Position numbers and translations under genes: made by a program. The notes under the pieces were generated by a model. That model saw nothing but the letters and a program-made list of their open reading frames with translations, ran no database searches and was not told where the DNA came from. From Marivivens sp. (GTDB taxonomy: Bacteria > Pseudomonadota > Alphaproteobacteria > Rhodobacterales > Rhodobacteraceae): 64,000 nucleotides of DNA. The stretch covers positions 186,001 to 250,000 of the forward strand of contig JAHEBU010000001.1 in assembly GCA_024642115.1 (NCBI GenBank), written 5' to 3'. This document shows positions 1 to 64,000 of the stretch, one piece after another; positions within the stretch are counted from its first letter, which is position 1, and each line of letters starts with the position of its first letter.

Positions 1-110
1 ATGTCGCCGCACATCGACGCTTGACCCACCCCGCCGAAATGGGCGACCTGTTCAAGGTAATGGGCATCTACCCCGAGGGTGGCAAGCCCCCGCCCGGACT
101 GGACGCCTGA
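1..110 (+). CDS. SAM-dependent methyltransferase, COG1565/MidA-like (3' end only)
   Basis: Only the last 35 codons are present, read from base 3 to a TGA at 108-110. The tail contains TPAEMGDLFKVMGI followed by a Pro/Gly-rich end, which resembles the C-terminus of COG1565 (MidA/NDUFAF7-type) methyltransferases. The stop lies six bases before pgeF, and from family knowledge this methyltransferase commonly precedes pgeF in Rhodobacteraceae, often downstream of lgt. The catalytic domain lies outside the window, so the call rests on the tail motif and the neighbour. Confidence 0.6.
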   Translation, partial: VAAHRRLTHPAEMGDLFKVMGIYPEGGKPPPGLDA

Positions 111-116
111 TCTGCC

Positions 117-872
117 ATGACGCTGGACATCATCACCTCGGACGCTTTGACCCCGCTGACCCACGGGTTTTTTACCCGTGTCGGCGGCGCGTCGTCCGGC
201 GTGTTCGAGGGGCTGAACTGCGGCACCGGCAGCAGCGACCAGACCGAGGCCGTGGCGATCAACCGCGCCCGCGTGGCGCAGGCCATGCGCGTCCCGGCCG
301 AGGCGCTGGTGGGTGTCCATCAGGTCCATTCGGCGGATGTGGTCACGGTGGACGGCCCGCTGGCCGACCGCCCCCGCGCCGACGCGCTGGTCACCGCGAC
401 CCCCGGCGTCGCCCTGTCGATCCTGACCGCCGATTGCCAGCCGGTGCTGTTCGCCGACCCGCAGGCGGGCGTCATTGGTGCCGCCCATGCCGGGTGGAAA
501 GGCGCCCTGAACGGCGTGTTGGAGGCGACCGTTGACGCGATGGAGCGACTGGGCGCGTCCCGTGCCACCATCGCTGCCGTCATCGGCCCGTCGATCAGCC
601 AGCGCGCCTATGAGGTCGGGCCAGAGTTTTTCGAGACGTTTCTGGCCGAGGATCCGACCTATGGCCGGTTCTTTGTGCAGGGTCAGGGCGACCGGCTGCA
701 CTTTGACCTGCCGGGGTTCGGTTTGCACCGGCTGCGGCAGGCGGGCGTGGGACATGCGGAATGGACGCGGCACTGCACCTATTTCGACCCGGACCGATTC
801 TACAGCTATCGGCGCAGCGTTCACGCCCGCGAGGCCGACTATGGCCGGCTGATCGCGGCGATCCGGCTGTAA
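117..872 (+). CDS. pgeF: Purine nucleoside phosphorylase/polyphenol oxidase, YfiH (laccase-domain) family
   Basis: A 251-residue protein of the usual length for the YfiH/DUF152 family. The family metal site is visible: His71 in HQVHSADV, Cys107 in TADCQP and His124 in AHAGWKG. A C-terminal CTYFDPDRFYSYRR motif is also typical. Members phosphorolyse or deaminate purine nucleosides, and some were described as multicopper polyphenol oxidases or as peptidoglycan-editing factors; which activity dominates here cannot be read from sequence. The ATG follows the preceding methyltransferase stop by six bases, so the two are probably co-transcribed. Confidence 0.93.
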   Translation: MTLDIITSDALTPLTHGFFTRVGGASSGVFEGLNCGTGSSDQTEAVAINRARVAQAMRVPAEALVGVHQVHSADVVTVDGPLADRPRADALVTATPGVALSILTADCQPVLFADPQAGVIGAAHAGWKGALNGVLEATVDAMERLGASRATIAAVIGPSISQRAYEVGPEFFETFLAEDPTYGRFFVQGQGDRLHFDLPGFGLHRLRQAGVGHAEWTRHCTYFDPDRFYSYRRSVHAREADYGRLIAAIRL

Positions 873-1153
873 ACCGGGCGATTTTCGGGCCAGCCTTGGT
901 CGCATTGCTGCCCCGATTGGGCGAAACAATCCCCTGCCGCAAGCCCCGATTGTCCCTGCCGCCAGCCTGATTTCAATTCAATTTTAATGGCTTAGGGTGA
1001 TTTTGGCGGCTCTGCCCCAGTTGGCGCCCATCCTCGCCCAACTTTTTTGGCGTGATTAACCTTGGGTCAAACTGATGCCGCGATGATCGGCGATTGTGTC
1101 CTCAACGCCAGACTGGGCGACGACGACAGGCACACCGATCTAAGGGGCAGATC

Positions 1154-1330
1154 ATGAAAACCGACAAACGCTGGATCAAGAATATCCTGACCGAGGCCGC
1201 CGCCTGCAAGGTGCGGATGCCCTGGGAACGCGGGTTGCGCCGCGAGGCGTTCATCGCAAGCCGCGCCGTTGCGACCAAACCGGTCCGGCAGGTGGCGCCG
1301 CCCAAACACCTGATCCGCGCGGTCGGCTGA
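1154..1330 (+). CDS. Small basic protein of 58 residues, function unknown
   Basis: A compact ORF starting MKTDKRWIKNILTEAA, rich in Lys and Arg, with a WERGLRREAF segment in the middle. The ATG is preceded by AAGGGGCAG, a plausible ribosome binding site. A strong intrinsic terminator follows 31 bases after the stop, which supports a separate short transcript. There is no signal peptide or membrane helix. I have an impression of similar small proteins with a PWERG-type core in Rhodobacteraceae but cannot name a family. An alternative ATG in frame at 1094 would add an unconvincing 20-residue extension. Confidence 0.6.
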   Translation: MKTDKRWIKNILTEAAACKVRMPWERGLRREAFIASRAVATKPVRQVAPPKHLIRAVG

Positions 1331-1361
1331 CCCAAACCACAGACCGTGCCCACGGCCCGAC

Positions 1362-1391
1362 AAGCCGCCCCCGATCCGGGGCGGCTTTTTC
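1362..1391 (+). terminator. Rho-independent terminator after the 58-residue protein gene
   Basis: Perfect 10-bp stem AAGCCGCCCC/GGGGCGGCTT with a six-base loop (1372-1377), ending in TTTTTCG. It sits directly downstream of the small ORF and ends its transcript. Confidence 0.85.
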
Positions 1392-1642
1392 GATTCCGGT
1401 AGCCCAGCGGGACCGGAGCCGCCCGGTTGGTCGGCCGAATCGTGAATTGTGGCAGCCCTGTTCACCGGCCCACGACAATAGGGCGCCAAACGCCCGGATT
1501 GATCCCGCAAATTGGGGGGTTGAGGCGAAAGCTTTGACAGGCCCCCCTCGATTCGGCCACATTCAGGACAAGTTAAGTGAAACGTTCCTCAGTTGTTGTC
1601 GGTGGGGCCGACAGGTGATGTGACCAACCGCAAGGTGATCGC
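1392..1642. other. Intergenic stretch before the Hint-protein gene
   Basis: About 250 bases with no supportable gene. A TTGACA hexamer at 1534-1539 could be a -35 element for the downstream gene, but the expected -10 position (CCACAT) is a poor match, so no promoter is called. AAGGTG at 1632-1637 is a good ribosome binding site for the ATG at 1643. Confidence 0.4.
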
Positions 1643-2440
1643 ATGTTGACGCCCCTCTCTGCTGCCGCTGGCCTCGCGGCAGACTTTGATACCCAGCCGG
1701 TCCATATGGATCGGTTCGCTCGGCAAGACGGGCGACCTCTGCGCAGCCAGCCTCTCATGCGCAAGTTCGAGGTCGCCCATCTGACCCCTTCAGGACATAT
1801 CAACGACTTTACCCGCATTGCCCCGGCCATTCCGGTGTTCGAGGATGCCTTTGCGGCCTTTGCCCGGGGCGGAATCGTGCAGACTGAAACCGGCCCTGTC
1901 GCGGTCGAGGATCTGCTGCCCGGCGACCGGGTCCGCACCGAGGACAACGGGTTACAGACCCTGCTGTGGCGCGGGGCCGTCAGCGTGATCCCCAATGCCC
2001 CGAACCAATCCCCCGCGATGGGCCATCTGACCCGGATTTCCGCCGACACGCTGGGCTATGCCCGCCCGACCGCCGATCTGGTGCTGGGCCCGTCCGCCCG
2101 GATTTTCCACCGCGCCCCGGGGGTAAAGCTGTTGACCGGCCGCGATGGCGCGTTCATCCCGGCCCGCGATTTCACCGATGGGGTCAACGTGGTCGAACTG
2201 ACACCGATGAGCCCCGTGCAGGTATTCCATCTGGGCTTTGCCCGGCACGAACGGCTGATGATCAGCGGGATCGAGGTGGAAAGCTATCACCCCGGCCCCC
2301 TGCATGCGCTGGGTCTGCGCGGCGATCTTCTGGCCGTGTTCCTGTCGATGTTCCCGCATATCCCGCAGCTGGACGCGTTCGACGTGCTGTCGCATCCGCG
2401 CCTGCGCCGGGCCGATCTGGACCTGTTCGACGCGGCGTGA
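1643..2440 (+). CDS. Hint-domain (hedgehog/intein-like) protein lacking the nucleophilic cysteine
   Basis: A 265-residue protein. From about residue 70 it follows the Hint pattern common in Rhodobacteraceae: a short turn, GPVAVEDLLPGDRV, a central segment with HLTRISADTLG, and a C-terminal segment where ESYHPGPLHALG stands for the usual E-x-F-H motif. Active Hint domains begin with Cys, typically CFTPGT; here the corresponding stretch at residues 73-84 reads FARGGIVQTETG with no Cys. I infer a non-processing structural Hint fold. The start has a good AAGGTG ribosome binding site. The biological role of these proteins is unknown. A paralogue that keeps Cys lies at 49716-50795. Confidence 0.8.
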   Translation: MLTPLSAAAGLAADFDTQPVHMDRFARQDGRPLRSQPLMRKFEVAHLTPSGHINDFTRIAPAIPVFEDAFAAFARGGIVQTETGPVAVEDLLPGDRVRTEDNGLQTLLWRGAVSVIPNAPNQSPAMGHLTRISADTLGYARPTADLVLGPSARIFHRAPGVKLLTGRDGAFIPARDFTDGVNVVELTPMSPVQVFHLGFARHERLMISGIEVESYHPGPLHALGLRGDLLAVFLSMFPHIPQLDAFDVLSHPRLRRADLDLFDAA

Positions 2441-2492
2441 ACGGCATGAGCGGTGCTGGGGGGCCAACCCCGCCGGCCTGCGGCCACCCCCC

Positions 2493-2514
2493 GGAGTTTT
2501 TCAGACCAAAGAAG
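2493..2514 (+). repeat. 22-bp intergenic repeat shared with the element at 18422-18575
   Basis: The 22 bases starting GGAGTTTTTCAGACC are identical to 18518-18539 and match, inverted with two mismatches, the start of the inner hairpin at 12361-12382. It lies between the convergent Hint and AsnC-family genes, preceded by a GC-rich CCCCGCCGGCCTGCGGCC stretch and followed by a G tract, and probably acts at transcript ends. Confidence 0.7.
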
Positions 2515-2543
2515 GGGGTTTGGGGGGTGATTTGACCGTTCGG

Positions 2544-3044
2544 TCAGGCGTCCCGGGCGAGCCGTTCTTCGAGCACGTCAAAGGGGACGCCCGGTTCGTC
2601 CTTGGCCCCGCGGATCACGAGGCTGGTCTTGACCGAGGCCACGTTGGGCGCCGCGGTCAGTTGTTCCGTCAGGAACGTCTGGAACGTCCGCAGGTCGGGC
2701 GCCACGCATTTGAGGATGAAGTCCACCTCGCCGTTGAGCATGTGACATTCCCGGACCAACGGCCAGGTGCGGCATTTGTCCTCGAATGCGCTCAGGTCCA
2801 CCTCGGCCTGACTGACCAGCCCGACCATGGCAAAGACCTGCACCTCGAACCCCAGTTCGCGGGGGTCCACGTCGGCGTGGTATCCCCGGATGAACCCCTG
2901 CTCTTCGAGCGTGCGGACCCGGCGCAGGCAGGGGGGGGCGGAAATGCCCACCCGTTTGGCGAGTTCCACGTTGGTCATGCGACCGTCTGCCTGCAATTGA
3001 GCAAGGATCATCCGGTCGATTTCATCAAGTTTGGCACCCGGCAC
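2544..3044 (-). CDS. Lrp/AsnC family transcriptional regulator
   Basis: A 166-residue regulator. The N-terminal winged helix-turn-helix covers about residues 8-55 (LDEIDRMILAQL, MTNVELAKRVGISAPPCLRR) and is followed by an Lrp RAM-type alpha/beta ligand-binding domain. I chose the GTG at 3044 because GGGGGAA lies six bases upstream; a TTG at 3059 would add five residues but has no ribosome binding site. It is divergent from trxB with about 185 bases between the starts, an arrangement I recall as common in Rhodobacteraceae. It may sense an amino acid and regulate itself or trxB, but no operator is readable. Confidence 0.92.
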   Translation of the reverse strand: MPGAKLDEIDRMILAQLQADGRMTNVELAKRVGISAPPCLRRVRTLEEQGFIRGYHADVDPRELGFEVQVFAMVGLVSQAEVDLSAFEDKCRTWPLVRECHMLNGEVDFILKCVAPDLRTFQTFLTEQLTAAPNVASVKTSLVIRGAKDEPGVPFDVLEERLARDA

Positions 3045-3228
3045 GGCGCATTCCCCCAAAAGTTTTGCAAACTGTATGCGCAGGCCGGGGCAAACGCAAT
3101 AATATGTCGCAATTGCGCAATATCCTTTCAGCGGGTTGCAACGGATGCAGAGCGGGTTTGCTGGGGTTCCAACTGCCCCCCGCCAGGGTTATATCCAAGG
3201 CCACACCCCACGAAAAAGGCTGCTGCCC

Positions 3229-4236
3229 ATGTCCCCCTCACGCCACACCAAGGTTCTGATCGTAGGCTCCGGCCCTGCCGGATACACCGCTGGCGTCTAT
3301 GCCGCCCGCGCGATGCTGCAACCGCTGCTGGTTCAGGGGATCGAGCCCGGCGGGCAGTTGACCACCACCACCGAAGTAGAGAACTGGCCGGGCGACGTGC
3401 AGGTGCAAGGCCCCGACCTGATGGTCCGGATGGAGGCTCACGCCCGCGAGATGGGCTGCGAGATCGTGTCGGACATCATCACCAGTCTGGACTTGTCCCG
3501 CCGCCCCTTTACCGCCCAATCAGACAGCGGCACCGTCTATACCGCCGATGCCATCATTCTGGCCACGGGCGCCCGCGCCAAATGGCTGGGCCTGCCGTCC
3601 GAGGAGAAATTCAAGGGCTTTGGCGTCAGCGCCTGCGCAACCTGCGACGGGTTCTTCTATCGCGGTCAGGAAATCGTGGTGATCGGTGGCGGCAATACTG
3701 CCGTGGAAGAGGCGCTGTTTCTGACCAATTTCGCGTCCAAGGTCACGCTGGTCCATCGCCGCAACGAGTTGCGGGCCGAGCGCATCCTGCAAGACCGTCT
3801 GTTCAAGCATCCCAAGATCGAGACCCTGTGGTTTCACGAAGTAGCCGAGGTGATCGGCGCCGAAAGCCCGCTGGGCGTCGAAGGCATCCGGTTGCGCAAC
3901 GTCAAGACCGGGGCGATCACCGAGATTCCCTGCAAGGGCGTGTTCGTGGCGATCGGCCATTCCCCGGCCTCTGAACTGGTCAAGGACCAGTTGGAAATGC
4001 ACAACGGCGGTTACGTCACTGTCAAACCCGGATCGACCGAAACCACGATCCCCGGTGTGTTTGCTGCGGGCGACCTGACCGACCACAAGTACCGCCAAGC
4101 CGTGACCAGTGCCGGAATGGGCTGCATGGCCGCGCTGGATGCCGAACACTGGCTGGCCGCCCAAGGCGATCAGCCGCAGAAGGACACCATCCTGCCGATG
4201 GGTTATGGCGCGCCAGAGGGTGTCGGCGCAAAATGA
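3229..4236 (+). CDS. trxB: Thioredoxin-disulfide reductase
   Basis: A 335-residue low-molecular-weight thioredoxin reductase, which moves electrons from NADPH through FAD to thioredoxin. Visible are the FAD-binding [16 protein letters not shown] near residue 10, the redox pair Cys136-Ala-Thr-Cys139 in CATCDGFFY, the NADPH-binding [11 protein letters not shown], and the second FAD motif [10 protein letters not shown]. The ATG at 3229 begins at the normal position for the family; the frame stays open upstream to 3136, but that extension has no family similarity. It is the cytosolic partner of thioredoxin. Confidence 0.96.
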
Positions 4237-4369
4237 TCCATCCGATTGGCGCATAACGGCCATGCAAGCGGGATATTTCAAGTCTTTGGCTTGAATTTTG
4301 CCCTATTCCGGGTCTAGGGACGCGCGAGTCTGTGACACCGCGCCGATGCGCCCAGTGATGAGAAGTTGA

Positions 4370-6073
4370 ATGGCCAATAACCTTGCCCCGATCCCCGAAC
4401 TTTACGTGTCCTACGAGAGCGCCCAGAAACTCAAGGTCGAGGCGGGCAATCTGACGTCGCATGACCTGACCCCGCGCCAGATCTGCGATCTGGAATTGCT
4501 GATGAACGGCGGGTTCAACCCGCTCAAGGGGTTCCTGTCCGAAGAGGATTACAACGGCGTTGTCGACAACATGCGGCTGGCCGATGGCAAGCTGTGGCCG
4601 ATGCCGATCACGCTGGATGTGTCGGAAAAGATGGCCGAAAAGATCGAGGTCGGGCAGGATATCGCCCTGCGTGACCAAGAGGGCGTCATTCTGGCGACGA
4701 TGACCGTCACCGACAAGTGGGTCCCCAACAAGGACCACGAGGCCGAGATGGTGTTTGGCGCCAACGACAGCGCCCATCCCGCCGTCAACTACCTGCACAA
4801 CACCGCAGGCAAGGTCTATCTGGGTGGCCCCGTCACCGGTATCCAGCAGCCCGTCCATTATGATTTCCGGTCGCGCCGCGACACGCCCAACGAACTGCGC
4901 GCCTATTTCCGCAAACTGGGCTGGCGCAAGATCGTGGCCTTTCAGACCCGCAACCCGCTGCACCGCGCCCATCAGGAACTGACGTTCCGCGCCGCCCGCG
5001 AGGCGCAGGCGAACCTGCTGATCCATCCAGTGGTGGGCATGACCAAACCCGGCGACGTGGACCATTTCACCCGCGTCCGCTGCTACGAGGCGGTTCTGGA
5101 CAAGTATCCGCAGTCCACGACCACCATGTCCCTGCTCAACCTTGCCATGCGCATGGCTGGCCCGCGCGAAGCTGTCTGGCACGGCCTGATCCGCGCCAAC
5201 CACGGTTGCACCCACTTTATCGTGGGCCGCGACCATGCTGGCCCCGGCAAGAACAGCGCGGGCAAGGATTTTTACGGCCCCTATGACGCCCAAGAGTTGT
5301 TCACCAAGTACCAGTCGGAAATCGGCGTCGAGATGGTCGATTTCAAACACATGGTCTATGTGCAGGAAAAGGCCCAGTATTTCCCCGCAAACGAAGTCCC
5401 CGAAGGCGATACGATTCTGGATATCTCTGGCACCGAACTGCGCCGCCGCCTGCGCGAAGGGCTGGACATCCCGGAATGGTTTTCGTTCCCCGAGGTCGTC
5501 ACCGAACTGCGCCGTACGTCCCCGCCCCGGTCCAAGCAGGGGTTCACGGTGTTCTTCACCGGCTTTTCCGGCTCGGGCAAATCGACCATCGCCAACGCGC
5601 TTATGGTCAAGCTGATGGAGATGGGCGGGCGTCCGGTCACGCTGCTGGACGGAGATATCGTGCGGAAAAACCTGTCGTCCGAACTGGGCTTCAGCAAGGA
5701 ACACCGCGACCTGAACATCCGCCGGATAGGCTATGTGGCGTCCGAGATCACCAAGAACGGCGGCATCGCCATTTGCGCCCCCATCGCCCCCTACGCCACC
5801 ACCCGCCGTGCCGTGCGCGAGGATATCGAGGCGTTCGGCGCGTTCATCGAGGTCCACGTCGCCACGTCGATCGAAGAATGCGAGCGGCGTGACCGCAAGG
5901 GGCTTTACAAGTTGGCGCGTGAGGGAAAGATCAAGGAATTCACCGGGATTTCAGACCCCTACGACATGCCGGAACATCCCGAACTGCGGATCGAGACCGA
6001 GACCGCCGATGTGGACAACTGCGCCCACCAGGTGATCCTCAAGCTGGAATCGATGGGCCTGATCAAGGCCTGA
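4370..6073 (+). CDS. Bifunctional sulfate adenylyltransferase/adenylylsulfate kinase
   Basis: A 567-residue fusion. Residues 1 to about 375 are a homomeric-type ATP sulfurylase with QTRNPLHRAHQEL near residue 195 and GRDHAGPG. Residues from about 385 are an APS kinase with P-loop GFSGSGKST near residue 400, then DGDIVRKNL and RDLNIRRIGYVA. The enzyme makes APS and phosphorylates it to PAPS, supplying assimilation and sulfotransferases. A sulfotransferase gene, now broken, lies at 46077-46820. It is monocistronic with a strong terminator right after it. No SAM-type riboswitch was seen in the 130-base leader. Confidence 0.96.
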   Translation: MANNLAPIPELYVSYESAQKLKVEAGNLTSHDLTPRQICDLELLMNGGFNPLKGFLSEEDYNGVVDNMRLADGKLWPMPITLDVSEKMAEKIEVGQDIALRDQEGVILATMTVTDKWVPNKDHEAEMVFGANDSAHPAVNYLHNTAGKVYLGGPVTGIQQPVHYDFRSRRDTPNELRAYFRKLGWRKIVAFQTRNPLHRAHQELTFRAAREAQANLLIHPVVGMTKPGDVDHFTRVRCYEAVLDKYPQSTTTMSLLNLAMRMAGPREAVWHGLIRANHGCTHFIVGRDHAGPGKNSAGKDFYGPYDAQELFTKYQSEIGVEMVDFKHMVYVQEKAQYFPANEVPEGDTILDISGTELRRRLREGLDIPEWFSFPEVVTELRRTSPPRSKQGFTVFFTGFSGSGKSTIANALMVKLMEMGGRPVTLLDGDIVRKNLSSELGFSKEHRDLNIRRIGYVASEITKNGGIAICAPIAPYATTRRAVREDIEAFGAFIEVHVATSIEECERRDRKGLYKLAREGKIKEFTGISDPYDMPEHPELRIETETADVDNCAHQVILKLESMGLIKA

Positions 6074-6092
6074 TCCGACCCCGGACCCAAAG

Positions 6093-6125
6093 ACGGCCCC
6101 GCAGGCGACTGCGGGGCCGTTTTCG
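6093..6125 (+). terminator. Rho-independent terminator, probably bidirectional
   Basis: Eleven-bp stem ACGGCCCCGCA/TGCGGGGCCGT (6093-6103 with 6110-6120) followed by TTTCG. It ends the sat-cysC transcript. The b561 gene on the other strand stops only two bases beyond it, so it may serve both. Confidence 0.85.
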
Positions 6126-6126
6126 T

Positions 6127-6615
6127 TCAGCTGGGGCGCACCATCCGCATCAGCAGGCCGTCCTTGATCACATACTGGTGGAACAGGGCCGCAGCGGCGT
6201 GCAGCCCGGCAAGGATCAGCATCCCGTTCATGAACAGGACGTGGTAGTCACCAAGGTCGGTGTAACCGCCGAACCAGGCCAGCAGGCCCAGCACAGGGAC
6301 CAGCACCAACAGCGCATACAGCAGCGCATGGTTGACCTTGCCCGCCAGCACCATCAGGCCGTTGGTTTCTTCGGCGTGGGGCGGTGCCCCGTTCATCAGG
6401 CGAACGATGAACCGGACCAGGACCAGCGCCAGAATGGCCGACCCGAACCAGACGTGGACATTGGATTGCCAAGTGACGGCGTTCGTGGCTTCTTCATAGA
6501 AACCGTCGAACGCCGAGATCATGGCTTCGCCGGTGAAATAGTTGACGACGAGCAAAAGCGCGATGGCCCAATGCAGGCCGATTTGCAAACGCGAGTAACC
6601 GGTAGGCTGTGTCAT
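6127..6615 (-). CDS. Cytochrome b561 family protein (copy 1)
   Basis: A 162-residue inner-membrane protein with four predicted helices. Candidate haem-ligand histidines occur in LQIGLHW (helix 1), HVWFGSAIL, HALLYALLVLVP and GLHAAAALFHQYV, the arrangement of CybB-type di-haem b561 proteins. These oxidise quinol or pass electrons to and from periplasmic partners; E. coli CybB is a superoxide:ubiquinone oxidoreductase. It is a paralogue of the gene at 6814-7305, with the same ends (GYS-LQIGLHW, HQYV-KDGLLMRMVRP). The 200-base gap suggests separate promoters. Confidence 0.9.
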   Translation of the reverse strand: MTQPTGYSRLQIGLHWAIALLLVVNYFTGEAMISAFDGFYEEATNAVTWQSNVHVWFGSAILALVLVRFIVRLMNGAPPHAEETNGLMVLAGKVNHALLYALLVLVPVLGLLAWFGGYTDLGDYHVLFMNGMLILAGLHAAAALFHQYVIKDGLLMRMVRPS

Positions 6616-6813
6616 GTAACTGTCCTTTTGGGGGCGGGCGCCGGACCACCCGGCGTCTTGGCACGGCCATTCCCGAAACCCGATCGGTCGAACGCCGTGC
6701 CGTCACAGATGCTGCGCCGCCGCAACAAGGCAAGCCACCCAGAGTTGGGTATATCCAGTGGTTTAGCTGATCCCCAACTTTGGTTTAGGGGGTTTTCCGC
6801 GCATACGCAGCAT

Positions 6814-7305
6814 TCATCCCGGCCGGACCATCCGCATGAGCAATCCGTCCTTGAGGACATACTGGTGGAACAGGGCAGCGACGGCATGCAGGCCCGCCAG
6901 GATCAGCATCAGGTTCATCACCACGACATGGAGGTCGGCGGCCTGCGCCACGCCCTTGTACCATGCCAGCCCGCCCAGCCACGGCACCAGAATGATGAGG
7001 ATATAGAGCATGGCATGCGCCCAGCGCCCGGCCCGGTCCAGCCAGACATTGCCCGTCGCAATTTCCTTGGGCGCCCCCTGAACCAGTCGCACCGTCAACC
7101 GGATCAGCGCGATAAAGAATACCGAGAGCCCCAGATAGACGTGGATGGACGTCATCGTGTCCATCGTGTCTGTGCCGTTCATGTGCTGGCGAAACGCCCG
7201 CCCCATCCCGTCGCTGACAAAGTAATTCACGCCGATCAGAACAACGACCAACCAATGCAGGCCGATCTGAAGGGCGGAGTAGCCGGTCTTTTCACGCATC
7301 AACAA
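6814..7305 (-). CDS. Cytochrome b561 family protein (copy 2)
   Basis: A 163-residue four-helix protein closely matching the copy just downstream in layout and end motifs: LQIGLHWLVVVLI, HVYLGLSVFFIALIRL, HAMLYILIILVP and GLHAVAALFHQYV. The middle is more diverged (DTMDTMTSIHV against NAVTWQSNVHV), so the duplication is not recent. It is likely a quinol-linked membrane electron carrier. Tandem b561 genes could give redundancy or different redox partners; the sequence does not say which. Confidence 0.9.
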   Translation of the reverse strand: MLMREKTGYSALQIGLHWLVVVLIGVNYFVSDGMGRAFRQHMNGTDTMDTMTSIHVYLGLSVFFIALIRLTVRLVQGAPKEIATGNVWLDRAGRWAHAMLYILIILVPWLGGLAWYKGVAQAADLHVVVMNLMLILAGLHAVAALFHQYVLKDGLLMRMVRPG

Positions 7306-7379
7306 AACCTTTCAAGGCGAATGTGATCAGAGTTGAACCCCTGATACGCCCCAAAGGCAAGGTTCCGTCGCGCCAGCGG

Positions 7380-7604
7380 TCAGTGAACGGTCATCGGCTG
7401 CATGTCGTGCTGCCGGGCCAGCACAAAGGCCAGCGTTCGGTCCGCCACGAGCGCAAGTTGTTCGCCCTGCGCATTGTGCACGGCAAAGATCTGTGTGCGG
7501 TCGCCTGCGGCCTCTTGCACCTCTTCGGGCAGATCGGCCACGGCCACCGATTTCACATACACCATGTTGTCGCCAAAGGCAGACAGATCGAATTTGGTAT
7601 TCAT
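7380..7604 (-). CDS. DUF1150 family protein, co-transcribed with hsp20
   Basis: A 74-residue protein starting MNTKFDLSAFGDNMVYVKSV, recognisable as DUF1150, with a run DRTQIFAVHNAQGEQLALV and a His/Met-rich tail. Its ATG overlaps the hsp20 TGA as ATGA, so translation is coupled. DUF1150 genes often follow Hsp20 genes in alphaproteobacteria, which suggests a role in small heat-shock protein function or heat adaptation, but I know of no biochemical function. No membrane segment. Confidence 0.88.
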   Translation of the reverse strand: MNTKFDLSAFGDNMVYVKSVAVADLPEEVQEAAGDRTQIFAVHNAQGEQLALVADRTLAFVLARQHDMQPMTVH

Positions 7605-8023
7605 TTCCCCTGACCCTTTCTGATCTTGATGGTCTGAACGACGCTGTCGGGCACCGCCCGTGTCAGATCGACGTGTAGCAGGCCGTTTTCCATGATCGCC
7701 TCGCCCACATCGACCCCGTCGGCCAGTATGAAACTGCGCTGGAACTGGCGGGCGGCAATGCCCCGATGCAGAAAAATCCGCCCCTCGCCATCCTCGGCCT
7801 GACGGCCCCGGATGACAAGGCTGTTGTCCTCAACCGTGATGGCGAGGTCATGTTCGGTGAACCCGGCCACTGCCAGTGTGATCCGGTAGGACCGTTCCGA
7901 AGTCTGTTCGATATTATAGGGGGGATAGCCGTCGTTACCGGTCTTGGCGGTCCGTTCGACCAGCCGTTCAAGCTGTTCAAAGCCCAGCAAAAAGGGGTGT
8001 GTCCCCAAGGTCAGTTTCGTCAT
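7601..8023 (-). CDS. Small heat-shock protein, Hsp20/IbpA family
   Basis: A 140-residue alpha-crystallin-domain chaperone that holds unfolding proteins in large oligomers without ATP. The domain covers about residues 30-130, with YPPYNIEQ, YRITLAVAGF, LVIRGRQ and FQRSFILADGV, the IbpA-class pattern. The ATG at 8023 gives the standard start MTKLTLGTHPFLLGFEQLE; the frame is open 30 codons further, but that would run through the promoter. A near-consensus sigma-32 promoter lies about 60 bases upstream. I did not find a convincing ROSE-type RNA thermometer in the short leader. Confidence 0.95.
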   Translation of the reverse strand: MTKLTLGTHPFLLGFEQLERLVERTAKTGNDGYPPYNIEQTSERSYRITLAVAGFTEHDLAITVEDNSLVIRGRQAEDGEGRIFLHRGIAARQFQRSFILADGVDVGEAIMENGLLHVDLTRAVPDSVVQTIKIRKGQGK

Positions 8024-8085
8024 ACGACACGTCCTGTTCAAAGCGGCGGTCAGATGTGGCCCCACGATTGGCGACCACGTTGGAA

Positions 8086-8114
8086 ATATGGGGGCCAAAC
8101 CCCTGCCTTGCAAG
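8086..8114 (-). promoter_or_regulatory. Sigma-32 (RpoH) heat-shock promoter of hsp20-DUF1150
   Basis: On the minus strand the -35 is CTTGCA (8114-8109), the spacer is 15 bases, and the -10 is CCCCATAT (8093-8086). The E. coli sigma-32 consensus is CTTGAA, 13-15 bases, CCCCATNT, so this is nearly perfect. Transcription would start near 8079, leaving a leader of about 56 bases. Confidence 0.88.
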
Positions 8115-8185
8115 AGGAAGGGCTAGGCGAAACGCCCCGCCCGTTCTATGTTCCACGCACTCGTTTCGGATCGGACCCGTAGATT

Positions 8186-8404
8186 ATGAACACCTCTGCC
8201 AAGATGGAACAGATCGAGGTTCTTCGGGTGAAACTCGCTATGCTCAAGCGCGAACACCGCGATCTGGACGAGGCGATCCACGCCCTTCAGGAAAAAGGAT
8301 CGGCGGACATGCTGACCCTGCGCCGGCTGAAAAAGCAGAAGCTGTTCCTCAAGGACCAGATCGCGCAACTCGAAGACCGGATCATCCCTGACATTATCGC
8401 CTGA
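8186..8404 (+). CDS. YdcH family (DUF465) small protein
   Basis: A 72-residue, fully helical, charged protein with the DUF465/YdcH pattern: [19 protein letters not shown], then [19 protein letters not shown]. It probably forms an antiparallel coiled-coil hairpin. Function is unknown. ATG at 8186; a second Met at codon 7 is possible. It is divergent from hsp20, whose promoter lies within the 160-base shared intergenic region, and it precedes purE by 62 bases. Confidence 0.85.
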
Positions 8405-8466
8405 TCGGCAATTGCGCGCCCTTGGGCGATGGGTATAGTGCCGCTTCCTTTTGTTTCGGGGGGCGA

Positions 8467-8955
8467 ATGACCCAACCTTTGGTCGGTATCATCATGGGGA
8501 GCCAGTCCGACTGGCCCACGCTGCGCGAGGCGGCAGAAATCCTTGACGCTTTGGGCGTGGCCTACGAGACCAAGATCGTCTCGGCCCACCGCACGCCCGA
8601 CCGGTTGTGGTCCTATGGAACCTCGGCGGTGGACCGAGGATTGCAGGTGATCATCGCGGGCGCGGGTGGGGCGGCCCATCTGCCGGGCATGATGGCGTCA
8701 AAGACGCGGGTGCCGGTAATCGGCGTGCCGGTCCAGACCAAGGCGCTGTCCGGCGTCGATTCGCTCTATTCCATCCTGCAAATGCCCAAGGGCTATCCGG
8801 TGGCCACTATGGCGATCGGGTCGGCGGGTGCTGCCAATGCCGGGCTGATGGCGGCAGGAATCCTCGCCCTGCAAGACACGGGCCTTGCCGCCCGACTGGA
8901 CAGCTGGCGGGCGGCCCTGTCCGCCTCGATCCCCGAAGAGCCGTCTGATGACTGA
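8467..8955 (+). CDS. purE: 5-(carboxyamino)imidazole ribonucleotide mutase
   Basis: A 162-residue class I PurE, which converts N5-CAIR to CAIR in purine synthesis. It shows the family motifs GSQSDWPTL near the N-terminus, SAHRTPDRL around residue 40 and [11 protein letters not shown] around residue 68. The ATG at 8467 fits the family N-terminus [15 protein letters not shown]. The stop overlaps the purK start by eight bases, so the two enzymes, which act in sequence, are coupled. Confidence 0.97.
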
Positions 8956-10021
8956 GCCTTTGACAACCGGGGCCACCATCGGGATTCTGGGCGGCGGACA
9001 GTTGGGGCGGATGCTGTCCGTGGCCGCCTCGCGGCTGGGATTGCGCACGCATATCTATGAACCGGGGGCCAACCCGCCCGCAGGCGACGTGGCGCACCGG
9101 GTGACAACGGCAGGCTACGACGACGCTGCAGCGCTGGCGGCGTTTGCAGCATCGGTCGATGTCGTGACCTATGAATTCGAGAATATCCCCACCACCGCCC
9201 TTGATCTTATCGAACAATCACGGGTGATCCGCCCCGGACGGCAAGCACTGGCAACCTCGCAGGACCGCCTGACCGAAAAGACGTTCCTACAGGGGCTTGG
9301 ACTGCACACCGCACCTTATGCCGCGGTGGACACGGCCGCCGATCTGGACGCGGCGCTTGCGCAAATCGGACATCCGGCCATCCTCAAGACCCGGACGATG
9401 GGCTATGACGGCAAGGGGCAGGCGCGGATCATGTCGCCTGATGAGGCGGCAGCGGCCCTGGCTGCAATGACCGGGGCGCCGTCCCTGCTGGAAGGGTTCG
9501 TGGATTTCAGCCACGAGGTGTCGGTGATCGGCGCGCGCGGGGCCGACGGCGCGGTTGCCTGTTTTGATCCGGGCGAAAACGTCCACCGGGACGGCATCCT
9601 GCACACCACGACGGTCCCCGCCCGGCTCAGCCCCGCCCAGCGGACAGATGCCGTGCTGATCGCCGCCCGCATCCTGAACGCGCTTGATTATGTGGGCGTG
9701 ATCGGGGTCGAGCTGTTCGTGACCCCCGGCGGCCTCATCGTCAACGAAATCGCCCCGCGCGTCCACAACTCGGGGCACTGGACGCAAAACGGCTGCCTGA
9801 TCGACCAGTTCGAACAGCATATCCGTGCGGTGGCCGGATGGCCGCTCGGCGACGCCACGCGGCACAGCAACGTGGTGATGGAAAACCTGATCGGCGGCGA
9901 CATGGGGCGGGTGCCGGATCTGGCCCGCACCAACACCGCCCTGCATCTTTATGGCAAGGCCGAGGTCAAGGCCGGGCGCAAGATGGGTCACATCAACCGG
10001 ATCACCGGCCCGGCCACCTGA
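8948..10021 (+). CDS. purK: 5-(carboxyamino)imidazole ribonucleotide synthase
   Basis: A 357-residue ATP-grasp enzyme that makes N5-CAIR from AIR, bicarbonate and ATP, the substrate of PurE. The N-terminal [12 protein letters not shown], the central [12 protein letters not shown] and the [14 protein letters not shown] motif are diagnostic. The ATG at 8948 overlaps the end of purE, so this is a standard purEK operon. A G-rich intergenic repeat follows within 40 bases. Confidence 0.97.
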
Positions 10022-10038
10022 CCCTGCGCTTGGGCTGC

Positions 10039-10104
10039 CTTTGTGCCAAAAATATCCTCGGGGGGTGAGGCGAAGCCGAGGGGGGCGGAAAGCCCCCCTG
10101 CCCC
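10039..10104 (+). repeat. G-tract intergenic repeat, copy 1
   Basis: The stretch TGTGCCAAAAATATCCTCGG, then a G-rich block with GGTGAGGCGAAGCCGAGG and a GGGGGGC..GCCCCCCT hairpin. It has the same architecture as 41641-41710. It lies just after purK, before a lipase-like gene on the other strand, and could end transcripts. Two GCCGCAGGCGC units follow at 10110-10140. Confidence 0.65.
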
Positions 10105-10145
10105 GCCCGCCGCAGGCGCAAACCCAACCCGCCGCAGGCGCGTGT

Positions 10146-10886
10146 TCACTTCATGCCGAACACCAAACCCATCAGACTTAACGACCGGTCAAACCGACCC
10201 TGATCCAGAAACGCCTCGACCTGCGCGATGACCAGCGGGTTGTTCATCATAAAGGTGTGGGTCACGGGCAGGGTCAGGTGGTCGGTCATCCCCACCATCC
10301 GGGTCGACGCGACAGACACTTTGCCATCGTCTGGCCCCTCGATCAGGGCCGAGGCGACAAGGTTCAGGCTGCTGCGCCCGGCGATGACGCCGACCTCGTA
10401 ATCGGCAGGCGGCGGGAGACGGTTGGGCAGACTGCCGGACCCGGTGCCCAGTTGCAAACCGGCAGGCCCATTGAACCATTCGAACGGTTCGTACTCGCCC
10501 AGCACATCGACCAGTTCCGACCCGCCATTGGGCGGCCCAAGCAGCACGACACGGCCCATCCTGTCGGGCCGGTGGTTTGCCAGCCACAGGCGGACCATGA
10601 TCCCGCCCATCGAATGGGCGACAAAGTTGATCCGGCGCTCTCCGCAGGCGGCCACATCCTCGGGCAGGGTCTGCGCGACCAGATCCTGCACCCGTGCCTG
10701 GGTTGACGGATAGCCATGGTTGACCACGGTATAGCCCGCTGACCTGAGCGCCTCGGCCATCGGCAATAGCGACAGTTCAGTCCGGGCCAGACCGTGCAGC
10801 AGGACGACGCAATCCTGAGCGGGCGTGGCCGCCCGCACGGCGGGGGCGGCGACCAGGGCAAGAATGATGGCGAGGATCTGTCTCAT
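10146..10886 (-). CDS. Secreted/periplasmic lipase-like alpha/beta hydrolase
   Basis: A 246-residue protein with an N-terminal signal peptide ([19 protein letters not shown], predicted cleavage near residue 19). The alpha/beta-hydrolase core has CVVLLHGLA for the oxyanion region and nucleophile Ser92 in AHSMGG. Asp187 in EGPDDGKVS and His210 in VTHTFMM are the likely remaining triad members. This resembles triacylglycerol lipase/esterase proteins (EstA class); the substrate is unknown. It is divergent from a Nudix gene and not obviously in an operon. Confidence 0.82.
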
Positions 10887-10978
10887 GGGTCTTTAGGTAG
10901 CCCATGACGCGCAGGATGCCAGACCCGGAAAACCCGACCTTGCGTCGCACCGCCCGGCACGCCACGTTGAGCCGCATG

Positions 10979-11428
10979 ACTCGCCCTGTTCCCGTCCGTT
11001 TGGCCACCCGCGCGATCCTGTTGGTCGATGACCGCCTTCTGTTGGTCAACGCATGGAAGGGTCGGACCCATCTGTGGTGCGCACCGGGGGGTGGGGTGGA
11101 GCCGCATGCCTCGCTTCCCGACAACCTGATCCGCGAGGTGCGCGAAGAGACGGGGCTGATCGTCGCTGTCGGTGCGCCCTGCCTGATCAACGAATTTCAT
11201 GCACCGGGCAGCGATTTTCACCAGGTCGATCTGTATTTCCGCTGCACGTTGGTGGCAGGCGATCCACATGGCGCCTGGACCGATCCCGAAGGGGTCGTCA
11301 GCCACAGGCGCTGGGTCACGCGGGCCGAGATGGTCCGCCTGCGGGTCAAGCCCGACAGCCTTGCCGCCGTGGCCTGGGGCGACCCTGACGCGCCCGCCTA
11401 CGATCCCCTGGAGCCGATCATTAGGTAA
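10979..11428 (+). CDS. Nudix hydrolase
   Basis: A 149-residue Nudix protein. The box reads GGVEPHASLPDNLIREVREE and continues TGLI: the metal-binding REVREE core is intact, but the first conserved Glu of G-x5-E-x7-REUxEExGU is Ala. The Nudix fold is otherwise complete (AILLVDDRLLLVN, HLWCAPGGG). The substrate cannot be named; family members clear oxidised nucleotides, ADP-ribose or dinucleotide polyphosphates. I chose the ATG at 10979, where the fold starts; an upstream start at 10904 would add an Arg-rich, unconvincing extension. It is convergent with the EamA gene. Confidence 0.88.
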   Translation, partial: TRPVPVRLATRAILLVDDRLLLVNAWKGRTHLWCAPGGGVEPHASLPDNLIREVREETGLIVAVGAPCLINEFHAPGSDFHQVDLYFRCTLVAGDPHGAWTDPEGVVSHRRWVTRAEMVRLRVKPDSLAAVAWGDPDAPAYDPLEPIIR

Positions 11429-11450
11429 GGTGGGTCAAGACCCGCTTTAC
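11425..11450. terminator. Bidirectional stem-loop over the ends of two convergent genes
   Basis: GTAAGGTGGGTC/GACCCGCTTTAC forms a 12-bp stem with an AA loop; the two non-Watson-Crick positions are G-U in RNA. It contains the Nudix stop codon and reaches into the last codon region of the EamA gene. The sequence resembles the REP-like units at 12326 and 18422. Confidence 0.6.
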
Positions 11451-12289
11451 CGTGTCCGCCACCGGATGACCGACACGCCGATCCCGCCCAGCACCAGGGC
11501 TGCGGCCAGCAGGAACCGCAGGCTGACCCCTTCGCCGATCACCACCAGCCCGCCCAGCGTCGCCAGCACGGGCACGCTCAGCTGGCCCACCGCCGCCACA
11601 CCAGGGTCTAGCTCGGGCAGGACGGTGTAGAACAGGGCGTATCCAAGGCCCGAGGTCACAGCGCCCGACACGATGGCCAGCCCCAACGCGGTCCCGCCGA
11701 TCGACCCGCTTGCGAACAGGATCAGGGGCAGGACCATCGGAACCGCCAGCAGGAAATTCGCCGCCGTCGCCGCCACCGGATCGGCATCCCTTTGTCCCAG
11801 CAGGGTGTAGACCCCCCAACTGATCCCGGCGAGACACATGAAGGCCGCATCGCGCAGCGCCACATGGGCCGTCGCCTGCCCCGGCCACAGCAGCAGGACC
11901 AGCCCGGAAAACGCCACCAAAGCCCCGATCCAGCGGCGCAGCGGCACGGCCTGCCCGCGTCCCACAACCACTGCAAAGACCGTGATCTGCACCCAGCCGA
12001 ACAACATCAGCGCGCCCAACCCCGCATCGAGCGTCCGGTAGGCAAGCGAGAACGGCACCACATAAGCCGCCAGCATCGCCGCCCCGAACCATCGGCGCCG
12101 GGTGTCGAGTGGGGGCCAGTCCCTGCCGGTCGCCTGGACCAGCGCAGCCAGTATCACCGCCCCCGCCACCACCCGCACCACGGCAAAGAGCGCGGGATCG
12201 GCCCCGTAGCGAACCACCGCCACACGGATCAACACGGAATTGGCTCCGAGGGCCAGAAGGGTGAGGCAGGACATAAGGATCAGGCGCAT
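11447..12289 (-). CDS. EamA/DMT family transporter
   Basis: A 280-residue integral membrane protein with about ten predicted helices in two EamA repeats (for example LMSCLTLLALGANSVLIRVAV and the second half starting AAFMCLAGISWGVYTLLG). The drug/metabolite transporter superfamily exports amino acids, metabolites or drugs; the substrate cannot be inferred. The ATG at 12289 opens directly into helix 1; further upstream starts run toward a REP-like element. It is convergent with the Nudix gene. Confidence 0.87.
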   Translation of the reverse strand: MRLILMSCLTLLALGANSVLIRVAVVRYGADPALFAVVRVVAGAVILAALVQATGRDWPPLDTRRRWFGAAMLAAYVVPFSLAYRTLDAGLGALMLFGWVQITVFAVVVGRGQAVPLRRWIGALVAFSGLVLLLWPGQATAHVALRDAAFMCLAGISWGVYTLLGQRDADPVAATAANFLLAVPMVLPLILFASGSIGGTALGLAIVSGAVTSGLGYALFYTVLPELDPGVAAVGQLSVPVLATLGGLVVIGEGVSLRFLLAAALVLGGIGVSVIRWRTR

Positions 12290-12325
12290 ACCGCCTGTGG
12301 TGGGCGATCCGCGTGGGCAAGGCAA

Positions 12326-12480
12326 GGTGGGTTGAAACCCACCTTACACAACGCCTCCCGCTTCTTTGGTCAAAAAAACTCCCGCCGGAGGCTCCCAGCA
12401 TCAGATCCGGGAGCCTCCGGCGGGAGTTGTTATGGCAAGGTGAAGCGCAAGACCGTCTGTAAGGTGGGTTTCAACCCACC
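12326..12480. repeat. Paired REP-like element with nested hairpin (copy A)
   Basis: The 22-base ends at 12326-12347 (GGTGGGTTGAAACCCACC..) and 12459-12480 are exact reverse complements. Between them lies a perfect 20-bp inverted repeat, 12377-12396 with 12409-12428 (AACTCCCGCCGGAGGCTCCC), around a 12-base loop. The same two 22-base ends and a closely related inner hairpin recur at 18422-18575. No reading frame is present. The position between the EamA and GNAT genes is typical of BIME-like repeats. Confidence 0.88.
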
Positions 12481-12491
12481 CCCCAGGCGGA

Positions 12492-12980
12492 TCACATGGC
12501 GACGAAGGCTGCCGGATAAGTCAGCGCGGCGGCAGGCACCGTGTTGCCCGGCCCGATCAATAGGGTGGCCCCGGATGGAAGGCAGCCTGTCAACCTTGCC
12601 GCCCGGGCTTGTGAAAAGCCCATCTTTTCAAAAAAGGGAGCGGGGCCAGTGACCAGCAGCGTCGCCCCGCTTTGGCTGGCCCATTCGGTCACCATACCGA
12701 CCAGTCGCTTGCCCCAGCGGCGGCCTTGATGGTCGGGCAGGATGGCGACGGGGCCAAGACAAAGCCAGCCCTTGGGTGCCACCATCGCCGACAGCCCTGC
12801 GTATCCCGCCAGCGCCCCGCTTGCAGGCAGGACCATCTCCCCAGCCATTGCCCCGCTTTTGCGCAGCGCCCGAACCAGCGCCGCCTGGCCCCCGGTCGGG
12901 AAGGCGGCGCGCAGGAGCAGATCGACCTCGTCCTCTTCACCGGAGGCGAGCGGGCGGACGAAATCGGGGCTGAGGATCAT
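12492..12980 (-). CDS. GNAT family N-acetyltransferase
   Basis: A 162-residue acetyltransferase of the COG3153 type. The acetyl-CoA pyrophosphate loop is visible in AILPDHQGRRWGKRLV, with the following helix and a late PFFEKMGF motif typical of this subgroup. The substrate is unknown. I favour the ATG at 12980; an in-frame TTG at 12998 would add six residues. Its stop lies only 12 bases from the REP-like element, and it starts just downstream of the groL terminator. Confidence 0.87.
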   Translation of the reverse strand: MILSPDFVRPLASGEEDEVDLLLRAAFPTGGQAALVRALRKSGAMAGEMVLPASGALAGYAGLSAMVAPKGWLCLGPVAILPDHQGRRWGKRLVGMVTEWASQSGATLLVTGPAPFFEKMGFSQARAARLTGCLPSGATLLIGPGNTVPAAALTYPAAFVAM

Positions 12981-13003
12981 GGGGGACCTGCACGGCAAAT
13001 GAA

Positions 13004-13031
13004 AAAGGGCGCCCCAAAGGACGCCCTTTCC
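13004..13031 (-). terminator. Terminator of the groESL operon
   Basis: On the minus strand an AAGGGCGTCC...GGGCGCCCTT stem is followed by TTTTTCATTT, about 22 bases after the groL stop. Confidence 0.75.
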
Positions 13032-13052
13032 CTAGCATACCTGTGCGGATGA

Positions 13053-14711
<1,659 letters not shown>

Positions 14712-14741
14712 CTAAATGGATTGGGTAAAAGCGGACCGGTC

Positions 14742-15029
14742 TCAGGCGATGATGCCGAGAATGTCGCTTTCTTTCATGATCAGCAGCTCTTCACCATCGA
14801 GGGTGACTTCGGTGCCGGACCATTTGCCGAACAGGACCTTGTCACCAGCCTTGACGGCCATCGGGATCAGGTCGCCGGTGTCCTTGCGTGCGCCTTCGCC
14901 GCAGGAAACGATCTCGCCTTCGGCGGGTTTCTCTTTGGCGCTATCGGGAATGATCAGGCCGCCCTTGGTTTTCTCTTCACCGACAACCCGGCGAACCAGG
15001 ACACGGTCGTGCAGCGGTTTAAAAGCCAT
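14742..15029 (-). CDS. groS: Co-chaperonin GroES
   Basis: A 95-residue GroES of normal length: [13 protein letters not shown] at the N-terminus, mobile loop region [18 protein letters not shown], and ESDILGIIA at the C-terminus. It caps the GroEL ring. It is the first gene of the groESL operon, 55 bases downstream of the CIRCE operator. Confidence 0.98.
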
Positions 15030-15084
15030 CCTTGCAGCTCCTTGCGAATAAGCGTTTCTGTCTGCCCCAGCGTCGGGGCCTGCG

Positions 15085-15111
15085 TTAGCACTCGACCGAT
15101 GCGAGTGATAA
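15085..15111 (-). promoter_or_regulatory. CIRCE operator (HrcA binding site) of groESL
   Basis: On the plus strand it reads TTAGCACTC, nine bases, GAGTGATAA. The consensus inverted repeat is TTAGCACTC-N9-GAGTGCTAA, so only one position differs. It begins directly after the predicted transcription start, where bound HrcA would block groESL. hrcA itself is not in the window. Confidence 0.95.
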
Positions 15112-15118
15112 CGAGCGG

Positions 15119-15147
15119 TAGGTATGAAACTGACCGGGCTGAGTCAA
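15119..15147 (-). promoter_or_regulatory. Sigma-70-like promoter of groESL
   Basis: On the minus strand, TTGACT (15147-15142), a 17-base spacer, then TACCTA (15124-15119). The -35 matches five of six bases; the -10 is weaker. Predicted start near 15112, immediately before CIRCE. The preceding C makes CTTGAC, so sigma-32 could also use it. Confidence 0.65.
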
Positions 15148-15379
15148 GCGAAAGCGGAACAAAAAAGTCACGGTCTGGCGACGCGGGCCGGATTTTTCCG
15201 CCCGACGACACTTCAGGCTTCCGCGACTCGCTGTCGCAGGGTAAAGGCTGCCCCACGACCTGAGTAAAGGAGACTGCAATGCACATGAGGACCCTCGCCC
15301 GCCGGTAACGGCAGCACCGCAGTTTCCCGCGGCCCTGACCGGGCTGCCCTTTTTCCAAAAGACTTCAGGACGTTTTCAA

Positions 15380-15718
15380 ATGTATACCCCGTTTCTGCCC
15401 GAATATCGGGGCGGTCGCGGTCATCCTCCGGCGCATCCGCCAGAGGCCAGCCGTGAAGATCGCCAGGTGCCCCGCCGCCATCAGCCTGCCCTTCTGCGGC
15501 TGACCGAAGCCACCCACAGCCTGCCCGACGGCGGGCCGGATTGGCCGATGAGCACCCCCGTGGCCCCGCCGCGTGCAACGCTGATCGACCTTGCCGCCGA
15601 CCCCCGCTTTGCCCGGGTCCGCACGCCAATCGCGCCCCGACCGTCGCTGCGGGGACTGCTGGGGAAGGCCTTCATGAACCTTGGCTTGCGTCTGCTGCGC
15701 AGCCAGTGGCCGGGCTGA
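15380..15718 (+). CDS. Hypothetical protein, Pro/Arg-rich N-terminal half
   Basis: An open frame of 112 codons with AGGA placed eight bases before the ATG and only 36 bases before the next gene. The first 55 residues are Pro/Arg/His-rich and look low-complexity. The second half (LIDLAADPRFARVR...LRGLLGKAFMNLGLRLLRSQW) looks more like real protein and could start at an internal ATG at 15548. I recognise no domain. It may be a short leader gene of the methyltransferase unit or a chance frame in GC-rich DNA. Confidence 0.4.
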   Translation: MYTPFLPEYRGGRGHPPAHPPEASREDRQVPRRHQPALLRLTEATHSLPDGGPDWPMSTPVAPPRATLIDLAADPRFARVRTPIAPRPSLRGLLGKAFMNLGLRLLRSQWPG

Positions 15719-15754
15719 TCCCCGGCCACATCCTCCAATGGAAAGGAACGGATC

Positions 15755-16498
15755 ATGCTGACCTTTGACCCCACGACCTTTGGCACGCTGAACGCCGATG
15801 ATTACGACGCCGCGCACGACCCCGGCACCACCGACGCCGCCGTTGCCCTGATCGCAGAGATCGCGGGGGGCGGCCGCATCCTGGAACTGGCCATCGGGAC
15901 CGGGCGGATCGCCTTGCCCCTGGCCGCAAAGGGGCTGGACGTGTCGGGCATCGAAGGATCGCCCGATATGGTCGCCAAACTGCGCGAAAAACCGGGTGGA
16001 GCGGCCATTCCGGTGGTGATCGGCGACATGGCCGATGTCGGGATCGACGGGCCGTTCGACCACATCTGTCTGGTGTTCAACACGCTGTTCAACCTGACCT
16101 CGCAGGCGGCGCAGGTGCGGTGCTTTGCCAATGTGGCGGCCCGGCTTGCCCCCGGCGGCAGTTTCCTGATCGAATGTTTCGTCCCCGATCTGAGGCCGTT
16201 CGACAATCACCAGCGGGTCAGCACCCGCAAGCTGGACATGACGAACGTCTGGATCGAGGCGGTGCAGCACGACCCTGTGGGGCAACGGCTCGACTATCAG
16301 CGGATCAGGATCAGCGCAGAGGGGATGCGACTGGTGCCCCTGGCGCTGCGCTATGCCTACCCGCCCGAACTCGACCTGATGGCGGCACTGGCCGGTCTGC
16401 GGCTGGAACAACGCTGGGGCGGCTATGACCGCAGCGCATTCACGGGCGACAGCCGGATGCATGTATCCGTCTATCGCAAACCGGGGTTGCAGGACTGA
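15755..16498 (+). CDS. Class I SAM-dependent methyltransferase
   Basis: A 247-residue methyltransferase. The SAM-binding motif I is RILELAIGTGRIALPLA at residues 41-57, followed by the acidic strand-2 end (VSGIEGSPDMV) and the motif LIECFVPDL after strand 4. It belongs to the Methyltransf_25-like group; the substrate is unknown. AAAGGA lies seven bases before the ATG. No neighbouring pathway points to a substrate. Confidence 0.85.
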   Translation: MLTFDPTTFGTLNADDYDAAHDPGTTDAAVALIAEIAGGGRILELAIGTGRIALPLAAKGLDVSGIEGSPDMVAKLREKPGGAAIPVVIGDMADVGIDGPFDHICLVFNTLFNLTSQAAQVRCFANVAARLAPGGSFLIECFVPDLRPFDNHQRVSTRKLDMTNVWIEAVQHDPVGQRLDYQRIRISAEGMRLVPLALRYAYPPELDLMAALAGLRLEQRWGGYDRSAFTGDSRMHVSVYRKPGLQD

Positions 16499-16567
16499 CC
16501 CCGTGACAACCCGCGCCCTGCCTCCTATAAGGCCGCGAAATCCGGCATTTCCGCAAAGGACCCCCGC

Positions 16568-17485
16568 ATGACCACCCTCGTTTTCGGCCACAAATCCCCC
16601 GACACTGATTCCACCGGATCGGCCATCGTCTGGGCCTGGTATCTGGACCACATGGGGACCAAGGCCGAGGCGCGGCTGCTGGGCACCCCAAACACCGAAG
16701 CGTTGTTCGTGGCCGACCGCTGGGGCTTTACCCTGCCGGAAATCATGGCGGACGTGGCCGACGGGCAGGATTGCGTGATCGTGGACACCAACAACCCGGC
16801 CGAGTTGCCCGCCAACATCAACAACGCCAACGTCACGGCCATCATCGACCACCACAAACTGGTCGGCGGGCTTGAGACGAAGGGGCCGATCGACATCACC
16901 ATCCGCCCGGTCGCCTGCACCGCCACGCTGATGTTCCAGTTGATGGGCGGACACGGCGGACACGCCCCCGAAGGGATCAAGGGGCTGATGCTGTCGTGCA
17001 TCCTGTCCGACACGCTGGAATTCCGGTCGCCCACCACGACGCCTGCAGACAAACAGATCGCCGAGAAACTGGCGGCCGACCTGGGGATCAACATTCCGGA
17101 CTATGCCGCCGAAATGTTCGCCGCCAAATCGGACGTATCGCGGTTCAGCGACGCCGAACTGCTGCGGATGGATTCCAAGGAATACAATGTGGGCGGGACC
17201 GAATTGCGGGTGTCCGTCCTCGAAACCACCTCGCCAAAAATCGTGCTGGACCGCAAGGCAAGCCTGATGGGGTCGATGCCTGCGGTCGCCAAAGAGGATG
17301 GAGCCGATCAGGTTCTGCTGTTCGTCGTGGACATCCTGCGCGAAGAGGCGACGCTGCTGATCCCCAACGACACCGTCAAACAGATCGCCGAAAAGTCGTT
17401 CGGCGTGGCTGTCAGCGGCGACACCGTGGTCCTGCCCGGCGTGATGAGCCGCAAGAAACAGATCATGCCAGTTCTGAAAATGTGA
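16568..17485 (+). CDS. ppaC: Manganese-dependent inorganic pyrophosphatase
   Basis: A 305-residue family II pyrophosphatase (DHH superfamily), hydrolysing PPi to two phosphates. Metal ligands appear in GHKSPDTDS (His8, Asp12, Asp14), CVIVDTNNP and IIDHHKLVGG. The C-terminal DHHA2 domain ends with the substrate-binding PGVMSRKKQIMP. Cytosolic; it pulls biosynthetic reactions forward. Its own UUCG-capped terminator follows at once, so it is probably monocistronic. Confidence 0.95.
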   Translation: MTTLVFGHKSPDTDSTGSAIVWAWYLDHMGTKAEARLLGTPNTEALFVADRWGFTLPEIMADVADGQDCVIVDTNNPAELPANINNANVTAIIDHHKLVGGLETKGPIDITIRPVACTATLMFQLMGGHGGHAPEGIKGLMLSCILSDTLEFRSPTTTPADKQIAEKLAADLGINIPDYAAEMFAAKSDVSRFSDAELLRMDSKEYNVGGTELRVSVLETTSPKIVLDRKASLMGSMPAVAKEDGADQVLLFVVDILREEATLLIPNDTVKQIAEKSFGVAVSGDTVVLPGVMSRKKQIMPVLKM

Positions 17486-17488
17486 TCG

Positions 17489-17513
17489 GGGCGCTTCGGC
17501 GCCCTGTTAATTT
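17489..17513 (+). terminator. Terminator of ppaC with a UUCG tetraloop
   Basis: GGGCGC-TTCG-GCGCCC (17489-17504) gives a six-bp stem closed by the very stable C(UUCG)G loop, followed by TGTTAATTTT. It starts three bases after the ppaC stop. Confidence 0.8.
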
Positions 17514-17542
17514 TCCAATCTCCGACGCCCGAAAGGCCCGCC

Positions 17543-18415
17543 ATGACCCGGATCATCCAGTCCTTTTCCGATATCAGCGGGGAATACGACGCGGCCTTTG
17601 TCGATCTGTGGGGGTGCATGCACAACGGCCTGCGCGCCTTTCCGGCGGCGGTGGCGGCCATGCAGGGGTTCCGCGACCGCGGCGGGGTCGTGGTGCTGGT
17701 CACCAACGCGCCGCGCCCGCGCGGGCCGGTGGAAAAACAGATCGAACGGCTGGGCATCCCCACAGACGCCTGGGACGCCATCGCCACATCCGGCGATTCG
17801 GCGCGCGCGGCGATGTACGAGGGGATGGTGGGGCAAAAGGTCTGGTTCATCGGCGAAGACCACGATCAAGCGTTCTTTACCCCGCTCCACCTGATCGACA
17901 GCCCGGTCGAGATCACTCAGGTTCCGCTGGATCAGGCCCAAGGGATCGTCTGCTGCGGCCCCTTTGACCCTTTTGCCGACCCGGATGTCTATCGGCCCCA
18001 GTTCGAAATCGCGCAGGCTCGCGGGCTGAAACTGCTCTGCGCCAATCCCGACATCGTGGTGGACCGGGGCGAAAGCCGGGAATGGTGCGCGGGGGCGCTG
18101 GCCGCCCTTTATAGCGAGATGGGGGGCGAGAGCCTCTATTTCGGCAAACCGCACCCGCCGATCTACGACCTGGCCCGCCGACGCCTGACCGCCACGGGCA
18201 AAGCCCCCGCCAGCCCCCGGATCATCGCCATCGGCGACGGCATCCGGACCGACATTCTGGGCGCCATCGACGAAGGTATTGATTCGCTTTTCATCACTGG
18301 CGGTCTGGCCGCCGCCGAGACCCGGACCGAGACGCAGCCAGAACCCGAAGCGCTGGCCGCCTATGTCGCCGCCGAACGGCTGGAGCCGACCTATGCGATC
18401 GGGTTTTTACGCTAG
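17543..18415 (+). CDS. HAD superfamily hydrolase, class IIA (TIGR01459-type)
   Basis: A 290-residue NagD-like phosphatase. Motif I is VDLWGCMHNG near residue 20, the cap region follows, and the late motif GDGIRTDILGAIDEGIDSLFI supplies the metal-binding Asp. Alphaproteobacterial members of this subgroup have no assigned substrate; relatives dephosphorylate sugar or nucleotide phosphates. It stands alone between the ppaC terminator and a REP-like element. Confidence 0.88.
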   Translation: MTRIIQSFSDISGEYDAAFVDLWGCMHNGLRAFPAAVAAMQGFRDRGGVVVLVTNAPRPRGPVEKQIERLGIPTDAWDAIATSGDSARAAMYEGMVGQKVWFIGEDHDQAFFTPLHLIDSPVEITQVPLDQAQGIVCCGPFDPFADPDVYRPQFEIAQARGLKLLCANPDIVVDRGESREWCAGALAALYSEMGGESLYFGKPHPPIYDLARRRLTATGKAPASPRIIAIGDGIRTDILGAIDEGIDSLFITGGLAAAETRTETQPEPEALAAYVAAERLEPTYAIGFLR

Positions 18416-18421
18416 TCGGGC

Positions 18422-18575
18422 GGTGGGTTGAAACCCACCTTACAAAGGCCCCCCTGCCTTTGTGCCAACAAATATCCCCGCCGGAGGCTCCCAGACCTGC
18501 GCCGGGAGCCTCCGGCGGGAGTTTTTCAGACCAAAGAAGCCCAAAGCCAGACTGTAAGGTGGGTTTCAACCCACC
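18422..18575. repeat. Paired REP-like element with nested hairpin (copy B)
   Basis: The 22-base ends 18422-18443 and 18554-18575 are exact reverse complements and identical to those of the element at 12326-12480. The inner inverted repeat 18477-18492 with 18504-18519 (CCCGCCGGAGGCTCCC) is closely related to that of copy A. It is followed by GGAGTTTTTCAGACC..., the 22 bases also found at 2493-2514. It starts six bases after the HAD gene stop. Confidence 0.88.
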
Positions 18576-18642
18576 CTCCCTTCTGCGGTTGCAAAGTAAT
18601 TTAATTTCACATATACGGTGATCCATGATCTAATCTTGCGTC

Positions 18643-19098
18643 ATGGATAACGACATGCTCGACAATGCCCCGCGCGGAACCATCTGCATCGAAGACCTCG
18701 AGATCGGTATGATCCGGGGGCTGCGCAAGCAGATCACCGACCGCGATATCGAACTCTTTGCCGAGGTGTCGACGGATCGGAACCCGGTTCATCTGGATGA
18801 CGACTATGCGCAGGACACCATTTTTGCCGGTCGGATTGCCCATGGCATGCTGACCGCTGGGCTGATCTCGGCAGTCATTGGCGAACAGCTTCCGGGGCAT
18901 GGTACGGTTTATCTGGGTCAATCGCTCAAATTCCTCGCCCCTGTCCGCCCCGGCGACACGGTCGAGGCCGAGGTCGAGGTGACCGCCATCGACCATGCCA
19001 AACGCCGCGTGACCCTCGATACCCGTTGTCTGGTCGCGGGCAAAAAGGTTCTGGTGGGCGAAGCCACCGTTCTGGCCCCATCCCGCAAGTTCGACTGA
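18643..19098 (+). CDS. MaoC family (R)-specific enoyl-CoA hydratase
   Basis: A 151-residue hot-dog-fold hydratase. The hydratase-2 motif reads STDRNPVHLDDDYA, with the catalytic pair Asp45 and His50, and is followed by FAGRIAHGML. PhaJ-type enzymes convert enoyl-CoA to (R)-3-hydroxyacyl-CoA, linking beta-oxidation to polyhydroxyalkanoate; other MaoC members act in acyl-CoA catabolism. No pha genes are nearby, so the pathway is open. It begins 67 bases after the REP-like element. Confidence 0.9.
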   Translation: MDNDMLDNAPRGTICIEDLEIGMIRGLRKQITDRDIELFAEVSTDRNPVHLDDDYAQDTIFAGRIAHGMLTAGLISAVIGEQLPGHGTVYLGQSLKFLAPVRPGDTVEAEVEVTAIDHAKRRVTLDTRCLVAGKKVLVGEATVLAPSRKFD

Positions 19099-19135
19099 TC
19101 TTGCCCCCGCCCGCCGGGCCGTTTACCCAAGGCCC

Positions 19136-20077
19136 ATGCGGATCATCCGGGACACCTATTTCATCGACGACGCCGACCGGGGGGCAGCCGCCGCCATCGG
19201 CAATTTCGATGGCGTCCATCTGGGCCACCGGGCAATCATCGACCTGGCGCTGAAGGCTGCGACAGGACTGGGCGTGCCGATGGGCGTGATGACCTTTGAA
19301 CCTCACCCGCGGCAGGTCTTTGCCCCCGACGCCCCACCGTTTCGCCTGATGAACGCCGCCGCACGCGCCCACCGACTGGAAAAGTTGGGCGTGCAAAAAC
19401 TGTATGAAATCCCCTTTAACGCCGCTCTGGCTGCCCTTACCCCCGAAGACTTCGCCCGGGTCATCATCCACGAACGGCTTGGCCTGACCCATCTGGTCGT
19501 GGGGCAGGATTTCCACTTTGGCAAAGGCCGCGCCGGCACCGCCGCCGATCTTGCCCGCTTTGGCGCCGAGATGGGGTTTGGTGTGACTGTCGCCCCGATG
19601 GTCGAACTGGGTGCGGGCGAGGTCAGCTCGACCGCAATCCGCGCCGCCCTGACCGAAGGCCGCCCCCGCGACGCCGCCGCCATGCTGGGCCACTGGCACC
19701 GGATCGAGGGTGTCGTCATCCGCGGTGACCAGCGCGGCCGTGATCTGGGCTATCCCACCGCCAACATGTCCATCGCCGGCCTGCACCCCCCCCGGTTCGG
19801 TGTCTATGCCGTGCAGGTTGACGTGCTGGATGGTCCCTACGCCGGGCGCTACAACGGGGCCGCGTCGATTGGCGTGCGCCCGATGTTCGGGGAAAACCTG
19901 CCCAACTGCGAAACCTTCCTTTTTGATTTCAAAGGCGATTTGTACGGCACCAACCTGTCCGTCGCCCTGATCGACTATCTGCGCCCCGAGCTGAAGTTCG
20001 ACGGTCTGGACGCCCTGATCGTCCAGATGGGGGCCGACTGCGACCGCGCCCGCGAGATCCTTGCCCATGTCCACTGA
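19136..20077 (+). CDS. ribF: Bifunctional riboflavin kinase/FAD synthetase
   Basis: A 313-residue RibF, making FMN from riboflavin and then FAD. The N-terminal nucleotidyltransferase domain has GNFDGVHLGH near residue 23 and VVGQDFHFGKGR. The C-terminal flavokinase domain has GDQRGRDLGYPTANM and ends with the FEDLRPELKF-like YLRPELKFDG. No FMN riboswitch lies upstream. Its stop overlaps the start of ycgN by 11 bases. Confidence 0.97.
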   Translation: MRIIRDTYFIDDADRGAAAAIGNFDGVHLGHRAIIDLALKAATGLGVPMGVMTFEPHPRQVFAPDAPPFRLMNAAARAHRLEKLGVQKLYEIPFNAALAALTPEDFARVIIHERLGLTHLVVGQDFHFGKGRAGTAADLARFGAEMGFGVTVAPMVELGAGEVSSTAIRAALTEGRPRDAAAMLGHWHRIEGVVIRGDQRGRDLGYPTANMSIAGLHPPRFGVYAVQVDVLDGPYAGRYNGAASIGVRPMFGENLPNCETFLFDFKGDLYGTNLSVALIDYLRPELKFDGLDALIVQMGADCDRAREILAHVH

Positions 20078-20540
20078 CCCCATCGACCGCGGCGGGTTAC
20101 GCCCGCGCTATTGGGAAACCAAACCCATGTCCAAGCTCAACCGCGAAGAGTGGGAGGCCCTGTGCGACGGCTGCGGCAAATGCTGCCTGAACAAGCTCGA
20201 AGACGAGGACACCGGCGAGGTCGCCCTGACCCGCGTCGCCTGCCGCCTGCTGGACGATCAGTCCTGCAAATGCGCGCAATACCCGATCCGCCATCAGTTC
20301 GTGCCAGAATGCATCGTGCTAACCCCCAAGACCATAGTTGATAACATGTACTGGCTGCCGCAGACCTGCGCCTATCGTCTGGTCCACGAAGGCCGCCCAC
20401 TGTTCCCCTGGCATCCGCTGATCTCGGGCGACCCGGATTCGGTCCACCGCGCGGGGGTCAGCGTGCAGGGCTTTACCATCCCGGAATTCGAGGTCGCCGA
20501 AGAGGACTGGGAAGATTACATCATCGAGGAGCCGCTATAG
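20067..20540 (+). CDS. YcgN family cysteine cluster protein (UPF0260)
   Basis: A 157-residue protein with the family cysteine pattern: CDGCGKCC, then VACRLLDDQSCKCAQYPIR and a VPECIVLTP motif. The CxxCxxCC-type clusters suggest Fe-S or zinc binding, as in other YkgJ/UPF0260 proteins. Function is unknown. The start is the ATG at 20067, inside the end of ribF; the next gene starts on the last base of its stop. Its place in a ribF-ycgN-ltaE chain suggests coupled expression. Confidence 0.93.
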   Translation: MSTDPIDRGGLRPRYWETKPMSKLNREEWEALCDGCGKCCLNKLEDEDTGEVALTRVACRLLDDQSCKCAQYPIRHQFVPECIVLTPKTIVDNMYWLPQTCAYRLVHEGRPLFPWHPLISGDPDSVHRAGVSVQGFTIPEFEVAEEDWEDYIIEEPL

Positions 20541-21589
20541 TGTATTTCGCATCCGACAACGCTGGCCCCGCCCATCCGTCCGTTTTGAACGCCATGATCG
20601 CGGCCAATCAGGGCTATGCGATGGGTTATGGCGCCGATCCGATCATGGCCTCGGTCCGGACCAAGATCCGCGACCTGTTCGAGGCCCCCGAAGCCTGCGT
20701 CTATCTGGTTGCCACCGGGACCGCCGCCAACTCCATTCTGCTCGGCACCATGGCGAACCCGTGGGACACGGTGTTCTGCACCGCCATGGCCCATATCAAC
20801 GAGGACGAGTGCAACGCCCCCGAATTTTACATGGGCGGGGCCAAGCTGACCCTTGTCCCCGACGACAAGGCCCGCATGACGCCAGAGGAGCTGCGCGCCG
20901 CCATCGGCAAGGAACAGTCGCGCGGCGTGCATGGCCCGCAGCGCGGGCCGGTGTCGATCACGCAGGTCACCGAAAAGGGGACGGTTTACAGCCTTGACCA
21001 GATCAGGGCGATCACGGCAGTTGCCCGCGACTTTGGCCTGAAAACCCATCTGGACGGGGCGCGGTTTACCAATGCTCTGGTGGCACTGGACTGCTCGCCC
21101 GCGGAAATGACGTGGAAGGCCGGGATCGACACGGTCAGTTTCGGCGGGACCAAGAACGGGTTGCTGGGGGTCGAGGCCTGCGTGATCTTTGACCCGGCCC
21201 TTGCCTGGGAATTCGAGCTGCGGCGCAAGCGTGGCGGCCATCTGTTCAGCAAACACCGCTATCTGTCCGCCCAGATGGACGCCTATCTGACCGACGGGTT
21301 GTGGCTGGACATGGCCCGCGCGGCCAACGCCCGCACCGCCCAGCTTGCCAACGGGATGCGCAGCCACGCGGCGACCGAGATGCTCTATCCCGTTGAGGCC
21401 AATATCATTTTCTTCCGCGCGACCCGCGCCGAACATCAGCGGCTGAAACAGGGCGGTGCCATCTATTACGTCATGGACGGGGATGAAACCCAAGGCGATC
21501 CGGCCGAGCCTTTGACCGGGCGGCTGGTCTGCGACTGGTCGATGACGGCCGAGGGCGTAGATCAGTTCCTGACAGTTCTACGCGGCTAA
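20540..21589 (+). CDS. Threonine aldolase/beta-eliminating lyase family protein
   Basis: A 349-residue fold-type I PLP enzyme. Lys205 in SFGGTKNG is the Schiff-base lysine and Asp172 in HLDGARF pairs with the pyridine nitrogen. The N-terminal SDNAGPAHPSVLNAM and YGADPIM motifs match low-specificity L-threonine aldolases, which cleave threonine to glycine and acetaldehyde. The GTG start overlaps the last base of the ycgN stop. Its 3' end overlaps the convergent hydrolase gene by 12 bases. Activity on threonine, allo-threonine or phenylserine cannot be told apart from sequence. Confidence 0.9.
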   Translation: MYFASDNAGPAHPSVLNAMIAANQGYAMGYGADPIMASVRTKIRDLFEAPEACVYLVATGTAANSILLGTMANPWDTVFCTAMAHINEDECNAPEFYMGGAKLTLVPDDKARMTPEELRAAIGKEQSRGVHGPQRGPVSITQVTEKGTVYSLDQIRAITAVARDFGLKTHLDGARFTNALVALDCSPAEMTWKAGIDTVSFGGTKNGLLGVEACVIFDPALAWEFELRRKRGGHLFSKHRYLSAQMDAYLTDGLWLDMARAANARTAQLANGMRSHAATEMLYPVEANIIFFRATRAEHQRLKQGGAIYYVMDGDETQGDPAEPLTGRLVCDWSMTAEGVDQFLTVLRG

Positions 21590-22330
21590 CCCGCCCCAAT
21601 CCGCAATCGCCTGCGCCACGGCGGCGGGATGTGTGACCGGGGCCATGTGTCCTGCCGCCGCGATCACGATGCGCGTGGCTTGCGGCAACCGGCGGGCCAG
21701 TTCACCCTGAACACCTGCTATGACCGACGGCGACTGGTCGCCTTCGATCAGCAGGACCGGGATCGTCAGCTGCTCTAGCCGCCCCGGCGCAGTCAGGCCG
21801 GGCGTGTCGTCGTTAACGGCGGGGCCTGTATCGAACACAAGCGACATGCGCTGGGTGGCGGCCTTGCGGGCATGGTCGGGCAAGTCGTCCCACGGCACCC
21901 CGGCGCCCCAAGTGGTGGTAAAGCGGCGGGTTGCCTCGGCCCAGTCGCCCCGCTGCGCGGCCTGATATGACCCTTCGAAATCAGCCATATTGGCGGCATA
22001 GGCGGCAGGCGTGCAGTCGCGGGCAATATGAAAGAGGACGGGTTCGATCAGAACCAGAGCCTTGATCCGGCTTGGGTTTTCCAGTGCCAGCCGAAGCGCG
22101 ACCGTCGCCCCAAAGGAATGACCCACCACAGCGCAGGGGCCCGCGGGCAGGTGCGACAGGGCCAGCGCCGTGGACTGGTCGTGGAAATCCAGGCCGGGAT
22201 CCCGGACGGGTCCGCGCCCATGCCCTGGCAGGTCCATCGTCACGGCCTGCACCCCCGGCAGACCGGCCAGAACCCCGCGCCACATTCCCCCATGCCCGAG
22301 GGTGCAATGGATGAACAGCGTGGACAGCAT
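21578..22330 (-). CDS. Alpha/beta fold hydrolase
   Basis: A 250-residue cytosolic hydrolase. Nucleophile Ser72 sits in VGHSFGATVAL, the oxyanion region is FIHCTLGHGGMW, a likely acid lies in LIEGDQSP and the catalytic His in AAGHMAPVTHP. The fold matches esterase/haloperoxidase-type family members; the substrate is unknown. The downstream end overlaps the threonine aldolase gene tail to tail. It lies three bases after the isomerase gene on the same strand, so the two form a unit. Confidence 0.87.
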   Translation of the reverse strand: MLSTLFIHCTLGHGGMWRGVLAGLPGVQAVTMDLPGHGRGPVRDPGLDFHDQSTALALSHLPAGPCAVVGHSFGATVALRLALENPSRIKALVLIEPVLFHIARDCTPAAYAANMADFEGSYQAAQRGDWAEATRRFTTTWGAGVPWDDLPDHARKAATQRMSLVFDTGPAVNDDTPGLTAPGRLEQLTIPVLLIEGDQSPSVIAGVQGELARRLPQATRIVIAAAGHMAPVTHPAAVAQAIADWGGLAA

Positions 22331-22333
22331 GGG

Positions 22334-22933
22334 TCAGAGATTGCCCTGCAAATGCAGATCCAGATCGTCCAGCCGGTCCTGCCCCCAGAACCGTTCATCC
22401 CCGTCGGTGATGTAGAACGGCGCGCCAAAGACGCCGCGCGACACGGCTTCCTCCAGATTGGTGGCGTAGGTTTCGGCCCCGGCCATCAGCCCCTTGTCGG
22501 CCAGATCGGGATCAAAGCCCGCGCGGGACAGACAATCGCGGATCACCTCATCCTCGGCGATGTTGCGCTCTTCGGCCCAGCAGGCGCGGGTGATGCTGCT
22601 GACCAGCGCCCCCATGTCGCCCCCGCCTGCCCGTTGGGCTGCGATGATGGCATAAGCGGCGGGGGCACCGTTGGTGGGCCAGAACGCGGGCTTGAGGGTT
22701 ATGGGCATCCCCGCCTTGGCCGCCTGTCGGCGCATCTCCATCAGGCGATAGTCCTGACGGCTGGGATGGCGGTCGGCAGGCGCGGTGCCACCGGTTCTGG
22801 TGAACAGGGACATGATATCCAGCGGCTTATAGGTGATCGTCGCGCCCGCCCTGGTTGCAATCGCTTCCAGACGGGTGCCAGTCAGGTAGGTGAACGGGGA
22901 AATGGTGGCAAAGAAGTAATCTATGTGCGGCAT
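22334..22933 (-). CDS. 2-hydroxychromene-2-carboxylate isomerase/DsbA family protein
   Basis: A 199-residue kappa-class GST-like (DsbA-fold) protein. The active-site loop begins YFFATISPFTYL, with a Ser in place of redox cysteines, and the C-terminal GVFGAPFYITDGDERFWGQDRLDDL signature is typical of HCCA isomerases. These enzymes use glutathione to isomerise aromatic breakdown products. No other naphthalene-type genes are near, so the real substrate may differ. It probably shares a transcript with the downstream alpha/beta hydrolase (three-base gap). Confidence 0.88.
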   Translation of the reverse strand: MPHIDYFFATISPFTYLTGTRLEAIATRAGATITYKPLDIMSLFTRTGGTAPADRHPSRQDYRLMEMRRQAAKAGMPITLKPAFWPTNGAPAAYAIIAAQRAGGGDMGALVSSITRACWAEERNIAEDEVIRDCLSRAGFDPDLADKGLMAGAETYATNLEEAVSRGVFGAPFYITDGDERFWGQDRLDDLDLHLQGNL

Positions 22934-23048
22934 TTGTCGCCTTCGCGGTCCTGATTTGTTTGCCTCACCGTAGGGGTGTGCTAGGCGGTGTCAACGTCAC
23001 GATTCCGTCGAAAATCGCCCCCAGCCCTTCTGCCAAAGGACCCCCCGA

Positions 23049-24068
23049 ATGCCCGCCATGACCGAGCCAAAGCTGATCTCTGGCAATGCCAACGTCCCCT
23101 TGGCCAAGGCTGTTGCCCGCCGCATGTCGATGCACCGGGGGATGAACGTAGGGCTGGTGGATGCGCGGGTCGAACGGTTCAACGACGGCGAGATTTTCGT
23201 CGAGGTCTACGAAAACGTCCGGGGCGAGGATATGTATATCATCCAGCCGACCTCGCGCCCGGCCAACGACAACCTCATGGAATTACTGATTATCTGCGAC
23301 GCGTTGCGGCGGTCCTCGGCGGCGCGGATCACCGCTGTGATCCCCTATTTCGGCTATGCCCGGCAGGATCGGCGCAGCAAATCCCGCACCCCCATTACCG
23401 CCAAACTGGTCGCCAACATGCTGACCGAGGCCGGGGTCGAGCGGGTGCTGACGCTGGACCTCCACGCGGCGCAGATTCAGGGGTTCTTTGATATCCCGGT
23501 GGACAACCTCTATGCCTCGCCCATCTTTGCCCTTGATATCATGCACAATTTCAAAGGTCAGATGGACGACATCATGATCGTGTCGCCCGACGTGGGCGGC
23601 GTGGCCCGCGCCCGCGAACTGGCCCAGCGGATCAACGCCCCGCTGTCGATCGTGGACAAGCGGCGGGAAAAGGCAGGCGAAGTGGCCGAAATGACCGTGA
23701 TCGGAGAAGTGACCGGCAAACGCTGCATCATCGTGGACGACATCTGTGACACGGCGGGGACGCTGTGCAAGGCGGCCGAGGTCCTGATGGCCGCAGGCGC
23801 GTCCGAGGTCCACGCCTATATCACCCACGGCGTCCTGTCCGGTCCGGCCATCGAACGGGTGACGCATTCGGTGATGAAATCGCTGGTCATCACCGATTCC
23901 ATCGAACCGACCCCGGCCGTCAAGGCCTGCAAGAACATCCGCATCGTGCCCACCGCACCGCTGTTCGCGCAGGCGATCCTGAACACATGGGGCGGCACGT
24001 CGATCTCGTCCCTGCTTGAGGTCGAGACACTTAGCCCGATCTACGAAGGTCTGTATTCGACGGTGTAA
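23049..24068 (+). CDS. prs: Ribose-phosphate pyrophosphokinase
   Basis: A 339-residue class I PRPP synthetase supplying PRPP for purine, pyrimidine, histidine and NAD synthesis. It shows [14 protein letters not shown], the flexible-loop [17 protein letters not shown], the metal-binding [11 protein letters not shown] and the PRPP-binding loop [18 protein letters not shown] lies eight bases before the ATG at 23049; a second ATG at 23058 is possible. Monocistronic, followed by a REP-like pair. PRPP links it to hisG and purEK elsewhere in the window. Confidence 0.97.
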
Positions 24069-24090
24069 AGCGGCGCGGTTTGGAGGGGGC

Positions 24091-24152
24091 GGTGGGTTTC
24101 ACCCACCCTACGACGCCTTTGCACTCAACCCGTAGGGTGGGTGAATCCCACC
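24091..24152. repeat. Paired REP-like element (copy C, no inner hairpin)
   Basis: Two 22-base units, 24091-24112 (GGTGGGTTTCACCCACC..) and 24131-24152, are inverted with one mismatch and an 18-base spacer. The core GTAGGGTGGGT differs slightly from the GTAAGGTGGGT core of copies A and B. It lies between prs and the convergent lectin-domain gene and could end both transcripts. Confidence 0.85.
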
Positions 24153-24157
24153 TCGCG

Positions 24158-24508
24158 CTAATAGATATCCCAGTCGTCGGCCTGCCGCAGTTCGCCGATT
24201 GCCTGCCAGCCCACGCGGACGCGGGCGACCTTGGTATCGGCCCAGGTGCGGAACACGATGGCAAAGCCGGTTTCCGACACATCCTCGGCCGTCACATCCA
24301 TCCGGGCGTTGGCGTGGTTGGATATGTCCCACATGGTCAAACCCACACGCACCGCAGGGACCGATCGAAACGCTTCTGAAAAATGAACATAGGCGCGGGT
24401 TTGACGCGGGCCTTCGCCCGTCCACATGATCCCGTCATGTTCAAAGTCGGAAAACAGGACGACGTCGCCCTGATCAATTCCGATCAGATGGTTGCGGAGC
24501 CTTTTCAT
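24158..24508 (-). CDS. H-type lectin domain protein
   Basis: A 116-residue protein matching the H-type lectin pattern: GIDQGDVVLFSDFEHDGIMWTGEGPR, then the beta strands FRSVPAVRVGLTMWDIS and VRVGWQAIGE. The eukaryotic fold binds GalNAc; in Rhodobacteraceae such short proteins recur without known function. There is no signal peptide. It lies downstream of the F1 ATP synthase operon on the same strand, but the atpC terminator separates them. Confidence 0.83.
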   Translation of the reverse strand: MKRLRNHLIGIDQGDVVLFSDFEHDGIMWTGEGPRQTRAYVHFSEAFRSVPAVRVGLTMWDISNHANARMDVTAEDVSETGFAIVFRTWADTKVARVRVGWQAIGELRQADDWDIY

Positions 24509-24583
24509 ATGCCAACGTGGTTACCAGTTCCCTCTTACCCAAGGGTAAACATCAATTCCGGCAAAATTGGGATCAAATAAATG

Positions 24584-24611
24584 AAAAAGGCCCCGAACCA
24601 TCGGGGCCTTT
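24584..24611 (-). terminator. Terminator of the F1 ATP synthase operon
   Basis: Perfect 11-bp stem AAAGGCCCCGA/TCGGGGCCTTT with loop ACCA (24597-24600). On the minus strand it is followed by TTCATTTATTTG, 18 bases after the atpC stop. Confidence 0.88.
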
Positions 24612-24628
24612 GTTCAGATCGGACCGGA

Positions 24629-25060
24629 TCAGAACCCTTTGGGGGTCAATCCGATATGGCCACCCATGGCCACCATGTCCGACAACAGCTTGGCTGCGTC
24701 ATCCACCGGACCGGGCTCGTTCTTGAACGTTTCCTGGGCCTTGGCATGGGCATCGCGAGCCTGGTCGAGCATCCGGTCATAGATGCTCTGGTTCATCTCG
24801 TCGCGGTGCAGCGATTCCTCGGCCAGGACGGACACGCCCTCGCCGGTAATTTCTGCAAACCCGCCAGAGACGACGTATTCATCCGTGCCCGAGGGACCAG
24901 CGACCCGCAGGACACCGGGGCGCAGGGTGGTGATCGTGGGTGCGTGGCCCGCCATCACCGTCATGTCGCCGTCGGCGCCGGGAATCTGCACCTCGGTCGC
25001 CTGAACGGAAGCAAGCCGCCGTTCGGGGGACACGAGGTCGAATTGCATGGTGTCTGCCAT
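24629..25060 (-). CDS. atpC: F1 ATP synthase epsilon subunit
   Basis: A 143-residue epsilon subunit: [28 protein letters not shown] (N-terminal beta sandwich), [11 protein letters not shown], then the C-terminal helical part. It belongs to the central stalk and can inhibit ATP hydrolysis. Last gene of the atpHAGDC operon, nine bases after atpD. Confidence 0.97.
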
Positions 25061-25069
25061 TTCAGATCC

Positions 25070-27386
<2,317 letters not shown>

Positions 27387-27416
27387 ACCCGTGTCTCCTT
27401 ATCCCAAAGCTGAAAA

Positions 27417-28955
27417 TCAGGCGAAATCTTTGGCGAATTCGTCGATCGCAGCTTTGATCTTGGCCTCCGCATCCCCTTTGATCTTGGGGTCCTCTTTGGT
27501 GATCATGTCCAGCACGGCCTTGGCCTTGCCCCGCAGGTGGGCCAGCAGACCAGCCTCGAACCGACCGACATCCTTGACGGCGATCTTGTCGAGGTAGCCT
27601 TTGGTGCCCGCATAGATCACGCAGACGATTTCCGCGTTGGTCAGCGGCGCATACTGCGGCTGCTTCATCAGTTCGGTCAGACGCGCGCCCCGGTTCAGCA
27701 ATTGCTGGGTCGAAGCGTCAAGGTCGGACCCGAACTGTGCAAAAGCCGCCATTTCGCGGTACTGCGCCAGTTCCAGCTTCACCGGACCGGCGACCGACTT
27801 CATCGCGTTGGTCTGGGCCGACGATCCCACGCGTGACACCGACAGACCGGTGTTCACGGCGGGGCGGATGCCCTGATAGAACAGTTCGGTTTCAAGGAAG
27901 ATCTGCCCGTCGGTGATCGAAATCACGTTGGTCGGGATAAAGGCCGACACGTCGCCGCCCTGCGTTTCGATGATCGGCAGTGCCGTCAGCGAACCCGAAC
28001 CGAAATCCTTGTTCAGCTTGGACGACCGCTCCAGCAGGCGGGAGTGGAGATAGAACACGTCGCCCGGATAGGCTTCGCGGCCCGGCGGGCGGCGCAGCAG
28101 CAGAGACATCTGGCGGTAGGACACGGCCTGCTTGGACAGGTCATCATAGATGATCAGGGCGTGGCGGCCGTTGTCGCGGAAAAACTCGGCCATGGCGGTC
28201 GCGGCGTAGGGGGCCAGGAACTGCATGGGGGCAGGGTCGGACGCGGTGGCGGCGACGACGATGGTGTATTTGGACGCACCGGACTCTTCGAGCTTTTTCA
28301 CCAGCTGGGCGACGGTGGACCGCTTTTGCCCGATAGCGCAGTAGATGCAGTACAGCTTCTTGCTCTCATCATCACCAGCGGCCTCATTATAGGACTTCTG
28401 GTTGAGGATGGTGTCGAGAGCGATGGCGGTCTTGCCGGTCTGACGGTCGCCGATGATCAGTTCGCGCTGGCCACGGCCAACGGGGATCATCGCGTCAACC
28501 GATTTCAGACCAGTGGCCATCGGTTCATGAACGGACTGGCGGGGGATGATGCCGGGGGCCTTCTGGTCGGCCACGCGACGCTCGGACGCGTTGATCGGGC
28601 CCTTGCCGTCCAGCGGGTTGCCCAGACCATCCACGACGCGGCCCAGAAGTTCGTTGCCTGCGGGCACGTCCACGATGGACTTGGTCCGCTTGACGACGTC
28701 GCCTTCCTTGATGTCCCGGTCGTTACCGAAGATCACGCAGCCGACGTTGTCGGTTTCAAGGTTGAGGGCCATCCCGCGAATACCGCCGGGGAATTCGACC
28801 ATCTCGCCGGCCTGGACGTTGTCCAGACCGTAAACGCGGGCAATCCCGTCGCCCACGGACAGAACGCGACCCACTTCGGCCACTTCGGCCTCCTGGCCAA
28901 AGTTCTTGATCTGGTTTTTCAGGATCGCAGAAATTTCCGCAGCTTGGATCGCCAT
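27417..28955 (-). CDS. atpA: F1 ATP synthase alpha subunit
   Basis: A 512-residue non-catalytic nucleotide-binding subunit. The N-terminus [18 protein letters not shown]-loop GDRQTGKTA and [34 protein letters not shown] are family standard. Its ATG overlaps the last base of the atpH stop (TAATG), so the two are coupled. Confidence 0.98.
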
Positions 28956-29515
28956 TATCCGACCTCTTTCATGGTGTTCTGGAGTGCGCTGAGTTTCGAG
29001 CGGATCGACGTGTCGATCATTTTCGAACCCACTTTTACGACAAGACCGCCGATGAGGGATTCATCAACGGTCGCAATAAGTTTGATATCCTTGCCGACCT
29101 GGGCGGCCAGCGTTTTGGACAGCTTGTCCGACTGCGCCTTGGTCAGCGCCTTGGCGCTGGTCACTTCGGCGGTCACTTCGCCCTTTTCCACCGACAGCAT
29201 CTCGCGCAGGACGTTGATGAGTTGCGGCAAGACGAACAGGCGACGCTTGGACGCCATCAGGGCCAGCAGGTTTGTCATGCTGCCCGACAGCTTCATCTTT
29301 TTGGCGATGGCCGTGATGGCTGCCTGCTGATCGTCCCGCGAATACAGCGGCGACGAAATCAGGTCGCGCAAATCGGCACTTTCCTTCAGTGCCGCATCCA
29401 GCGCGTCCACATCCGTCTCAAGCGCTGCGATGCCTTTGTCTTCGCGGGCCAGATCGAACATGGCGCTGGCATAGCGCCCTGCGATCCCGGTCGAAATTGA
29501 TACTGGTTCGGCCAC
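28955..29515 (-). CDS. atpH: F1 ATP synthase delta subunit
   Basis: A 186-residue delta subunit of the peripheral stalk: [12 protein letters not shown] near the N-terminus and [28 protein letters not shown] near the C-terminus. I chose the GTG at 29515 because GGAAGG lies six bases upstream and the family begins there; an open frame reaching 29623 would add 36 unsupported residues. First gene of the F1 operon. F0 genes (atpIBEF) are absent here, as expected for Rhodobacterales. Confidence 0.95.
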
Positions 29516-30007
29516 GTCCACCCTTCCGATGTCTTGGGCCCAGTCCACGACGCCGGATCGGCGACAGGAGGGCAGCGTAAGACGCCCTCGTCTGGTAACG
29601 GAGGCGTTAAAATCTGCGTCCATCTAACAGAGGCTTCCGGGTGTCGCAACCGCCCTTGCGCAGGAATCTTGCGCCTTGGCGGTGGCATTTGGACCTTGGA
29701 ACGCTGGCATTGCTGCACTGCGGCCAAACCCCAAGGCGCAGACCGCGACAGCTGGTCGCTGTTGCAGGGGTCTGCCGGGGCGATTCTGTGACAGGCCGGG
29801 GTCACCTCCTTACGTTGCTTTGCCAGACCCGCACGCAATCCGACCGGACACTTTGGCGGTGACTGTCCCACTCGCACCGCAGGGCCTCATCGACCCTCTG
29901 CCCGAGTGGGGGCGATCAGGCCAGCAGGGTGGGCGTCGCCGCAAGAACGCACCAAAGGAACGACCACCTGTCAGAATGCTGCCGCAGTTTCGTGGCACGC
30001 AGCCGAC
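29516..30007. other. Intergenic region between atpH and a divergent unknown gene
   Basis: About 490 bases holding the divergent promoters of the F1 operon and the gene at 30008. I see no credible ORF, tRNA or strong hairpin, and no clean -35/-10 pair for atp. Frames that remain open here have no ribosome binding site or recognisable protein features. Confidence 0.5.
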
Positions 30008-31630
30008 ATGATGAAATCCGCCACCCTTCCATTCTGGGCACGCACTGGCCTTGTGCTGTCGATTTGCGCGGGGCTGCTGTATGCGGGGGACACGTGGCGC
30101 AGGGGGATCCCCTCCCGCGCCTGCGAACGCGCCGTCACGTCTGACTGCCTGACTGATCTTGGCGTTCAGACAGCGTTGGCCCAGCGGTCGGTGCCGGTCT
30201 ACCTGCCCGGGGTGGCGACACTGGCCCGAATGGGGCGGATCGACGATGCCGCCCTGATCGAACGCCGGCTGCAACGGCGCTATGGCAGGTCGCCGGACGA
30301 GGCCGACGCGGCAGCAGACCGAAATCTGGCAAGTCACCGCATCACCGCCGCGTTGCGGCAGGGGGGCAGCCTCCAATCGGCCCTTGCCGTCACCCCGTCG
30401 GTGGATGCAGGCGGGATTTACATTGCGGCGCTCGACCTGCTGGGGCGGTCGCCCTATGGGCCCTCGTCAAAACCGGCAGACCCGCCCGACACGCGAACCA
30501 AACAGATCGTTGCCGAAATGGCCGCCGAAATGGCGCGGCTGGCGGCCACCGGCCCCGAGCGCGCCCGCCCCGGCCATCTTGTCGACGCCGCCGAATTGCT
30601 GGCCGCACTTGGGCAACGGGCCGAGGCGCTGGACATTCTAGATCAGATCGCCCCTGACCCGGACACCCCGCTGACCCTGCCCGCAGACCTTGTGCGCGTC
30701 ATCGGTGCGCAGGCGGCGCTGGACATCTGCCGCAAGGCGGGCGGGATCAGTCCGCAAATGCTGTTGATTGCTGCGGCCACCGAACCCGATGCAACCCTGT
30801 CCATGACCTATCTGGATCAGGCCTTTGCCGCCTATGCAGGCCGCGACCGCTGGCCCGATTTCGACGGGATGGCACGAACAGCACAGGATAGCGCGGCACT
30901 GGGTCATGCCGATCAGGCGTTGCATCTGGCGCGGACGACGGCACAAACGGCGGCGTCAGGTCCCAGCATCTTCCCGGTCTTTCCGCATATCAGCGCCGCC
31001 CGCGCCCTGTCTGCCGCCGGTGCCGACATCACCGAGGTGCGCGCAGAACTCGATCTGGCCGAGGCGACGTTTCCCGGCAACCCCGACAGCATTGTGGGCT
31101 ACGGCATCGTCAGCGGCCCGATACCATGGGGCACATTCGGGATGGAGGCGCAGGCGCGCCGGGAACTGGCCTATCTTCGGGCTCGGATCGGTGATCTGGA
31201 TGGGGTGCTGCGCCTGATGGACGGAATTGACGAACCGTTGATCGCGTGGACCGAGGTGGTCGGGACGGACCTGCCCCCCGCTATGTGGAGCGCCCTTCTG
31301 GACAAGGCGAAACCGGCCCTGAGTGTCGAGGACGACACCTATCTCAGGGCGCGGCTGGCTGCCGAAATCAGCCGGTCGAATGCCCCGTCCTGGCAGGTCG
31401 ACTGGGCCAAGTCCACCGGGCAGGACATCGTGCAATCGGACCTGATGAGGGGCGAACGCGCGATCTATATTTACGTCAACGTCGCAACTGTGGGCGCAGC
31501 CTATCAGGACAGCAAACTGCGCGACGCGGCGTTTGCGCGGCTTGGTGCATCGGCACTTGCAACCCGGAGGTCAGGTCCTTTGTTGTTTGCGGGGTTCGAA
31601 CTGTGGCAGGCCGAGAAAGACGGCCTGTGA
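30008..31630 (+). CDS. Unknown membrane-anchored, helical-repeat-rich protein
   Basis: A 540-residue protein that I cannot assign. An N-terminal hydrophobic segment (FWARTGLVLSICAGLLYAG, residues about 9-27) acts as signal anchor or signal peptide. The remainder is Ala/Leu-rich with helix pairs such as ALAQRSVPVYLPGVATLARMG, LVDAAELLAALGQRAEALDIL and HADQALHLARTTAQ, suggesting degenerate TPR/HEAT-like repeats exposed in the periplasm. I favour the ATG at 30008 before the hydrophobic stretch; 29906 would bury it. No neighbour indicates its job. Confidence 0.72.
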   Translation: MMKSATLPFWARTGLVLSICAGLLYAGDTWRRGIPSRACERAVTSDCLTDLGVQTALAQRSVPVYLPGVATLARMGRIDDAALIERRLQRRYGRSPDEADAAADRNLASHRITAALRQGGSLQSALAVTPSVDAGGIYIAALDLLGRSPYGPSSKPADPPDTRTKQIVAEMAAEMARLAATGPERARPGHLVDAAELLAALGQRAEALDILDQIAPDPDTPLTLPADLVRVIGAQAALDICRKAGGISPQMLLIAAATEPDATLSMTYLDQAFAAYAGRDRWPDFDGMARTAQDSAALGHADQALHLARTTAQTAASGPSIFPVFPHISAARALSAAGADITEVRAELDLAEATFPGNPDSIVGYGIVSGPIPWGTFGMEAQARRELAYLRARIGDLDGVLRLMDGIDEPLIAWTEVVGTDLPPAMWSALLDKAKPALSVEDDTYLRARLAAEISRSNAPSWQVDWAKSTGQDIVQSDLMRGERAIYIYVNVATVGAAYQDSKLRDAAFARLGASALATRRSGPLLFAGFELWQAEKDGL

Positions 31631-31668
31631 TCCGTCGGCCTGCCGTGCGACCAGAAAACACTGTTTTC

Positions 31669-32460
31669 TTATTTCGTATCAAATTCAATAACTTGCGAAG
31701 CGTTCAAACGTGAACGCCCCAAAACAGGCTCGGGCGCGCCTGCCCCTTCAAGCACCTTGAGCGGCCTGCGAACCGCCTCGCGCAGCCCGCTGGGTCGGGG
31801 CGCAGCCACCTGTTTGCTGACCTCGACCATCAACACCCCTCCGGCCGCAAAGATAGGCATCCAATGCCCCGCCTGTTCCAGAAACGGGGCCATCTTGCGC
31901 CAGATTTTCCGGTAGGACGGCGGCTGATACAGGGTCGACAGGGTCCGCTCGGTCACAAAGTCATGGCGGCGCAGCTGCGCCTCAAGCTGGCGCAGCGAAT
32001 AGGGGTGGCCGTAGCCAAAGGGGGTGCGGTCGGTCCGCGACCAGATCCCCGCCCGGTTCGGCACGATGACGACCATCCGCCCGCCCGGCCCCAAAACGCG
32101 CCACGCCTCGTCCAGCACGGCAGAGGCATGTTCGGATGTCTCAAGCCCGTGCATCATCACCAGCTTGTCCACCATCCCCGTCGGCAGCGGCCAGGCCGTT
32201 TCCTCGCACAGGACCGACACGTTGGGCTGCCCGGCAGGCCAGGGCATCACCCCCTGCGGGCCGGGCATCAGCCCGATCACCCGCCGCGCGTCGGCCAGAT
32301 AGGGACGCAGCAGCGGCACGGCAAAGCCGAACCCGGCCACCGTCTGCCCCTTTGCCTCGGGCCACAGATGAACCAGCTGATCGCGCACCACCTTCTGCGC
32401 CGCCCGCCCCAAGGGGCTGCGATAATAAAAGTTGCGCAGGTCCTGAACGTCCAGATGCAT
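31669..32460 (-). CDS. SAM-dependent methyltransferase (Methyltransf_11-like)
   Basis: A 263-residue protein starting [22 protein letters not shown]. The glycine motif is atypical ([11 protein letters not shown]), but the later parts fit a class I methyltransferase: [40 protein letters not shown]. It is divergent from gloB, an arrangement I recall as common in Rhodobacteraceae. The substrate is unknown; the weak motif I leaves some doubt that it binds SAM in the standard way. Confidence 0.83.
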
Positions 32461-32522
32461 TGCGGCCGGGGTCCCTTTGGGCGACAGTCGGGAGGATCAT
32501 AGCCATCAAAGGCGACATTGCC

Positions 32523-33290
32523 ATGCCCCTTGACCTCATCACCGTCCCTTGCCGGGTCGACAACTATGCCTTTCTGATCCACGAGTCCGCGACCGGGCAG
32601 ACCGCACTCATCGACGCGCCCGAGGTGGCTCCGATCGAGGCGGCGCTGGAGGAACGCGGATGGACGCTGACCGACATCCTCATCACCCACCACCACGACG
32701 ACCACATCGCCGGGGTCGATGCCCTGCGGGCCAAATACGGCGCGAGGGTGATCGGCGGTGCGGACGATGCGCTGCGACTGCCCCGGCTGGATCTTGAGGT
32801 GGCGGGCGGCGACACGTTCACCACCTGCGGCGCCGAGGTGTCGGTGATCGACGTGCCGGGCCACACGGTCGGCCACATCGCCTTTGACGTGCCAGCGGCG
32901 AACGCCGTCTTTACCGCAGACAGCCTGATGGCGTTGGGCTGCGGTCGGTTGTTCGAAGGGACGGCGGCACAGATGTGGGACAGCCTGAAAAAACTGCGCG
33001 CCCTGCCGGCGGAACGGCTGGTGTGTTCGGGCCACGAATACACAGCATCCAACCTGCGTTTCGCCCTGAGTATTGACCCAGACAATCGCGACCTTATCTT
33101 GCGTGGGGAAGAGATTGCCGCCGCGCGTGCCCAAGGCCGCCCCACCGTGCCATCGACACTGGACGTGGAACGACGCACCAATCCCTTTCTGCGGGCTGAC
33201 AACCCGGTGCTCAAGGCGGCCATGAACATGGCAAACGCCACCGATACCGATGTTTTTGCAGAGATCAGGGGCCGAAAAGACCGGTTCTGA
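32523..33290 (+). CDS. gloB: Hydroxyacylglutathione hydrolase (glyoxalase II)
   Basis: A 255-residue metallo-beta-lactamase-fold enzyme, hydrolysing S-lactoylglutathione to lactate and glutathione in methylglyoxal detoxification. The binuclear site motif THHHDDH is at residues 55-61, with DVPGHTVGHIAF and a CSGHEYTASNLRF motif; the C-terminal RTNPFLRAD binds glutathione. The start is the ATG at 32523; the frame is open upstream, but the family begins here. ChaC at 39976-40506 also acts on glutathione. Confidence 0.95.
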   Translation: MPLDLITVPCRVDNYAFLIHESATGQTALIDAPEVAPIEAALEERGWTLTDILITHHHDDHIAGVDALRAKYGARVIGGADDALRLPRLDLEVAGGDTFTTCGAEVSVIDVPGHTVGHIAFDVPAANAVFTADSLMALGCGRLFEGTAAQMWDSLKKLRALPAERLVCSGHEYTASNLRFALSIDPDNRDLILRGEEIAAARAQGRPTVPSTLDVERRTNPFLRADNPVLKAAMNMANATDTDVFAEIRGRKDRF

Positions 33291-33472
33291 TGCATTTTCG
33301 GGCGGTTTGGCGGCCCCATCACGGGTTTCGCGGTCACTGATGTGAATTGTGAAGCACTTGCACAAAAAAAGTCCTTGAAGGTTGGGGAATAAAACCAAAC
33401 TTTAAGATTATGAGGCCACGGTCAGGACGGGGCCAGTTCCCTTCCCGACCCCCGATCAGAGGAGCACACAAC

Positions 33473-35794
33473 GTGCCGTCTTTTTCGAACACACTCGAGC
33501 AGTCCATTCACGCGGCGCTGGCGCTTGCCAATGCCCGTCGTCACGAACTGGCGACCTTGGAACACCTGCTTCTCGCTCTGATCGACGAACCCGATGCCGC
33601 CCGCGTCATGCGCGCCTGCTCGGTCGATCTGGACGAGTTGCGCCGGGCGCTGGAAGAATTCATCGAGGATGATCTCTCCACGCTCGTCACCGATGTCGAA
33701 GGCTCCGAAGCGGTGCCGACGGCAGCGTTCCAGCGCGTGATCCAGCGTGCGGCGATCCATGTTCAGTCTTCGGGCCGGACCGAAGTGACGGGGGCCAACG
33801 TCCTTGTCGCGATCTTTGCCGAACGCGAATCCAACGCGGCCTATTTCCTGCAAGACCAGGACATGACCCGCTATGACGCGGTCAATTTCATCGCCCACGG
33901 CGTCGCCAAAGACCCGGCGTTCGGCGAAACCCGCCCCGTGACAGGGGCTTCGTCGTCGTCCGAGGAGGAAACCGTGGCGGCTGAGGCGGATGACAAGGAA
34001 AGCGCGCTGCGCAAATACTGTGTGGACCTAAATGCCAAGTCCAAAAAAGGTGACATCGACCCGCTGATCGGCCGCGACCTCGAGGTCGAGCGCTGTATTC
34101 AGGTCCTGTGCCGCCGTCGCAAGAACAACCCCCTGCTGGTGGGCGACCCCGGCGTGGGCAAGACCGCCATCGCCGAAGGGCTGGCGCTGAAAATCGTGCG
34201 CGGTGAAGTGCCCGACGTTCTGGCGGGCGCCACGATCTATTCGCTCGACATGGGTGCGCTGCTGGCCGGGACCCGGTATCGTGGCGATTTCGAAGAGCGG
34301 CTCAAGGCCGTGATGAACGAGCTTGAGGCGCACCCCGATGCGGTCCTGTTCATCGACGAAATCCACACGGTGATCGGCGCGGGCGCTACCAGCGGCGGGG
34401 CGATGGATGCCTCCAACCTGCTCAAACCCGCGTTGCAGGGCGGCAAACTGCGCTGCATGGGATCGACCACCTACAAGGAATTCCGTCAGCACTTTGAAAA
34501 GGACCGCGCGCTGTCGCGCCGGTTCCAGAAGATCGACGTGAACGAACCTTCGGTCGAGGATTCCATCAAGATCCTCAAGGGCCTCAAGCCCTATTTCGAA
34601 GATCACCACAACATCAAATATACGTCGGATGCGATCCGCACCGCCGTAGAACTGTCGGCCCGTTACATCAACGACCGCAAACTGCCCGACAAGGCGATTG
34701 ACGTCATTGACGAAGCCGGGGCCGCCCAGCACCTGCTGGCCGACAGCAAAAAGCGCAAGACCATCGGCACCAAGGAGATCGAGGCGGTCGTAGCGAAAAT
34801 CGCCCGCATCCCCCCGAAAAACGTGTCGAAGGATGATGCCGAGGTCCTCAAGGACCTTGAAAAGTCGCTCAAGCGCGTCGTGTTCGGTCAGGACGCCGCG
34901 ATCGAGGCACTGTCGTCGGCGATCAAACTGGCCCGGGCCGGTCTGCGTGAACCCGAAAAGCCAATCGGCAACTACCTGTTCGCGGGTCCGACCGGTGTGG
35001 GCAAGACCGAAGTGGCCAAACAGTTGGCCGATTCGCTGGGCGTCGAACTGCTGCGCTTTGACATGTCCGAATATATGGAAAAGCACGCCGTTTCGCGCCT
35101 GATCGGCGCTCCTCCCGGCTATGTCGGGTTCGATCAGGGCGGCATGTTGACCGATGGCGTGGACCAGCATCCGCATTGCGTGTTGCTGCTGGACGAAATG
35201 GAAAAGGCCCACCCGGACGTCTACAACATCCTGTTGCAGGTGATGGACCACGGCAAACTGACCGACCATAACGGTCGGACGGTGGATTTCCGCAACGTGA
35301 TCCTGATCATGACCTCGAACGCAGGGGCCATGGAACAGGCGAAAGAGGCGATCGGCTTTGGCCGCGACCGTCGCACGGGCGAGGATACGGCCGCCATCGA
35401 ACGGCTGTTCACGCCGGAGTTCCGCAACCGTCTGGATGCGATCATCTCGTTCGGCGCCCTGCCCAAAGAGGTGATCCTTCAAGTGGTTGAAAAGTTCGTC
35501 CTCCAGCTTGAGGCGCAGTTGATCGACCGCAACGTCCACATCGAACTCAGCAAGGCCGCCGCCGAATGGCTGGCCGACAAGGGCTATGATGACAAGATGG
35601 GCGCGCGTCCGCTGGGCCGCGTGATCCAGGAACACATCAAGAAACCGCTGGCCGAGGAATTGTTGTTCGGCAAGCTGATCAAGGGCGGTCTGGTCAAGGT
35701 CGGCGTCAAGGACGGCAAGCTCGACCTGACGTACGAGGCCCCTGAACAGGCCCGGCTGACAAAGAACAAGCCGCCGCTTCTGACCGCCGACTAA
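33473..35794 (+). CDS. clpA: ATP-dependent Clp protease ATPase subunit ClpA
   Basis: A 773-residue AAA+ unfoldase. Order: Clp N domain ([35 protein letters not shown]), AAA1 with [18 protein letters not shown]2 with [15 protein letters not shown], and the ClpP-binding IGF loop in [10 protein letters not shown]. It feeds N-degron and aggregation-prone proteins into ClpP. The GTG at 33473 has GAGGAG eight bases upstream. clpS, often next to clpA, is not in the window. An AT-rich leader (33330-33420) includes CTTGAA but no convincing sigma-32 -10. Confidence 0.97.
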
Positions 35795-35798
35795 ATCG

Positions 35799-36758
35799 GT
35801 GCGAACGGCGCTACTGCTCATGTCCCTCGCCACGCCCGCCGTGGCGGGGGATTTTCTTTTGTCGCAGCCCATCGCCTGCACCTTGGGCCAAGACTGTTAC
35901 ATCCAGCAACTGACCGACCACGATCCCGGCCCCGGTGCGCGAGATTTCAATTGTGGACCGCAGACCTATGACGGGCACAAGGGGACCGATTTCGCCCTGC
36001 CCTCGCTGGCCGCCGAACAGGCAGGTGTCGATGTGCTGGCCGCGGCGGACGGCACGGTGCGGGGCGTGCGCAATGATATGCCCGACGTCCTGCAAGGCAC
36101 CCCCGGCGCGCCGGACGTCACCGACCGGGAATGTGGAAATGGGGTCGTCATCGCCCATCGCGACGGATGGGAGACGCAGTATTGCCATATGGCCCAGGGG
36201 TCCGTGACCGTGCGCACCGGGCAAACCGTGACGGCGGGGACGGTATTGGGCCGGGTCGGGCTGTCAGGTCAAACCCAGTTTCCGCATGTCCATCTGTCGG
36301 TGCGGCACAACGGGCAGGTCGTCGATCCCTTTTCCCCGGACAATGTGAACACTTGCGGCGATGGGACCGGGCCGGACCTGTGGCAAACGCCTGTCGCGGT
36401 CGATCCGGGCGGGCTCATCACGATCGGTTTTACCGATGCTGTCCCCGAATTCGACGCGATCAAGGCCGGAACCGCTGTGGCCGCAGAACTGTCGTCGAAC
36501 AGCGCTGCACTGGTCCTGTGGGCCTATGCCTTTGGCAGCCGTCCGGGCGACTCGATCCGCCTGCGCATCACCGGACCAGCGGGACAGGTCATCACCTCGA
36601 CCACTCGGCTCGACCGGGAACAGGCGCAACTGTTCCGGGCAGCGGGCAAACGCACACCCCCAGGGGGGTGGCCCCCCGGCCCCTATGACGGGGTCGCGCA
36701 GATGTTGCGGGGAAGCACTGTGCTGGACGAACAGGCCGTCAGCATCACGGTGCGCTGA
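35799..36758 (+). CDS. M23 family metallopeptidase (LytM-like), exported
   Basis: A 319-residue peptidase with a short signal peptide (MRTALLLMSLATPAVAG). The M23 zinc site is visible as HKGTDFAL (H-x3-D) and HVHLSV (HxH), with a middle His in YCHMAQG. A C-terminal domain of about 120 residues, beta-rich by eye, follows. Such enzymes cut peptidoglycan cross-links or activate amidases. The start is GTG at 35799, four bases after the clpA stop; an ATG at 35820 would truncate the signal peptide. Confidence 0.88.
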   Translation: MRTALLLMSLATPAVAGDFLLSQPIACTLGQDCYIQQLTDHDPGPGARDFNCGPQTYDGHKGTDFALPSLAAEQAGVDVLAAADGTVRGVRNDMPDVLQGTPGAPDVTDRECGNGVVIAHRDGWETQYCHMAQGSVTVRTGQTVTAGTVLGRVGLSGQTQFPHVHLSVRHNGQVVDPFSPDNVNTCGDGTGPDLWQTPVAVDPGGLITIGFTDAVPEFDAIKAGTAVAAELSSNSAALVLWAYAFGSRPGDSIRLRITGPAGQVITSTTRLDREQAQLFRAAGKRTPPGGWPPGPYDGVAQMLRGSTVLDEQAVSITVR

Positions 36759-36861
36759 CCGCCGTTTGATTGGTCGGCCCGCATAGGTCTGCCCACCCCC
36801 AAAGGAGAAAGGACAGGATGGGGGGTCATGGGGTCATGCCCGCCGGTGGCGCCTTGCCAGG

Positions 36862-38679
36862 TTATTTCTCGGTCAGCTTCAACTCGATCCGACGATTCTG
36901 CGCCCGCGCCTCGGGCGTGTCGTCGGGGTTGACCGGCTGGTATTCCCCGAACCCGTTGGCCGACAGGCGGGTCGGGTCGATCCCTTCTTGGTCGATCAGG
37001 AACAGAACGACCGACAACGCCCGCGCCTGACTCAGTTCCCAGTTGTTGCGGTACTGGCCAGCGCCCGACAACGGCACATTATCGGTATGGCCATCGACCC
37101 GGATGATCCAGTTCAGGCTGTCGGGGATCGCCACCGATTTCAGGATCGCGGCGACCTTGGCGATTTCGGCCTTGCCTGCGTCCGACAGGGTGGCCTGCCC
37201 GGCATCGAACAACACTTCGGACGAGAATACGAAGCGGTCCCCTTCGATCCGGATACCGTCCTGCCCCGCCAGCACATCGCGCAACTGCCCAAAGAATTCC
37301 GAACGGTACTGCTCCAGGTTCTTGGCCTGCGCCTCCAACTGAGCCTTTTCGGCCTCCAGTCGCTGCCGTTCGGCCTCTTCCAGCGCCAGTCGGCGATTGC
37401 GTTCGGCAAGTTCGCGCAGGGCGGCGGTGTTGAGCTGGGCCGACAGGTTTTCGATCTGCACGCCGTTCTGGCGGTCGGTTTCTTCGGCCAGCCCCAACTG
37501 GGTCCGCAAATCCCCGACCTGCGCACGCAACTGGGCCACCTGTTCGTTCAGCAAGGCCACCTGCCGCTGACCATCCGCCGACAAGGCCTGTTCCTTGGTC
37601 AGTTCGGCCTGCGCGGTCGCCAGCAGCGCCGCCTGACGCTCGGCCTCGGTCATCTGGGTCTGGGTCGCCTCCCTGGCCGCCGCCATCTCGGCCAGTGCGG
37701 CGGTCAGCCGGGCCTGGATCTCTTGTTCACTCAGCGCGCGGTCTTGCAGCGCCTGATCCAATGCGGCGCGGGCTGCCACCAGATCGGTATTGGCACTCTC
37801 GCCCGCGGCCACCGCTGCGGCCAACCGCGTGGTCAGGTCGGTCTTTTCGGCCTCACCTTGGGCAAGCCGGGCCGCCAGATCGTCGCGGGCGGCATTGGCG
37901 GCCGCCAACAGGGTCAGCGTGTCCTCGGCCTGTTTGCGCTGTTCCTCCAGCGACAGGGTCATTGCGGTCAGTTCGGTCGTGGCGTCTTGCAAGCGGGCCT
38001 GCAATGCCTCGGCGGCGGCAGCATCGGCAATGCGGGCAGCCTCCAGATCACTGATCCGTTCGCCCGAGCTTGCCCCTTCGGACTGCAACTGCGCCACCAG
38101 CGCCTCGAGTGCTTCGCGCCGGGCAGCGGCCAGCCGGGCCGCCTCGGCCCCTGCGTCAACTTCGGTCCGCGCCTGCGCCAGCGCGAGGTTCAGCGCCTCT
38201 TGGTCCGACATCGCCCTGGCCTGATCGGCCTGCAATCCGGCCACTTGTGTTTGCAGATCGGACCGCTGCGCCAGAAGGCCCGCCACCTGCGCCTCGAACC
38301 CGGTGATCCGGCTACTGGCGTCGGACAGGGCCGCAGCCGTCGCATCCCGTTCAGCGGTGAGCGACGCAATCAGCGCCTCGGCCTGCGTGGCCTTGTCGGT
38401 CGCCTCGCTCAGCGACGTGGTAAGCTGACCCACCTGCGACCCCAGACTGGCCGACCGGGTCTGTTCCAGCCCCAGCGCCTGCGTCAGGCTCGCCACCTGT
38501 TCGGCCAGCAACGACAGCTTGTTTTCCTGCCCCGTAATCGTTTCGCGCAGAACGAACTGGATCACCATAAAGATCGTCAGCACGAACATCAGGACCAGGA
38601 GCAGGCCGGTCATCGCATCCACGAACCCCGGCCAGATCGCGGCGTGAAAGCGGTTGGAACTGCGTCGGCTCAGCGCCAT
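36862..38679 (-). CDS. MotB/OmpA-like peptidoglycan-binding motor subunit with long coiled coil
   Basis: A 605-residue protein. One N-terminal helix (residues about 22-46) is preceded by GFVDAMTGLLLVLMF, where Asp21 corresponds to the proton-carrying Asp of MotB/ExbD. Residues about 50-470 form a long Ala/Gln/Glu/Leu-rich coiled coil. Residues about 480-605 are an OmpA-type peptidoglycan-binding domain (RVDGHTDNVPL, NRRIELKL). The coiled coil would span the periplasm to the wall. It is coupled to the ExbB/MotA-like gene (TGATG). The pair resembles ZorB/ZorA in build, but no other Zorya gene is present. Confidence 0.88.
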   Translation of the reverse strand: MALSRRSSNRFHAAIWPGFVDAMTGLLLVLMFVLTIFMVIQFVLRETITGQENKLSLLAEQVASLTQALGLEQTRSASLGSQVGQLTTSLSEATDKATQAEALIASLTAERDATAAALSDASSRITGFEAQVAGLLAQRSDLQTQVAGLQADQARAMSDQEALNLALAQARTEVDAGAEAARLAAARREALEALVAQLQSEGASSGERISDLEAARIADAAAAEALQARLQDATTELTAMTLSLEEQRKQAEDTLTLLAAANAARDDLAARLAQGEAEKTDLTTRLAAAVAAGESANTDLVAARAALDQALQDRALSEQEIQARLTAALAEMAAAREATQTQMTEAERQAALLATAQAELTKEQALSADGQRQVALLNEQVAQLRAQVGDLRTQLGLAEETDRQNGVQIENLSAQLNTAALRELAERNRRLALEEAERQRLEAEKAQLEAQAKNLEQYRSEFFGQLRDVLAGQDGIRIEGDRFVFSSEVLFDAGQATLSDAGKAEIAKVAAILKSVAIPDSLNWIIRVDGHTDNVPLSGAGQYRNNWELSQARALSVVLFLIDQEGIDPTRLSANGFGEYQPVNPDDTPEARAQNRRIELKLTEK

Positions 38680-39875
38680 CAGCTGCCCTGCCCATTGGTC
38701 GAACCGGGGCGCCCCCGGCCTTGGGTCTGTCCCTGCCGCAAGGCGCGGGTCAGCCCGGCGATGTCGCTGCGCAGGTCGGCCATGGTTTCCTGCCGACCGA
38801 CGGACATTTCCTCGAGGATACGCAAGAGTTGCACGTCGATCGACCGCAACCGCATCCGGCTTTCGGCGTCGATCCCGTCGACCCCGCTGTCGCGCAGCTT
38901 TTCAATCAGCCGTTCCTGCCCGTCGGCCACCCGTTGCAGCATCTGGTTGGTCTGGTCGCCGCCCATCTTGTCGGCCAGCCGCCCCATCGCCCCGGCCAGT
39001 TCGCCCAATCTGTCATCCACCTGAGACCGGCTGATATCGGACTGCGTGAACATCATCTGCAACGCCTCCATCTGTTCGGCCAGATGGTCGATGACGCCTG
39101 CCATCATGTTTTGATCGGCAGTGCCGCCTTCGTCGCCGCTGGCAAACCCAAGGCGCGTGATCGACGACATCCATTCCTCAAGCTCCCGGTAGAACCGGTT
39201 CTGCCCGTGCCCCGCGAACAGCTCCAGCAGGCCAATGATGAGCGACCCGGCAAGCCCGAGCAACGAGGACGAAAACGCCGTGCCCATCCCGCCCAACTGG
39301 CTTTCCAGCCCCACCTGCAACCGGCCGAATATGTCGGCCCCGGATTCCCCCGCCGCGGGGCTCAGCGATTTGATCGTCTGGACCAGCGCCGGGACGGTCG
39401 TCGCAAGTCCATAAAACGTCCCCAAAAGACCAAGGAAAATCAGGACGTTGGCCAGATACCGCGTGATCTCGCGGTCCTCGTCGATCCGCTGGGCGACGGA
39501 ATCGAGGATCGACCGGGCCGAAGACGACGACAGCTGCATCCGCGCGCCCCGCGACCGCAGCAGCGTGGCCAGCGGCGCCAGCAGACCGGGTGCGGCCGCC
39601 AGATTGCCCCCTGCCCCGTCCCGCGCGAACGCCTCGATCCAGCCGACCGACCGCATCAGTTGCGCCACCTGGGCAAAGCACGACAGGACCCCGAGCACGA
39701 ACACCGTCAGGATGACCGTGTTGAGATAGGGGTTGGTCAGGTAGATGCCCAGAATCGTGCCAAAGCCGAACCACGTTCCGGCCACGACCAGCCCCAACAC
39801 GATCAACATCGAGATGATCTGCCGGAAGGGTTGTGAAAACTGCGGCTCGGCCTCGGGTTCCTTTATGTCCGCCAC
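38679..39875 (-). CDS. MotA/TolQ/ExbB-like proton channel protein
   Basis: A 398-residue membrane protein with about four helices: two near the N-terminus (ISMLIVLGLVVAGTWFGFG, TVILTVFVLGVLSCFAQVA), then LANVLIFLGLLGTFYGLATTVPAL and FSSSLLGLAGSLIIGLLEL. The LGLLGTFYGL segment is the MotA/TolQ signature. A cytoplasmic tail of about 150 residues with coiled-coil character follows. I chose the GTG at 39875, with GAGGA eight bases upstream. With the MotB/OmpA-like partner it should form a 5:2-type ion-driven motor. Its cellular task is unknown. Confidence 0.87.
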   Translation of the reverse strand: MADIKEPEAEPQFSQPFRQIISMLIVLGLVVAGTWFGFGTILGIYLTNPYLNTVILTVFVLGVLSCFAQVAQLMRSVGWIEAFARDGAGGNLAAAPGLLAPLATLLRSRGARMQLSSSSARSILDSVAQRIDEDREITRYLANVLIFLGLLGTFYGLATTVPALVQTIKSLSPAAGESGADIFGRLQVGLESQLGGMGTAFSSSLLGLAGSLIIGLLELFAGHGQNRFYRELEEWMSSITRLGFASGDEGGTADQNMMAGVIDHLAEQMEALQMMFTQSDISRSQVDDRLGELAGAMGRLADKMGGDQTNQMLQRVADGQERLIEKLRDSGVDGIDAESRMRLRSIDVQLLRILEEMSVGRQETMADLRSDIAGLTRALRQGQTQGRGRPGSTNGQGS

Positions 39876-39975
39876 GGACAGGTTCCTCGCGTTTGGTTGT
39901 TGACAGGCACCATAGGGGCGGGTTCCGCGAAACCCAAATGAAATATGCCAGATTCGGGCCAAACCTGTGTGAGGA

Positions 39976-40506
39976 TCAGCCGTGGCGAAGACGGGCCACC
40001 CGGTCGACCAACCAGCTCATGTCGGGATCGGACAGGCCCATTGCGGTCAGATGATCGGCGGTATTGACCAGATATTCCCAGTTCGGTCCCCGCCCGCCCG
40101 TAGCATGGGCGATCATCTGGGCCTGCCGCTCCAGATCAAAGCGGCAATACTGCCGGTGGCCGGGGTCGATGACATAGGCGATGGCGATGACCTGTCGCCC
40201 GTCGGACAAGGTCAGCGGCACTTCGCGTTCCAGGTAGGCGGACGAAATCAGTTCCCGCTCGCGCAGCATGGTCAGGACCGCGTCCTCCTCCGCCTCGGCC
40301 ACGCGAAAGGCGATGCCCGTGCAACTGGCCCGAGGGTCCGCATCTAGCGCAAGGACGAGGCCGGGGTCCTCTTCCGTCCCGCGATGATGGATCGACAGCA
40401 TGCAGAAACTACGATGATAGCCGGACAGCTGCGCCGTCACCTGTTCGACCGCGGCAAAGCCGGGGTTCCACAGAAGTGATCCGTATCCGAAAATCCAAAG
40501 CGGCAT
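39976..40506 (-). CDS. Gamma-glutamylcyclotransferase, ChaC-like
   Basis: A 176-residue ChaC-family enzyme, which releases 5-oxoproline and Cys-Gly from glutathione. The substrate-binding FGYGSLLWNPGF motif is right at the N-terminus. The catalytic Glu is probably in SAYLEREVPLTL. The ATG at 40506 gives the family start MPLWIFGYGSL; the frame is open to 40551. It is divergent from the DUF2125 gene, whose start is 65 bases away. Confidence 0.93.
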   Translation of the reverse strand: MPLWIFGYGSLLWNPGFAAVEQVTAQLSGYHRSFCMLSIHHRGTEEDPGLVLALDADPRASCTGIAFRVAEAEEDAVLTMLRERELISSAYLEREVPLTLSDGRQVIAIAYVIDPGHRQYCRFDLERQAQMIAHATGGRGPNWEYLVNTADHLTAMGLSDPDMSWLVDRVARLRHG

Positions 40507-40570
40507 GGCACTGGTCCTGATGGGTCCCCGCCTGTAAACACCGGGCTGCACCCAGAGGAAAGAGCCCCCG

Positions 40571-41554
40571 ATGCGCCGATTGACGATCTTGGTCCTGATC
40601 CTTGCGGTCCTTTATGGCGGCTACTGGTTCGTCGGGCGGGCGGCGGTAGAGCGGGGCGGCGTAGCCTTGCTGTCGCAGTTGCAAGACGAAGGGTACGATG
40701 TGAGCTATGGCAGGCTGCACACGGTCGGCTTTCCGTCCCGGTTCGATACGACCGTCACCGATATCCGACTGGCCGACCCCGCGCGGGGGATCGTGTGGGA
40801 GGCGCCGTTCTTTCAGATCCTGGCACTCAGCTACCAACCCAACAAAGTCATCGCCATCGCGCCGCCCATCCAGACGATCACCCTGCCCGGCCAGATCCTG
40901 ACCGCGTCAAGCGACAAGATGCGGGCGAGCGTCTCGGTGGCGGCCAGCACCGACCTGACGCTCGATACGATCACTGCCGAGGTCGGGGCGGCCGATGTGG
41001 CATCGGACGCGGGGTGGAATCTGACCCTCGATCACGCCCTCTTTGCGATGCGACCCGCTGCCGCGCCGCAGACTTATGACCTCTATTTCGACGCGGCCAA
41101 CCTACGGCTTCCCGCGCAGATCCTGGACCTGATTGACCCGGACAAGACGCTGCCAGAGCCAATTGAGGACAGCCATCTGGACAGCACGATCACCTTTGAC
41201 AAGCCGATCGATCGCTTTGCCGGGGCGGGTCAGGGGCCGGCGCCGACGCATATCGCGCTCAAGGACCTGCGGATCACCTGGGGGCCGATGATCCTGTCAG
41301 CGTCGGGCGATCTGAGCGTCGATCCGGCAGGCGTGTCAGACGGACGGATCACGGTTCTGGCGACGGGTTGGCGGCAGATGATCGACATCGCGGTCAATGC
41401 CGGGCTGATCGACCGGGGGGTGGCCCCCACCTGGATCAACATGGCGACCCTGATGGCCAAAGGGGGCGAGACGGTCGATCTGCCGGTCACGTTCGCGGGT
41501 GGGATGATGTCGGTCGGGCCGCTGCCGCTGGGACCAGCACCGCGGTTCAGATAG
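40571..41554 (+). CDS. DUF2125 domain protein, envelope-associated
   Basis: A 327-residue protein with an N-terminal membrane anchor or signal (LTILVLILAVLYGGYWFVG, residues about 4-22) and a beta-rich remainder with DUF2125 features (GYDVSYGRLHTVGFPSRFDTTVTDI, LQDEG before it). It is probably periplasmic. Function is unknown; the architecture recalls AsmA-like lipid-handling proteins, which is inference. AGAGGAAAGAG lies upstream of the ATG. A G-tract repeat follows. Confidence 0.85.
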   Translation: MRRLTILVLILAVLYGGYWFVGRAAVERGGVALLSQLQDEGYDVSYGRLHTVGFPSRFDTTVTDIRLADPARGIVWEAPFFQILALSYQPNKVIAIAPPIQTITLPGQILTASSDKMRASVSVAASTDLTLDTITAEVGAADVASDAGWNLTLDHALFAMRPAAAPQTYDLYFDAANLRLPAQILDLIDPDKTLPEPIEDSHLDSTITFDKPIDRFAGAGQGPAPTHIALKDLRITWGPMILSASGDLSVDPAGVSDGRITVLATGWRQMIDIAVNAGLIDRGVAPTWINMATLMAKGGETVDLPVTFAGGMMSVGPLPLGPAPRFR

Positions 41555-41640
41555 GGCGTTCACGTTTGAACCCACGCCAAATATCTGACGCTAAATGATA
41601 AAATCGTTAACAGCCTGTCGTGCGCCGCCGAAATCCGTTC

Positions 41641-41710
41641 ACCTTGCACCAACAACTCTCGGGGGGTGAGCGCGGCACGCGCGAGGGGGGCAGACAGCCC
41701 CCCTGCCCGG
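41641..41710 (+). repeat. G-tract intergenic repeat, copy 2
   Basis: CACCAACAACTCTCGGGGGG, then GTGAGCGCGGCACGCGCGAG, a G tract, CAGACA and CCCCCCTGCCC. It shares layout and several blocks with 10039-10104: an imperfect arm pair around CGCG, then a GGGGGGC/GCCCCCC hairpin. It lies at the end of the extensin-family gene and between convergent genes. Confidence 0.65.
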
Positions 41711-42508
41711 TCAGCGGCAATAGGACCCGCTGCGATACCGGGCGGTGTCGAAATGAAAGTGGTCGCGGTGGAACGCGTTGGTGCCGGGGCCGAGGACGGT
41801 GCCGAAGATGCCGCAGGCCCCCTGCCGCATCGTTCCAAGCGCCGCACCGGCGGCCCCTGATCCCCAGCCGCGCAGGACGCTGATTTCCGATCCGTCTTTC
41901 AGAACGAACCCCGCGATATCAATGGCCTGACCCAACCCGTGTTCCGACAGCTTTTCGCCCGACTGGTTGTTGCGGGGGCGGCAGGTATAGGTTCCGGCGA
42001 TGCGCAGGCCCACCAGTCCGCCGCCCTGCCCCCGCAGCGCGGGAAGGGCCGACTGTTCCACCCAGGATTTAAGCGCGGCGGCCGTGCGGCAATCCATGGT
42101 CCCCGCATCCCGCAGCCGAACCCCCGCGACCGACCGCACCTCGACCGGCGCGTCGATGCCGCAACCGCCGGGGCCGTGGATGGCGGGCAAGGTGCGGCCC
42201 TGAATATCGGGATCATCGCAGACCTGGCCGCGCCGGCGCGCCGACGCCTCGGCCTCGGCCCGGGCCGTGATGGCGGCAGGGCGCTCCTGCGGGCGGGGGG
42301 AAAACGGCACCGCCTGAAAACTGGAGGGGGCCATGGCGGTCTCGGCCCGGTCCTGCCCTGCGGCCACGGCAGTCATGACGGGATTGTCGGGGAGCCCGAC
42401 AGGCACCCCGGTCAGCGGGCGCATCTGCGGGCGGGGCGAGGTCAGGGGCGGGCTGGCCGAAACCGCCCCGGCCATCAGGCACAGGGCCAGCGCCAGCCGC
42501 CCGATCAT
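41711..42508 (-). CDS. Extensin-like (D-Ala-D-Ala-carboxypeptidase-fold) secreted protein
   Basis: A 265-residue protein with a signal peptide ([18 protein letters not shown]) and a Pro/Arg-rich linker to about residue 95. The C-terminal extensin-family domain has SEHGLGQAIDIAGF and FHRDHFHFDTA, a His/Asp zinc-site pattern like VanY/MepA peptidases, and several cysteines (CDD, CGID, DCRT, CRPR, ACG, YCR). It probably acts on peptidoglycan in the periplasm. The ATG at 42508 overlaps the tyrA TGA (ATGA), so it is translated with tyrA. Confidence 0.88.
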   Translation of the reverse strand: MIGRLALALCLMAGAVSASPPLTSPRPQMRPLTGVPVGLPDNPVMTAVAAGQDRAETAMAPSSFQAVPFSPRPQERPAAITARAEAEASARRRGQVCDDPDIQGRTLPAIHGPGGCGIDAPVEVRSVAGVRLRDAGTMDCRTAAALKSWVEQSALPALRGQGGGLVGLRIAGTYTCRPRNNQSGEKLSEHGLGQAIDIAGFVLKDGSEISVLRGWGSGAAGAALGTMRQGACGIFGTVLGPGTNAFHRDHFHFDTARYRSGSYCR

Positions 42509-43425
42509 CCTTTGGGAACCGGAGTCCGGCCAAAGTTGGGAGCGGCGGTGTCCTGACCTGCGTCGATGATCCCGCGCCGGACCGCCCGCGTGCGGGTGAA
42601 ATAGGCGTGCAGGTGGTCCCCATCGCCGGTGCGGATCGCCCGTTGCAGGGCAAAGAGTTCTTCGGTGAAACGCCCCAGGATTTCCAGCGTCGCGTCCTTG
42701 TTGGTCAGGAACACGTCCCGCCACATGGTCGGATCAGAGGCGGCGATGCGGGTGAAATCGCGGAAACCGGCCGCAGAGAACTTGATGACTTCGCTGTCGG
42801 TCACCCGTTGCAGGTCGTCGGCCACGCCCACCATCGTATAGGCGATCAGGTGCGGAGTATGCGACGTGACGGCAAGGACGAGATCATGATGGTCGGCGTC
42901 CATTTCCTCGACAAAGGACCCCATCCCTTCCCAGAGCGCGCGCAGCCGGTCGGTCGCCGCCCGGTCTGCCCCGTCTGGCACGAGAATGCACCAACGGTTG
43001 TCAAAGAGTTCGGCAAAGCCCGACCGCGGCCCCGAATGTTCGGTTCCTGCCAGCGGGTGCGCCGGGATGAAATGGACACCCTCGGGAATGTGCGGGCCGA
43101 CCGCCGCAATGACTGCCCGTTTGACCGATCCGACATCGCTGACCGTGCAGCCGGGTTTGAGCACCGGGGCGATGTCGCGGGCCATCGCCTCCATCGCGCC
43201 GACTGGCACGCACAGGACAACGAGGTCGGCATCTTTGGCTGCCTCGGCTGCCGTGTCACAGACGTGGTCGACCAGACCGATTTCGACCGCAACCGCCCGC
43301 GTTTCCGCCGACCGCGCATAGCCGGTGATCGACCCCGCCAGCCCGGCCCGCCGCATCGCCAGCGACATCGACCCCGCGATCAGGCCCAGCCCGATCAGCG
43401 CCACCTTGTCGTAAAGGACTGTCAC
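42505..43425 (-). CDS. tyrA: Prephenate/arogenate dehydrogenase
   Basis: A 306-residue TyrA-type dehydrogenase for tyrosine synthesis. The NAD(P)-binding [13 protein letters not shown] is near the start, followed by [23 protein letters not shown] and [12 protein letters not shown], all family motifs. I chose the GTG at 43425, which overlaps the hisC TGA as GTGA; the frame is open to 43473 without similarity. No ACT domain, so feedback control may be absent. Pairing with hisC is common because HisC-like aminotransferases can also act on aromatic amino acids. Confidence 0.95.
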
Positions 43426-44510
43426 TGGGCCATCGCCCGGAACTGGGCCACCGCATGGACCACCCGCCGACATGCACTTTCATCCCCCACGGTGATCCGC
43501 AGGCAATGGGGCAGGCCATAGCCTGCCACCTTGCGCACAAGGATGCCTTCGGATTTTAGATGTGCATCGCAGGCGTCTGCTTCACCCGCGTCCCGAAACC
43601 GGGCGAGGATGAAGTTGGTCGAGGACGGGTCCGAAACAATCCCCACCTCGGCCAGCTTGTCGGCCATCCAGTGCCGCCACTTTGCGTTTTCCACCCGGCA
43701 CCGTTCGGTAAAGTCGCGGTCGCGCACCGCTGCTTCGGCTGTCATGAGCTGCGTGTCAGACAGGTTGAAGGGCTGACGGATCCGGTTGAGCACGTCGATG
43801 ATCGCCCGTGGTCCAAAGCCCCAGCCGATCCGCAAGCCCCCCAGCCCGTAGATTTTCGAAAAGGTCCGGGTCATCACCACGTTGTCACGCGCCTGCACGA
43901 CCGATATGCCGCCGTCATACCCTTCTGCAAATTCCGCATAGGCCCCGTCGACCACAAGGATCGCCTGCGGGGGGATACCGTCGGCCAGACGCGCCACGTC
44001 TGCCAGCGGGATCATCGTTCCGGTCGGGTTGCCGGGGTTGGTCAGGAACACGATTTTCGTCCGCGCCGTGCAGGCCCGCAGGATCGCGTCCACATCAACC
44101 CGCCGGTCTGTTTCCGGCACCGATACCGGTTTGGCCCCCACCGCCCGCGCAAGGATCGGATAGAGCGAGAAGCCGTGTTCGGTGTGGATCACCTCGTCCC
44201 GGTTGCCTGCATAGGCCTGACAGATCATTTGCAGCACCTCGTCCGACCCCACCCCGCAGATGATGTTGTCGGGGTCGATGCGGTGCACCTCGCCAATCGC
44301 GCCGCGCAGCGATTTGTGGTCAGTGCCGGGGTAGCGATGCAAGGTCCGCGCCGATTTCAGGAACGCCTCGCGCGCCTTGTCCGAAAATCCGTAGTGGTTT
44401 TCGTTGGACGACAGTTTCAGCACCTCGGCCCGCCCCGGAAGCGTCGATTGTCCGCCCTGATACAGGGCGATGTCCATGATACCGGGCTGGGGTTTGATTT
44501 TGGAGGTCAT
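43422..44510 (-). CDS. hisC: Histidinol-phosphate/aromatic aminotransferase
   Basis: A 362-residue fold-type I PLP aminotransferase. The Schiff-base Lys is in [46 protein letters not shown] and [12 protein letters not shown] are also clear. It transaminates imidazole-acetol phosphate in histidine synthesis; coupled to tyrA, it likely also transaminates prephenate or hydroxyphenylpyruvate. It overlaps tyrA by four bases and starts 75 bases after hss. Confidence 0.94.
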
Positions 44511-44585
44511 CGGTCACTCGTCTACGGGTCCGGGCCGTTCTATCGCCCCTTGTGCGGCCTGACCAGAGACAAGGTGCCGCCTGCC

Positions 44586-46007
44586 TCAGCTGGCCAGCAC
44601 GTTGCGGAACTGCCAGGGGTCGGTTTCGTCGATGTCCTCGGGGAATTGCTGCCACCGGTCCGTGAGGGGCGTCCAGTCGGTGTAATGCGCCTCGACCGGG
44701 CCGAGATAGGGTCGCTGGATGTCCAGGCAACGGGCGTGGTCCATTTCATCTGTCTCGACGATGCCCGCCGCCGGATTTTCCAGCGCCCAGACCATGCCCG
44801 CCAAGACCGCGCTGGTCACCTGCAACCCGGTCGCGTTCTGATAGGGTGCCAGTTTCCGCGCCTCGGCATTGGACAGCCGCGAGCCGTACCAGAGCGCGTT
44901 TTTGGCGTGCCCGTAGAGGAGGACGCCCAACTCGTCGATCCCTTCGACGATTTCGTCAACGTCAAGAATTTCGTGGTCGGTCTGTTGCCGCCCCGATCCG
45001 AACATTTCGTGCAAGGACAGCACCGCGTCGTCGCAGGGGTGATAGGCGTAGTGGCAGGTGGGCCGGTAGGTCGGGTTCGCCGCGTCGCCCACGGTGTAGT
45101 AATCGGAGATGCTGATGGCCTCGTTATGGGTGACCAGAAACCCGAATTGCGGCCCCGGCGTGGGACACCATGTGTGGACGCGGGTGATGGCGCCGGGCCG
45201 GTCGATCCAGATCGACGCCTGACAGCCGGTTTCGTGCCGGTGGCCATTGTCGGGGAACCATGTTTCGTGCGTGCCCCAGCCCAGTTCGGCGGGCTGGAAC
45301 CCTTCGGAGATGAACCCCTCGACCGACCATGTGTTCACGAATGTGCCGCGCGGACGAGGCAGGCGTCGGGCCTGCGTATCGCGTTCGGCGATGTGGACGC
45401 CCTTGACCCCCAGCGATTGCATCAGGGCTGCCCAGCCAGACCGGTCGGTGGGTGGCGTGGCGTCCGCCCCGGTATCGCGGGCGAGCGTCAGAAGCGTCTC
45501 TTTGACAAACCACGATACCATGCCGGGGTTGGCCCCGCAGCAGGACACGGCGGTCGGGCCGCCGGGTGTCTCCGCCGCCTCGTCCCGGATGGCCTGCCGC
45601 AGGGCATAGTTGGTCCGGTCGGCGTTGTCCGGCGTGTCGAAATAGAACCCCGCCCAGGGTTCGGCGACCGTGTCGATATAAAGCACGCCCAACGCGCGGC
45701 AGAGTTTCATGATGTCGAGGGACGAGGTATCGACTGACAGGTTCACGCAGAACCCACGCCCTTGGGTAAAAATCCCGCTCAAGACGTCACGGTAATTTTC
45801 CGGCGTCAGCGCCACCTGCACATGCCGATGCCCATGTTGCGACAGGAACGTGTGGCTGGCCGGATTGGGGTCGATGACAACGAGTTTCGAGGCGTCATAG
45901 TCGAAATGCCGTTCGATCAACGGCAAGGTGCCTTTGCCGATGGAGCCGAAGCCGATGAGGACGATAGGACCGTCAATGCGGCCGTGAACGGGATAGTCTT
46001 TGGTCAT
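44586..46007 (-). CDS. hss: Homospermidine synthase
   Basis: A 473-residue NAD-dependent enzyme that makes sym-homospermidine from putrescine and/or spermidine. It shows the N-terminal Rossmann motif VLIGFGSIGKGTLPLI, DPNPASHTFLSQHGH, TVAEPWAGFYFD and SCCGANPGMVSWFVKE, as in alphaproteobacterial homospermidine synthases. The ATG at 46007 is preceded in frame by TTG. The ornithine decarboxylase gene often paired with it is not adjacent. It probably starts a transcript that runs into hisC. Confidence 0.94.
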   Translation of the reverse strand: MTKDYPVHGRIDGPIVLIGFGSIGKGTLPLIERHFDYDASKLVVIDPNPASHTFLSQHGHRHVQVALTPENYRDVLSGIFTQGRGFCVNLSVDTSSLDIMKLCRALGVLYIDTVAEPWAGFYFDTPDNADRTNYALRQAIRDEAAETPGGPTAVSCCGANPGMVSWFVKETLLTLARDTGADATPPTDRSGWAALMQSLGVKGVHIAERDTQARRLPRPRGTFVNTWSVEGFISEGFQPAELGWGTHETWFPDNGHRHETGCQASIWIDRPGAITRVHTWCPTPGPQFGFLVTHNEAISISDYYTVGDAANPTYRPTCHYAYHPCDDAVLSLHEMFGSGRQQTDHEILDVDEIVEGIDELGVLLYGHAKNALWYGSRLSNAEARKLAPYQNATGLQVTSAVLAGMVWALENPAAGIVETDEMDHARCLDIQRPYLGPVEAHYTDWTPLTDRWQQFPEDIDETDPWQFRNVLAS

Positions 46008-46076
46008 CAAATCCTCGCACCTAAAACAAGAACCCTGTTGATACGGGATGGCGCGCAGATTGCAAACGCACCCGGA

Positions 46077-46820
46077 CTAGCCGTGCGTTGCGGCAGCCAG
46101 TTCGGTGAGCGCGTCGTAGATGTCATAGTCGGCCGCCAGTTCCTGCCGGAGGATTTCGGCGGCCCGAGGCGACAACCTGTGGTCCTGCCCCTGAGGATCG
46201 ACGTGTTGGCGTTGCGGCACGACCGACCCGGTCCCGTCGTCCGGCAATCCGAGCACCGAGAGAATTGGCCGGATATTTTGGTCGAGGTCCTGCACATGGC
46301 CGATAAAGGCGAACCTGTTTGCGTAACGGCGCACCGTGCCAACCGACCCAAAGAAATGAGCATAATCCCATTTCAAATGCGAGATGGCCGTTTTTGCAAA
46401 TCTGGCAGCGTTCCGGGTCCGCGTGTCGTCGCTGCCAAAAGCCAGCGCGAGGGATTCGGAGTCTGCAAAAAAGGAAAACGCCGCTGCCTCGGCCGAATCT
46501 CACGGGATGTCCAACATGGGATTGCCAAACCGAAGCCTGCTGTAGAAGCCGGAGACGAACCGTTCGACCGGGTCGCGCAATGTGCAGACGACCCTGAGGT
46601 GTGGCGCATCCCGAAAAACGATGGGCAGCCGGGTCTTGTGACCAAGGATCAGGGTTTTGGGCAGGCCGGGGTAAACGGCATGGACCTGTTCGACGACATG
46701 CCGGACCGTGCTGCCACCCGTCTTGCCAACATGAAGAAAGCCGATGGCGGGCATCTGATCGGGCGCGACCGACTCCCGACCGGGAAGGAGAAACATCCAA
46801 TCGGCGATCTGTCCTGACAT
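46077..46820 (-). pseudogene. Sulfotransferase family gene interrupted by an in-frame TGA
   Basis: Frame-continuous coding sequence broken once by TGA at 46502-46500. Before the stop: the PAPS 5'-phosphosulfate loop FLHVGKTGGSTV and the 3'-phosphate motif TLRDPVERFVSGFYSR. After it, in the same frame, the protein resumes DSAEAAAFSFFADSESLALAF... to AALTELAAATHG. In related sulfotransferases I expect Trp at this place (a PW-S-xx-E pattern), so TGG to TGA is the likely single change. The start is uncertain: ATGs at 46820, 46796 and 46754. PAPS would have come from the sat-cysC enzyme at 4370-6073. Confidence 0.82.
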
Positions 46821-46978
46821 CTGCACCCCGATCCCCGTGTCCCACCGTGAGAGGCGACTGGGGCACAACAGCCTTGGACGCCCAAGTGCCAGAAAGGATA
46901 GGACCAGAGACCAGGAACCGCCAGCAGAGATAAACCGTTGACGGCCAGTTCAGTGAACCTGTCAGGGGGCGTGGATGC

Positions 46979-47374
46979 CTAGGAATACGGGACCTTTTCA
47001 AAGGTCAGATAGCTCGTGTCGGGATCGTTGGACGACACCGACCAATAGACCCGGCGTCCATCATCGCCATGCAGGCACAGACGCCGTTCCAGATTGTCCT
47101 TTTGCGCGATCTGCCCATCGTCGGTAAAAACGACCGGATGACCGGTCATGTTGAAGGCCGTATCGCGCCAAGACGCCCGGTCCCCGTATTCGGCTATGGC
47201 TTTGGGGTTAACCGCCGCCGGGAAGTTATCTGACGACGCGGTCAGATAGTTCTGGGAGTCCAGAATCATGTGAACGGCAGAGTCGTCGTAGAGGATGACG
47301 TAGTTGTCGCCCGAATAGCTGAGCCAAAGAGTACCGCCAGAATGTCCCGGGTAGTTTGCTTTGAGAGTGAACAC
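46979..47374 (-). CDS. Hypothetical protein, no recognised family
   Basis: A 131-residue protein with an excellent ribosome binding site (AAAGGA, seven bases before the GTG at 47374). It is soluble and rich in aromatic residues (TLWLSYSGDNYVILYDD, DTAFNMTGHPVVFTDD, RVYWSVSSNDPDTSYLTFEKV), so probably beta-structured. No signal peptide or helix of membrane type. Codon use is less GC-biased than the surrounding genes, and it lies beside a broken sulfotransferase, so an acquired accessory gene is plausible. Confidence 0.65.
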   Translation of the reverse strand: MFTLKANYPGHSGGTLWLSYSGDNYVILYDDSAVHMILDSQNYLTASSDNFPAAVNPKAIAEYGDRASWRDTAFNMTGHPVVFTDDGQIAQKDNLERRLCLHGDDGRRVYWSVSSNDPDTSYLTFEKVPYS

Positions 47375-47693
47375 GCGTTCGTCCTTTCGTGGAATTGGAG
47401 AAAATCGAGGCTGTTTCGACTCAAACGGATTCGGCGCCTGTCGGCGCGCGTCACAAAGGCCACGGATAAATACTGAGTCTGCTTCACCAGTATCTGAAAT
47501 CCGGTAAAATCGCCACTAAATTGAAGTGACGCCAGATATATCAACCATAGAGGGTAGTCCGGGGCCTCGCGGATGCGCTGACAGGTTCGATCGGGATGCG
47601 CCGATCAGGATTTCAGCGTTCAACAGGTTCCTTTGTCAAAACGAAAAAGGCCGCGCCCTGCGGCGCGGCCTTTCGTGTCGGTGGCAAAGAACC
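47375..47693. other. Relatively AT-rich gap between the orphan gene and rpsD
   Basis: It holds the ribosome binding site and presumed promoter of the orphan gene and the rpsD terminator. AT-rich patches (GATAAATACTGAG at 47465, CCAGATATATCAACCATAG at 47531) stand out from the region. No gene is supportable. Confidence 0.5.
47644..47675 (-). terminator. Terminator of rpsD
   Basis: Perfect 12-bp stem AAAGGCCGCGCC/GGCGCGGCCTTT (47646-47657 with 47662-47673), loop CTGC, followed on the minus strand by TTCGTTTTG. It lies about 20 bases after the rpsD stop. Confidence 0.9.
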
Positions 47694-48314
47694 TTAGTTC
47701 TTGGCGTAGAATTCGACGACGAGGTTCGGTTCCATCTGGACCGGATAGGGCACATCGCCCAGACCCGGCTGGCGGACGAATTTCGCCACCATCTTGGAGT
47801 GGTCGACCTCGAGGTAATCAGGCACGTCCCGCTCGGACAGTTGGCTGGCAACCAAAACCAGTTCCATCTGCTTGGACTTCTGGCGAACCTCGATCACGTC
47901 ACCCTCTTTCACGCGGTAAGAGGGGATGTTCACGGACTGGCCGTTCACGGTGACGTGGGCGTGGTTCACGAACTGGCGGGCCGCGAAAATGGTCGGCACG
48001 AATTTCGCGCGGTAGACCACGGCGTCCAGACGACGCTCCAGCAGGCCGACGAGGTTCTCACCGGTGTCGCCCTTGAGACGCTCGGCCTCGGCATAGATGC
48101 GGCGGAACTGCTTTTCGGTCAGGTCGCCGTAGTAGCCCTTGAGTTTCTGCTTGGCGCGCAGCTGCAGGCCGAAGTCAGAGATTTTGGCCTTGCGGCGCTG
48201 GCCGTGCTGGCCGGGGCCATATTCACGCTTGTTCACCGGGGACTTTGGACGACCCCAGATGTTTTCGCCCATCCGGCGGTCAATCTTGTATTTGGCAGAG
48301 GTGCGTTTGGTCAC
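47694..48314 (-). CDS. rpsD: 30S ribosomal protein S4
   Basis: A 206-residue S4, full length for alphaproteobacteria. It begins [21 protein letters not shown], has [24 protein letters not shown], then the S4 RNA-binding domain ([33 protein letters not shown]). It nucleates 30S assembly on 16S rRNA. Here it is monocistronic with its own terminator, not in the alpha operon. Confidence 0.98.
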
Positions 48315-48469
48315 CGTCTGATCTCCTTCGTTTGGACGACGCCGGCGGAGGTCATCCGGGCCGGCGACTATGAAGGGCGTTGTCCTTTGGTCAAAAGACC
48401 CGACAGGGCTCCCCTTGCGGGGTCCACCAACACCATGAGGCGCGGCTTATACAGCGGTGTTGCCGGGTG

Positions 48470-48865
48470 TCAACCGCAGGTTAGGCCGGATGCCGGACCA
48501 AAACCCAGTGCCGCCAGAATATCCTCGGTGACAAACGGGCGCATGAGCACGCGCCAGCGCTGGGCGCGCTCTTGGGTCGTGGCATGACCCGCCGCATCCC
48601 CCACAAGAACGAGCCTGCCGCCGCGCGCAGTAACGGCGGTGGCCAGACGGGTCCGCTCTGCCTCGCTGGACGTCCATTCGACGATGGCCATTTCGATCTG
48701 GTCGAGATCGTTCAGCGTTGCGTCAAGGTCATCGGGCGTCGATGCAAAGACGATCTGCGCCGTCCGATCATGCAATTCGATGGTTTCGGCCACGTCCATC
48801 GCCACGACGCGGTCCGACAGGCCGACGACGTAGACTCGGCGGGAAAGGCTGGGAGGGTGTGTCAC
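48470..48865 (-). CDS. Receiver-like (pseudo-receiver) protein
   Basis: A 131-residue protein with a response-regulator-like pattern: RRVYVVGLSDRVVAMDVA at strand 1, IEMAIVEW where the phospho-acceptor strand should be, GGRLVLVGDAAG, and RVLMRPFVTEDILAALGF matching the usual KPF...L motif. The acceptor Asp is Glu and the Lys is Arg, so I infer a pseudo-receiver that is not normally phosphorylated. The GTG at 48865 has GGAG six bases upstream. It is divergent from a Crp/Fnr gene that is now broken, with about 105 bases shared. Confidence 0.6.
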   Translation of the reverse strand: MTHPPSLSRRVYVVGLSDRVVAMDVAETIELHDRTAQIVFASTPDDLDATLNDLDQIEMAIVEWTSSEAERTRLATAVTARGGRLVLVGDAAGHATTQERAQRWRVLMRPFVTEDILAALGFGPASGLTCG

Positions 48866-48971
48866 GCATTGCTCCTGTTTCGGAGGCACCGGGGCGGCAC
48901 GATCCAGCGCGTGTTGTGGAACAAATGCGGAGGACTTGCATTAAACTGCGACATATCAGCGGAAATTTGCC

Positions 48972-49703
48972 ATGTGTGCTGTCGACTGTTCCAAATGCCC
49001 GCTTCGCAAGAAGCCTCTGTTCTCGCCATTTGAAGAGGGCGAGCTGGAGTTCATGCAGACCTTCAAGGTGGGTGAATTGGAGGTTGGCCCCGGAACCACC
49101 ATCATGATGGAAGGCTCCAACAGTCCGCAGCTGATGACAGTCCTCAGCGGCATGGGCACCCGCTATACCACGCTCGAGGATGGTCGCAGGCAGGTCATCA
49201 ACTTTGTCTTTCCGGGCGATTTCATCGGCCTGCAAGCGGGGTTGATGGGCGAGATGAGCCATTCGGTCGAGGCATCGGCAAAGATGGTTCTGTGTGTGTT
49301 CAACCGGGCCAGTCTGTGGGACCTGTTCCGCAACCAGCCCGGTCGCGCCTATGACCTGACCTGGATGGCCGCCGTGGAAGAGCATTTTCTGGGCGAAACC
49401 ATCGCCTCTTTGGGCTAGCGGGACGCGACCGAGCGGATGGCGTGGGCACTGGTCCGAATCTTTCGCCGCCTGGAATCGGTGGGACTGCGCACAGGCCAGT
49501 CCGTTCCCCTGCCCTATCGCCAGCAGGACATGGCGGATGCCTTGGGTCTGTCGCTGGTCCACACCAACAAGACGCTGGCCAGCCTGCGCACCAGGAAACT
49601 GGCCAACTGGGCCGGCGGCCAACTGACCCTGCCCAGCCTTGAGGCTATCGCGGATCTGGCCAAGGTCAACGATGAACCGCCAAGCCGGCGCCCGATCCTC
49701 TAG
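48972..49703 (+). pseudogene. Crp/Fnr family regulator interrupted by an in-frame TAG
   Basis: The frame spans 243 codons with one amber stop at 49416-49418 (codon 149). The first part is a cyclic-nucleotide/Fnr sensory domain starting MCAVDCSKCPLRKK, with cysteines at 2, 6, 9 and 108. The second part, same frame, is the dimer helix (ATERMAWALVRIFRRLESVG) and winged helix-turn-helix (YRQQDMADALGLSLVHTNKTLASLR). Family sequences have Gln or Arg here (SLGxRxAxER), so CAG to TAG is the simplest change. The truncated sensor would lack DNA binding. Confidence 0.82.
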
Positions 49704-49715
49704 CCAGCGCAGCCC

Positions 49716-50795
49716 TCAGGCAAGACGCGTCGCGATCGTGTCGTGCCGCAGGATCGCCGCCTCGCTTTGGTTCAGAACCCGCCGCGCATAGCCTCCATAG
49801 GAATGCGGATCGACGGCGAGGTCCGGCAGGCTGGCCATCAGGCCCGCCCGTTGCACATCGTCGATGGTGGCAAGGGCAGCGCTGGAGGGATGGAAGCTTT
49901 CGGTTTCGACGCTGTTGGCGAACACGATCTGATGGCTGGGCAAGAGCAGGTGAATATAGGTCACTTCACGCGCGGTGCGGTCCAGCAGGATGGTGTCGTC
50001 GTTGAGGATGTCCTTGGCGGCCACTAGCACTTCGTCACAGTTGAACAGGATCCGCGCCCGTTCTCCGTGCAGCATCATCCGGTGATCGGGCGAAACCAAA
50101 AGGCCCGCATCGGGAACGCCTTTGTCCAGCGCCCCTTCGCGCAGGCGGATGGGACGCAGATGGGGCATTGCGTGCAGCCGTGCGCCGGACACGCGCCGGG
50201 TGCCGATCCACAGGATTTCCTGACAGCCGTTGTCTTTGGTCTGGACCATATCGCCGGGTTGCAGGGCGGCCACGTCCTTTTGTCCGTCCTCGGTCGCGAC
50301 CATCGTGCCGGGGGTAAAGCAGATGACCCCGCCAGGCGCGTCCGCGGTCTGGTCGCGCTGCATCAGGTCGATGTTGTGGCTGACCACCCACAGGTCGGTC
50401 TGCCGGGGCGGAATCGCCCCCATGAACATCAACAGCGGTTTATGCCCCACCCCGGCGTCGATCAGCGTGATCGTCCAGGTGTCGCGCCCGTCGGTCACGT
50501 TGAAAAATCTGTCGAACAGCGGATCATCGGTTTCGGCCCGGTCCAGACGGCCGTCGTCAGCGTCCACCGAACGCAGCAACCGCCGCACGGTCAGTGCTGC
50601 CCGCTTGCGTAGGTCTGCCTCTCCGGTCGCGTCCCCGAGGGGCAGGACCCCACTGGGTCCGTCCACCCGCACGGCCTCTCCGGTCCAGGCCCACGCTGTC
50701 CCGACCCGCAAGGTGTCGGTGGGCGCGGACCACAGCCCGTCCAGTTCCGTTTGCGACCAGGAAATGACAAACGTGCCCTTGAAGCCCGTTTTCAT
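49716..50795 (-). CDS. Hint-domain protein with intact N-terminal Cys
   Basis: A 359-residue protein. The first 185 residues are an uncharacterised beta-rich region (FVISWSQTELDGLW, DTWTITLIDAGVG). The Hint domain starts at CFTPGTMVATEDG, then DVAALQPGDMVQT, RPIRLREGAL, LLVSPDHRMML and VETESFHPS. Unlike the Hint protein at 1643-2440 it keeps the Cys nucleophile and could in principle autoprocess. I chose the ATG at 50795, as the upstream extension (to 50894) is Arg-rich noise. It is convergent with the broken Crp/Fnr gene. Confidence 0.83.
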   Translation of the reverse strand: MKTGFKGTFVISWSQTELDGLWSAPTDTLRVGTAWAWTGEAVRVDGPSGVLPLGDATGEADLRKRAALTVRRLLRSVDADDGRLDRAETDDPLFDRFFNVTDGRDTWTITLIDAGVGHKPLLMFMGAIPPRQTDLWVVSHNIDLMQRDQTADAPGGVICFTPGTMVATEDGQKDVAALQPGDMVQTKDNGCQEILWIGTRRVSGARLHAMPHLRPIRLREGALDKGVPDAGLLVSPDHRMMLHGERARILFNCDEVLVAAKDILNDDTILLDRTAREVTYIHLLLPSHQIVFANSVETESFHPSSAALATIDDVQRAGLMASLPDLAVDPHSYGGYARRVLNQSEAAILRHDTIATRLA

Positions 50796-50945
50796 GCCTG
50801 TGCTCTGCCTCTGTTTGCGCCCCGGGTCTGACGCCCGGGTGTGCTTTATTTGTCCCGCGTCTGATGCGCGGATTTCTGCCACCCAAGTTAACAAGACTGA
50901 TTCGCGTGAATCAACCCACTTTAACTTCGGCCCTTAACTATTTCT

Positions 50946-51878
50946 TCAGAAGTTGAAATTCAGCTTCAGTCCACCGATCAGCTGACCTTCGGGCTGGCCC
51001 TCGAATTCGGGCGAAAGCCACGTCAGCCCGTAATAGAACGAGGCGTTTTCGGCCAGTTGCCAGTTGATCCCCGCCCGGACCCGCGTGCGGGTTTCTGTGG
51101 CCGTCACACGGTCGGCGGGCAGATAGGCGCTGTCGCCAACTGCGGCGAAATCGGCCCCCAACACATAGCCGAACCCCGAATACGGCCCTTCGATCCCGCG
51201 ATAGAGTTGCCCGGTGGGCACGTCGCGCAAGAGCAGGTCATGATGCCCCACGTTCCCAAGGATCACGTCGCCGCCGACCCGCCCGATGTTTTCAACGCCC
51301 GCCTGCACTTCGGCGAAGGGGCGGATGGTCAACGTATCGGACATGCGGAACGGCCGCGCCACCTCAGCGGTGAGCGTCGGATGAACTGCGTTGCCGATCT
51401 GATCGTCCAGCACTTTGGGCGTTGGCGCGCTGACAATCTGGTGGAACCATTTCTGCAACTCGCCCACGCCCGTCTGCGGCCCGGTGATCACCGCATCCAG
51501 CCCGATGGAATAGTCGAAGTCGCCCCGTTCAAAGTGGGTGTGTACCCCCGCCGACAGCGCCCCCACATAGGGCCGGTCGTCCGAGCCGGGGCCGCTGAGT
51601 TTGCCCGGCGCGATCATTTCCATCCGGAACCGGTATTCGAGGATCTCGCCCGGTGTCACGGGCCTGCGCCCATCCCATCCCTGCCCACGGATGATCGACC
51701 ACGCATAGGACCCGGTCCGCCAGCGGTCGTTGTTGTCGCCAAAGAAATCGTTGTCGAACATCCGCCCGTAGCCCAGCGTCACCCGCTGGTCAAAGAGACC
51801 CGACAGCCCCCCCTCGGCCAAGGCAGGCGAGGCAGCGGTCAAGGCAAGAAAGGCGAGAAGCGGGCGGAGTCTTCGCAT
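50946..51878 (-). CDS. LpxR-like lipid A deacylase (DUF2219) outer membrane protein
   Basis: A 310-residue protein with a signal peptide (MRRLRPLLAFLALTAASPALA) and C-terminal Phe typical of outer-membrane beta barrels. The LpxR family active region is visible: YGRMFDNDFFGDNNDRWRTGSY contains the Asn-Asp pair, and ITGPQTGVGELQKWFHQ contains the expected His. LpxR removes the 3'-acyloxyacyl chain of lipid A, lowering its immune potency. The ATG at 51878 places the signal peptide at the N-terminus. Whether it acts on this organism's own lipid A is untested. Confidence 0.87.
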   Translation of the reverse strand: MRRLRPLLAFLALTAASPALAEGGLSGLFDQRVTLGYGRMFDNDFFGDNNDRWRTGSYAWSIIRGQGWDGRRPVTPGEILEYRFRMEMIAPGKLSGPGSDDRPYVGALSAGVHTHFERGDFDYSIGLDAVITGPQTGVGELQKWFHQIVSAPTPKVLDDQIGNAVHPTLTAEVARPFRMSDTLTIRPFAEVQAGVENIGRVGGDVILGNVGHHDLLLRDVPTGQLYRGIEGPYSGFGYVLGADFAAVGDSAYLPADRVTATETRTRVRAGINWQLAENASFYYGLTWLSPEFEGQPEGQLIGGLKLNFNF

Positions 51879-52044
51879 GATAAATCCCGTAAAGCGCCCC
51901 CCGGCAGCCGTAGGGATAGCCGAGGCGGGTCCGCCGTCGCCAGCAAAAACTGACCACGGGCGGGACGCCGGGGCAAAGCTATGGCTATGGGGACACAGAG
52001 GCGGGGGCTTGTAATTCCCCCGCAAACTTCGCCAGATCGGCCGC

Positions 52045-52527
52045 ATGTCCGATCCCGACCCCTCTGTGTCGTCCCCCGTCGCAGGCTTGCCCGCCTATCT
52101 GGCGGCCTTTGCCACTGGCGGGTTGCTGACGTTGATGGTTCTGTTCAACGGGCAGTTGGCCGCCCACGGCACCCCACTGTTTTCATCGTGGAGCGCGCAT
52201 GGCACCGGGACGATCGCGGCCCTGTTTTTGCTGGCCCTTCTGCGCCCGGCCCAGCGACACCCGGGCATCCGCCCGCCGATCTGGGCCTATCTGGGCGGCG
52301 CGTCTGGGGCGGTGACGGTGATGCTGACCTCGGTCACGGTGAACACAGGGCTGGCGTTGTCCGGCACGCTGGCGCTGGGGCTGGCGGGACAGGTGGTGTT
52401 CGGCCTGATCGCCGACCGCTGGGGCCTGTTCGGGCTGCCCCGCCGCCGCCCGACCCCGCGCGATTTCGCCGCCCTTGCCCTGATCTGCGGGGGCAGTCTG
52501 ATCCTGATCTTTCTGGGCCGCAGCTGA
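52045..52527 (+). CDS. DMT family transporter, YdcZ/DUF606 half-size subunit (first of pair)
   Basis: A 160-residue membrane protein with about five helices (LAAFATGGLLTLMVLFNGQLA, GTIAALFLLALL, YLGGASGAVTVMLTSVTVN, ALALGLAGQVVFGLIADRW, ALALICGGSLILIFLG), the DUF606 pattern. Such half-size DMT proteins probably work as heterodimers. Its TGA overlaps the ATG of the next gene by one base (TGATG). Substrate unknown. Confidence 0.88.
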   Translation: MSDPDPSVSSPVAGLPAYLAAFATGGLLTLMVLFNGQLAAHGTPLFSSWSAHGTGTIAALFLLALLRPAQRHPGIRPPIWAYLGGASGAVTVMLTSVTVNTGLALSGTLALGLAGQVVFGLIADRWGLFGLPRRRPTPRDFAALALICGGSLILIFLGRS

Positions 52528-52970
52528 TGCTGATCTTTACCGCCCTCGCCTTTGCCGCCGGTCTGCTGGTGAGTCTCAGCCGCCAGATCAACGGGCGGCT
52601 GTCGCTGACGACCTCGCCGCTGGAATCGTCGTTCTGGAACCATGTGGTGGGGTTCGTCCTGCTGACGGTCGTCGCGCTTGCGTTGGGTGGTATCTGGCCC
52701 GAGGGGCAACGGCCAGACCCGCCACTGATCGCGTTCATCGGCGGACCGCTGGGCGTGATATTCGTGGCCAGCAGCAGTTGGCTGATCGCCCGGATCGGCG
52801 CCGTTCACACCGCGTTGCTGGTGATCGCGGGACAAATGGTGTCGGGCGCGATGCTGGACCAGATGCAGGGCGCACCGGGTGCGGGCTGGGCGCGGTTGGC
52901 GGGGGTGGCCTGCATCCTTGGAGGCATGGCCCTGACCCAGCGCCCCCGACCCGCCGGACCACGGGGTTAG
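52527..52970 (+). CDS. DMT family transporter, YdcZ/DUF606 half-size subunit (second of pair)
   Basis: A 147-residue membrane protein with about five helices, starting LIFTALAFAAGLLVSLSRQINGRLS and containing FIGGPLGVIFVASSSWLIARIGAVHTALLVIAGQM. The N-terminal N-G-R/L motif mirrors FNGQLA of the upstream partner. Translational coupling supports a heterodimeric transporter. Function unknown. Confidence 0.88.
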   Translation: MLIFTALAFAAGLLVSLSRQINGRLSLTTSPLESSFWNHVVGFVLLTVVALALGGIWPEGQRPDPPLIAFIGGPLGVIFVASSSWLIARIGAVHTALLVIAGQMVSGAMLDQMQGAPGAGWARLAGVACILGGMALTQRPRPAGPRG

Positions 52971-53037
52971 GGCTGGTCCCTGTCCCGGTTGTCTGACACA
53001 ACGGGCGCATCCTGTTGATCTTGCACCGGATAGACCC

Positions 53038-54447
53038 TTGACCGCCTTTGTCAGACTGCGTTCGACGCTGACCGCGCGGGCCGTGCCATTGATCGTGGCG
53101 ACGGCCCTGCTGATGGAGAACATCGACAGCAGTGTCTTGTCCACATCGCTGCCCGCCATCGCGGCGGACCTGAACACCAACCCGATCCATCTGAAACTGG
53201 CGCTGACGTCCTATCTGCTGGCCCTTGCGATCTTTATTCCGGCGTCGGGCTGGGCGGCGGACCGGTTCGGGGCGCGCAAGGTGTTCCGCATGGCCATCGT
53301 CGTGTTCGCAGCGGGGTCCATTGCCTGCGGGGCCTCCTCGACCCTGCTGGAACTGATTCTGGCCCGCGTGTTTCAGGGTATTGGTGGGTCGATGATGGTG
53401 CCGGTGGGCCGCCTGATCGTGCTGCGGGCCATCCCCAAGGCGGGGCTGGTCGGGGCGCTGGCCTGGCTGACCGTGCCGGCCCTGATCGGCCCGGTCATGG
53501 GTCCGCCCCTGGGTGGGTTCATCACCACCTATTTCCACTGGCGCTGGATTTTCTGGATCAACATTCCCATCGCGGTGCTGGGCGTGGCGCTGGTCAGCGC
53601 CTTTATCCCCAAGCTGCCCCCTGGCCCTGCTGTCAGTTTCGATTCAAGGGGGTTCGCCCTGATCGGACCGGGGCTGGGCGCGTTCCTGACGGGCGTCACC
53701 CTGGCGGGGTTGTCCATCGCCTCGACCCCGATGGTGGCGGTCCTGATCGTGGGGGGGATGGCATTGATCCTTGGCTATGTCTGGCATGCGTTGCGCGTGA
53801 CAGCACCCTTGGTGGACCTGCGCCTTCTCAAGCTGCCGACGTTTCAGGTGTCAGCGGTGGGCGGCACGATCTTTCGGATCGGCGGCGGGGCCACGCCGTT
53901 CCTGCTGCCGCTGATGTTCCAGCTGGCCTTTGGGCTCAGCGCGTTCCAGTCGGGGATGATGACCTTTGCCACCGGGATCGGGGCCATCACGATGAAGTTC
54001 ATCGCCCAGCCGATCCTGCAACGGTTCGGCTTTCGCCGGGTTCTGATCTGGAACGCGGTCTTGTCGGCGCTGTTCCTGTTCGCGCCTGCCTTGTTCACGA
54101 TGCAGACCCCCTACCTTGTGATGGTGGGCGTGCTGTTTGTGGGTGGCATCTGCCGTTCGTTGCAGTTCACCGCCATCAACGCCATCGCCTATGCAGATGT
54201 CGAGCCGGAGCGGCTATCGTCGGCCACCAGCTTCAACGCGGTCCTGCAACAATTGTCCGGGTCGATCGGGATCACGATCGCCGCCTTTGGATTGGAGGCC
54301 GCGCAGGCGGTCATGGGCGGCGGGGCGCTGGACGCGTCGCATTTCCCCCCGGTGTTCGCCCTGGTAGCGGGCGTGTCCATGGCGTCGTCGTTCTGGTTCC
54401 TGCGCCTGAACGCGGCGTCGGGCGGGTCGCTGCTGTCAAAAGGCTAA
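53038..54447 (+). CDS. MFS transporter, DHA2 (EmrB/QacA) type
   Basis: A 469-residue integral membrane protein with about 14 helices. The drug-exporter motif A appears as GWAADRFGARKVF, motif B as LILARVFQGIGGSMMVPVGR and motif C-like GPVMGPPLGGFI. ENIDSSVLSTSLPAIAADL is the DHA2 helix-1 signature. It probably exports toxic compounds by proton antiport. The start is TTG at 53038 without a strong ribosome binding site. It is convergent with nrdJ, with stops one base apart. Confidence 0.9.
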   Translation: MTAFVRLRSTLTARAVPLIVATALLMENIDSSVLSTSLPAIAADLNTNPIHLKLALTSYLLALAIFIPASGWAADRFGARKVFRMAIVVFAAGSIACGASSTLLELILARVFQGIGGSMMVPVGRLIVLRAIPKAGLVGALAWLTVPALIGPVMGPPLGGFITTYFHWRWIFWINIPIAVLGVALVSAFIPKLPPGPAVSFDSRGFALIGPGLGAFLTGVTLAGLSIASTPMVAVLIVGGMALILGYVWHALRVTAPLVDLRLLKLPTFQVSAVGGTIFRIGGGATPFLLPLMFQLAFGLSAFQSGMMTFATGIGAITMKFIAQPILQRFGFRRVLIWNAVLSALFLFAPALFTMQTPYLVMVGVLFVGGICRSLQFTAINAIAYADVEPERLSSATSFNAVLQQLSGSIGITIAAFGLEAAQAVMGGGALDASHFPPVFALVAGVSMASSFWFLRLNAASGGSLLSKG

Positions 54448-54448
54448 A

Positions 54449-56737
54449 TCACCCACATTTGGAATAGCCGCAGTTGGCGCAGGTCATGCACCCCTCAACC
54501 ATGCGCAGGTCGTAGCTGCCGCAGCTTGAACAGGCCTTGCCCCGCTTGGTCCCCAGCGACACGACTTCGGCATGGGGGTCGGATTTGGCGCCCATCCCTT
54601 CGCCTTCCAGAAAGCCAATGCTGATCATGTGCTTTTCGATCACCCCGCCGATGGCCGCCAGAATGGACGGCACATATTTGCCCCCCATCCACGCCCCGCC
54701 GCGCGGGTCGAACACTGCCTTGAGTTCCTCGACCACGAACGACACATCCCCGCCGCGCCGGAACACCGCCGAGATCATCCGGGTCAGCGCAACGGTCCAG
54801 GCGAAATGCTCCATATTCTTGGAGTTGATGAACACCTCGAACGGGCGGCGGTGGCCCGCGATCACCAGATCGTTGATGGTGATATAGATGGCATGTTCGC
54901 TATCTGGCCATTTGAGTTTGTAGGTCGCCCCGTCCAGTTCGTTGGGCCGGTCCAGCGGTTCGGACATATAGACCACCTCGGCCCCATGCGCCCCGCCGCC
55001 CCGGACCTGATCCGGGGCCTCTGCCGGGACCTTGTCCGAGGATTCAGATACTGACAGCACCGACCCCGTCACCGCGTTGGGGCGATAAGTGGTGCAGCCT
55101 TTGCACCCTTGGTCCCAGGCGGCCATGTAGACGTCCTTGAACGCCTCGAAACTGATGTCCTCGGGGCAGTTGATCGTCTTGGAAATGCTGCTGTCGATCC
55201 ATTTCTGCGCCGCCGCCTGCATCCGCACATGGTCCATTGGGGCCAGCGTCTGGGCGTTCACAAAATAGTCCGGCAAGGGCGTGTCTCCCTTGAGGTCGCG
55301 CCACATCTGCACGGCATAATCGACCACCTCTTCCTCGGTCCGCGACCCGTCCTTTTGCAGGACCTTGCGGGTGTAGGCATAGGCAAACACAGGCTCGATC
55401 CCCGACGAGACGTTGCCCGCATACAGACTGATCGTCCCGGTGGGCGCAATCGAGGTGAGGAGCGCGTTGCGGATACCGTGCTGCCGGATGGCATCGCGCA
55501 CGTCATCATCCATCTGCTGCATGGCGCCAGAGGCGAGGAATTTGTCGCCGTCAAACAGGGGGAAGGCCCCCTTCTCCTTGGCCAGCTCGACCGAGGCAAG
55601 GTAGGCCGCCCGTGCGATGGCATGCATCCAGGCCTCGGTCTGTGCCGCCGCCTTTTCCGACCCATAGCGCAGACCCAGCATCAGGAGCGCATCGGCAAGA
55701 CCGGTGACGCCAAGTCCGATCCGGCGTTTCGCCTTGGCCTCGGCCTGTTGCTGGGGCAGCGGAAATTGCGAGGCATCGACGACGTTATCCATCATGCGGA
55801 CAGCCGTGGCGACCAGATCGGCCAGCGCCGTATCATCCAACCGGGCCTTTTTGCCGAACGGATCGCTGACCAGCCGGGACAGGTTGATCGACCCCAGCAG
55901 GCAAGCGCCATAGGGCGGCAGGGGCTGTTCGCCGCAGGGGTTGGTGGCGGCGATGGTCTCAACATAGCTCAGATTGTTCATCGCGTTGATGCGGTCGATG
56001 AAGATCACGCCCGGTTCGGCCACGTCATAGGTGGACTGCATGATCTTATCCCAAAGCTCGCGGGCCTGAAGGGTGCGGTAGGTCTTGCCGTCGAACACCA
56101 GGTCCCACGGCCCATCCGCCTTGACCGCCGCCATAAAGGGGTCGGTTATCAGGACGGACATGTTGAACATGCGCAGGCGGGCGGCGTCATGCTTGGCGGT
56201 GATGAACGCCTCGATATCGGGATGGTCGCAACGCATTGTGGCCATCATCGCGCCGCGGCGGCTGCCCGCAGACATGATCGTGCGGCACATCGCGTCCCAG
56301 ACATCCATGAACGACAACGGGCCAGAGGCGTCGGCGGCAACCCCGTGAACCAGTGCGCCCTTGGGCCGGATGGTGCTGAAATCATACCCGATCCCGCCGC
56401 CCTGCTGCATGGTCAGGGCCGCCTCGCGCAGCGCATCGAAAATTCCGCCCATGTCGTCGGGAACAGTGCCCATGACGAAACAGTTGAACAGGGTCACGCT
56501 GCGGGCAGTTCCGGCCCCGGCGGTGATGCGGCCAGCGGGCAGGTATTTGAAATCCTCGAGGGCGGCATAGAACCGATCCTCCCAGACCTTGGGGTCATGT
56601 TCCACCGCTGCCGTGGCGCGGGCGATCCTGCGCCATGTATCCTCGACCGTCTTGTCGCGGGGGGTGCCGTCCGCGTCCTTGAAGCGATACTTCATGTCCC
56701 AGATCTGCTCGGCGATGGGGGCGGCAAAACGGGTCAT
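54449..56737 (-). CDS. nrdJ: Adenosylcobalamin-dependent ribonucleotide reductase (class II)
   Basis: A 762-residue class II enzyme, reducing ribonucleotides with a B12-generated thiyl radical, with or without oxygen. Motifs: FNCFVMGTVPDDMGGIFDAL, NPCGEQPLPPYGACLLGSINL and a C-terminal cysteine-rich tail (CSSCGSYDLRMVEGCMTCANCGYSKCG) for re-reduction or zinc. A palindrome encodes an in-frame APDQVRGG insert near residue 575, in the linker before AEVVYMSEPLDRP. No AdoCbl riboswitch was found in the 155-base leader, which holds one DnaA-box match. Confidence 0.96.
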   Translation of the reverse strand: MTRFAAPIAEQIWDMKYRFKDADGTPRDKTVEDTWRRIARATAAVEHDPKVWEDRFYAALEDFKYLPAGRITAGAGTARSVTLFNCFVMGTVPDDMGGIFDALREAALTMQQGGGIGYDFSTIRPKGALVHGVAADASGPLSFMDVWDAMCRTIMSAGSRRGAMMATMRCDHPDIEAFITAKHDAARLRMFNMSVLITDPFMAAVKADGPWDLVFDGKTYRTLQARELWDKIMQSTYDVAEPGVIFIDRINAMNNLSYVETIAATNPCGEQPLPPYGACLLGSINLSRLVSDPFGKKARLDDTALADLVATAVRMMDNVVDASQFPLPQQQAEAKAKRRIGLGVTGLADALLMLGLRYGSEKAAAQTEAWMHAIARAAYLASVELAKEKGAFPLFDGDKFLASGAMQQMDDDVRDAIRQHGIRNALLTSIAPTGTISLYAGNVSSGIEPVFAYAYTRKVLQKDGSRTEEEVVDYAVQMWRDLKGDTPLPDYFVNAQTLAPMDHVRMQAAAQKWIDSSISKTINCPEDISFEAFKDVYMAAWDQGCKGCTTYRPNAVTGSVLSVSESSDKVPAEAPDQVRGGGAHGAEVVYMSEPLDRPNELDGATYKLKWPDSEHAIYITINDLVIAGHRRPFEVFINSKNMEHFAWTVALTRMISAVFRRGGDVSFVVEELKAVFDPRGGAWMGGKYVPSILAAIGGVIEKHMISIGFLEGEGMGAKSDPHAEVVSLGTKRGKACSSCGSYDLRMVEGCMTCANCGYSKCG
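54999..55017. repeat. Palindromic repeat inserted in frame in nrdJ
   Basis: CCCCGGA-CCTGA-TCCGGGG, a 7-bp perfect stem with five-base loop inside nrdJ. CCCCGG..CCGGGG palindromes of this kind are, from general knowledge, abundant intergenic repeats in many alphaproteobacteria. Here it is translated on the minus strand. Confidence 0.75.
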
Positions 56738-56825
56738 GGGGCGGTCCTCGGATGGTTTTGATCTCTTCGGCAGAGGCCGAAGATATTGCGATTACCGACC
56801 CCGGTCAACGCTAATCCTAGTAGAC

Positions 56826-56834
56826 TTATCCACA
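56826..56834 (+). promoter_or_regulatory. DnaA box in the nrdJ/DUF1489 divergent intergenic region
   Basis: TTATCCACA is an exact match to the consensus DnaA box. It lies about 90 bases upstream of nrdJ and 60 upstream of the divergent gene. DnaA control of ribonucleotide reductase genes is known from nrdAB of E. coli; here it rests on one site. Confidence 0.55.
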
Positions 56835-56892
56835 GGCAGCAGGTTGTCGCGGCCAAACGGGACGCTAAAGTAGATGATCGGGGGCGCTGCAC

Positions 56893-57324
56893 ATGACCAA
56901 GTTCATCCATCTCATCAAACTCTCTGTCGGCACCGAGGATGTAGCCGACCTTGCCGCGTGGCACGCGACCAAGCGGGCGCAGTCTGACGACGGCCTGCCG
57001 CGCCATGTGACGCGCATGTGGCCAAAACGCGAGGCCGAGGTGCTGAACGGTGGCAGTATCTACTGGGTGATCAAGGGCGTGATCGTCTGCCGTCAGCGGG
57101 TGCTGCGGCTGGATGAATATCTCGGCGGCGACGGCATCAGCCGCTGCGCCATCGTGCTGGACCACGATCTTATCCGGGTGGAACCGACGCTCAAACGACC
57201 CTTTCAGGGCTGGCGCTACCTCGACCCTGCCGACGCCCCGCGCGATCTGGCCAAGGCTCGGGCAGGCGAAGATGCCCTGCCGCCAAGCCTCAGTGCCGCC
57301 CTTGCCGAACTGGGCGTGCGCTAG
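56893..57324 (+). CDS. DUF1489 family protein
   Basis: A 143-residue protein starting MTKFIHLIKLSVGTEDVADLAAW, with the family pattern TRMWPKREAEVLNGGSIYWVIKG, RQRVLRLDEY and RPFQGWRYL. Cytosolic; function unknown. It is divergent from nrdJ, sharing a 155-base region with the DnaA-box match. It is followed by the ligase gene, whose ATG is 165 bases away. Confidence 0.9.
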   Translation: MTKFIHLIKLSVGTEDVADLAAWHATKRAQSDDGLPRHVTRMWPKREAEVLNGGSIYWVIKGVIVCRQRVLRLDEYLGGDGISRCAIVLDHDLIRVEPTLKRPFQGWRYLDPADAPRDLAKARAGEDALPPSLSAALAELGVR

Positions 57325-57489
57325 GTCTTCCTATTGCCAGAAAAACCGCCGCCGGAGGCCCCGGCCAGTCCAGCGGACAGCGGCCCGACAAACGCGCCCG
57401 CGCGCCCCGGAACGGGCCGCGCCGCCCCGCAGAAAAGACAGGACAGACCGCCCCGACTGTGGAAAGGTCAACAGCGGGAGGACTCTGAC

Positions 57490-59052
57490 ATGCATATCTA
57501 TCACAGCCCTTTGGCTGACATTCCGTTGCGCGATCAATCCATTACCGAACGGGTGTTCGAGGGGCTCATCTCCCGCCCGGACGCGGTGGTGCTGACCGAT
57601 GGGCCGACCGGACGCACAATGACGGCGTCGCAGTTCATGGATCAGGTCAAACGGCTGGCGGGCGGGCTGACGGAAAAGGGGCTGGGGGCGGGTCACACCA
57701 TCGCGCTGATGGCCCCCAACATGCCCGAATATTGTACCGTCTTTCATGGCGTCGCCTGGGCGGGGGGGGCCATCACAACGATCAACCCGACCTACACCGC
57801 GTCCGAGGTCACCCACCAGCTTAGGGATGCCAAGGCCGAACTGCTGGTCACCATCCCCGCCTTCCTCGACACCGCCCGCGCGGCCGTCGCAGGCACCGGT
57901 GTCACCGAAATCATCGTGATCGGAGAGGCCGAAGGCGCGACCCCGATTGCCGCGCTCATGGGCTCGCCGCTGGCCACTCAGGCGCCTGTCGATCTGGAAA
58001 ACCACATCGTTGTCCTGCCTTATTCGTCCGGCACCACCGGCCTGCCCAAGGGGGTGATGCTCAGCCATCGCAATCTGGTCGTCAATGTCGACCAGATCAT
58101 TCAGGCAGGCGAGTTCCGCATGGGCGAGACCTGCGCCGGGTTCCTTCCGTTCTTTCATATCTACGGGATGACCGTGGTGATGAACGTCCATCTGGCGGGC
58201 GGCGGGGCGGTGGTTACCATGCCCCGATTTGACCTCGAAATGTTCCTGCGCATCAGTCAGGACCACAAGGCGCGGCGGATGTGGGTCGTCCCTCCGGTCG
58301 CCTTGGCACTGGCCAAGCATCCGATGGTGGACCAGTTCGACCTGTCCTCGGTCGAGCAGGTCTTTTCCGGCGCCGCCCCGATGGGTGCAGAGTTGAGCGA
58401 TGCGGTGGGCAAGAGACTGAACTGCACCTGCCTGCAAGGCTACGGGATGACCGAACTGTCCCCGGTCAGCCATGTCTCTGCCCCGGGGGCCGTCAAATCC
58501 GGGTCATCCGGAAGGGTGGTCGCCAATTCCGCCTGCCGGATTGTCGATCCGGTCAGCGGAGAGGATCAGGCGCCGGGCAAAGAGGGTGAGTTGTGGATCA
58601 AGGGGCCGCTGGTCATGCTGGGGTATCTCAACAACCCCACAGCCACAGCCAGCACGCTGGACGCCGACGGCTGGCTGCACACGGGCGACATCGCCTATAT
58701 CGACGATGACGGGTATATGTACATCGTCGACCGGCTCAAGGAACTCATCAAATACAAGGGCTTTCAGGTGGCCCCGGCCGAACTTGAGGCCACACTGGTT
58801 TCACTGCCCGGCATCATCGACGCCGCCGTCATCGGCCTGCCCGACCCCGAGGCCGGCGAATTGCCGATCGCCTTTGTGGTGCCCGCCCCGACAGGATCGC
58901 CAAGCGACGACGACATCAAGGCACATTTCGCCAAGGCGCTGTCGCACTACAAGCAGTTGCACCGCATCACCCGGGTCGAGGCGATCCCAAAATCAGCCTC
59001 GGGCAAGATCCTGCGCCGCCTGCTGCGCGATCAGGTGACGGGCAAGTCCTGA
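57490..59052 (+). CDS. 4-coumarate-CoA ligase-like acyl-CoA synthetase
   Basis: A 520-residue ANL-superfamily adenylate-forming enzyme. The phosphate-binding loop is YSSGTTGLPKGV, motif A5 is QGYGMTELSPVSH, the ATP ribose Asp is in WLHTGDIAY, and the catalytic Lys is in IPKSASGKILRR. It activates an aromatic or fatty acid to its CoA thioester. The ATG at 57490 has GGAGGA seven bases upstream; the open frame to 57334 is a GC-rich extension. The substrate could be cinnamate-type or medium-chain acids. Confidence 0.92.
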   Translation: MHIYHSPLADIPLRDQSITERVFEGLISRPDAVVLTDGPTGRTMTASQFMDQVKRLAGGLTEKGLGAGHTIALMAPNMPEYCTVFHGVAWAGGAITTINPTYTASEVTHQLRDAKAELLVTIPAFLDTARAAVAGTGVTEIIVIGEAEGATPIAALMGSPLATQAPVDLENHIVVLPYSSGTTGLPKGVMLSHRNLVVNVDQIIQAGEFRMGETCAGFLPFFHIYGMTVVMNVHLAGGGAVVTMPRFDLEMFLRISQDHKARRMWVVPPVALALAKHPMVDQFDLSSVEQVFSGAAPMGAELSDAVGKRLNCTCLQGYGMTELSPVSHVSAPGAVKSGSSGRVVANSACRIVDPVSGEDQAPGKEGELWIKGPLVMLGYLNNPTATASTLDADGWLHTGDIAYIDDDGYMYIVDRLKELIKYKGFQVAPAELEATLVSLPGIIDAAVIGLPDPEAGELPIAFVVPAPTGSPSDDDIKAHFAKALSHYKQLHRITRVEAIPKSASGKILRRLLRDQVTGKS

Positions 59053-59089
59053 CAGAACAAGGGCCGGGGTCATCCCCCGGCCCGTTGAT

Positions 59090-59224
59090 TTACTTGGCCT
59101 TCTTGGACCCCAGGCTGACCTGATCCTTGCCCGCCATCGAATTGGCGGTTGCCAGTACCTTGGGCTTGTCGGCCTTCGGTTTCTTGGCTTCCTTGTTGCC
59201 CTTCTTGTTGTCGCCTTTTCCCAT
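59090..59224 (-). CDS. Tiny highly basic protein of 44 residues
   Basis: MGKGDNKKGNKEAKKPKADK and a tail with VLATANSMAGK and GSKKAK: about one third Lys, no hydrophobic core, so probably disordered and nucleic-acid binding. A perfect AAGGAG ribosome binding site lies seven bases before the ATG at 59224. I recall similar Lys-rich MGKGxKKxGNKExKKPK proteins across proteobacteria, with no known function. It is convergent with the ligase gene. Confidence 0.72.
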   Translation of the reverse strand: MGKGDNKKGNKEAKKPKADKPKVLATANSMAGKDQVSLGSKKAK

Positions 59225-59418
59225 GATGGTCTCCTTGGGGCGCGTGGCCCCTTTGTTGCAATCTGATCCCGGCCCTGCGGCGCAGGGGTCGGGATGGCCA
59301 TGTTCAGGGAAGGTCAAGGTTGCCTGAGCGAACAGGACGGTGATCTCGACTGGACAGAGGCGGCACGCCGCCTCACCCGGAATCTAGGCGTGCGGTCACG
59401 CCATTGCAAGCGGGCCTC

Positions 59419-60111
59419 TCAGAGCCCAAGCAGCGATTCCAGCCGCGCCAGAACCGCCCGGTCCGCGTCCGTCCACGGGGCGCGGCGGGATTTGAACAGC
59501 GTGGCCTGACTCGCGTGGATCAACCCGTCCGACAGGACCTTGAGCCCGTTGGCCCGCAGGGTTTCCCCGGTCGAGGTGATGTCGGCCACTGCCTCTGCCG
59601 TTTCGTTCTTGACCGTCCCTTCGGTGGCCCCCTGGCTATCGACCAGCGCGTAATCGGCCACGCCATTGTCGCGCAGGAATTCCCGCACCAGCCGGTGATA
59701 TTTCGTGGCGATCCGCAGACGGAATCCGTGCCGGGCGCGAAAAGCCGCCGCCGCTGCATCCAGATCATCGAGCGTATCCACATCGACCCACATCTGCGGC
59801 ACGGCAATCACCAGATCGGCCCCACCGAACCCCATCGGGGCCAGTTCGGCCACCCGCTGATCCCAGTTCGCCAGCTTGTCACGCACCAGATCGGACCCGG
59901 TGACGCCCAGATGAACCCGCCCCAACGCCAGATCACGCGGGATCTCGCCCGCGCTCAGCAGCACCAGCTCTAGCCCGTCCAGCCCGGCGACAGCGCCTGC
60001 ATATTCCCGGTCCGACCCTGTCTTGGTCAGGCGCAGCCCCCGGTCGGCGAACCAGTCGAACGTCTTTTCCATCAGCCGCCCCTTGGACGGCACCCCCAGT
60101 TTCACGGTCAT
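59419..60111 (-). CDS. hisG: ATP phosphoribosyltransferase, short form catalytic subunit
   Basis: A 230-residue HisG of the short class that lacks the regulatory C-terminal domain and needs HisZ. It starts VKLGVPSKGRLMEKTFDWF and has ADLVIAVPQMWVDVDTLDDLDAAAAAF and LVDSQGATEGTVKNETAEAVADITSTGETLRANGL (PRPP binding). It catalyses the first step of histidine synthesis, using PRPP made by prs. The ATG overlaps the hisZ stop as ATGA. Confidence 0.96.
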   Translation of the reverse strand: MTVKLGVPSKGRLMEKTFDWFADRGLRLTKTGSDREYAGAVAGLDGLELVLLSAGEIPRDLALGRVHLGVTGSDLVRDKLANWDQRVAELAPMGFGGADLVIAVPQMWVDVDTLDDLDAAAAAFRARHGFRLRIATKYHRLVREFLRDNGVADYALVDSQGATEGTVKNETAEAVADITSTGETLRANGLKVLSDGLIHASQATLFKSRRAPWTDADRAVLARLESLLGL

Positions 60112-61190
60112 GACTGCCCCCTCAGCGCCACGACCATTTCAGGTCGGATGACGCCCCCCACCGCAGGCACGGCGCGGCCCTGCCCCAGCACCCGGGTCAG
60201 CGCGTCATAGCGCCCGCCGGTGGCCACAGGGGACAGGTCCGGGCGGCCTTCGGGGTAAAAGCCAAATACGAACCCGTCGTAGTATTCCAGCGAGGTGCGC
60301 CCGTAATTCCCCTCGAATTCAAGGTGTTCGACATCCACCCCTTGCCGTGACAGAGCCTCCATCCGCTCGGCCAGCCGGGCGGTTGCCGAAGACAGGGCGG
60401 GCATGTCCACGCCGATATCGCGCAGTTCGCTCAGCACATGGGGCATCGTTTCACGCAGCGACAGGATGGCGTCCAGCAGGTCGATCTCTTCCGCCGAAAT
60501 CGGCGGGGCGGCGGCATCGTCGTGTAGGGCCGCGATACGGGCGGCGACCTCGTCCAGCCCGCGCAGTCCGATTTCGGGACCCGCGCCGATCAGCGGGTTG
60601 TCGATCGACAACAGGGCCAGCCGACTGGGCGGCGTCGGCACGCGCCCCCCAAACCGGTCAAGCAGCGCCCGGAACCTGCGTGGCCGCCAGATGTGGCGCA
60701 GCAGGGCCGCCTTGCGGGCGTCGGTGGTCCGCAATCCCTGCACGGCGGCGGTCAGGATGCCGATATCGCCGGTGGCAGGGCGCACGGCCACCCCCTCCAA
60801 CCCCTTGGCGATGATGGCAAAAACCTCGGCGTCGGCGCGGGCGGGGGTCTGGCCGTCGAACACTTCGTAGCCCACTTGCAGATATTCGGCGGGCCGGGTT
60901 TCGTCGACCTCCTGCCGCCGGAACACCTCGCCCGAATAGGCATAGCGGGCGGGATCGGCGCGGCTTTCCATATGCATCTGCACCACGGGGACGGTAAAGT
61001 CCGGGCGCAGCATCATCTCGCCCCGCAGCGGATCGTGGGTCACATAGGCCCGCGCGCGGATATCCTCGCCGTACAAATCCAGCAGGATATCTGCGGGTTG
61101 CAGGATCGCTGCCTCGACCGGAACGGCGCCCGCTGCCGTGAACAGGTCCATCAGGCGGGCGGCCTCGGTGCGGGCGGCGGCGGGGATCAT
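60108..61190 (-). CDS. hisZ: ATP phosphoribosyltransferase regulatory subunit
   Basis: A 360-residue HisRS-like protein without tRNA-synthetase activity that activates short HisG and gives histidine feedback. Class II synthetase-like motifs: [34 protein letters not shown] and the C-terminal [14 protein letters not shown]. The ATG at 61190 overlaps the hisS stop (ATGA). Its stop overlaps hisG, so hisS-hisZ-hisG is one coupled unit. Confidence 0.95.
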
Positions 61191-62788
61191 CCCTGCCCTT
61201 TCAGGATCGCCTGCACCCGGGCCACCAGATCGTCGCGGAGCACTTCGTACTGGCTCGGGCGGTCCTTCCATTCGTCAAGACTGGCGTTCTTGGCAATCTC
61301 GGCCCCCAGGATCAGGTCCTTGATCTGCACGACGCCCTTGTCGAATTCGTCCCCGCCCGCGATCACGGCGACAGGCGAGTTGCGTTTGTCCGCATATTTA
61401 AGCTGATTTCCGAACTGTTTGGGGTTGCCCAGATAGACCTCGGCGCGGATGCCCGCGTTCCGCAGGTCGGCCACCATCGTCTGATAGTCGGCCATGCGGG
61501 CGCGGTCCATGACGGTGACGACGACGGGGCCTGGGGCCACCTGCCCCCCCACGCGCCCCTTGGCCCGCAGGGCGGCCAACAGACGGTCAACCCCGATGGA
61601 TACTCCCGTCGCCGGCACCTCTTGCCCGGTGAACCGCTTGACCAGATCGTCATAGCGGCCACCGCCGGCGACCGAGCCGAATTGCTGCTTGCGGCCCTTG
61701 TCGTCGATAATCTCGAATGTCAATTCCGCCTCGAACACCGGGCCGGTATAGTAGCCAAGGCCACGCACGACCGAGGGGTCGATACGGATACGCTCAGGCC
61801 CATATCCCTGCAAATTCAATAGTTCTGCGATTTCTGACAATTCCGCGACACCGTCCTGACCTACTTTTGACGCCCCGACAATATTGCGAAGGTATGTCAG
61901 CATTCGATCTTTGAATTCGTGAGGATGTGCCATGACAACGCGTAGATTGTCTGGAGCCCAACTATCACCCGCATCGTCGGGAAAGTCCTCGACTAATTGT
62001 GTTACAACACGGGTCGTCGCAGCGACAAAACCCATGACAATTTCAACTTGTTCTCGGCCTAAGCCAGCACCTTCGGTAAAGTCGCCGCTTTCGTCTCGAC
62101 GTCCTGCTTGCAACAACTGCGCGACACCGTACGGCCCGAGACGATCAACCTTGTCAATAGCGCGAAGGACAATGCCACGCTCTTCCTTGAAACGATCAGG
62201 ATCGTTGGGGTCGAGAACGCCTGCCATTTCCATGACCCCGTTCAGAACCTTGCGATTATTGACCTTGACCACATAGTCCCCGCGGGCAATCCCCACCGCC
62301 TCGAGCGTGTCGGACAGCATCGCACAAATCTCGGCGTCCGCTGCCACCGATGCCGCACCGACTGTATCCGCATCGCACTGATAGAACTGGCGAAACCGGC
62401 CCGGACCGGGCTTTTCGTTCCGCCAGACCGGACCCATTGCATAACGGCGATAGGGGGTCGGCAGGTCGTTGCGGTGCTGGGCATAAACGCGGGCGAGAGG
62501 CGCGGTCAGGTCATAGCGGAGCGCCAGCCAGTCGCCCTTGTCCTTGTCGTCGAACTCTTGCCAGGCAAACACGCCTTCATTCGGGCGGTCCACGTCGGGC
62601 AGGAACTTACCCAGCGCCTCGACCGTCTCGACCGCACTCGTTTCCAGCGCGTCGAACCCATAGCGATGATAGACCCCGGCGATCTGCGCCAGCATCTGCG
62701 ACCGGTCGGTCACGTCCGATCCGAAATAATCGCGGAACCCCTTGGGCGTTTCGGCCTTGGGGCGGGGGGTCTTGGTGTCCTTGGCCAT
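61187..62788 (-). CDS. hisS: Histidine-tRNA ligase
   Basis: A 533-residue class II synthetase charging tRNA-His. Motifs: [16 protein letters not shown] (motif 2 region), [49 protein letters not shown] and the anticodon-binding tail ([10 protein letters not shown]-like [14 protein letters not shown]). I chose the ATG at 62788 ([22 protein letters not shown]). Residues about 185-340 (roughly 61770-62260) have clearly lower GC and codons rare elsewhere in the window, while the protein stays normal; see findings. Confidence 0.95.
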
Positions 62789-62902
62789 GGGGTCCTCGGG
62801 CTTGCAGGGTTGCGGCCTGCCTTTACCCCGCCCCGCGTCCAAGGGCAACGCGGACCTGCGGCCCCCCTTCTTCCGGCGCCCCGACCATGATATGCGCCCC
62901 GC

Positions 62903-63106
62903 ATGACCGACCTGACCCACCTGGAAGAACAGATCGCCCACCTGACCCGCACGGTCGAGGATCTGTCAGATATCGTCGCCCGTCAGGAACGCGAGTTGAT
63001 GGTGGCGCAGCGGCGACTGGCCCTGCTGATGGAGCGCGAAGCCACGCGCGAGGTCGATGCAGGTGGGACGATCCCGTTGGCAGATCAGAAACCGCCGCAC
63101 TGGTAG
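62903..63106 (+). CDS. slyX: SlyX family protein
   Basis: A 67-residue coiled-coil protein: [41 protein letters not shown], then a short tail ending PPHW, the SlyX signature. Function unknown. It is divergent from hisS (115 bases between starts) and convergent with dnaE. Confidence 0.88.
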
Positions 63107-63141
63107 GGCCGCGATTTCCGGTTACCGGACATCGGCGCTCC

Positions 63142-64000
63142 TCAGACCTCGACCACCTCGATCACACCGTCCAATGACCGCAGCGCGCCCTTGATCTGCG
63201 GATTGACGGGAAATTCCTCGTCCAGTGTCAAGTCCACCTCGCCCAGATCAGTCCCGGTGTCGATGGTGACGATAACCGGGCCGCGCCCACCGCGCACCTT
63301 GTCCCTGCGGGCGTTTTCCAGAATCGTCTGGACAAGTGTGATCGCCGCCGCCTCGCCCAGAAACACCCGCAGGCCCGTCGCCCCGGCATCGGCCACGACC
63401 GTGTCGATTGGTGCCACGGACCGGCCCAGCAGTTTCAACTGGTCCGATTCCATCGTCGCCTCGACCTGAATGACCACCAGCGACCCGGTTTCCAGATGTT
63501 CGCGCGCGGCTTCGAGCGTGTCCGAAAACAGCGTGACCTCGTATTGCCCGGTGGGATCGGACATGGCGACAAAGGCAAAGCGGTTGCCCCGCGCCGATTT
63601 GCGTTCCTGCCGCCCGGCCACGGTTCCCGCCATCTTGGCGATATGCGCCCCGCGTTCGGCCTTGGCTGTCACCTCGTCCAGCGTGAGGATGCCCTTGCGC
63701 TTTAGCGCGGCCATGTAATCGTCCAGCGGGTGACCCGAGAGGTAGAACCCGATCGCCTTGAACTCCTCCGCCAGCCGTTCGGCGGGAAGCCAGTCGGCGG
63801 ATTTGGACAGGCGCGGTTCGGGTAGGTCATCGCCCGCCTCGCCAAACAGGCTGACCTGACTTGAACTTTTCTGGTCGTGAATGGCCGCCGAATAGCCCAC
63901 CAGCGCGTCAAGACTGTCAAAAACCCGACGTCGGTTGGGATCGAGCACGTCAAACGCCCCGGCGCGCGCCAGCATTTCCAGCGGACGCTTGCCCACCCGC
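63142..64000 (-). CDS. dnaE: DNA polymerase III alpha subunit (C-terminal part, 5' end beyond window)
   Basis: The last about 285 residues of DnaE. GKRPLEMLARAGAFD is the end of the finger/helix-hairpin region; ADWLPAERLAEEFKAIGFYLSGHPLDDY leads to the OB domain (IAKMAGTVAGRQERKSARGNRFAFVAMSDPTGQYEVTLFSD), and the C-terminal tau-binding part ends at GVIEVVEV. It is the replicative polymerase subunit. The frame runs through the window edge at 64000. Confidence 0.95.
   Translation of the reverse strand, partial: RVGKRPLEMLARAGAFDVLDPNRRRVFDSLDALVGYSAAIHDQKSSSQVSLFGEAGDDLPEPRLSKSADWLPAERLAEEFKAIGFYLSGHPLDDYMAALKRKGILTLDEVTAKAERGAHIAKMAGTVAGRQERKSARGNRFAFVAMSDPTGQYEVTLFSDTLEAAREHLETGSLVVIQVEATMESDQLKLLGRSVAPIDTVVADAGATGLRVFLGEAAAITLVQTILENARRDKVRGGRGPVIVTIDTGTDLGEVDLTLDEEFPVNPQIKGALRSLDGVIEVVEV

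Follow-up and report, generated by a model that had tools for sequence, protein, structure and literature searches.

Mosaic housekeeping alleles arise by the import of diverged segments, as in penA of Neisseria, and the target-recognition domains of hsdS are variable cassettes held between conserved frames. Large phages, for their part, carry translation genes that include aminoacyl-tRNA synthetases, and one study is said to have treated ribosomal proteins in this context. The hisS locus described here touches on all three. With the penA mosaics it shares what appears to be a sharp segment replacement, of foreign composition, in a conserved essential gene, but here dozens of unrelated alleles sit at a fixed aminoacyl-tRNA synthetase domain, a situation found in more than one family, and there is no known selecting drug. 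With hsdS it shares a conserved frame and an exchangeable cassette common to distant hosts, whereas the domain in question belongs to an essential translation enzyme and is not a DNA-specificity module. The likeness to phage-borne translation genes lies in a phage contig with hisS and tyrS, and the difference in a phage hisS that is close to the Rhodobacteraceae type, with an AT-rich and mildly altered insertion domain. Specifically, we read the low-GC patch in this gene as the product of recurrent recombinational swapping of the insertion domain of histidyl-tRNA synthetase (HisRS), perhaps driven by an antagonist, and give this reading a probability of roughly 0.6.

A eukaryote-derived HisRS is proposed for the RRCH clade, an alphaproteobacterial group with a derived tRNAHis (PMC3937112). 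Our gene agrees with the HisRS (TIGR00442) of that clade in sequence family, class II core, anticodon domain and gene order, and differs in an apparently swappable, hypervariable insertion domain, of which we found no description for the clade; more generally, no published description of a variable or recombining HisRS insertion domain, or of such an aminoacyl-tRNA synthetase, was found among the titles and abstract openings of the open-access papers searched.

The window, i.e., the whole stretch of 64,000 nucleotides from Marivivens sp. that was analysed, carries hisS and hisZ (Table 1), the hisZ start overlapping the hisS stop as ATGA. The annotation of Cereibacter sphaeroides has hisS then hisZ in the same order, within a dnaE-slyX-hisS-hisZ arrangement. 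The hisS start is presumably the ATG common to relatives; the fuller reading frame encodes 584 aa. Its product scores 371.8 bits against the TIGR00442 hisS equivalog model (cut-off 286.75), domain searches place both the class II core and the anticodon domain in it, and many columns are invariant among 80 proteins at residues 119–144 and 338–355, which we take to be motif 2 and the HisA-type motif, respectively. By sequence, the gene is an intact HisRS (histidine–tRNA ligase). Free variation in it is surprising, because PMC5513736 counts hisS among the essential genes of R. sphaeroides.

Table 1. Features of the hisS locus, in positions of the window.
Feature	Position	Strand	Extent and basis
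hisS (histidyl-tRNA synthetase)	61187..62788	-	533 aa, stop included in the coordinates; ORF and NCBIfam TIGR00442 (E 4e-111)
N-terminal part of hisS	62204..62788	-	conserved, GC3 normal; alignment, GC3 fit
Low-GC3 patch	61784..62203	-	residues 196–335; two-breakpoint GC3 fit, GC profile
Loop 1 insertion site	62189..62221	-	~residues 190–200, normal length in the window gene
Variable cassette	61784..62074	-	residues 239–335, long allele of 97 aa; SGDFT and IDPSVVRGL as anchors
Loop 2 insertion site, hypervariable core	61898..62020	-	~residues 257–297; alignment, AlphaFold2 model
RGLGYYTGP (HisA-type motif)	61739..61765	-	residues 342–350, close behind the cassette; no variation among 80 aligned proteins
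hisZ (ATP phosphoribosyltransferase regulatory subunit)	60108..61190	-	downstream of hisS; ORF, sequence, NCBIfam NF008952 (E 3e-170)

The first-pass annotation had reported a low-GC stretch with odd codons inside hisS, and both the GC profile and a GC3 fit confirm it; its hand counts of 26, 29 and 36 G+C in 60 nucleotides were reproduced exactly on recounting. GC reaches a minimum of 0.500 at 61780–62019 (240-bp windows) and lies at ~0.60–0.70 on both sides. In the two-breakpoint fit, GC3 is 0.44 within residues 196–335 and 0.80 elsewhere in the gene (log likelihood ratio 30.3), and a fit on a coarser grid gave 28.2, compared with a maximum of 13.0 in 200 shuffles of codon order. The 100-codon GC3 drop of hisS (-0.36) is the strongest among 46 mechanically chosen ORFs of the window; the codon-order permutation and this comparison rule out chance composition. 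Of the codons named there, TTA, CTA and CGA are confined to the patch within hisS, and so is TCA (2–3 copies each). AGT, also named, shows no enrichment (1/140 inside, 2/393 outside), and CAA stands at 3/140 vs. 3/393. Both edges had been called abrupt. This holds for the 3′ edge, at residue 335 just before IDPSVVRGL, but the 5′ side is stepwise, with GC3 declining over residues 181–260 and smaller dips already at 101–120 and 141–160.

An initial search of 61 genomes split most family matches in two near residues 310–347 of the 584-aa frame, which led to the discovery of a variable cassette between the SGDFT and IDPSVVRGL anchors. We compared 201 distinct hisS genes of Rhodobacteraceae type, of which one comes from a phage and 200 are bacterial (the window's among them). 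The nearest named relatives of the family to which the window's genome belongs are Rhodobacteraceae-type species, and the set of genomes has no other species of its genus. The cassette is exactly 66 aa long in 142 of them and 79–120 aa long in the other 59, with a long/short threshold (73 aa) that was chosen after the data were seen. The starting loci were the best 80 among the matches listed, later genes were mostly picked by decreasing similarity to the window cassette, and 20 genes of a second family (f70, below) were picked as long-looking; because of this sampling by similarity, the counts given here are not population frequencies. Set aside before counting were six loci (the window itself or side matches), ten duplicates and nine genes without anchors, some of which, such as L160, looked long.

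Length and composition go together. Cassette-minus-flank GC3 is -0.256 for the 59 long forms vs. -0.022 for the 142 short ones (p 4e-25, with relatedness ignored), and the window gene is third lowest of the 201. A cassette GC3 of >0.10 below the flanks, a threshold fixed after seeing the data, occurs in 58/59 long and 18/142 short forms. In a first alignment, 33 long forms had a mean GC3 0.25–0.31 below their flanks at residues 241–320, recovering on both sides, compared with at most 0.06 for 77 "short" rows, four of which are actually long (L006, L055, L064 and L114, whose inserts fell in sparse columns). The long/short split is not an artefact of misalignment, as it holds on anchor-based lengths.

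The domain accepts insertions at a second place. Loop 1, following NNRKVLNG, is enlarged in 7/198 genes scored at the level of the whole domain, to 69–82 aa between NNRK and the SGDFT anchor vs. 55–62 in plain forms, and slightly in the phage copy. For this scoring, which left out L116, L107 and L200, a loop 1 threshold of 65 aa was set post hoc. Whole-domain GC3 fell >0.10 below the flanks in all seven genes with an insertion at loop 1, in 55/59 with one at loop 2 and in 2/132 with neither; the exceptions are L028 and L203, which dip without an insertion, and L064, L087, L144 and L008, which have an insertion and no dip. Taken together, 66/198 genes (the window's included) have an insertion at loop 1 or loop 2, and the domain is AT-rich in 62 of these 66. 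No gene has both (0/198), an absence that is not significant, as only ~2 were expected from the counts. The composition of the patch, whose presence in all close relatives the first-pass annotation had named as an outcome that would refute its proposal, is largely confined to long or inserted alleles.

The history of the long cassettes departs from that of the genes around them. Cassette and flank identity are correlated among short forms (r = 0.54, 1500 sampled pairs) and not among long ones (r = 0.06, 1711 pairs), for which mean cassette identity is ~0.37 at any flank identity. At a cut-off of 40% core identity, decided after viewing the data, the 59 long cassettes form 47 classes, of which 39 are singletons and eight have two to four members. 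One of the eight (L036, L067, L082) is found in close hosts and was outside the clade tests; the hosts of the other seven are not close to one another. On the flanks, a clade was rejected for six of the seven (L120/L121/L123/L144, L009/L168, L043/L167, L124/L137, L046/L134 and L047/L049; p-AU 2.9e-59 to 0.0025, computed on 40 selected rows with a quickly built tree and a non-mixture model), and vertical descent was compatible with the data for L008/L111 (p-AU 0.24, third member L133 left out). In most of the shared classes tested, inner segment and flanks therefore differ in genealogy, as in a mosaic gene, contrary to the single tree for all segments that the first-pass annotation had named as refuting its proposal. 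Many rare alleles at one site, together with classes common to several hosts, also fit what arms-race diversification of a target would leave.

When the long/short state was placed on the flank tree (198 rows, 3/201 having been dropped by length), 40 changes were required, at least 14 of them forced by well supported branches, vs. a mean of 49.5 after shuffling; of 500 shuffles, 0 to 1 required so few. This clustering implies that alleles are also inherited for some time, besides being swapped. Within a class, copies appear to be under constraint as proteins: cassette identity is 96% for L067/L082 and 66% for L043/L167, and codon position 3 differs more than positions 1 and 2 in 12/12 same-class pairs, by a test that is rough, such pairs being far diverged. 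For the window gene itself, the nearest flank neighbor is L168 (sister support 96 in the 198-row tree, 44 in the 40-row one), whose cassette belongs to the class of L009, different from the window's; DNA identity between the two genes falls to 33–43% at residues 261–320.

Close relatives bring out the replaced segment most directly. Limimaricola soesokkakensis (long) and its two short congeners have ~91% DNA identity in the flanks and 41–43% at residues 301–320, with a similar pattern in Roseobacter (L092/L096), Rhodovulum (L078/L114) and Donghicola (L044/L055). The sharpest contrast is seen beyond the family, in Shinella, where two plasmid-collection records (L283 1001–2626 and L284 1001–2488) encode HisRS that differ mainly by a wholesale replacement of ~residues 181–340. 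Between Shinella zoogloeoides Teo12 and Shinella sp. PSBB067, DNA identity is 96% outside, and 47% inside, this segment; per 10 codons, identity is 90–100% up to codon 180, 30–73% where alignable over 181–340, and 86–100% after that. GC3 in Teo12 is 0.28–0.47 in most of the segment and 0.81–0.97 outside. The C-side edge lies directly before IDPSVVRGL in Teo12 and in the window gene alike, and the N-side edge ~7 residues past the start of NNRK in Teo12 and ~19 in the window gene (GC3 fit).

The Shinella protein matched 116/119 genomes of family f70, which we infer, from identities of 59–76%, to be of Rhizobiales type. In 15 of these genomes the match at E 1e-100 was confined to the N-terminal part, and the domain was long in 15/15 (144–170 aa); among the other 50 genes scored, it measured 107–134 aa in 47 and 140–149 in three (5/72 genes without anchors were left out of the scoring). 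A GC3 drop of at least 0.10 was found in 12/15 long genes and was absent from L350, L352 and L354, and eight of the other 50 dropped by at least 0.19 (L335, L346, L364, L368, L373, L376, L377, L378), so that length and composition are not strictly tied in f70. The inside was less identical than the outside in 37/38 within-genus pairs, though the domain is in any case the more variable part; the pairs of g544 and g531 have one allele in common. A long domain without a dip (GC3 0.75–0.77 inside, 0.72–0.76 outside) is common to L352 and L354, which represent two species of the same genus; it is apparently an old and ameliorated allele. Two further families, with matches in 26/31 and 30/31 genomes, showed no such expansion: their 53 measured cassettes (3/56 loci were left out) are 53–80 aa long, with an anchor up to 7 aa longer, although several moderate GC3 drops occur, to ~0.18 (e.g., L239, L244, L250).

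The first-pass annotation had proposed homologous replacement by a lower-GC donor. Replacement is supported, as the patch coincides with a region swapped between alleles across the family, with flanks of other ancestry; the single event does not suffice, because numerous genera, and f70 besides, have unrelated, mostly AT-rich alleles. No donor of the window allele was found. A single neutral replacement, confined to this lineage, without broader significance and with a lower-GC relative as the donor, has in its favor a clear, local composition patch between flanks of host composition. We consider it unlikely in view of the AT-rich insertions at two sites counted above and of the like behavior of f70. 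Moreover, the comparisons turned up no similar allele in a low-GC relative: the nearest cassette among the 201 genes is 46% identical to the window's, and a scan of 295 family genomes yielded 49% at best over the full cassette length.

An AlphaFold2 model built with 80 relatives has a mean pLDDT of 83.7, with 90–98 per ten-residue block over residues 241–340 except at the tip (71 at 271–280), and places helices at 245–255, 257–268, 282–287, 289–304 and 308–326; as modelled, the insert is a mostly ordered helical subdomain. All 50 Foldseek matches listed were HisRS (E down to 2.4e-29), with TM scores normalised by query of only 0.42–0.53 and residues 51–90 poorly modelled. A known domain in the insert was rejected, three cassette-containing stretches having no Pfam match up to E 1.

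Such a subdomain could also co-adapt with tRNAHis, with histidine sensing or with some other lineage-specific partner, alleles travelling for that reason. Published work lends this some substance: the HisRS insertion domain moves upon histidine binding (PMC4335047), the clade to which Rhodobacteraceae and Rhizobiales belong is unusual in having a tRNAHis that lacks G-1 (PMC3937112), and an unusual tRNAHis is described for Caulobacter (PMC3875453). Our own pattern search recovered tRNAHis in 0/23 genomes; a second pattern gave 11 matches in 4/8 genomes, with no tRNAHis by ARAGORN. However, it is difficult to see how the 59 long genes, with their 47 unrelated classes, would all suit a conserved tRNA, and we hold co-adaptation to be improbable.

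It is likewise quite improbable that a surface loop has simply drifted in place, gaining and losing residues while its codon usage decayed under relaxed selection and without recombination. The hypervariable tip, a GC3 that is lowest at the insertion and graded on the 5′ side, the lack of exact donors and the partial clustering of long and short forms on the flank tree would all suit such drift. On the contrary, classes common to distant hosts conflict with the flanks (6/7), members of close pairs are wholly different inside flanks that are 86–96% identical in DNA, classes keep their protein sequence, the model is ordered, and the plain form has one fixed length. Least probable of all is that AT-rich, slow codons were selected to aid the folding of a larger inserted subdomain during translation, since, strongly as insertion is tied to low GC3 at both sites, dipless long alleles exist (L064; L352/L354, kept in a genus) and the dip reaches into conserved neighboring residues.

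These patterns leave recurrent recombinational swapping of the domain as the highly probable part of our reading. The window patch would be one allele among a large stock of HisRS insertion domains that can be exchanged. In the Rhodobacteraceae-type genes and in f70, the domain, lying between motif 2 and the HisA motif, tracks the rest of the gene in its plain form; its long forms are many and unrelated, with an insertion at one of two loops, usually AT-rich, sharp-edged in close pairs and with a history unlike that of the flanks. Donors may be AT-rich, mobile DNA with diverged hisS copies, and homologous recombination in the conserved flanks would move the domain.

One source of such copies may be phage. 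An IMG/VR contig of 29.7 kb (IMGVR_UViG_3300025759_000462) encodes a HisRS (TIGR00442) and a TyrRS (TIGR00234). The hisS/tyrS pair (L399 10001–13076) has 0.53–0.60 GC per kb vs. 0.33–0.46 around it, and lies among families of UvsX-like recombinase, DnaB-like helicase, thymidylate synthase and PhoH-like proteins, with further neighbors from endolysin, exonuclease and DNA methyltransferase families; we infer a T4-like phage. Neither dnaE, slyX nor hisZ was recognised among the ORFs listed for the contig. In their best-matching segment, the phage HisRS and that of the window share 68% identity. GC3 is 0.25–0.65 in the first five 20-codon windows of its insertion domain vs. 0.77 and 0.72 outside, and its loop 1, unlike others in sequence, is 65 aa long, 3 above the longest plain form. 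We take this gene to be of host origin, captured by the phage and altered in its insertion domain, and to exemplify hisS travelling in AT-rich mobile DNA. It also bears against our reading, as the only phage hisS of Rhodobacteraceae type found, with a loop 1 that is barely longer: scans for hisS and tyrS in IMG/VR viral contigs found no second one and returned otherwise two contigs matching the phage tyrS and two matches that are not hisS, and a search of phage records gave 18 matches with identities of at most 33.1%. Three further IMG/VR contigs (L434, L435, L437; 37–41% GC, two incomplete as read) carry a Rhizobiales-looking plain hisS and are possibly host DNA beside prophages.

The antagonist as driver of the swapping is the more tentative part, which we put at somewhat less than even. 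A phage host-takeover protein, a toxin or a defence effector might dock on the domain surface; rare surface variants could then be favored, turning alleles over while catalysis is kept intact. We know of no antagonist that binds the HisRS insertion domain, and none was identified in this analysis. A defence-system family was rejected, PADLOC having no match for three synthetases, and trifolitoxin, considered as a candidate, was set aside, HisRS not being mentioned in the titles and abstract openings of the papers listed. A broader version is doubtful, though worth stating: the HisRS domain of Rhodobacteraceae and related Alphaproteobacteria may be the contested surface of an unrecognised translation weapon wielded by phages or rivals, with hosts importing unrelated tips at either loop, at least one phage protecting its own translation by a HisRS of changed domain (and a TyrRS) of its own, and low GC as the footprint of mobile, perhaps phage-borne, hisS that recombines with the chromosome.

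An essential translation enzyme behaving like a variable surface antigen is unexpected. If the antagonist is real, some antibacterial or phage mechanism that is yet to be discovered would be aimed at HisRS, and the natural variants of the allele library would serve for finding it. A GC3 dip within a housekeeping gene is a suggested signature for contested domains in other genes, and whole hisS calls for caution as a phylogenetic marker in these groups. As a control, tyrS had a mean largest GC3 drop of 0.11 (23 genes), compared with 0.26 for long and 0.12 for short hisS. It was rejected as a second contested gene, with no dip in most of 22 relatives; its drops of 0.25 (phage copy) and 0.21 (L420) are C-terminal.

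Two further features of the window's composition were seen. The second-strongest GC3 drop among its ORFs (-0.32) belongs to 32136–33287, where the low-GC3 stretch is N-terminal; this ORF is probably overlong at its start, because its first Pfam match (metallo-beta-lactamase superfamily, then HAGH_C) begins only at residue 152. Separately, 47131–47760 is AT-rich (GC to 0.503 in 300 bp), with minus-strand ORFs of 131 and 92 aa, and adjoins a ribosomal protein S4-like gene, named by eye, at 47694–48314.
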